Origin: a virus
Strand: one strand, 5' to 3'
DNA length: 24,248 nucleotides
Virus record (IMG/VR): IMGVR_UViG_3300020129_000084
Coordinates: 1 to 24,248 of that record
In this document: positions 1 through 24,248 of the stretch, piece by piece
How the letters are laid out: every line of letters begins with the position of its first letter
How positions within the stretch are numbered: position 1 is the stretch's first letter
Position numbers and translations under genes: made by a program
The notes under the pieces: model-generated
Databases searched by the model: none
The model's input: the letters and a program-made list of their open reading frames with translations, nothing else
Told to the model about the DNA's origin: nothing

Positions 1-451
1 CGATCAGGTCGCTGGCGCCGCCGCCTCTGCGGCGGGAAACGACATTGCCGTCGACTGCTCCGTCTGCTTTGCGGATCGGGTGCATGCAGTCGAGTACCAC
101 GTCGCTGAAATCGTGCTTCGACGAAACCATCTCCGGTTCCCAACCCATCGAGCCGATCACGCGCGTCATGTGAACGTAGTGCTCGCCCTTCTTGCAGGGG
201 CCGTGGAGGTTGACGCACTTGAAGTGCATCCGCACGGTCTCGACCGCGATCAACATGCCCCTGTCCTGCTCGGACCAGTCGGTCAGGGCAGCACGTACTT
301 CGTGGGTGATGTCGGTCGTTGTCTCGGTGGTGTCGGGCTGCGCGCAGGCCCACAACACGCCCGCGACTTGCGGCATGCTGAGTTGCCCCTGAGCAAAGGC
401 GAACGTCATCGAGTGACAGAGTTCGGTGTACGTTTCGCGGGCGACGGTCAT
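1..451 (-). CDS. Hypothetical phage protein, C-terminus cut by window edge
   Basis: An open minus-strand frame runs from an ATG at 451 to the left edge, giving at least 150 codons with no stop. Its start overlaps the stop of the preceding gene as ATGA, the coupling used throughout this arm. The protein begins MTVARETYTELCHSM. Two cysteines (C79, C86) sit in a short basic stretch (KCVNLHGPCKKGEH), and the end visible here is Arg/Gly-rich (residues 140-146). I do not recognise a family. The 79/86 pair could be half of a metal site, but that is a guess. The real length is unknown because the gene leaves the window. Confidence 0.75.
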   Translation of the reverse strand, partial: MTVARETYTELCHSMTFAFAQGQLSMPQVAGVLWACAQPDTTETTTDITHEVRAALTDWSEQDRGMLIAVETVRMHFKCVNLHGPCKKGEHYVHMTRVIGSMGWEPEMVSSKHDFSDVVLDCMHPIRKADGAVDGNVVSRRRGGGASDLI

Positions 452-1107
452 GCCAGCTTCTCTCTCGTGACGCAGGGAACCATGATGTCGAGCAGCTTGT
501 CGTAGCTGCCCTCTGTCAAGGTGGTGGATTCGGACGTGTCGATGTGCGGCTCGTGCCAGACGATCCGCCCGCCGTCGTCCTTGTGGAACGCCGACGTGAC
601 CCGCGCCCACTCCGCGAGACCAGTGCTGCTGGTCTCGACTTGGTAGGTCGTGAGTCGCTCCAACACCTTCGACTCCGGGTTGTCCTGGTAGTCGCGCTTC
701 AAGTCACCGCGCTGGATTTCGTTGAGGTCCATCTCGCTGTCGCCTTCCAGCCCGTAACCCTCGACGCCGAGCCAGATCGACTCCATCGGTGTGCCTTTCG
801 CTGGCATCTCCCCGATGCCGGGCAGCAGCACGCCATCTTCGAGCGCGCCGAGGCAGGCCCACAGCACCAGTGGTGCGCCCATCTCGACCTGCGCTGCCCA
901 ATGCTCGGGCATGTTCGCGATCGCGTGCTCGCGCACCACCTGGACCATGCTGCCGACCAACGGGACGTTGACGGCTTGCGATGGCATGTCTCGCCATCGC
1001 ACGACGAGGATCGGGTACAGGTCGGGCTCCTTGTGGTCGTACCACATGTGTTCTTTGACCTGACGGAGTTCGTTGTGGAACTCGATCAGTTGTTCGCGTG
1101 AGTACAT
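448..1107 (-). CDS. Hypothetical phage protein, first gene of leftmost operon
   Basis: A 219-residue protein, acidic and tryptophan-rich, beginning MYSREQLIEFHNELRQV. I chose the ATG at 1107 over an upstream in-frame ATG at 1158. It has a good Shine-Dalgarno (AAAGGAGAG) a few bases ahead and lies downstream of the hairpin at 1138-1174, whereas the longer form would run through that hairpin. The leader also carries the recurrent AACCCA motif (1129-1134, minus strand). The stop overlaps the next gene as ATGA. No known domain is visible. Both this protein and the next contain a VLWAC segment, which may be chance. It looks like a soluble cytoplasmic early protein of unknown role. Confidence 0.8.
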   Translation of the reverse strand: MYSREQLIEFHNELRQVKEHMWYDHKEPDLYPILVVRWRDMPSQAVNVPLVGSMVQVVREHAIANMPEHWAAQVEMGAPLVLWACLGALEDGVLLPGIGEMPAKGTPMESIWLGVEGYGLEGDSEMDLNEIQRGDLKRDYQDNPESKVLERLTTYQVETSSTGLAEWARVTSAFHKDDGGRIVWHEPHIDTSESTTLTEGSYDKLLDIMVPCVTREKLA

Positions 1108-1137
1108 GACTCTCCTTTGTGGGATTGATGGGTTGTG

Positions 1138-1174
1138 CCACGGTCCCCCCAACCTCACGCAGAGGGGACCGTGG
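1138..1174 (-). terminator. Hairpin between AAA+ gene and leftmost operon
   Basis: An 11-bp perfect stem (CCACGGTCCCC / GGGGACCGTGG) closes a 15-nt loop. It lies 31 bp after the stop of the AAA+ ATPase gene on the minus strand and just past the palindrome at 1183-1200. There is no clear U-tract, so it may be a weak terminator or a leader structure for the next operon. Confidence 0.5.
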
Positions 1175-1182
1175 CGAACTCG

Positions 1183-1200
1183 CTAACGGCTAGCCGTTAG
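1183..1200. repeat. 18-bp palindrome copy 1 (centre CTAG)
   Basis: A perfect palindrome, CTAACGGCTAGCCGTTAG, between the stop of the AAA+ gene at 1206 and the hairpin at 1138-1174. It lies 75 bp upstream of the ATG at 1107. The arms match the other nine copies exactly. Confidence 0.95.
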
Positions 1201-1205
1201 GAAAC

Positions 1206-2741
1206 TCAGTTTGTGCCGAGATTGCCTTCGATGGGCTTGCCCATCTCGGTCTTGAGGCTGATTGACGCCCCATCCAACTTGGAGTCGATGACCCCGGCCG
1301 TGACGCGCGCTACGTCGTCCTCGTCCAGATCACCGACATCGACCTTGATGCCGTCGCCCACGGCATCAACGATCAACTGCTTGAACGCCGAATCGAGCGT
1401 GGGCGGCTGTGGCGTCCGCTTGGCACTCGTATCCTGCAACTCCCACTGACGCCGCATCAGCGTTGCACCCGTGACCAAGTCCTGGGTGGTGACGATGATG
1501 TTGTCGGCGGAATGGGTCCGGGCGATCACCGACCGGATCACCTTCGACATGCCACCGACGATCCACGCGGGCGTGTAGTCGGTGTAGGCGGCGAAGGCCC
1601 GCTCCCAATCAATGGCCGCGTCCAACTTCTCCTTCAAGCGCAACTGGATCAAGCGCGTGAAGGCTTCCAGATCGGGCAGGCCGACTTCGATGTAGTCGTC
1701 GACGCGCCCTTGACGGAGGAACGCCGAAGCGATGCTCTCCGGGAAGTTGGTGGTCATCATGATCAGGATGCGATCGGACTTGCTGACCGAGCCGTCGAGG
1801 TTGTCGAGCGCGAGCGCCCGGTCCTTGTCGGCCATCTTCTCGATGTCCTCGATGAACAGCCCGACGATGCCGTCGCGGGTCATGTAGTTGCGGGCAACTC
1901 GCAGCCCGTTCTGCATGTCCTGCGCCGACCCACCGGGCGGCACGATCACGCCGGTCATTCCCATCTCGAACAGCAGCGACTGTGCGACGCCGAACAGCAG
2001 GGTCTTGCCTGTCCCTGGCGGACCAGCGAGCAAGACCGAACGCTTCGGCCGCTCACCGGCCTGGATCAATGCGTCCAGGTCGATGATCGGTGAGATGCAG
2101 GCGACCTTGACGGCCTCCTGCAACTCGGCGTTGAACACGACCTGATTACGGTCGAAGGTCGCCACGTTCACGTACTCGTAGTTGGACGTGATGATCTGGC
2201 CCCGGTAGATCGAACGCTGTTCGAGTTCCTCGCGGATGAACGCGAAGAAGCCGTTGATCGCGTCCTGACAGAAACGCCGGAACTGGAACTGGACGGTGCC
2301 AGTGCCATCGGGGTTGGGCACGGCGCGGCACTTGCCATCGAGACCGGGAATCGTCATCCAATCACCGGGGATGGTCTCGTGCTGCATCTTGCCCTCAACG
2401 CTGTAGCCGGTATCGACCACGCGCTCCTGAGCCAACTTGAACGGGGACTTGACCGAACGAGCGACACCACCATCGCAGCGACGCAGCACGCGTGTCATGC
2501 ACACGGCCACGTCGTTGTAGCCGAACGGGAGTTGCTCGACCTGCTGGATGTACTCGTACATGGCATCGACCTCGTCGCAGTAGACCTGCTTCGAGGACAA
2601 CGGGTCCTGGGCGTACGACCCAGGTGAACGGAACTGATTGTTGCCAGCCGGAAAGACCACCGGGCGCGCATTGTCGGGTGTACCGCCGACCTTGCGCACC
2701 AAGTCGTCGAACGACAGCTTGGCGAGTTGAACGGTTGACAT
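1206..2741 (-). CDS. AAA+ family ATPase
   Basis: A 511-residue protein with one AAA+ module in its C-terminal half. Visible are Walker A GPPGTGKT (240-247), Walker B with acidic pair (LFIEDIEK, about 295-302), sensor-1 TTN (330-332) and an arginine-finger/second-region segment (RQGRVDDYIEVGLPD, about 343-357) typical of classic AAA proteins. Residues 1-220 are an unrecognised N-terminal region that may bind substrate. The family uses ATP hydrolysis to remodel or unfold proteins or complexes; the target here is unknown. The ATG at 2741 has a strong Shine-Dalgarno (AAGGAGC) and the AACCCA leader motif (2757-2762). It forms a single-gene unit, with a palindrome 129 bp upstream and another just after its stop. 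Confidence 0.93.
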   Translation of the reverse strand: MSTVQLAKLSFDDLVRKVGGTPDNARPVVFPAGNNQFRSPGSYAQDPLSSKQVYCDEVDAMYEYIQQVEQLPFGYNDVAVCMTRVLRRCDGGVARSVKSPFKLAQERVVDTGYSVEGKMQHETIPGDWMTIPGLDGKCRAVPNPDGTGTVQFQFRRFCQDAINGFFAFIREELEQRSIYRGQIITSNYEYVNVATFDRNQVVFNAELQEAVKVACISPIIDLDALIQAGERPKRSVLLAGPPGTGKTLLFGVAQSLLFEMGMTGVIVPPGGSAQDMQNGLRVARNYMTRDGIVGLFIEDIEKMADKDRALALDNLDGSVSKSDRILIMMTTNFPESIASAFLRQGRVDDYIEVGLPDLEAFTRLIQLRLKEKLDAAIDWERAFAAYTDYTPAWIVGGMSKVIRSVIARTHSADNIIVTTQDLVTGATLMRRQWELQDTSAKRTPQPPTLDSAFKQLIVDAVGDGIKVDVGDLDEDDVARVTAGVIDSKLDGASISLKTEMGKPIEGNLGTN

Positions 2742-2840
2742 TCGGATTGCTCCTTGTGGGTTGTGGTGATGCTGTCCACGGGCGCGTGAACAGCCTTCGA
2801 CACGCAGATTTGTGATGTGCGTATCGGTTCTGCTGGTGTG

Positions 2841-2857
2841 AGTCGAAGATTTCGACT
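2841..2857. repeat. Inverted repeat in AAA+ gene leader
   Basis: AGTCGAA and TTCGACT, 7-bp arms separated by GAT, lie 100 bp upstream of the AAA+ gene start and 13 bp from palindrome copy 2. This is the longest leader in the left arm (130 bp). It could be a second operator or a small RNA hairpin; no promoter could be assigned with confidence. Confidence 0.45.
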
Positions 2858-2870
2858 TCCAGCGCGCGCC

Positions 2871-2888
2871 CTAACGGTTGGCCGTTAG
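2871..2888. repeat. 18-bp palindrome copy 2 (centre TTGG)
   Basis: CTAACGGTTGGCCGTTAG, with 3 further paired bases on each side (GCC/GGC). It contains the TAA stop codon (2885-2887) of the minus-strand gene ending here and is the operator-like element upstream of the AAA+ gene. Confidence 0.95.
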
Positions 2889-3187
2889 GGCTCGAAGCGT
2901 TCGGACGGAATGCTGAACTTGCCCAGCAGTTCGTCCGAAGCAGGGTTCGGTTCCGCCTCGGTGACATGACACCGAATCTCGAACGTCCCCCGGTCCACCG
3001 TTGGCACGATGTAGACCAGGATGTTGGAACCGAGCCGCCGATCGGGCAGCACTTCCCAGCCGACGAGACCGAGTATCGCATCGGTCCACGGCAGGTAGGT
3101 CGTCCGTGTCGACTGGTCCCGAAAGCCCGTCATCGGCATCAACACCGGGATCGGGTACTCGGGCCATTCACTCGGCTTGCGTGTCAT
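2885..3187 (-). CDS. Hypothetical protein, last gene of five-gene operon
   Basis: A 100-residue protein beginning MTRKPSEWPEYPIP. The ATG at 3187 is preferred because it overlaps the end of the upstream gene by 20 bp and has a GAGGAAGG stretch at usable distance; a longer in-frame start would overlap the neighbour by about 100 bp. The middle is hydrophobic and strand-like (NILVYIVPTV), and the sequence has no cysteine pair or known motif. Its stop codon lies inside palindrome copy 2. The family is unrecognised. Confidence 0.7.
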   Translation of the reverse strand: MTRKPSEWPEYPIPVLMPMTGFRDQSTRTTYLPWTDAILGLVGWEVLPDRRLGSNILVYIVPTVDRGTFEIRCHVTEAEPNPASDELLGKFSIPSERFEP

Positions 3188-3626
3188 CGTCGTCGTCGCC
3201 TTCCTCGTCGGGGTAGACGAGGCGGCTGCACTCGTCATTGTGCAATCGCTCGATGCCGGTTGATGCGGCATTGGCGATCATGTCGCTGATGATCGAAGCG
3301 CCCCAAGTGATGGCGCTGATGTCCTCGTCGCAGCGCGACCAGAGCGCGTTGTACGGCTGGTAGCCGCACTCGACGCACTTTGGTCCGTAGGTGGTGATCG
3401 CGACGTAGTCCTCGCCCTCACCATCTTGAACGCTGAGCACGACACCGCGATACGGCGGTCGATCGACCACCAGCACGATGCCCTGCACACTGTTGTTGTC
3501 ACCGGCATCCCACATCCCGCTCTGTGTGAACGGGTTGTGGGTCTGCCAGTTGACGCGCAACAGTTCCCATATGTCATCGAAGGCGAGGTACCAGTCGACG
3601 ACTGGATGCTGCACCTGCAATGTCAC
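3168..3626 (-). CDS. Hypothetical protein with acidic C-terminal tail
   Basis: A 152-residue protein starting at a GTG (3626) that overlaps the previous stop as GTGA. It contains one CxxC pair (C84, C87) followed by C99, which could be part of a metal site. The C-terminus (141-152) is strongly acidic, with five consecutive Asp residues. Acidic tails of this kind occur in DNA mimics and in SSB-type partners, but no domain supports either reading. The body is rich in Trp/Tyr and appears soluble. The family is unrecognised. Confidence 0.78.
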   Translation of the reverse strand: MTLQVQHPVVDWYLAFDDIWELLRVNWQTHNPFTQSGMWDAGDNNSVQGIVLVVDRPPYRGVVLSVQDGEGEDYVAITTYGPKCVECGYQPYNALWSRCDEDISAITWGASIISDMIANAASTGIERLHNDECSRLVYPDEEGDDDDDTQAE

Positions 3627-3931
3627 ACGCCACCCCCCGGACTATCGAGGTTGGACACCATCTGCGACGCTGCCGCCAGTTGCTCGCTCGCCGCTGCCTG
3701 CCACTTCGAGCGTGACTGCTGGACAACGCTGTTGAGCATGTTGGTGTGCTCGTTGTCCATGACCTCGAAGTAGAAGTTGGCGACACGCGTGCCTTGCACG
3801 GTGACGCAAATCTTGGAGTACCACCGGCCTTCGATCTGGCAGAACTGGACGGCGCTCTCGCTCCGCAGTCCATCCTCGATCATCGCCATCGTGTCGCGGT
3901 CAGTGACCTGACTCCATCTCTCTCGCAACAT
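3623..3931 (-). CDS. Hypothetical protein
   Basis: A 102-residue protein starting MLRERWSQVTDRD at an ATG at 3931. The Shine-Dalgarno (AAGGAAAGAGGG) is embedded in the last codons and stop of the upstream gene, as is an AACCCA leader motif (3951-3956), so it can be translated independently of coupling. Residues 67-95 are Ala/Gln/Ser-rich and probably helical (SVVQQSRSKWQAAASEQLAA), and the tail is glycine-rich. The family is unrecognised. Confidence 0.75.
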   Translation of the reverse strand: MLRERWSQVTDRDTMAMIEDGLRSESAVQFCQIEGRWYSKICVTVQGTRVANFYFEVMDNEHTNMLNSVVQQSRSKWQAAASEQLAAASQMVSNLDSPGGGV

Positions 3932-3933
3932 TG

Positions 3934-4125
3934 CTATCCCTCTTTCCTTGTGGGTTGTTGTTGGATGTTGGCGCGGATCGGAATGTCCGCGCCCTCGCTG
4001 CCAGAGTCGTGGCAGTTCTCTGCAAACTCGTCGAGCATCCGAATCGGACGGTCGACCAGTTGGTCGTCGTTATCGCGGCGGCGTGCGTAGCACTCGTCGC
4101 ACACCACGATCGTTTGCCGGGTCAC
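3934..4125 (-). CDS. Small hypothetical protein with CxxC
   Basis: A 63-residue protein starting at a GTG at 4125, overlapping the previous stop as GTGA. One CxxC (C9, C12: VVCDEC) followed by a basic patch suggests half of a zinc ribbon. No second pair is present, so metal binding would need a dimer or partner. Its 3' end doubles as the leader of the next gene: its TAG stop lies between that gene's ribosome-binding site and start. The family is unrecognised. Confidence 0.68.
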   Translation of the reverse strand: MTRQTIVVCDECYARRRDNDDQLVDRPIRMLDEFAENCHDSGSEGADIPIRANIQQQPTRKEG

Positions 4126-4667
4126 TGCATCGCCTTGGCCTGAGTGCGGTCGTACTCGGCCTTGATCTTGCTGTTGGCGTCACGGCTGCGAGCCGAGCGC
4201 AAGGCGTGGAAGCTGGTGCCCTGGTTGCGTTCCTCGGTCGGCACGCCGTGCTTGCCCTGGGTGGTGAACTTGAAGCAGAACGTGCCGGGCGCGGCATGAC
4301 ATGTCGGGCACTCGTAGTCGAGCGGCCGTTTCAACTTGGCGCCGATCCCCGGTCGTATCTTCTCGCCGTGCTTCTGCGGTATTGCCTGCAGCTTGGGCAG
4401 CTTGCTCTTGTCGATCGCTGTCGCCAGCGACTTGCCGTAGTCCGGGCTGAGTTCGTCGGCGTAGACACGCGGCCCATCGAGGGGTATGTCAATCACATGC
4501 GTGATCAGATCGACCCGGACGATCCCGGCTCGTGCCGTCGCCAGACGCGCCAGCAGCGCGTCGGATGAGTCGCTCTCGGTCGCGATGACGAGTGCTTCGT
4601 CGACCGCTGTTGCGATCGTGTCGATCGCTGCTGTCAGTGGATGGGTGTGGTTGTTGTTGGTGTTCAT
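4122..4667 (-). CDS. Phage zinc-finger protein
   Basis: A 181-residue protein. The C-terminal half carries a metal site of the type widespread in actinobacterial phage proteins: C120-x2-C123, C131 and H154 in the context YECPTCHAAPGTFC ... SFHALR. The family pattern is a CPxC-xxxPGxxC knuckle ending in H-xx-R, usually taken to bind zinc and possibly nucleic acid. Residues 11-60 look helical. It is the first gene of a five-gene operon, with Shine-Dalgarno AAAGGAC and the AACCCA leader motif (4684-4689). Its stop overlaps the next gene as GTGA. The exact role is unknown. Confidence 0.82.
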   Translation of the reverse strand: MNTNNNHTHPLTAAIDTIATAVDEALVIATESDSSDALLARLATARAGIVRVDLITHVIDIPLDGPRVYADELSPDYGKSLATAIDKSKLPKLQAIPQKHGEKIRPGIGAKLKRPLDYECPTCHAAPGTFCFKFTTQGKHGVPTEERNQGTSFHALRSARSRDANSKIKAEYDRTQAKAMQ

Positions 4668-4701
4668 TGCTGTCCTTTGTGTATGGGTTGGGTGGAAATG
4701 A

Positions 4702-4739
4702 CACAGCCGTCCTAACGGTTGGCCGTTAGGACGGCTGTG
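4702..4739 (-). terminator. 17-bp-stem hairpin containing palindrome copy 3
   Basis: Perfect 17-bp arms (CACAGCCGTCCTAACGG / CCGTTAGGACGGCTGTG) around a TTGG loop, beginning 10 bp after the stop at 4749. The inner 7 bp of each arm are the conserved palindrome; the outer 10 bp are unique to this copy. On the minus strand it is followed by TCATTTCC, a weak U-rich stretch. It is likely a terminator for the upstream operon. Confidence 0.65.
4712..4729. repeat. 18-bp palindrome copy 3 (centre TTGG)
   Basis: CTAACGGTTGGCCGTTAG, nested in the long hairpin at 4702-4739, 44 bp upstream of the ATG at 4667. Confidence 0.95.
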
Positions 4740-4748
4740 GACTGGCTG

Positions 4749-5294
4749 CTATTGCGGGCGGGCACTGCTGGCGTCGACGATGATCTGTCGACCCAGCTGC
4801 CCTGGCATCTGCGTGCCGATCGGGACAACGGCGTCCTGATCGCGGCTGATGCGTACCGTGTAGGCGACGAGACCGAATCGCTTGGCCTCGATGATCGCCA
4901 GGGGTTCGTGCTTCATCAGATGCGGGCACAACGTGCGCGCAGCCTCGAAGCAGTGGTGGTGCATCGGCGGGTTGAGTATCCAACCCACTTCCCACAGGTC
5001 GGTGTGGGTGCTGCCGATATCGCTGTCGTCGGGCACGACCCAGGTTTGCGCACCACGCTTGCCACATATCTGGCAGGCGCCGTATACCATCCCCTCGCGC
5101 TGTCGGTGCGAGTTGGTCGAACCGAAATCCGGCTTGCCGGTCGGATGCTCGGAGTAAATCCAATCCGTGCCGTACATGCGATGCACGCGCGTCACTGCTG
5201 GGTCGTACTCGTCGGACCACATCGCTACCCACGGCACGGGCAGCCCTTCGTACACCGGCAGATGCTCGAAGTACTCAGGAATCGTGTGTGTCAT
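4749..5294 (-). CDS. Zinc-binding hypothetical phage protein
   Basis: A 181-residue protein with a likely four-ligand zinc site split over the middle: C74-x2-C77 (CQICGK), then C115 after a His run (MHHHCFEAA) and C123 (TLCPHL). The arrangement CxxC ... HxxC ... CPHL resembles uncharacterised actinobacterial and phage proteins I recall, but I know no function. It starts at an ATG overlapping the preceding stop as ATGA (5294) and is the last gene of a seven-gene operon, ending 10 bp before the long hairpin. Confidence 0.78.
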   Translation of the reverse strand: MTHTIPEYFEHLPVYEGLPVPWVAMWSDEYDPAVTRVHRMYGTDWIYSEHPTGKPDFGSTNSHRQREGMVYGACQICGKRGAQTWVVPDDSDIGSTHTDLWEVGWILNPPMHHHCFEAARTLCPHLMKHEPLAIIEAKRFGLVAYTVRISRDQDAVVPIGTQMPGQLGRQIIVDASSARPQ

Positions 5295-5416
5295 CGACGC
5301 CTCCGCTTCATGCGCTGTCGACGCTTGAACCAGTCGTCGAAGAAGGCGAGCAGGATGCCGAAGCAGGTACTGCCGACGATCACGTAAATCATCGTGTCGC
5401 CCTCCACGGCGATCAT
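5291..5416 (-). CDS. Tiny membrane protein with basic tail
   Basis: A 41-residue protein with a hydrophobic segment at about residues 9-26 (MIYVIVGSTCFGILLAFF) followed by a strongly basic tail of Arg/Lys (31-41). This is a single-pass layout with the tail predicted on the cytoplasmic side. Both ends overlap neighbours by 4 bp (ATGA at 5413-5416 and 5291-5294), which fixes the start at 5416 and supports it being real despite its size. An internal Met at residue 9 is an alternative start. It could act on the host envelope, but nothing specific can be said. Confidence 0.7.
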   Translation of the reverse strand: MIAVEGDTMIYVIVGSTCFGILLAFFDDWFKRRQRMKRRRR

Positions 5417-5616
5417 GACGCCACCAACCGCGAGTCGGTCAGGCAATGTTCGCAAATACGGTGACGAGCTAAGGGACCGATCTTGCGTACCCATGACTCG
5501 TCGTAGCGATGCGCACAGAACGTTTCGATTCCATTCTGCTGGGCGTGCCACGTCGCGCCCGCCTTCGATACGAACACGATCCCCGTGCCCATGGCCTGCT
5601 TGTCGTACAGGCTCAC
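5413..5616 (-). CDS. Small hypothetical protein with Cys/His cluster
   Basis: A 67-residue protein starting at a GTG at 5616, overlapping the previous stop as GTGA, and ending in ATGA with the next gene. C34, H36, C55 and C58 (FCAH ... ICEHC) could form one zinc site. No transmembrane segment is visible. It lies between two membrane-protein genes in a tightly coupled operon. The family is unrecognised. Confidence 0.7.
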   Translation of the reverse strand: MSLYDKQAMGTGIVFVSKAGATWHAQQNGIETFCAHRYDESWVRKIGPLARHRICEHCLTDSRLVAS

Positions 5617-5849
5617 GGCTCACGCTCATCTTCGTGCTCGCGCACATCGAAGTGACGATGCTCGAAACTGCGTGTCTGGTTGCTACGCCGATGCGGTTGT
5701 GTTGGGTGTGAGTCGACTCGACGCACGATCGAGCGCCAGTCGTCATGCCTCGGTCGAGAGTCACGCCACACCAGTACCATCATCGCCATCGCGGCAACGA
5801 TGAAGCCGACCGCAGCGGCGATCAGACGAACCCATGCTTCATGCGTCAT
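5613..5849 (-). CDS. Small membrane protein with charged C-terminal tail
   Basis: A 78-residue protein with one clear transmembrane helix at about residues 7-28 (VRLIAAAVGFIVAAMAMMVLVW). A hydrophilic 50-residue tail follows, rich in Arg/His and then Asp/Glu, and probably cytoplasmic. It starts at an ATG at 5849, overlapping the previous gene by 11 bp, and its stop overlaps the next start. It is one of three tiny membrane proteins in this operon. It could be an exclusion or envelope-acting factor, which is inference from topology only. Confidence 0.72.
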   Translation of the reverse strand: MTHEAWVRLIAAAVGFIVAAMAMMVLVWRDSRPRHDDWRSIVRRVDSHPTQPHRRSNQTRSFEHRHFDVREHEDEREP

Positions 5850-6150
5850 CGTCGGTCACCGTCACGTCCATGTCGCGGTAGGTCACGTTGCCGTGGTTGG
5901 ACATGAAGATCGACTTGCGCAAGGTGGTGATCGACCGGTCGTTGTTGATGTCGCGCCACTCCGCTTCGGTCGGACGACGCGGCTTGCCGTGCTCTTGGTA
6001 GATCGACGGGCGCGCGCATGAGATGCAGAGCGCGATGTCGCCCGGCTTGGGCACGGCATCGGGATACTTGACCGAGGTGGCTGCGTCGTTGGACGCGTCG
6101 CACCACGGGCATGGATAACTGCCGCGGGTCGTCGTGAACAGATCGCTCAT
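5839..6150 (-). CDS. Zinc-ribbon hypothetical phage protein
   Basis: A 103-residue protein with two CxxC knuckles, C14-x2-C17 (CPWC) and C42-x2-C45 (CISC), separated by a PKPGD turn. This is a zinc-ribbon layout familiar from many actinophage hypotheticals. The C-terminal 40 residues are polar and end in an acidic DDD stretch. The ATG at 6150 was chosen because it overlaps the previous stop as ATGA and has a GGAG stretch upstream; longer in-frame starts would swallow the 36-residue gene upstream. Binding of nucleic acid or protein is plausible for the fold but not shown. Confidence 0.77.
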   Translation of the reverse strand: MSDLFTTTRGSYPCPWCDASNDAATSVKYPDAVPKPGDIALCISCARPSIYQEHGKPRRPTEAEWRDINNDRSITTLRKSIFMSNHGNVTYRDMDVTVTDDDA

Positions 6151-6257
6151 GGCTTCCACTCCATCGCCTTGGCGAATGCTCGCACGCCGTACTGATAGGC
6201 GCCGACAACGATGCCGGTCGTGAAGCCGAAGGTGAACATGTAGGCGTAAGCGATCAT
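6147..6257 (-). CDS. 36-residue membrane protein
   Basis: A short frame beginning MIAYAYMFTFGFTTG and ending AKAMEWKP. It has a hydrophobic stretch from about residue 2 to 22 and a short basic tail, consistent with a single membrane helix. The support is positional: its ATG overlaps the upstream stop as ATGA (6254-6257) and its TGA overlaps the downstream start in the same way (6147-6150), exactly filling the gap between two genes. No homolog is recalled. Confidence 0.65.
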   Translation of the reverse strand: MIAYAYMFTFGFTTGIVVGAYQYGVRAFAKAMEWKP

Positions 6258-6571
6258 GAGAGTTCATGCCTCTCTGCTCGCGCCTTCTGGTCGTTGGTAC
6301 GCGTGCCGTTGCCTCGCTCCACGTCGTATTGGAACACGGCATCGAGTTCGTCGATGAGTTCGATCAGCTTGGCAGCGCGGAAGCGTGAGCGCTTGACCGG
6401 CTCACCCATCTCGTCGAGTCGCAGCATTCCGTTGGTGATGGTCTGTGCCGTCGACCTCACGGCGTCGATGCAGGCGCGCACGGATTGCATAACGATCACG
6501 CGCTCGTCGACGCGGGCGACGTGTGGGTCGGGGTCGGCCTCATCGGGGTCGACCCATTCAGGTTCGTTCAT
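6254..6571 (-). CDS. Hypothetical acidic protein, operon head
   Basis: A 105-residue protein beginning MNEPEWVDPDEADPDPHV, very acidic at the N-terminus and then probably helical (about residues 25-85, rich in Leu/Ile/Arg/Glu). The ATG at 6571 has an AAAGGGAATC ribosome-binding site and two tandem AACCCAC motifs upstream (6591-6603). It heads a seven-gene operon, and palindrome copy 4 is 35 bp upstream. The family is unrecognised. Confidence 0.75.
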   Translation of the reverse strand: MNEPEWVDPDEADPDPHVARVDERVIVMQSVRACIDAVRSTAQTITNGMLRLDEMGEPVKRSRFRAAKLIELIDELDAVFQYDVERGNGTRTNDQKARAERHELS

Positions 6572-6606
6572 GATTCCCTTTCGTTGTGTGTGGGTTGTGG
6601 GTTGAG

Positions 6607-6624
6607 CTAACGGCTGGCCGTTAG
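6607..6624. repeat. 18-bp palindrome copy 4 (centre CTGG)
   Basis: CTAACGGCTGGCCGTTAG. The upstream minus-strand HNH gene reads right through it, encoding the last residues LTASR, and stops at the TAG formed by its far end. Confidence 0.95.
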
Positions 6625-7041
6625 GACGGACGGCGGAACGCCATCCATGACGGGATGCAGGTTGCCCATCGGGAACCGCTCACGACACGCGCGGCAGTTC
6701 GCTTTCGGTACCTCCACCCCGTTCGCGGTGAACTTCACGTCGTGCCATCGCGTGGCGTTAGCGCGCAGTGTGTTCTCCAACGACTCGATCAACTGGAAGT
6801 GATCGGGATTGATGCAACGCCGAAGCGTGCAGTTCAAGTGATCGACGGTGAGACCTTCGGGGATCGGACCGACGAGTTGCTCGTAGCTGTAGCGATGGAG
6901 CACGACCGTCTTGCCGCGCAGCTTGAACTTGGCGTAGCCGGACGTGTCGCAGCCCCCTGACCACAACCAGCAGCCACAGTCGTCGCACACGATCACCTTG
7001 GTGCGCACGAGGCGGGTCAGGTCATCGAGATGGACGGTCAT
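6607..7041 (-). CDS. HNH endonuclease (HNH_3 type)
   Basis: A 144-residue protein with the hallmark order of the family: CWLW (24-27), HR (49-50), GPIP (58-61), the HNH ββα-metal core D67-H68, N78 and H81, and N90. The core would coordinate a divalent metal for DNA nicking or cleavage. Extra Cys pairs (C19/C22 and C116/C119) may hold structural zinc. The ATG at 7041 overlaps the previous stop as ATGA. Such nucleases can be free-standing homing enzymes or take part in packaging or recombination; this one lies far from the terminase. It resembles the second HNH protein at 13880-14245 but is not a recent copy. Confidence 0.9.
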   Translation of the reverse strand: MTVHLDDLTRLVRTKVIVCDDCGCWLWSGGCDTSGYAKFKLRGKTVVLHRYSYEQLVGPIPEGLTVDHLNCTLRRCINPDHFQLIESLENTLRANATRWHDVKFTANGVEVPKANCRACRERFPMGNLHPVMDGVPPSVLTASR

Positions 7042-7415
7042 GTTCGGTCGCTGGTGAAGTGATCCTCGGTGTGCAGTTGGCTGACATGGTAGAGCAAGGC
7101 ATTGAGTTGCTCGGCGTCGATGTAGGCGAGCACGTCGCCACCCTGCATCTTCTCCCGGTCGGCGTGCAGCACCGCTGCCTCGACGCGCTCGGGAGACTCG
7201 TTGAAGATGTAGCCGTGATCCTCGAACGGCAGCGGATGGTTGTCCGAGTACGTGCAGTAGCCCCAAATGATCGAGACCGACCACTTCGACTCGAAATGGA
7301 CGACGAACTGACGCCGCTTCCACTCGTACTCGCCGTCCAGGTCGTAGCTCTCGAAGTGACCCCACCACGTTCGGTCGCCTACGCGCAAATGATGCTCGTC
7401 GATGACGCTGATCAT
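7038..7415 (-). CDS. Hypothetical protein
   Basis: A 125-residue protein beginning MISVIDEHHLRVGD, rich in aromatic residues and with alternating hydrophobic residues suggesting beta structure in the first 70 positions (for example KWSVSIIWGYCTY). Helical character follows. Both ends overlap neighbours as ATGA (7412-7415, 7038-7041). No motif or family is recognised; it probably acts in the cytoplasm. Confidence 0.77.
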   Translation of the reverse strand: MISVIDEHHLRVGDRTWWGHFESYDLDGEYEWKRRQFVVHFESKWSVSIIWGYCTYSDNHPLPFEDHGYIFNESPERVEAAVLHADREKMQGGDVLAYIDAEQLNALLYHVSQLHTEDHFTSDRT

Positions 7416-7669
7416 TCATCCTCGGTCGCAGCACGGTAGAGCGCGGTGAACATGGATGTCAGCATCGCGGCGGTGATGGGATCGAGCGTGAAGTTGCAGC
7501 CACCATCGGACTGCCACATCGCGGCCGCCAGCCAACACTCACCCTCGTCGTCCCACAGGAATGCGAGGGTCTTGGTGGCGTCGTCGGCCATCAACTGGCG
7601 CATCCGCTCCGCGATGAAATCGCCCTCGTCGTCATCGCCCATCATGGTCACTTCATGACGGTCAATCAT
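7412..7669 (-). CDS. Hypothetical protein
   Basis: An 85-residue protein. The ATG at 7669 (MIDRHEVTMMGDDDEGD) overlaps the end of the previous gene by 8 bp and is preferred over a longer in-frame start at 7756, which would overlap by about 95 bp. An internal Met at position 9 or 10 is an alternative. The rest is helix-prone, with Trp/Cys (FLWDDEGECWLAAAMW) and a small hydrophobic C-terminus. The family is unrecognised. Confidence 0.7.
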   Translation of the reverse strand: MIDRHEVTMMGDDDEGDFIAERMRQLMADDATKTLAFLWDDEGECWLAAAMWQSDGGCNFTLDPITAAMLTSMFTALYRAATEDE

Positions 7670-7988
7670 TGGGGTCGACCACCGCCGCCAGCGTGTCGAA
7701 CGTGAACATCGCGAGGCGAACCTGGCAGGCATGGAGGTTGGCGTGCGCTTGGGCAATCTCGAACGCTTCCCATGCGAGCGGTAGTGAGGTCGTGACGAGC
7801 GGCATCGTCTGTCCGTTGGGCATCAGCATGCCGATGATGTTCCAGCCGTTGTGGACATGCATCTGCCAGACATAGATCACGTTGCCGATTTCGCGTGACG
7901 GTTCTGGTCGGTCGGTGGGAGTTGAAGCAGCCTCGTCGGGCGGCTGCTCGGTAACGGTTACGTCGTCGGGCATCGGTGCATTGGTCAT
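7662..7988 (-). CDS. Hypothetical protein, operon head
   Basis: A 108-residue protein with a Pro/Thr/Glu/Asp-rich, probably disordered first 33 residues. A more ordered domain follows (IGNVIYVWQMHVHNGWNIIG) containing several His and Trp residues. The ATG at 7988 has a GAGAGG ribosome-binding site, and palindrome copy 5 is 25 bp upstream, making this the first gene of a four-gene operon that ends with the HNH nuclease. The family is unrecognised. Confidence 0.75.
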   Translation of the reverse strand: MTNAPMPDDVTVTEQPPDEAASTPTDRPEPSREIGNVIYVWQMHVHNGWNIIGMLMPNGQTMPLVTTSLPLAWEAFEIAQAHANLHACQVRLAMFTFDTLAAVVDPND

Positions 7989-8013
7989 CGTTGTGAACCT
8001 CTCGTGGATTGGC

Positions 8014-8031
8014 CTAACGGCTGGCCGTTAG
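8014..8031. repeat. 18-bp palindrome copy 5 (centre CTGG)
   Basis: CTAACGGCTGGCCGTTAG, 25 bp upstream of the ATG at 7988 and 25 bp downstream (minus strand) of the terminator at 8057-8091. Confidence 0.95.
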
Positions 8032-8056
8032 GGAGTGAACATGGATCAGGGCGCGA

Positions 8057-8091
8057 AAGAACCCCTGCCCCTAGTCGGGACAGGGGTTCTT
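8057..8091 (-). terminator. Strong hairpin terminator of the 9086-8103 operon
   Basis: A 15-bp stem with one mismatch (AAGAACCCCTGCCCC against the complement of its right arm) and a loop of about 5 nt, beginning 11 bp after the TAA at 8103. On the minus strand it ends in TTCTTTC. It closely resembles the terminator at 9259-9288, including flanking bases. Confidence 0.75.
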
Positions 8092-8102
8092 GATCGGTTG
8101 TC

Positions 8103-8270
8103 TTACTTGTAGCGGCTGCTCAGGAATGCCCGAACAGCAGCAGATGGGGTTTGCCCATCACGGTAGGCAGCGTGCCAGTCGTACGACTTCCACGCTGAGT
8201 GCGGTACACCCTCGGAGACAAGGTGCTCGCGCACAATCAGCATCCATCGTTGCTCGTGGTCCTTACCCAC
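8103..8270 (-). CDS. Small hypothetical protein (55 residues)
   Basis: A minus-strand frame from a GTG at 8270, overlapping the previous stop by 8 bp, to a TAA at 8103, just before a strong terminator. The protein reads MGKDHEQRWMLIVREHL and ends AVRAFLSSRYK; it is compact, helical and Trp-rich. An internal ATG at codon 10 (MLIVREHL) is an alternative start. Support is the overlap, the position immediately ahead of the terminator and a natural-looking amino-acid composition. The family is unrecognised. Confidence 0.62.
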   Translation of the reverse strand: MGKDHEQRWMLIVREHLVSEGVPHSAWKSYDWHAAYRDGQTPSAAVRAFLSSRYK

Positions 8271-8421
8271 GATCGTTGCTCGGATGGCGCTGCTTGGACT
8301 CGTTGAGTTCGGTCATCAGGTCGAGCGCGCGTTGGACAGCTTCGTCGTAGCCAGGATCACCCGGCGACAACACGAGACTGAGCCGACGACCACGACAGGT
8401 GCATTCGTCGTCGCAGGTCAT
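8263..8421 (-). CDS. Small Cys-rich-start hypothetical protein (52 residues)
   Basis: The frame begins MTCDDECTCRGRR at an ATG at 8421 that overlaps the previous stop as ATGA. Three cysteines in the first nine residues (C3, C7, C9) could bind metal, but a fourth ligand is not obvious. The remainder is helical and hydrophilic. The longer in-frame start at 8580 is rejected because it lies inside the previous gene. Confidence 0.65.
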   Translation of the reverse strand: MTCDDECTCRGRRLSLVLSPGDPGYDEAVQRALDLMTELNESKQRHPSNDRG

Positions 8422-9086
8422 CCGGGCGTCCCTTCCGGCGTGAGCGCGAGCGCGCCGCCCTGTCGGTGGCTGTACTCGGTGTTGAGCGCGGCCATCGCGG
8501 CCTCGAACTCGTCGCGGGTGATGACGCCACGCGCGAGTTGAGCAGCGCGCCGCTCGGCAGCCATGTTGTGAGCCAACCACGCCGGTCGAGCGATGCCGTG
8601 GGGCGCGCAGTCGACGGCTTCGGCCTGCTGCTGGCGATACGAGTAGCCCACGACCGACGAGCCCTCATCGGGCGAGTGCGTGAAGCAGTACGGCTCGTCG
8701 TCGTAGAGCACGGTGTGTTCGCAATCGGGCGCGAGGCACGGATGCGATCCGTCGTGCTCTCCGATCAGCGTGTCGTGGATCGAAGCTATGCGCTCGTCGA
8801 GGCTCGCCGGGTCAGCGGGCTTCATGTGGTTCTCGATCGCGCCGACGAGGCCATCGGAAACGAGCAACGCGCGATCGCCGTAGAGCAGTTCGCAGATCGT
8901 GCGCTGCGCTTCGCGGATCGTGCCGAGGTAGGCGCGCAGTTCGTTGAACAGTTCCAGCGGCAGAATCCGCTCGATGCGCTCCATGTTGTGGATGTTGTTG
9001 TCGTCGAGCGCGACGGCGATATCGGTCAAACGGTCGCAGAGCATGTCGAGCCCCGCGTCGTTGAGTGGGTTGATTGGGTGTTGCAT
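8418..9086 (-). CDS. Hypothetical protein with Cys/His zinc motif
   Basis: A 222-residue protein. Residues 1-110 are helical and Leu/Ile-rich. The middle has a C117-x4-C122-x11-C134-x2-H137 motif (CLAPDC ... YCFTH), typical of a small treble-clef-like zinc site also seen in the protein at 13017-13292. The C-terminus is Ala/Gln/Arg-rich and helical. The ATG at 9086 has a GAAAGGAC ribosome-binding site and the AACCCA leader motif (9109-9114), and palindrome copy 6 is 35 bp upstream. It is the head of a three-gene operon closed by the terminator at 8057-8091. The function is unknown. Confidence 0.8.
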   Translation of the reverse strand: MQHPINPLNDAGLDMLCDRLTDIAVALDDNNIHNMERIERILPLELFNELRAYLGTIREAQRTICELLYGDRALLVSDGLVGAIENHMKPADPASLDERIASIHDTLIGEHDGSHPCLAPDCEHTVLYDDEPYCFTHSPDEGSSVVGYSYRQQQAEAVDCAPHGIARPAWLAHNMAAERRAAQLARGVITRDEFEAAMAALNTEYSHRQGGALALTPEGTPG

Positions 9087-9121
9087 GACGTGTCCTTTCG
9101 AGGACGGTTGGGTTTGTGGGT

Positions 9122-9139
9122 CTAACGGCCAGCCGTTAG
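9122..9139. repeat. 18-bp palindrome copy 6 (centre CCAG)
   Basis: CTAACGGCCAGCCGTTAG, 35 bp upstream of the ATG at 9086. Confidence 0.95.
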
Positions 9140-9140
9140 C

Positions 9141-9165
9141 AATAACGCTGTTGAACGTTGTTATT
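9141..9165. repeat. Imperfect inverted repeat AATAAC...GTTATT
   Basis: AATAAC and GTTATT flank 13 bp that themselves hold AACG/CGTT. It abuts palindrome copy 6 on its upstream side (minus strand). A related ATAAC-TCT-GTTAT element lies at 16729-16741. It could be a promoter-proximal operator. No convincing promoter hexamers could be assigned here. Confidence 0.35.
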
Positions 9166-9258
9166 CGAGATAGTGGTCGGTCATAGCGAAACGCGTAACG
9201 GTTCGCTCGGTCGTGGGTGGGAGACCACCGGTGGGTGGCGATGGAATCGGGGCACGAA

Positions 9259-9288
9259 GAAAGCCCCTGCCTTGCGGCAGGGGCTTTC
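9259..9288 (-). terminator. Hairpin terminator after the 287-residue protein gene
   Basis: A perfect 13-bp stem GAAAGCCCCTGCC / GGCAGGGGCTTTC with a TTGC loop, 25 bp after the stop at 9313. Both strands end in a pyrimidine-rich stretch (CTTTC on plus, TTCTTCG on minus), so it may work both ways. The flanks resemble the terminator at 8057-8091. Confidence 0.75.
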
Positions 9289-9298
9289 GTGTTCGGGC

Positions 9299-9316
9299 CT
9301 AACGGCCAGCCGTTAG
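9299..9316. repeat. 18-bp palindrome copy 7 (centre CCAG)
   Basis: CTAACGGCCAGCCGTTAG with 3 further paired bases each side. It contains the TAA stop (9313-9315) of the minus-strand gene. Together with copy 6 it brackets the terminator at 9259-9288. Confidence 0.95.
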
Positions 9317-10176
9317 GCCGTGACCGTGACCGTGATTGCAGGCGCACCATCGGCAGGCGTCGCGACGTGCTGCAGCAAGTACTGCGCGATGACCTGCCCA
9401 ACGAACGCGTCCCACATTCCCGCGGGGATGTTGAGTTCGACGACGGGCTTGACCGCGGCCAGCTTGTCGCGCTTGCCGCGCAACTTGAGTACGTTCGCGA
9501 TCGCGGCAGGCACTGGGTCCGATGAGCCACCCGCGCCAGACCCGCGGCCAGCCGCGGAACGGACAAGCTTGCCAATCGCCGCGCCAGGTTTCGGCGCACC
9601 CTTGCCATCATTGGCAGTGTCGTCCCAATCCGCGGGCTTGAGTAGGGACGCCTGCAGGTCAATCGTCGAACGATTGGACCCTGCCTTGCCAGTAGCCGTG
9701 AGCGTGAGCCACACAACGTATTCGTCCGAGTCTGGCAGGTTGCCAGCCTTGAGGAATGCCGAACGCCTGCCCGCGGTGTCGTGCCTGGCGATCGTCAAGC
9801 CCTTGCTAAAGGCAGTGGCGTTCGTGGGCAGGCTGGCGCGGCCAGCCTCAGTGAGTAGGCCCTTGCCAATCGCGCGGAACAGGCCTGTTCCACTGCAATC
9901 CTCCCAATCCATCGCGCCTGCCAGCACAACGGGCTTGAGTGCCAGACCGAACGCGGACCACGCGTCAAGGGTGGCAGGCAGTTGCTCGGCGCGGGTGGCG
10001 CGTACTGCCTTATCGGCCGCGGTCTCGACCTTGCTGAGTGCCGCATATGCCTTGAGTAGCGCGGACTCAACCGCGGCAGGGGCCGCGGTGACCGCGGCGG
10101 GTGTCTCGACCGCGGGGGCCGCGGGTGTCTCGACCGCGGGTGTCTCGACCGCGGGTGTTGCTGTTGCCTTGCTCAT
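9313..10176 (-). CDS. Hypothetical protein with Ala/Pro-rich N-terminal repeats
   Basis: A 287-residue protein. Residues 8-38 are a low-complexity, probably disordered stretch of VETPA-type repeats. A helical region follows to about 105, then a mixed region (YVVWLTLTATG, about 153-163), a Gly/Ser-rich linker (about 211-220), and a basic helical C-terminus. It is a single-gene unit with its own promoter (10245-10272), a strong ribosome-binding site (AAGGAGC) and flanking palindromes, suggesting high or tightly controlled early expression. I do not recognise a family. A DNA-associated role would fit the basic Ala-rich composition but is not shown. Confidence 0.83.
   Translation of the reverse strand: MSKATATPAVETPAVETPAAPAVETPAAVTAAPAAVESALLKAYAALSKVETAADKAVRATRAEQLPATLDAWSAFGLALKPVVLAGAMDWEDCSGTGLFRAIGKGLLTEAGRASLPTNATAFSKGLTIARHDTAGRRSAFLKAGNLPDSDEYVVWLTLTATGKAGSNRSTIDLQASLLKPADWDDTANDGKGAPKPGAAIGKLVRSAAGRGSGAGGSSDPVPAAIANVLKLRGKRDKLAAVKPVVELNIPAGMWDAFVGQVIAQYLLQHVATPADGAPAITVTVTA
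10090..10160. repeat. 15-bp tandem repeats coding for VETPA
   Basis: About four imperfect copies of a 15-bp unit (plus-strand CCGCGGGTGTCTCGA) lie in the 5' end of the gene at 9313-10176, giving in-frame five-residue repeats. Copy number is likely to vary by slippage. Confidence 0.75.
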
Positions 10177-10200
10177 TGCTGTTGCTCCTTGTGAGGTTCC

Positions 10201-10218
10201 CTAACGGCCAGCCGTTAG
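10201..10218. repeat. 18-bp palindrome copy 8 (centre CCAG)
   Basis: CTAACGGCCAGCCGTTAG, between the promoter at 10245-10272 and the ATG at 10176 (24 bp upstream of it), so it would lie in the transcribed leader. Confidence 0.95.
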
Positions 10219-10244
10219 GCGCGTGGCTCCTTGCCACTGAGATA

Positions 10245-10272
10245 ATCGTACCATACGGTACCCCTTGCGCAA
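10245..10272 (-). promoter_or_regulatory. Extended -10 promoter for the gene at 9313-10176
   Basis: On the minus strand: -35 TTGCGC (10267-10272), 16-bp spacer ending in TGG, -10 TACGAT (10245-10250). TGG-TACGAT fits the extended -10 class and is identical to the promoter element at 16694-16702. Palindrome copies 9 and 8 flank it, 4 bp above the -35 and 26 bp below the -10. Confidence 0.6.
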
Positions 10273-10276
10273 GGGC

Positions 10277-10294
10277 CTAACGGCCAGCCGTTAG
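10277..10294. repeat. 18-bp palindrome copy 9 (centre CCAG)
   Basis: CTAACGGCCAGCCGTTAG immediately upstream of the -35 of the promoter at 10245-10272. The remaining gap up to the gene ending at 10434 holds no convincing gene, only the LexA-like box. Confidence 0.95.
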
Positions 10295-10391
10295 CGGCAG
10301 GCACCCCCGGAGTAGGCCCTCCCCAGTGGGTGGCGACAGCAGGATGAGGTAGGAGTCCCACCGAAATCTTGTAACTACTTCCAAACACCGA

Positions 10392-10407
10392 TCGAACGCC
10401 TGTTCGA
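10392..10407. promoter_or_regulatory. Putative LexA/SOS box
   Basis: TCGAAC-GCCT-GTTCGA is a perfect match to the mycobacterial/actinobacterial SOS consensus TCGAAC-N4-GTTCGA. It lies in a noncoding gap between the membrane-protein gene (stop 10434) and the promoter of the 9313-10176 gene. No clear -10/-35 pair was assignable beside it. Confidence 0.6.
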
Positions 10408-10433
10408 GAAGCCCGTTGCTGGAAATCTGAGGT

Positions 10434-10604
10434 TCAGTGCCGCCAGCGAGCCCACACAGCCAGCAGGAGGCCAGCGCCGAGCCCGATCAGCGCGATCCCC
10501 GCTCCCACTGACCGACGATGGTAGGGAGCCTCGTAGCCGGGAGCCCAGCCGTCGAGTTCTCTGTAACCGACGATGTCATAGATCGAGGATCGAGACTTAT
10601 CCAC
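10434..10604 (-). CDS. Small membrane protein after candidate origin
   Basis: A 56-residue protein starting at a GTG at 10604 with an excellent ribosome-binding site (TAGGAG, 5 bp spacing). The first 34 residues are polar, with several Tyr; residues 35-53 form a hydrophobic helix (VGAGIALIGLGAGLLLAVW) followed by a short basic end, so it is a single-pass membrane protein. The longer in-frame start at 10856 is rejected: it would read through the repeat array and overlap the replication gene in another frame. The role is unknown. Confidence 0.7.
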   Translation of the reverse strand: MDKSRSSIYDIVGYRELDGWAPGYEAPYHRRSVGAGIALIGLGAGLLLAVWARWRH

Positions 10605-10629
10605 AGCTGCTCCTAGCCGACGATGAATG

Positions 10630-10794
10630 GTTCCCACTTCCAGTTCCCCCCTAAAGGGGGGGGAACTTGGGAACTGGTTTGGGAACTGGTTGGGAACTGG
10701 TTTGCATAATGCCTGCTCAGATGGTTCCCATTGAGTTGGGAACCGAATGGGAACCGGGAACCGTTCTGCATCATCCCTGCTCAGAGTGGTTCCC
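10630..10794. repeat. Cluster of 11 GGGAAC iterons, candidate replication origin
   Basis: Eleven GGGAAC/GTTCCC copies start at 10630, 10643, 10661, 10669, 10681, 10692, 10724, 10738, 10749, 10756 and 10789, in both orientations. Several are spaced 11-13 bp apart, about one helical turn. Two longer direct repeats share CCTGCTCAGA followed by TGGTTCCCA (about 10711-10730 and 10775-10795). One pair forms a GTTCCCCCC/GGGGGGGGAAC inverted repeat around TAAA. The array starts in the last codons of the Prim-Pol/helicase gene and continues in the gap after it. It looks like an iteron-type origin. Confidence 0.65.
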
Positions 10795-12726
10795 ACCCCA
10801 GCTAGGCAGAACGAGGCGCTTGCCACCACTCTCATCGTTGATCGCGCCACTCTCAATGGCGAGTCGGATCGCCTCGAACGCCTCTGCTCGCCTCCCTCCC
10901 ATCATCAAGGCAAGGGCATTCCGGGAGGCTGGCTGACCGTGCTCGGCCAGGGTCGAGACTGCCTTGTTGACCGCCCGCGCCAGTCGTGTCGTCACCGAGT
11001 TGTCCACAGGCAGCGGTGAGTACAAGCGGGCTTCCCAGGAGGCCGGGTCAATCCTGATCACCAAGTCAGCGACGTGCTCGTTGCGGGCGTAGGTGCCGTG
11101 CCGATCCTTGGCGCAGATCAGTCGCAGCCGACCACCCTTGTCGGCCGACAAGGGCTCTGGCGCCTGCAGCCAGTATTGGGCGCCGCCCACCGCCGCCCGC
11201 TTGCGCTTCGAGCCGGACGGGTGCAGTGGGTTGTCGTTGACCTTGGTGACGTGATCGACGATCAGCACTGCCGGGCCGTCATACCCCTCGTCGGTCACGT
11301 CCGCCAGGCGGCGCGGCACTCGACGCAGCCAGGGGCCGACTTCCGAGTCGTGGTTCTCGTCGATCCCTTCCAGCCCGAATGCCTCGCCCAGCGAGTCGAC
11401 GATCACCAAGGCCGGGCGCCGCTCGCTGATGATCTGCACCAGGTGCTCGACTGCCAGCCGATCGAACGCTGCCTGCGGGCGAATGTAGATGAAGCGCTCG
11501 ACGATCGCCTGATCATGGACGCCCAGCAGGCGCAGACGCCCGATGATCGAGGACGCCACATCTTCCAGGTCGAGCATCAGCACCGTGCTCCCCGCTCGCA
11601 GCTGTTCCGCCGCCGCGAACAGCGCCACCCAGCCTTTGCCGAGCCCGCTGTCACCGTGGACGCCGTTGATCTGGCCCCGATAGAGCAGCGCCTGGCGATC
11701 GTCGCGCTTGAGAATCGAGGGCGATGGTGCCACGTATCGCCCGGAGAGCACGTCAGTCAGGTCGACCGGCTGGAACGATTCGTCGACGGTGTTATTGTCA
11801 CCCAGCAGGGACAGTTCGGGTGCCGCTACGACCTCGACCTCGTCCACGGTGGGCGGGTTCTCGGCTTTCGCCAAGGCCCGACCCACCGCCCAACAGCAGA
11901 TGCCGACCCATTCCCGGCCGTGGCGTTCCGGTGGAGTGACGCTGCGCCACCAGTCCTGCACGAGCCGGAAGCCGTCCTTGAAGGCGTAGAAGCCCTTCAT
12001 TGATTCGTCGGCTACCTCGCACATCGCCCACACCGCGAACGGGTGACGACCCTTGGCCGGATCGCCGTTGCGGTTCGGTGAGTACGCCTCGATCGCCGTG
12101 CGCACGCCGTTGAGCATGTTGATGTTGGTGGCCGTCGAATGGGCGTTGGCGAACGCCAGCAGTTCGTCTTTGCTGACGGCGTCGACCGGACCTCCGTAGG
12201 TCGCCAGGTACTCCACCCGCGGGAATACGACCAGCTTGCTCATCTCGCCCAGGTCGAGTCCCGGCCGATCAGGTCCGGCGATGATGATGTAGCCGCCCGC
12301 GCCGCGAACCTCGCCCCAGCCTTGGCTCGGGAAGTTGGACGTGCCGTTTCCGATCTGCGCCTCGTCGGGCATCTTGAAGATCAGGTGCTGGCCGCGTCGA
12401 GTGATGTTGATGACGGCTGCTTGCACCAACTCGGGCATCCACGCCGGGATGTGCTCGCCGTCGACATCAATGTCGATCGCTAGGCAGCCGTCGCGCCCGA
12501 GCGCCCACGCAACGCTGACGTTGTCGCCCCACAGCTGCATCGCCCGGTCGAAATCCTCGACGACGTGGTTGGTCTGTGTTGACGCCAACTCGTACCAGCC
12601 GTAGCCCGGCATCGGTCGTTTCTCGATCGTGTGTGCCGGGAACACTCGCAGTCCGTAGCGGGCGTATGCGAGCGCCAGGTTGAGGATGGATAGCTCGCCG
12701 CCGTCGTTGCTGTTATCGTCACTCAT
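10771..12726 (-). CDS. Prim-Pol / RepA-like helicase fusion replication protein
   Basis: A 651-residue protein with two recognisable parts. Residues 1-180 are a bifunctional primase/polymerase N-terminal (Prim-Pol, AEP) domain with metal ligands D85-x-D87 (AIDIDVD), RRGQHLIFK (110-118) and a GEVRGAGGYIIIAGP loop. Residues about 345-570 are a RepA/RecA-like ATPase with Walker A GDSGLGKGW (358-366) and Walker B LVIVDS (440-445). The last 75 residues resemble a winged helix. Such fusions prime and unwind phage or plasmid DNA. The ATG at 12726 has an AAAGGA site 7 bp away and an AACCCA leader motif (12745-12750); GTG at 12729 is less likely. It runs directly into the iteron cluster. Confidence 0.9.
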   Translation of the reverse strand: MSDDNSNDGGELSILNLALAYARYGLRVFPAHTIEKRPMPGYGWYELASTQTNHVVEDFDRAMQLWGDNVSVAWALGRDGCLAIDIDVDGEHIPAWMPELVQAAVINITRRGQHLIFKMPDEAQIGNGTSNFPSQGWGEVRGAGGYIIIAGPDRPGLDLGEMSKLVVFPRVEYLATYGGPVDAVSKDELLAFANAHSTATNINMLNGVRTAIEAYSPNRNGDPAKGRHPFAVWAMCEVADESMKGFYAFKDGFRLVQDWWRSVTPPERHGREWVGICCWAVGRALAKAENPPTVDEVEVVAAPELSLLGDNNTVDESFQPVDLTDVLSGRYVAPSPSILKRDDRQALLYRGQINGVHGDSGLGKGWVALFAAAEQLRAGSTVLMLDLEDVASSIIGRLRLLGVHDQAIVERFIYIRPQAAFDRLAVEHLVQIISERRPALVIVDSLGEAFGLEGIDENHDSEVGPWLRRVPRRLADVTDEGYDGPAVLIVDHVTKVNDNPLHPSGSKRKRAAVGGAQYWLQAPEPLSADKGGRLRLICAKDRHGTYARNEHVADLVIRIDPASWEARLYSPLPVDNSVTTRLARAVNKAVSTLAEHGQPASRNALALMMGGRRAEAFEAIRLAIESGAINDESGGKRLVLPSWGGNHSEQG

Positions 12727-12762
12727 CACAGGTTCCTTTCAATGTGGGTTGATGGGAAACGT

Positions 12763-12795
12763 GAGAGCCACCGGGTCGAACGCCCGGTGGCTCTC
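12763..12795 (-). terminator. Hairpin between zinc-finger gene and replication gene
   Basis: A perfect 13-bp stem GAGAGCCACCGGG / CCCGGTGGCTCTC with a 7-nt loop, in the gap after the gene ending at 12832 and before the Prim-Pol gene. On the minus strand it is followed by ACGTTTCCC, a weak U-tract. It may terminate or attenuate transcription entering the replication gene; no palindrome copy is nearby. Confidence 0.65.
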
Positions 12796-12831
12796 CATTT
12801 GGGACGGCAACCCACGATGGGGCTGCCCAGC

Positions 12832-13020
12832 TTAGTTCGTCGTCGGGGCTGCCTCGGCAGCCGCCTTGGTCGCCGCTCGCTCGGCCTTGCGCTTCTCGTA
12901 GGTCCGCTCACGACCGGCGCGCATCGAGCAGTCGTAGGTGTCGTAGACCTGGCTGGTCTTGCGAGGGATGAACGGGTCGCCGCAGAATGCGCAGCGCCGC
13001 TCGGGGAGTGGCTCTTTCAT
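12832..13020 (-). CDS. Short zinc-finger protein with basic helical tail
   Basis: A 62-residue protein with a C10-x2-C13 knuckle (CAFCGDPFIPR) and C31 (YDCSMR). This pattern is typical of very short phage and bacterial zinc fingers in which C-x2-CG-x2-F-x-P is followed by a distant Cys. Residues 34-60 are a charged helix of Arg/Lys/Glu/Ala. The ATG at 13020 overlaps the previous stop as ATGA and has a GAAAGGA site. It probably binds nucleic acid, by family resemblance only. Confidence 0.75.
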   Translation of the reverse strand: MKEPLPERRCAFCGDPFIPRKTSQVYDTYDCSMRAGRERTYEKRKAERAATKAAAEAAPTTN

Positions 13021-13292
13021 GTGGGTCCTTTCGTCGAGAGAGATTCGATCGGCGGCTTGCCGCATCGTTGACACTGCACGGCGCCGGGGAACATCCCGGT
13101 GGGCATGATGATCGGCGCCGTGCAGCGACACACTGGTGAGAACGAAGTTGGAGCCGGGCTAGCTACGGAGGTCCCCTTTCGTGATGGTCCCGGCTCCGCG
13201 GTTGGTAGCTGGTCGCTCCACATGTAGAAGTGGTTGCGACAGAGGTTGCGCTTGAAGGTCATCGCGTAGCAGCCGTCGACCGTGCAGGTCAT
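13017..13292 (-). CDS. Double zinc-site small protein
   Basis: A 91-residue protein. The N-terminus has C3-x4-C8-x9-C18-x2-H21 (CTVDGC ... LCRNH), a motif common in actinophage proteins and often found beside HNH enzymes. The C-terminal half has a second set C55-x-C57 ... C74-x2-C77 (VCRCT ... CQRCG), a zinc-ribbon layout. A Ser/Pro-rich linker joins them. Both ends overlap neighbours as ATGA. DNA or RNA binding is likely by analogy; no function is established. Confidence 0.78.
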   Translation of the reverse strand: MTCTVDGCYAMTFKRNLCRNHFYMWSDQLPTAEPGPSRKGTSVASPAPTSFSPVCRCTAPIIMPTGMFPGAVQCQRCGKPPIESLSTKGPT

Positions 13293-13501
13293 GACGTTAC
13301 GTCCCGAGCGGCGGTGTTATCGGAGCATCTACTTCCGTCAGTGGACGGCGGGTCGTAGGTCCAGGTGTGGTCGCCGCGACAGCGTGGGCATGACTGCATC
13401 GACTGGCCGGGGCCGCGCGCCTTGTCAGCGATCAGCGTCTGGTTCGGAACGTAGTCACAATCACCGCATCGCCAGAGTCGTTCGGCGCGTCCGTGCGTCA
13501 T
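13289..13501 (-). CDS. Zinc-ribbon small protein
   Basis: A 70-residue protein with C12-x2-C15 (CGDC) and C38-x2-C41 (CPRC), a clean zinc-ribbon pattern, followed by a polar, probably disordered tail. It starts at an ATG at 13501 overlapping the previous stop as ATGA. It is part of an unbroken run of small metal-binding genes between the HNH nuclease and the replication protein. The family is not otherwise recognised. Confidence 0.75.
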   Translation of the reverse strand: MTHGRAERLWRCGDCDYVPNQTLIADKARGPGQSMQSCPRCRGDHTWTYDPPSTDGSRCSDNTAARDVTS

Positions 13502-13647
13502 GACTCGACCAGTCGGTAGACGCAGTCCTGGCCGTGGTGAGCCTCGAACTCGAACGTGCCGAGTTCGTTGACGAGCACGGTGTCGGGCGGCTCGTCGTAG
13601 GGCAACGTGCCGACCACCATGTCATCACCGTCGAGCAGGATCAGCAT
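13498..13647 (-). CDS. Small hypothetical protein (49 residues)
   Basis: The frame begins MLILLDGDDMVVGTLPYDEPPD at an ATG at 13647, two bases after the TAG of the upstream gene, and ends in an ATGA overlap. It is acidic and beta-prone, with a single cysteine. The upstream in-frame starts are rejected because they lie inside the neighbouring zinc protein. The family is unrecognised. Confidence 0.65.
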   Translation of the reverse strand: MLILLDGDDMVVGTLPYDEPPDTVLVNELGTFEFEAHHGQDCVYRLVES

Positions 13648-13649
13648 GA

Positions 13650-13880
13650 CTACAGCAGCGTCAACTGTTGCCAGTTGGTGCCGGTGCGAGTGAACGCCTC
13701 GACGCACGGCTTGCAGGCGAAGCGCTGCTCGGCTCGCTTGCCGATCATCGGTGAGCCTTTCGGGTGCACGCGGTGCCAGCCGGTGTGCATCTGGAAGAAC
13801 GTGATCTTGGTGGGATCGCCACTCAGACCGCAACCCTCACAGGTCACGGTCCGAGTGGCGCCCTTGACGGGCGTGCCCAT
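13650..13880 (-). CDS. Zinc-ribbon hypothetical protein
   Basis: A 76-residue protein with C14-x2-C17 (CEGC) and C56-x2-C59 (CKPC), separated by a His/Lys-rich segment (FFQMHTGWHRVHPKGSP). It is a probable zinc ribbon. The ATG at 13880 shares its A with the preceding TGA (TGATG), the tight coupling that fixes the start; the longer frame would overlap the HNH gene by 100 bp. The role is unknown. Confidence 0.73.
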   Translation of the reverse strand: MGTPVKGATRTVTCEGCGLSGDPTKITFFQMHTGWHRVHPKGSPMIGKRAEQRFACKPCVEAFTRTGTNWQQLTLL

Positions 13881-14245
13881 CAGCGCCTCCCGGAGATGGC
13901 GATGCAAGTTCTGCACTTGCCGCGTCGAACGTTGTTCATGAGTGGATGTCCTTTCCGACAGTGGGTTGGTCGGAACCACGGTGAGCGCGCCATGTTCTCA
14001 GCGAGCGTGACGGGTTCCAGGTGATCGGGATTGCAGCACAGACGGACTCGACAGAGATGGTCGATCGTCATGCCGTGAGGGATCGGTCCAACCAGCCATT
14101 CGTAGACGAAGCGGTGGACCAGATGGAGTTGGTAGTCGACTCGAATATGCCCGTAGCCGTTCGACGACGCTCCGGTCCACAACCAGCATGGACCGGAGGC
14201 GTCGATCTTGCCCCACAGGCGTTGTTCAAGCGGGGCGGTGCCCAT
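13880..14245 (-). CDS. HNH endonuclease (HNH_3 type)
   Basis: A 121-residue protein containing CWLWTG (20-25), HR (44-45), GPIPHG (53-58), catalytic D62-H63, N72, H75 and N84, plus a C-terminal Cys/His cluster (C96, H100, C111, C114), probably structural zinc. These are all the ββα-metal core residues, so the enzyme is likely active as a metal-dependent DNA nickase or nuclease. Start and stop are coupled to neighbours (TAATG upstream, TGATG downstream). Its place directly after the exonuclease and SSB-like genes could mean a recombination role or a homing gene that settled there. Confidence 0.9.
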   Translation of the reverse strand: MGTAPLEQRLWGKIDASGPCWLWTGASSNGYGHIRVDYQLHLVHRFVYEWLVGPIPHGMTIDHLCRVRLCCNPDHLEPVTLAENMARSPWFRPTHCRKGHPLMNNVRRGKCRTCIAISGRR

Positions 14246-14715
14246 TACGCATCGAACAAGTCATCGGCAGCGACGGACGAGACAGGCGCCTTGTACTGCG
14301 CCCGGTACAACTTGGCGGGCGAGTAGCCCCGCGTCGTCGGCTTGCCGAGCCCGGTGTGCTGGACGGCGAGGGTCGCGCCCTCGTCGATCGACGCCGAGCC
14401 TGCGGCCTTGGCCGCTTCCGCGATCGCAACCTCCATCGAGGTTCCGGTGCCCGACGCCGCCTCGTGGTTGCGACCACCCTTCGCGTACAGGCTGCGGATG
14501 CCGTCGTCATCGTCGCTGTCGCGCTCGCTGGTTTCGAGTTCGATGTACGTCAGCATCTTGGGCGAGCCGTCGTCCCACGTTTCGAGTTGCTTGGTGTCCA
14601 GCGACCGCGCCTGCCGACGCTCGATCAGCCTGATCTTGCCGCTGATCTTGTCACCGATGTTCTCGGGCGACCACGCCTTTGCGCCGCCTCCGAGTTCGGA
14701 GAGTTGAAGTCCCAT
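14245..14715 (-). CDS. Putative ssDNA-binding-like protein paired with RecB-like exonuclease
   Basis: A 156-residue protein starting MGLQLSELGGGAKAW. The layout (an OB-like beta-rich body with SGKIRLIERRQ, then PKMLTYIELET and SLYAKGGRN) matches a family I recall in actinophages next to RecB/Cas4-like exonucleases and often labelled ssDNA-binding or hypothetical. The C-terminus ends DDLFDA, an acidic tip with a buried aromatic that recalls the SSB tail used to recruit partners. The ATG overlaps the exonuclease stop (TAATG) and also has its own GAAAGGG site and a leader motif (14731-14736). The functional label is inference. Confidence 0.75.
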   Translation of the reverse strand: MGLQLSELGGGAKAWSPENIGDKISGKIRLIERRQARSLDTKQLETWDDGSPKMLTYIELETSERDSDDDDGIRSLYAKGGRNHEAASGTGTSMEVAIAEAAKAAGSASIDEGATLAVQHTGLGKPTTRGYSPAKLYRAQYKAPVSSVAADDLFDA

Positions 14716-16031
14716 TACTTTCCCTTTCTGCGGGTTGATGGGCCAGTGCCGATAATCGACGCTGGCATTGGTACGAAGCTGAGTTGGAAGTCAGCCTCGA
14801 TCTGTGAGAGCAGCGTCAGGACGGCGTCTGCTTCGACCATGTTGGTGATCCCCTGCTTCGGGGTCGGCAGCCCAGCGGGCCATTGTCGCATCAACGCCTG
14901 CTTGGCGGCGTGATGCTCAGCGATCTGTGCGATCCGCTCGCGAGCCCATTCGATGTACCCGTCGAGTGGGGGGACGAGCCCGCCGTCGCCGGAAGCGATC
15001 GAAGCGGGTGCGTTGGTCGACACGACGGCGGGCTCGTCGATGATGGTAGTCGAGTCGTCGATCAGCACGTAGCAGGGTGCGTTGTTCTGGTGCGTGACGG
15101 CTGCGTCGCCGGGCTGTCCGCACCAGCAGGTCGCGGCCGGGAACGGATCGTTGGGTTCGCCCTCGTAGTCCGGCGAGAGTCGCACGAGCGGCATGTCGAA
15201 CTCACCCGAGCGCCAGTTCTTGCGCCACAGCTTGATCTGCTGCACGAGGTACGCACCCCAGCGGCCGACTTCCAGATCGACCCACAGGAACTCGCAGGTG
15301 CCGGGGAACTCGACGGGCATGTGGACGATGATCGCCCAATCGCGATTGATCGGCGGCGTCGCCAGGAACTCATCGGTGAGCACGTCGTAGAACTCACCCG
15401 CGGCGTAGATCGCCAGCTGCACGGCGTAGGCGGGTTTGGAGTACTCCAACTTCTCGCCCGTCTTGAGGTCGCCCACGATCAGGGTGCCGACCGGCAGTAT
15501 CTCGCCTGTCGGCGTGACGAGCGGCGTGCAGACTTCGTACAGCCGGTCGGCAGTCCCCGCGCAACGGTACTCGCGGTTGACGGTGTGGAACTCCGAGCGC
15601 ACTGTCGCCAGGTTGAGCCGGTTCATCCCGTTCATGTACGCCTGCAGCGATTCGAGATATGGCTGCGGCGGCGAGAACGACATGTCCTGCTCGAAGCGCA
15701 CCGACATCGCGTGCAGGGCGGTGCCGATGTCGGCTCGCTCGGCGCCGCGCCCGGCAGCGATCGCCTTCTCGCGCAGTTCCTTCAAGGTCTCGCGATCGTC
15801 GACTTCGACGGCGACGTAGGCAGCCTGCAGCGCTCGATCGTAAGCGACGCCGATGCAGCCTCGGTCGATCTTCCAGTTCACCAACGCCGACTCGTCATCG
15901 AGTGGCTTGGCGAACGATGACGGTCGTGAGTACCTCTCGTTCTTGCCGTCGATCAGCACCATCGGGGCGCCGTTGGCTCGGCGGTAGTCGTTGCGCGTCG
16001 TGGGTTCGAGTTCTTCGATATCAAGCGGCAT
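14715..16031 (-). CDS. RecB/Cas4-like PD-(D/E)XK exonuclease
   Basis: A 438-residue protein with the full RecB-family nuclease signature in order: GTALH (103-107), GTAD (159-162), VGDLKTG with catalytic D188-x-K190, and QLAIYA (Q205, Y209). These residues bind metal and cut DNA ends, consistent with a recombination or replication-fork exonuclease. The C-terminal region has Cys/His (CWCGQPGD ... NNAPCYVL) that may add a metal site or Fe-S-like cluster; this is not certain. The ATG at 16031 overlaps the previous gene by 11 bp; longer in-frame starts are rejected as overlapping. The next gene encodes its likely SSB-type partner. Confidence 0.9.
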   Translation of the reverse strand: MPLDIEELEPTTRNDYRRANGAPMVLIDGKNERYSRPSSFAKPLDDESALVNWKIDRGCIGVAYDRALQAAYVAVEVDDRETLKELREKAIAAGRGAERADIGTALHAMSVRFEQDMSFSPPQPYLESLQAYMNGMNRLNLATVRSEFHTVNREYRCAGTADRLYEVCTPLVTPTGEILPVGTLIVGDLKTGEKLEYSKPAYAVQLAIYAAGEFYDVLTDEFLATPPINRDWAIIVHMPVEFPGTCEFLWVDLEVGRWGAYLVQQIKLWRKNWRSGEFDMPLVRLSPDYEGEPNDPFPAATCWCGQPGDAAVTHQNNAPCYVLIDDSTTIIDEPAVVSTNAPASIASGDGGLVPPLDGYIEWARERIAQIAEHHAAKQALMRQWPAGLPTPKQGITNMVEADAVLTLLSQIEADFQLSFVPMPASIIGTGPSTRRKGK

Positions 16032-16212
16032 CGAGGGCTCGCTTCGTGAACTCGTTGACGACGTAGACGACGGCTGGGTGCTCGGGGTCGGCGTCGTAGA
16101 GTTTGAGCGCCAGAGCGGCCAGATCACGTTCCATTTGTGGACCCTTTCCGAAGGCGATGTTCCACAACATCTGTCTGAACTGATCATGCATGAGGGCTGT
16201 GACAACGATCAT
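16021..16212 (-). CDS. Small hypothetical protein (63 residues)
   Basis: The frame begins MIVVTALMHDQFRQML at an ATG at 16212 that overlaps the previous stop as ATGA. It is helical and contains two small hydrophobic patches but no clear transmembrane span. It sits between two nuclease-like genes. Longer in-frame starts would lie inside the upstream gene. The family is unrecognised. Confidence 0.68.
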   Translation of the reverse strand: MIVVTALMHDQFRQMLWNIAFGKGPQMERDLAALALKLYDADPEHPAVVYVVNEFTKRALDAA

Positions 16213-16508
16213 TGGACGACTTCCTCGCGCAGTCGCCCGTCTTTGCGCCAGCCGTGGATGATGACCAGCCACCCGGCGTCTTTGAAGATCGGCAGCATCC
16301 CGCTCTCGTTGATCTTGTTGCGGCGGTGGCTGACATGCTCGGCGGTCGTGGCTTGCACGCCGAGCGTCTGGCCGTTGCCGATCGCAACGATGTCGATGAC
16401 GCCGAATAGATCGCGAGAGCGGTTGGTGCCGGGGATGCGTAGTTCGACAATCTCTGCGGTGAAGCCGAGATTTCGTAAGTGTCGAACCGATTGTTGATTG
16501 GGTGTCAC
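16209..16508 (-). CDS. PD-(D/E)XK-like (Holliday-resolvase-like) protein
   Basis: A 99-residue protein starting at a GTG (16508) coupled as GTGA. It carries the pattern RDLFGVIDIVAI (32-43) then LGVQATT (49-55), and ends VIIHGWRK. This matches a phage/bacterial family with a PD-(D/E)XK-type core in which the usual E-x-K is replaced by Q-x-T (Q52, T54). Such proteins are often labelled resolvase-like. Catalysis cannot be assumed with the altered motif, although D33 and D39 are in place. Context with the RecB-like exonuclease supports a DNA-repair or recombination role. Confidence 0.7.
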   Translation of the reverse strand: MTPNQQSVRHLRNLGFTAEIVELRIPGTNRSRDLFGVIDIVAIGNGQTLGVQATTAEHVSHRRNKINESGMLPIFKDAGWLVIIHGWRKDGRLREEVVQ

Positions 16509-16687
16509 TGCTCGGGCGGGTAGGCAGCGACGAGGGCGTTGATGCAGAGCCGGTTGAGGCTCATGCCGCGTGACTCCGCGAGAGCGGTCAGGGTCTCGCG
16601 ATAGTGGAACGGGATGCGCACGTTGATCTGCACGGAAATGTCCTCGGCGTCACGACGCCTCGGTCGTGTTTCACTGGTATCAAGCAT
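16505..16687 (-). CDS. Ribbon-helix-helix DNA-binding protein
   Basis: A 60-residue protein. The C-terminal part (SVQINVRIPFHYRETLTALAE...SLNRLCINALVAAY, split here) fits an Arc/MetJ-type ribbon-helix-helix: a short beta strand (about 20-26), helix 1, a turn at SRGMS, and helix 2. Such proteins bind palindromic operators as dimers. The ATG at 16687 lies 6 bp after the -10 of a good promoter, so the mRNA is probably leaderless; the upstream in-frame ATGs are inside the promoter. It heads the replication/recombination operon and lies 65 bp from palindrome copy 10, making it a candidate regulator. Confidence 0.82.
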   Translation of the reverse strand: MLDTSETRPRRRDAEDISVQINVRIPFHYRETLTALAESRGMSLNRLCINALVAAYPPEQ

Positions 16688-16693
16688 GATGAC

Positions 16694-16723
16694 ATCGTAC
16701 CACATGGGCTGGTCCCGCGTCAA
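16694..16723 (-). promoter_or_regulatory. Promoter of replication/recombination operon (leaderless)
   Basis: On the minus strand: -35 TTGACG (16718-16723), 18-bp spacer ending TGTGG, -10 TACGAT (16694-16699). The ATG follows the -10 by 6 bp, so transcription should start at or next to it. It shares the 9-mer TGGTACGAT with the promoter at 10245-10272. Confidence 0.7.
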
Positions 16724-16728
16724 CGACC

Positions 16729-16741
16729 ATAACTCTGTTAT
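16729..16741. promoter_or_regulatory. Small inverted repeat ATAAC-TCT-GTTAT
   Basis: Five-bp arms around TCT, 5 bp upstream of the -35 of the ribbon-helix-helix promoter in the divergent region. It may be an operator separate from the 18-bp palindrome. Confidence 0.4.
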
Positions 16742-16752
16742 CGGTATCGGGC

Positions 16753-16770
16753 CTAACGGCTAGCCGTTAG
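16753..16770. repeat. 18-bp palindrome copy 10 (centre CTAG)
   Basis: A perfect palindrome, CTAACGGCTAGCCGTTAG, in the divergent region between the early (minus) and late (plus) transcription units: 29 bp from the early -35 and 24 bp from the first terminase ATG. Confidence 0.95.
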
Positions 16771-16796
16771 CCGAATCGCCGCTGCTCTGTCACAAT
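16767..16796 (+). promoter_or_regulatory. Possible late promoter (weak call)
   Basis: TTAGCC (16767-16772), 18 bp, then TGT-CACAAT (-10 at 16791-16796, extended). If used, its -35 would overlap palindrome copy 10 and the terminase mRNA would be nearly leaderless. The hexamers are poor, so this is tentative. Confidence 0.25.
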
Positions 16797-17235
16797 GTCG
16801 ATGATGTTGAAGGGCGACGCTGAGAAGAAGGCGCGCTTCATCGAGTGGCTCTGTACGCCTAAGCGCGATCGCGACCCGGCGACACAAGAGCAACTGGCGA
16901 AGCGATTCCGCGTGGGGGCGATGACCCTCTCGCGCTGGAAGGCCGATCCCGAGTTCTTGAAGGCGTGGGAAGCGCACTACCTGCAGTCGGTGGGATCGCC
17001 CGAACGCAAGCAGGCGTTGATGGACACGCTGTTTCGCACCGGGTCGGATGCTGACGATCCTCGTCACGTCACTGCCGCCAAGACCTACTTGGAGATTGCC
17101 GAAGGTCTGCGCCCGCAGCAAATCGAAATCACCGTCAAGCGTCCGATCGCGGAGTGGAGCGACGAGATGATTGACGCCGCGCTCGCTCGGCATGCAGAGA
17201 ACGAACGGCATCTGCGACTGGTCGAGAACGAGTGA
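16795..17235 (+). CDS. terS: Terminase small subunit
   Basis: A 146-residue protein with a helix-turn-helix at about 31-49 (QEQLAKRFRVGAMTLSRWK) followed by a helical core and a basic/acidic C-terminus. The layout is that of phage small terminases that bind the packaging site and load the large subunit. It is the first gene of the plus-strand late block. The start is uncertain: ATGs at 16795, 16801 and 16804 are in frame, and none has a good Shine-Dalgarno. The stop overlaps the next gene as GTGA. The large terminase is three genes downstream, which strengthens the call. Confidence 0.8.
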   Translation: MSMMLKGDAEKKARFIEWLCTPKRDRDPATQEQLAKRFRVGAMTLSRWKADPEFLKAWEAHYLQSVGSPERKQALMDTLFRTGSDADDPRHVTAAKTYLEIAEGLRPQQIEITVKRPIAEWSDEMIDAALARHAENERHLRLVENE

Positions 17236-17681
17236 CGCTGCGCCCGACGCAGACGGGATTCGAGCCTCGCACCGCCGATCCCGAGCGCCGGGACTTCTTC
17301 GACCTTCGACGGCGACTGGCGATCGTCGAGGGGCTCGCGACCGGTGCCCCGTGGAACTTCATGGGCACGATCACGACGCCCGGTCCACCGACCACGGCGC
17401 AGGACCCGCTGCCTCACGCCGATGGCGACTTCTGGATCGACTCGGCTGGCAACGGCTGGGTCTGGAACGGGACGGCGTGGATCAACGTCGGCAGCATCAA
17501 GGGACCGGCCGGGCCACCGGGCCCCGTTGGGCCGCAAGGGCCGGTTGGGCCGACTGGTGCGACCGGCCCACAAGGCCCAGCCGGTGGATTCACCGGCAGC
17601 GCTAACGGGCGCACCATCATTGATGGCGGTACGGCGACATCGCCGGGTGACTCGATTCTCGACTGCGGGGCAGCGGCATGA
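17232..17681 (+). CDS. Short collagen-like tail/virion protein
   Basis: A 149-residue protein starting at a GTG coupled as GTGA. Residues 64-88 ([20 protein letters not shown]) resemble a small carbohydrate- or tail-fibre-associated motif. Residues about 90-118 are Gly-X-Y repeats ([17 protein letters not shown]), predicting a short triple helix. The C-terminus is a compact Gly/Ala-rich tail. It overlaps the next, larger collagen-like gene as ATGA, so the two products probably work in the same fibre. The assignment as a fibre component is inference from repeats and context. Confidence 0.75.
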
Positions 17682-19570
17682 CCACGACCATTCAGATCAG
17701 ACGCGATACCGCTGCCAACTGGACTGCCGCCAATCCGGTGCTGCACGCCGGGGAGCAAGGCGTCGAGACCGACACCCACAAGATGAAGATTGGCGACAAC
17801 GTCACGCTGTGGGTGAATCTGCCGTACGTCATCGGTCAGACCGGCCCTATCGGTCCTGCTGGCCCGCAGGGCGCACAGGGTCCGCAGGGCGTTCAGGGCA
17901 CAGTCGGCGCAACCGGTCCTCAGGGGGCCAAGGGCGATACCGGAGCGACGGGCCCAGCGGGCGCCACTGGCGCGGCGTCGACCGTGCCCGGCCCGGCTGG
18001 TCCGGTTGGTTCGACCGGGCCGACCGGTGCGACTGGCGCTCAGGGGCCGAAGGGTGATCCCGGTGCAACCGGCGCAACGGGTGCGACTGGCGCAACGGGC
18101 GCAGCGTCGACCGTGCCCGGCCCGCAGGGACCGGCTGGGCCGACCGGGCCAACCGGTGCAACCGGTGCAACCGGTGCTGCTTCGACTGTGCCTGGACCCC
18201 AGGGACCGAAAGGCGATCAGGGCACGACCGGAGCGACTGGACCCCAAGGTCCAACCGGTGCGACTGGCGCGACGGGCGCAGCGTCGACCGTGCCTGGCCC
18301 CGTTGGCCCGCAGGGTCCGAGTGGCGTTCAGGGCAATGCCGGACCCGCTGGTCCGACTGGTGCCGCGGGGGCGGGTGTTACGCCGGGCGGTGCCATCAAT
18401 CAAGTGTTGTCGAAGAAGTCTGCGGCTGACTTCGATACGCAATGGGTCGACCAGTCTGCGGGTGCGGGCGGCGCGCCGGGGATACCCGCCACGTCTGCGT
18501 CGTGGGACATCATCAATATCAACGGTTCGTTCCCCGCTACAGGTAAGCCAGGCCAGATTCTCTTTGACGAGCGCGCCAACGATGTCTATGAGTGGCGTCC
18601 TCAGGGGTTGTTGTGGGGGGCGTCGGGCGCGTACTTGCGATGCGACCTGGCGGCGGTAGTACCCGCGACGGACTACGAGGTTCTCGTCAACGTCGTACCG
18701 CAGTTCGTGCCGCCCTCTACCGCGAACGGGATGATTGTCAACTTCGGGCCGACCGCCGAGGCGCAGGACGAGGGCGGTTATTGGCGCGATCGCGACATCG
18801 ACGGTCTCGCGAAATGCGGTGGCGCGCTGTTCGTCACGAACACACCTGATGCGCGCTGGATCAGGTTCGGCCGCTGGGATGGTGTCTGTCACGTTCAGAC
18901 AACGGGTGGCGAGGTCACGTCCGCGACGAGTAACGCGACATGGGATGGCACTGGCCCGCTGTATATCGGTGGGCATCCGTCGCGGGCCTCGATGGGGGTT
19001 GGCTCGGTGCTGTATTCGGTGACGGTGAAGCGCCACTCGACCGGCATCGTGCTTGCCAGTTTCTCGACCGCGATCATGGGCGGCGCGATTTCGGCGGGCA
19101 AAGTTTGGACCGACCCACAGGGCAGTACGTGGACGCAGGTTGGTTCGCCGGTCCAGTCGATTGCCGCCCCCGGCTGGGTGTGGGTGGCGAATACGTCGGT
19201 GAAGCAGTACGGCAGCATGGCGCTGGTCAACGCCGACAACACGAACAAGGACTACCCGACGAACGGTTCGATCATTTGGGTGTCGGGGCTCGGCAACAAG
19301 GGCACGTTGTTGTACGGCACGCAAGGTGCCTGGGCTCCCGTTGGTGTAGCGACATTCGCGACGGTCGCACAGCGCGATTCGCAATGGACCGCTGCGCTGA
19401 TGGGCAACATGTTCGACGGCTCGATGTGTGTCACCGTCGATACCGACACGTTGTGGCAATGGAAGAACGGCGTGTGGGTTGCGCAGAATACATGGGTCAC
19501 GATGACGCAGGCCGCGTACGACGCCCTGACTCCGAAAGACCCCAACGTTCTCTACATCATCGTGGGATGA
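17678..19570 (+). CDS. Collagen-like tail fibre / receptor-binding protein
   Basis: A 630-residue protein in three parts. Residues 1-50 ([19 protein letters not shown] ... [11 protein letters not shown]) match the N-terminal attachment domain of tropism-determinant-type tail proteins. Residues about 54-234 are Gly-X-Y collagen-like repeats with four copies of AASTVPGP (99, 142, 167, 201). Residues about 280-470 look like a LamG/concanavalin-type beta sandwich. The end (about 605-630, [22 protein letters not shown] split by function) is a motif common at the C-terminus of phage tail proteins. It is likely a trimeric fibre that contacts the host surface. Confidence 0.85.
17837..18379 (+). repeat. 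DNA encoding collagen-like Gly-X-Y repeats
   Basis: About 180 codons of imperfect 9-bp Gly-X-Y units with a recurring [12 protein letters not shown] block. Repetition at DNA level makes it prone to recombination and length change. Confidence 0.85.
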
Positions 19571-19573
19571 CGT

Positions 19574-20278
19574 ATGCCGGTTCTGAATACTGCTGACAAG
19601 TTGAATCTTGGGTCCGTGACGGTGGACGCCGCCTACCTCGGTACGACCAAAGTATGGTCCGCTGCTTACCTGACGCCGACTGTCGGTACGGTCACGACGC
19701 CTGATCCCGGCCCGCTACCGCCCCAGCACGTCGTGGTATGGAAGGCGACAGGGCCGCTCAACTCGACGCCGATCAATCAGCACATCGCAGCTCAGTTTGA
19801 TGCGGACCCGCAGCGATCGTATTCGTTCCAACGCAACCGGTCCGGGTATGTCCGCACGTTGTTCTCGGGCGATGGATTGGCTGCTGGTGCGACAGCCCAC
19901 GCTCGTACTGCCCCCAACATCACTGGCATCGAAACGAAGATTTCGTACCTCGCGATAGCGGTCGATCTGACCGTGCAGCGGTTGACGTGCTACACGTCGC
20001 CGGACGGGGTGACTTGGACTCAGTTCAACTCGGGCACCACGCCCGTTCTGACGCCGTTCGATTCTTCTGGCGTGTTGCGTATCGGTGGCTATGCGCCGAC
20101 AGGTGTTGAACGGTGGAATGGTCGCATCTATTGGGTCGAGATGCGAACCGGGGTGGACCCGGCCGCTGGTGTTGTTCAATGGCGCTTCGATCCCAACGAT
20201 TGGCATACCGGCACCACGTTCACCGATCCGCGCGGGCGCGTCTGGACATTGGCTACTGCAGGGGCGATTACCCGATGA
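19574..20278 (+). CDS. Minor tail / LamG-like virion protein
   Basis: A 234-residue protein three bases after the fibre gene. The N-terminus (TADKLNLGSVTVDAAYLGTTKVW, residues 7-28 in two halves) is a common opening of actinophage minor tail proteins. A Pro/Thr linker (about 33-50) leads into a beta-rich domain resembling LamG/concanavalin-like folds (for example VDLTVQRLTCYTSPDGVTWTQF and RIYWVEMRTG). It ends in ATGA with the large terminase. It probably binds the host surface or glycan with the preceding fibre. Confidence 0.75.
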   Translation: MPVLNTADKLNLGSVTVDAAYLGTTKVWSAAYLTPTVGTVTTPDPGPLPPQHVVVWKATGPLNSTPINQHIAAQFDADPQRSYSFQRNRSGYVRTLFSGDGLAAGATAHARTAPNITGIETKISYLAIAVDLTVQRLTCYTSPDGVTWTQFNSGTTPVLTPFDSSGVLRIGGYAPTGVERWNGRIYWVEMRTGVDPAAGVVQWRFDPNDWHTGTTFTDPRGRVWTLATAGAITR

Positions 20279-21909
20279 CCGACATGCTCGAAGCCGACTA
20301 CTCGTTCGTCGAGGTCTGGCAGGAGAAGCAGTGGCGCATGTGCGCGCCGCAGACCGATGACCCGGACAAGTTGATGCAGGGCTTCATCTACTTCTGCGAG
20401 CACTTCTGGTACATCCGTCATCCCGAGCGTGGTCGCATCCTGTTCCAGCCGTTCGAGGCCCAGGTCGAGACCGTGTTCACTTGGCTCAACCATCGCCACG
20501 TCCTGATCTTGAAGGCGCGCCAGATCGGGTTCTCGACGCTGATCGCGACCTACACGTTCTGGCTGACGTTCTTCTATCCCGATCGCTCGGTGCTGATGCT
20601 GAGCCGTACCGAGCGGGAAGCGATCAAGCTGCTGGGCAAGGCCAAGTACGGCTACCAGTTCCTGCCCGACTGGATGAAGTACCGCGGTGGTCCGTGCAAT
20701 CAGACGCTGACCACGATGACGTTCACCAACAACAGCTACATCGAGTCGTTACCGTCAGCGAGCGACCCCGCTCGCGGTGAGTCGGCGTATCTCGTCGTCG
20801 TCGACGAACTCGCCTTCCTCCCCAACAGCGAGGAAGCGTGGGGCGCGATCGAGCCCGTCGCTGATGTCGGTGGCCGCATCATCATGATGTCGACTGCCAA
20901 CGGTGAGGGGAATCTGTTTCATCGTCTGTGGTCCGAGAGCCAAGCCGGGCACAACCGCTTCGAGTCGCTGTTCTTCCCGTGGTCGGCCAACGGCCGCGAT
21001 CAGGCTTGGTACGACGCCAAGTGTGCCGAACTCCCGGACTGGCAGATGGCGCAGGAATACCCCGATAACGCAGAAGATGCGTTCTTGAAGTCTGGTCGTC
21101 CGGTGTTCGATCTTCGTCGGCTGCGGGAAATCACAGCGCGCGATCCGGCGTACATGGGCTACCTCAACGAGCAGCTGCAGTTGGTGGTCGACGGCGGCGC
21201 GCTGCATGTGTGGGAGCTACCCGCCGAGGATGGCAAGTACGTGGTCGGCGCCGATCCGTCACAGGGCTTGGAGCACAGCGACCGTGCCAGCGTGCATGTC
21301 ATCAATGCTCGCAATGGTCATGTCGTGGCGACGTGGTGCGGGCTGATTGACCCCGACCTGCTCGGTTCCGAAGTGCTCGCTCGGCTCGGCAACTGGTACG
21401 GCCAGGCGCTGCTCGGCGTCGAGTCCAACATGCACGGTCTCACCACGCTGACTGCGCTTCGTCGGGCGAACTACTTCCCGATCTACTACCAGCGCAGCCC
21501 GAAGTACAAGAACTCGGTGCCGACCGACGTGCTCGGGTTTCGTACCGATCAGGTCAGCAAGCCGCTGATGATCGACGAGTTGGGCAAGGAACTGCGTGGC
21601 GAGGGCAAGCTGACGCTGTGGTGCGCCGAGACCCTGGCCGAGTTGCGGACGTTCGTGCGCACCGACAAGGGCAAGATGCAGGGCTCGCCTTACGACGACC
21701 GCGTGATCAGCCTGGCGATCGCTAATCAGATGTTGAAGTTCGTGTGGTTCTCGGAGTTCCAGCCCAAGAAGGAACCACCCCCGAACAGCTTGGGCTGGTG
21801 GCATAAGCGCGTCTACGGCGAATCGTTCGACGACGTGCTCAACCCGAACCGCAAGGGCATTACCGTGGAGCGCGCCCGCATCGGTGCGTTTGCAGTCAGG
21901 AGAGACTGA
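20275..21909 (+). CDS. terL: Terminase large subunit
   Basis: A 544-residue packaging motor. The ATPase part has the variant Walker A K80-ARQIGFS-87, Walker B VVVDE (174-178) and coupling motif STANG (206-210). The nuclease part has GADPS (D327), GVES (E383) and a late DDR motif near residue 480, the acidic triad of RNase-H-like terminase nucleases. It cuts concatemers and pumps DNA into the procapsid via the portal. The start at 20275 overlaps the previous stop as ATGA; a longer in-frame start is rejected as lying in the upstream gene. Length is normal for the family. Confidence 0.95.
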   Translation: MTDMLEADYSFVEVWQEKQWRMCAPQTDDPDKLMQGFIYFCEHFWYIRHPERGRILFQPFEAQVETVFTWLNHRHVLILKARQIGFSTLIATYTFWLTFFYPDRSVLMLSRTEREAIKLLGKAKYGYQFLPDWMKYRGGPCNQTLTTMTFTNNSYIESLPSASDPARGESAYLVVVDELAFLPNSEEAWGAIEPVADVGGRIIMMSTANGEGNLFHRLWSESQAGHNRFESLFFPWSANGRDQAWYDAKCAELPDWQMAQEYPDNAEDAFLKSGRPVFDLRRLREITARDPAYMGYLNEQLQLVVDGGALHVWELPAEDGKYVVGADPSQGLEHSDRASVHVINARNGHVVATWCGLIDPDLLGSEVLARLGNWYGQALLGVESNMHGLTTLTALRRANYFPIYYQRSPKYKNSVPTDVLGFRTDQVSKPLMIDELGKELRGEGKLTLWCAETLAELRTFVRTDKGKMQGSPYDDRVISLAIANQMLKFVWFSEFQPKKEPPPNSLGWWHKRVYGESFDDVLNPNRKGITVERARIGAFAVRRD

Positions 21910-22589
21910 TGACCAAGACTCGAATCCAGAGCAATCAGCGCCCGCATGCTAAGGGCAAGCACCAGCGCACCGGCCAGCGTGCCGAGATTCGCGAGAACCC
22001 GCCGACCGGGCTGCCCTGGGGGCAGAAGAACTGGACCGGGACCGGAGGCGGCGTCACCGTGCCGTACGCGTTGCTGACGTGGGAGCAGTTGTTCGTGGCC
22101 CCGCCTGGCAACAGCTGCATCCGTGCCAACCAGCCGGTCGGGAACACGGTCACGCACGTCTACATCAGCGAGACCTACCTCCCCGGTGGCGTTGGTGATC
22201 CGCTGGCGTCGTTGGCGAACAATGATCCGCTGCGGCTCTACAACTCTGCCGATCTGTCGCAATGGATCGAGTACAAGGTCACGGCGCAGACCGATGCCGG
22301 TCCCTACCGCGACTACACCGTGACCTACACCGCGACCGGTGGCGGCGGCTGGGCCCCCTTCCCGTCGATGGGTGTCCTGATCGTCGAGCGCACCGGCTCG
22401 CCGTCTGCCGATCCGGCAGCGTTCGATCCGACTGATCACACGATCATCGAGGTCCAGGATCACGTCAACGCCTTGGCGATGGACGATCAGCGAGCGGCGA
22501 TCATCCAAGCGATCCTCGATCTGGAACGCGCCAACAAGAATCGGTCGACGCTCGAAACCTGGCTCGACCAGCAACTCGGCGTGGTGTGA
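21909..22589 (+). CDS. Hypothetical virion-type protein between terminase and portal
   Basis: A 226-residue protein coupled to the terminase as TGATG. The first 30 residues are basic and hydrophilic. Residues 48-160 are beta-rich with many Gly/Thr/Tyr (VTHVYISETYLPGGVG, DYTVTYTATGGGG), suggesting a beta-sandwich, and the last 45 residues are a charged helix. No known motif is present. Composition and position suggest a structural or decoration protein or another receptor-binding piece, but this is only inference. Confidence 0.75.
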   Translation: MTKTRIQSNQRPHAKGKHQRTGQRAEIRENPPTGLPWGQKNWTGTGGGVTVPYALLTWEQLFVAPPGNSCIRANQPVGNTVTHVYISETYLPGGVGDPLASLANNDPLRLYNSADLSQWIEYKVTAQTDAGPYRDYTVTYTATGGGGWAPFPSMGVLIVERTGSPSADPAAFDPTDHTIIEVQDHVNALAMDDQRAAIIQAILDLERANKNRSTLETWLDQQLGVV

Positions 22590-22798
22590 ACTGCGCGTGT
22601 GGGAGACAGGCCGAGGAAGGTCGCGACGAGTGCTTCCGTTGCCGCGTGTCATCCATCGGATATACGTGGCGCGGCGGCGCCCGCGAAGGGCATGGTCAGT
22701 TCCACCGCACCAAGCACGAGTTCCTGAAAGAACATCTGCGCGTCGACTCTGAGAAGCAGTTGGCGAAGCGCAACGACGTGGAGAGGGCACCGACGTGA
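22586..22798 (+). CDS. Small zinc-binding protein of terminase-portal junction
   Basis: A 70-residue protein starting at a GTG coupled as GTGA. Ligands C3, C5, C16 and C19 (CACG ... CFRC) are followed by RVSSIGYTWRGG. The pattern matches a small family I recall between terminase and portal genes of actinophages. The C-terminus is basic and helical and the stop overlaps the portal GTG. The role is unknown; positional conservation suggests head assembly or DNA packaging. Confidence 0.78.
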   Translation: MNCACGRQAEEGRDECFRCRVSSIGYTWRGGAREGHGQFHRTKHEFLKEHLRVDSEKQLAKRNDVERAPT

Positions 22799-24248
22799 CG
22801 CAGGCAGAACTGCTGCGCTTCTACCAGAACGAGTTGAAGCGATCGAAGAAGTGGCGGGCATCGACCACGACCAACTATGACGATGAGTGGAAGCGCTACA
22901 TCCAGCTGTACCAAGGGCGCTACATCAAGGGCGATCCGTCGACCGATCAGCTGGTCGTCAACATGGTGTTCGCGACCGTCAACGTGATGCTGCCCGCGGT
23001 CGCGATCAATCAGCCTCGCTTCGTCGTCAATGCCCGCAACCCCGAGTCTGCGGCGACGGCGATCATCACTGAGGAAGTGCTGAACTGGCTGTGGCGGGCG
23101 TACGACTACCAGCGTGACTTCCGCCTCGCGTGCGTCGACTGGATCGTGGCCGGGCATGGCTGGATCAAGTGCGGCTACAAGTACACCAAGCCGCCTGAAG
23201 CCAAGCCTGTCGATACGACCGATGGCAGCAATGTCGCGGTCGAAGGCGGCGACGAGGGGATTGACGATCGCGACCCTGTCGAGGGCAACGTCGAGAGCGA
23301 GTTGCTGCTGTGGGACGAGGATCGCCCGTTCATCGAGCGCATCTCGATCTTCGACATGTTCGTCGACCCCGACGCTCGCCATCCCAAGGAGATGCGCTGG
23401 ATCGCGCAGCGGACGTGGCGACCGATCCAGGACGTACAGGTCGACAGCCGCTACTCGCCCACGTCGCGCAAGCGCGTCAGTGGCAGCAGTTGGTCGCGCT
23501 GGGACTCCGATAGCGGCGGCGATGCGCGCGAGTCCGACGAGAAGCCGGACCCCGGTGCGATCAGCTTCTGTGAAGTGATCGAGTTCTACGACTTGAAGCG
23601 GTACAAGGTCTGCACCTTCGCCGTCGACGCCGAGGCCAGCGACAACGATCAGGTGCAGTCGGGCTTCCTGATCAAGCCCGCCACGATGCCATATGCATTC
23701 GGCCATCCGTTCGTGATGCTGCGCAACTTCGAGGTTCCCGATCACTTCTACCCGATCGGTGATGTGTGCCAGATCGAGTCGTTGCAGTTGGAACTGAACG
23801 AGACCCGCACGCAGCAGTTCAACTACCGCAAGAAGTTCCGGCGCGCGTGGCTGTATGCCCGCGACCGATTCGACAACGATGGCATCAAGGCGTTGGAGTC
23901 TGATCGTGACAACGTGATGATCCCGACTCAGGGCGACAGTGATCCCGAGAGCGCGATGCGCCCGGTGCCGACCGTGATGACGCCGCCCGAGTTCTTCGAT
24001 CAGTCAGCGATGATCGCTAATGACATCGACCGCGTGTCGGGTGTCAGCGACTATCAGCGCGGCTCGCCCCAGCAGCAGATCAAGCGCACTGCTACCGAGG
24101 CAGCGATGATCCAGGACTCGGCCAACTCGCGCGCCCAGGACCGGCTCGCCAAGGTGGAGGGCACGCTGAGCGAGGTTGCCGAGCGGATCGTCGGGCTGAT
24201 GCAGCAGTTCACGACCGGCGATCTGGTCGCGCGCGTGGTGACGATGCC
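22795..24248 (+). CDS. Portal protein, 3' end cut by window edge
   Basis: A frame of 484 codons from a GTG at 22795 (overlap GTGA) to the right edge. The N-terminal half (ELLRFYQNELKRSKKW, then VVNMVFATVNVMLPAVAINQP and DWIVAGHGWIKCGYKY) matches actinophage portal proteins. The later helical region around SLQLELNETRTQQFNYRKK (about residues 329-347), plus the Gln/Ala/Arg-rich end, fits the portal stem and wing. An acidic insert lies at about 145-180. Portals form the dodecameric ring at the capsid vertex for DNA entry and join the tail. Order terminase-portal supports it. Confidence 0.87.
   Translation, partial: MTQAELLRFYQNELKRSKKWRASTTTNYDDEWKRYIQLYQGRYIKGDPSTDQLVVNMVFATVNVMLPAVAINQPRFVVNARNPESAATAIITEEVLNWLWRAYDYQRDFRLACVDWIVAGHGWIKCGYKYTKPPEAKPVDTTDGSNVAVEGGDEGIDDRDPVEGNVESELLLWDEDRPFIERISIFDMFVDPDARHPKEMRWIAQRTWRPIQDVQVDSRYSPTSRKRVSGSSWSRWDSDSGGDARESDEKPDPGAISFCEVIEFYDLKRYKVCTFAVDAEASDNDQVQSGFLIKPATMPYAFGHPFVMLRNFEVPDHFYPIGDVCQIESLQLELNETRTQQFNYRKKFRRAWLYARDRFDNDGIKALESDRDNVMIPTQGDSDPESAMRPVPTVMTPPEFFDQSAMIANDIDRVSGVSDYQRGSPQQQIKRTATEAAMIQDSANSRAQDRLAKVEGTLSEVAERIVGLMQQFTTGDLVARVVTM

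Follow-up and report, generated by a model that had tools for sequence, protein, structure and literature searches.

A candidate iteron origin of replication at the 3' end of a phage Prim-Pol/helicase gene

The window, that is the whole 24,248-nucleotide stretch of viral DNA analysed here (IMG/VR record IMGVR_UViG_3300020129_000084, positions 1-24,248; record class linear), is probably a fragment of a genome and also encodes a terminase, a portal protein and a tail fibre, the gene of the last (17678-19570) carrying collagen-like repeats and an Mtd-type N-terminus. The features found at and around the 3' end of its replication gene are listed in Table 1. Analysis of the deduced product, Rep, revealed a Pfam Prim-Pol domain (3.1e-13; 50.9 bits against a curated cut-off of 22.8), a PHROG match to DNA polymerase/primase and, with Foldseek, a RecA/KaiC-like core. 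The AlphaFold model predicted a C-terminal winged helix of the order helix-helix-helix-strand-strand, the pLDDT being about 77-86 in this local block and a weak 62 as the mean of the whole protein. Rep was 53-54% identical over the alignment to the Rep of L002, the nearest relative.

Table 1. Coordinates of the features at the 3' end of the replication gene, in window positions
Feature	Position	Strand	Basis or remark
Prim-Pol/RecA-like (RepA/KaiC-type) helicase gene for the presumed initiator Rep, 652 aa	10771..12729	-	
Winged helix predicted at the Rep C-terminus (H578-596, H602-609, H613-625 and two strands), presumed to read the iterons	10810..10995	-	AlphaFold model
Predicted recognition helix, residues 613-625, GGR just before	10852..10890	-	AlphaFold model
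Iteron array, 11 GGGAAC/GTTCCC, mixed orientation	10630..10794	.	exact hexamer count
Three tandem iterons TTGGGAACTGGTTTG, spacing 12/11 bp	10667..10704	+	
30-nt direct repeat, copy 1	10692..10721	+	
30-nt direct repeat, copy 2	10756..10785	+	83% identical to copy 1, 64 bp apart
G+C-rich hairpin, 26 nt, 10-bp perfect stem, TTTA in loop, iterons as arms	10642..10667	.	
Perfect DnaA box TTATCCACA, 166 bp beyond Rep stop	10597..10605	+	
Perfect DnaA box TTGTCCACA, within Rep gene	11000..11008	+	
CATCGTCGG x3, possible accessory element	10512..10625; copies 10512, 10567, 10617; spacing 55 and 50 bp	-	
Possible 56-aa membrane protein ORF, GTG start inside DnaA box	10434..10604	-	read from sequence

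The eleven hexamers of the array, reported earlier by a sequence-only reading, are all exact matches and start at positions 10630, 10643, 10661, 10669, 10681, 10692, 10724, 10738, 10749, 10756 and 10789. The whole window contains 23 copies where 11.9 are expected, and since this corresponds to about 0.08 copies per 165 bp, the chance expectation of about 0.1 given by that reading was correct. In 200 windows simulated with a window-based order-3 Markov model, the maximum taken across all hexamers was 4-6 per 165 bp, against the 11 observed. The successive spacings are 13, 18, 8, 12, 11, 32, 14, 11, 7 and 33 bp; because just four of the ten fall at 11-13 bp and the other six lie outside, the proposed location of the repeats on one helix face holds in part. 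The longer direct repeat that had been noticed twice was recovered as the 30-nt pair of Table 1. The array begins within the last Rep codons and extends about 140 bp beyond the stop, so the described overlap with the 3' end of the gene is present but small. As the stop codon reaches to 10771 and the only coding hexamer is that at 10789-10794, the statement that repeats make up the coding end of the gene does not hold for the window; it does apply to some relatives (pKRAD02, L062, L416 and L447). The array has a G+C content of 55%, no AT-rich unwinding element was evident and no marked G+C dip was found at the array or nearby, and the GC skew, computed on this partial genome of 24,248 bases, was uninformative.

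No T tract was present on either side of the hairpin, which was therefore rejected as an intrinsic terminator. Perfect stems of at least 7 were found in 28 of 34 array regions where 8.3 were expected, an excess that is partly built in because opposed iterons themselves raise the frequency of stems. Exact TTRTCCACA boxes occur only twice in the whole window, at 10597 and 11000, and thus flank the array. The three CATCGTCGG copies fall in different reading frames, and in L002 one copy adjoins a DnaA box (8994).

Palindromes of the sequence TAACGGCCAGCCGTTA were observed upstream in window numbering, at 9118, 9295, 10197 and 10273, two on each side of a 287-aa gene (9313-10176, minus strand), and the L002 homologue of this gene (9388-10188) has TAACGGGCACCCGTTA on both sides; operators or a mobile cassette are possible explanations. 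A perfect 17-bp inverted repeat at 4702-4739 with arms CCTAACGG and CCGTTAGG resembles these palindromes.

Comparison with relatives gave no sign that the repeats are generally lost where the replication gene is shared: the nearest relative, L002, has them, and the more distant ones selected by protein mostly carry dense arrays of different words in that position. L002 carries eight GGGAAC copies in mixed orientation directly 3' of the gene, together with a hairpin and two exact DnaA boxes. The same word is thus found in the same place, while the orientations in gene sense differ (+---+----++ in the window and ++++---+ in L002), a difference that speaks for selection acting on the word. Scanning for triplets of GGGAAC revealed mixed-orientation clusters, most of them at the 3' ends of several kinds of replication gene, in a set that was chosen by the word itself, a bias reduced in the two protein-chosen sets described below; among the pattern matches listed, mixed-orientation arrays numbered 17 of 120 for GGGAAC against 2 of 120 for the control word CAAGGG. 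Clusters at L016 2104-2292, L045 2131-2237, L073 2975-3110, L089 8012-8184 and L102 3214-3334 adjoin unrelated replication genes (VapE, Toprim_3+AAA_25 and DUF927), which suggests independent use of one word.

The first protein-chosen set comprised 43 divergent Prim-Pol/VapE genes with less than 45% identity, sampled from the matches listed, with queries that included some proteins originally found via GGGAAC. A cluster, defined as at least six copies of a hexamer, was found in 21 of the 43 loci and was densest at the stop codon in 14 of these 21 where 1.3 were expected (p ~1e-12); by the same measure about half of the 43 genes had none among the matches listed. The second set comprised 21 window-type Rep genes with less than 75% identity, also sampled from the matches listed, and here, with clusters of at least five copies, the densest one lay at the 3' end of the gene in 19 of the 20 loci having a cluster, against 1.5 expected. 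The hexamer word differed by lineage in both sets, and GGGAAC was rejected as a single universal origin word since the protein-chosen relatives use many words. A DnaA box in the same orientation lies 166 bp past the stop in the window, 176 bp in L002, 180 bp in L127, 168 bp in the phages Leaf and Rasputia and 158 bp in Hendrix. Near this usual place a box was found in 1 of 43 and 1 of 21 genes of the two sets, among the matches listed, and the box was rejected as a general feature, being confined to some lineages.

Arrays at the stop codon were identified in the named phages MinS1 (GGACGA, 11 copies), Dagobah (GGTTCA, 12 copies) and P8625 (TCGGCA, 8 copies); the repeats were weaker in Leaf, Hendrix and Rasputia, and no array was found at the Rep stop of KimJongPhill, Zuko, Gengar and Dulem virus 38. 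The protein search also retrieved two plasmids. Kineococcus plasmid pKRAD02 (L395, NC_009660.1), whose Rep is 31% identical over the helicase part, carries nine GGGAAC copies, and its array (3610-3766) lies within the Rep coding tail past the winged helix, where it encodes a GNH/EP-rich peptide tail. Streptomyces plasmid p-XQ-29-C carries nine CTGCCC copies and a hairpin. The same kind of array is therefore found on self-replicating molecules. The terminase (TerL) relative MW202803 has a different replication module and no comparable array, and a scan of a genome collection for hosts found no relative.

Alignment of the winged helices revealed that a predicted recognition helix beginning with GR[RKP] accompanies GGGAAC in the window, L002, pKRAD02, L403, L406, L112 and L062, the helix of L062 being assigned by eye as the profile gave no match to it. 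GK[AG] was found mostly with GGACGA, GKT or GKA..WVM with AAGGGT, and GG[ST] mostly with CGGTCA; the exceptions were L416 (GKT with GGGAAC) and L460 (GGS with ACCCCG). For GR[RKP] and GGGAAC, a hand count of the protein-selected nonredundant genes gave the table 3,0/2,20 (Fisher p 0.004), which is not a clean test as the pattern had first emerged from a portion of these data, and the covariation table contains rows that are linked by phylogeny and hence not independent. The covariation suggests that the end of the Rep protein reads the iteron word. It supports, in a sharper form, the earlier proposal that the C-terminus of the protein and the origin may co-evolve, in that the predicted recognition helix varies with the word. 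In the open-access literature nothing was found that pairs GGGAAC with an iteron, and no description of a link between helix and iteron was found there by title or abstract.

The phage contigs L403 and L407/L409 have Rep proteins that are 95-96% identical, and the flanking DNA shows 91-100% identity along most of the gene and in the downstream part, while identity drops to 27-84% from about 200 bp before to about 200 bp after the stop. Within this segment the helix changes from QGRREW in L403 to KGKTEW in L407/L409 and the array from seven GGGAAC copies to AAGGGT copies, six and ten in number; the hairpin core CCCCTCTCTAAGAGGGG is common to L403 and L407. That such closely related Reps differ mainly in helix and array suggests that the protein end with its helix and the array may be exchanged between phages as one cassette. 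The arrays of L407 and L409 also diverge despite their shared word, which indicates that array turnover is fast regardless.

Iteron plasmids such as P1 and RK2 carry iterons and DnaA boxes beside the initiator gene, and this arrangement is also found in the window; unlike in these plasmids, the repeat unit is a hexamer that occurs in either orientation, primase and helicase are parts of the presumed initiator, and no AT-rich opening element was seen. The SaPI Rep and SCCmec Cch2 proteins recognise iterons located 3' of their own genes via a C-terminal part (PMC7581432, citing Ubeda 2007). As in those elements, the repeats of the window lie directly 3' of a Rep helicase gene, the reader would be a C-terminal DNA-binding domain (here a predicted fold) and primase activity is tied to the same locus; in contrast to their separate helicase and primase as described there, a single protein joins Prim-Pol with a RecA/KaiC-type motor and a winged helix, the words are others, and a G+C-rich hairpin and, in some relatives, a DnaA box are added. 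The origin of plasmid pRN1 needs a stem-loop downstream of the Prim-Pol helicase gene orf904, and both pRN1 and phage BIP-1 resemble the window, with its candidate origin, in placing an origin with a stem-loop 3' of a Prim-Pol/helicase/winged-helix gene (PMC4234260). The stem-loop is likewise immediately 3' of the gene in the window, but its 26 nt compare with about 100 nt in pRN1, the motor is RecA/KaiC-like and not an SF3 helicase, and a dense hexamer array is present where no iterons were found as origin in pRN1. For the AEP/PrimQH proteins of mobile elements, which like Rep combine a primase, a RepA- or DnaB-type helicase and a C-terminal winged helix, one account (PMC5862659) proposes that the winged helix recognises origins, and iterons and helix-word covariation are not among the features described in its passages on this. 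With SaPI Rep, SCCmec Cch2 and pRN1 as precedents, an origin 3' of the Rep gene is already known in kind.

The comparison with relatives, which supports the earlier proposal of an iteron origin at the 3' end of Rep, establishes the array, its place and recurrence, the hairpin, the DnaA boxes of some lineages and the covariation of word and helix. On this sequence evidence the array is very probably the iteron part of the phage replication origin, directly 3' of its own initiator gene, and the reading that Rep binds the iterons of its own origin appears by far the best. Weighing against it are the lack of an evident AT-rich unwinding element, the scarcity of DnaA boxes among the relatives, the phages and the roughly half of the 43 divergent genes in which no array or cluster was found, the weak model of the whole protein and the fragmentary contig. 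It is unlikely that the array is an origin whose iterons are bound by a host factor or by another initiator of the phage, with the Prim-Pol protein priming only: GGGAAC clusters do adjoin unrelated replication proteins (Toprim_3+AAA_25, DUF927 and VapE) and DnaA boxes are present, but among window-type Reps the word changes with the residues of Rep's own predicted recognition helix. In Rep systems the iterons frequently double as regulators, and the array lies between the stop codon and a possible small-ORF start with the hairpin 3' of the gene; even so, it is improbable that the array serves transcriptional control, with Rep or a phage repressor autoregulating through the repeats and the hairpin terminating the Rep transcript, as the hairpin has no T tract, searches for terminator-like and sigma-70-type sites gave none, the array lies 3' of Rep away from its promoter and inside coding sequence in pKRAD02, and such arrays accompany several replication gene types, also on plasmids. 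A centromere-like partition site (parS), for which the five direct repeats that follow repA in the mycobacteriophages Miko and Rachaly are a precedent (PMC7157519), is very improbable, as no ParA/ParB-like protein was found among the window proteins scanned (of an incomplete genome) and the word varies with the Rep recognition helix.

If Rep initiates replication at this array, its C-terminal winged helix would recognise GGGAAC iterons of either orientation, and the bound subunits may gather around the central hairpin. Host DnaA at TTATCCACA, just beyond the array, would aid duplex opening, after which the RecA-like ring would be loaded and the Prim-Pol domain would prime the exposed strands, leading to replication presumably of the theta type.

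We somewhat favour the wider view that phages and plasmids share a large family of replicons in which a Prim-Pol/RecA-like initiator recognises a short iteron word through its winged helix by a simple residue-to-base code, and that exchange of the cassette of winged helix and array between phages would switch replicon specificity in the manner of incompatibility groups. The arrangement offers a sequence rule for locating candidate origins in many phages encoding such replication proteins, and L403 and L407 form a natural pair in which word and helix are changed jointly in near-identical proteins, making the recognition of origin by initiator testable. The pairing of helix and word also suggests how related phages may avoid cross-reaction between their replicons.
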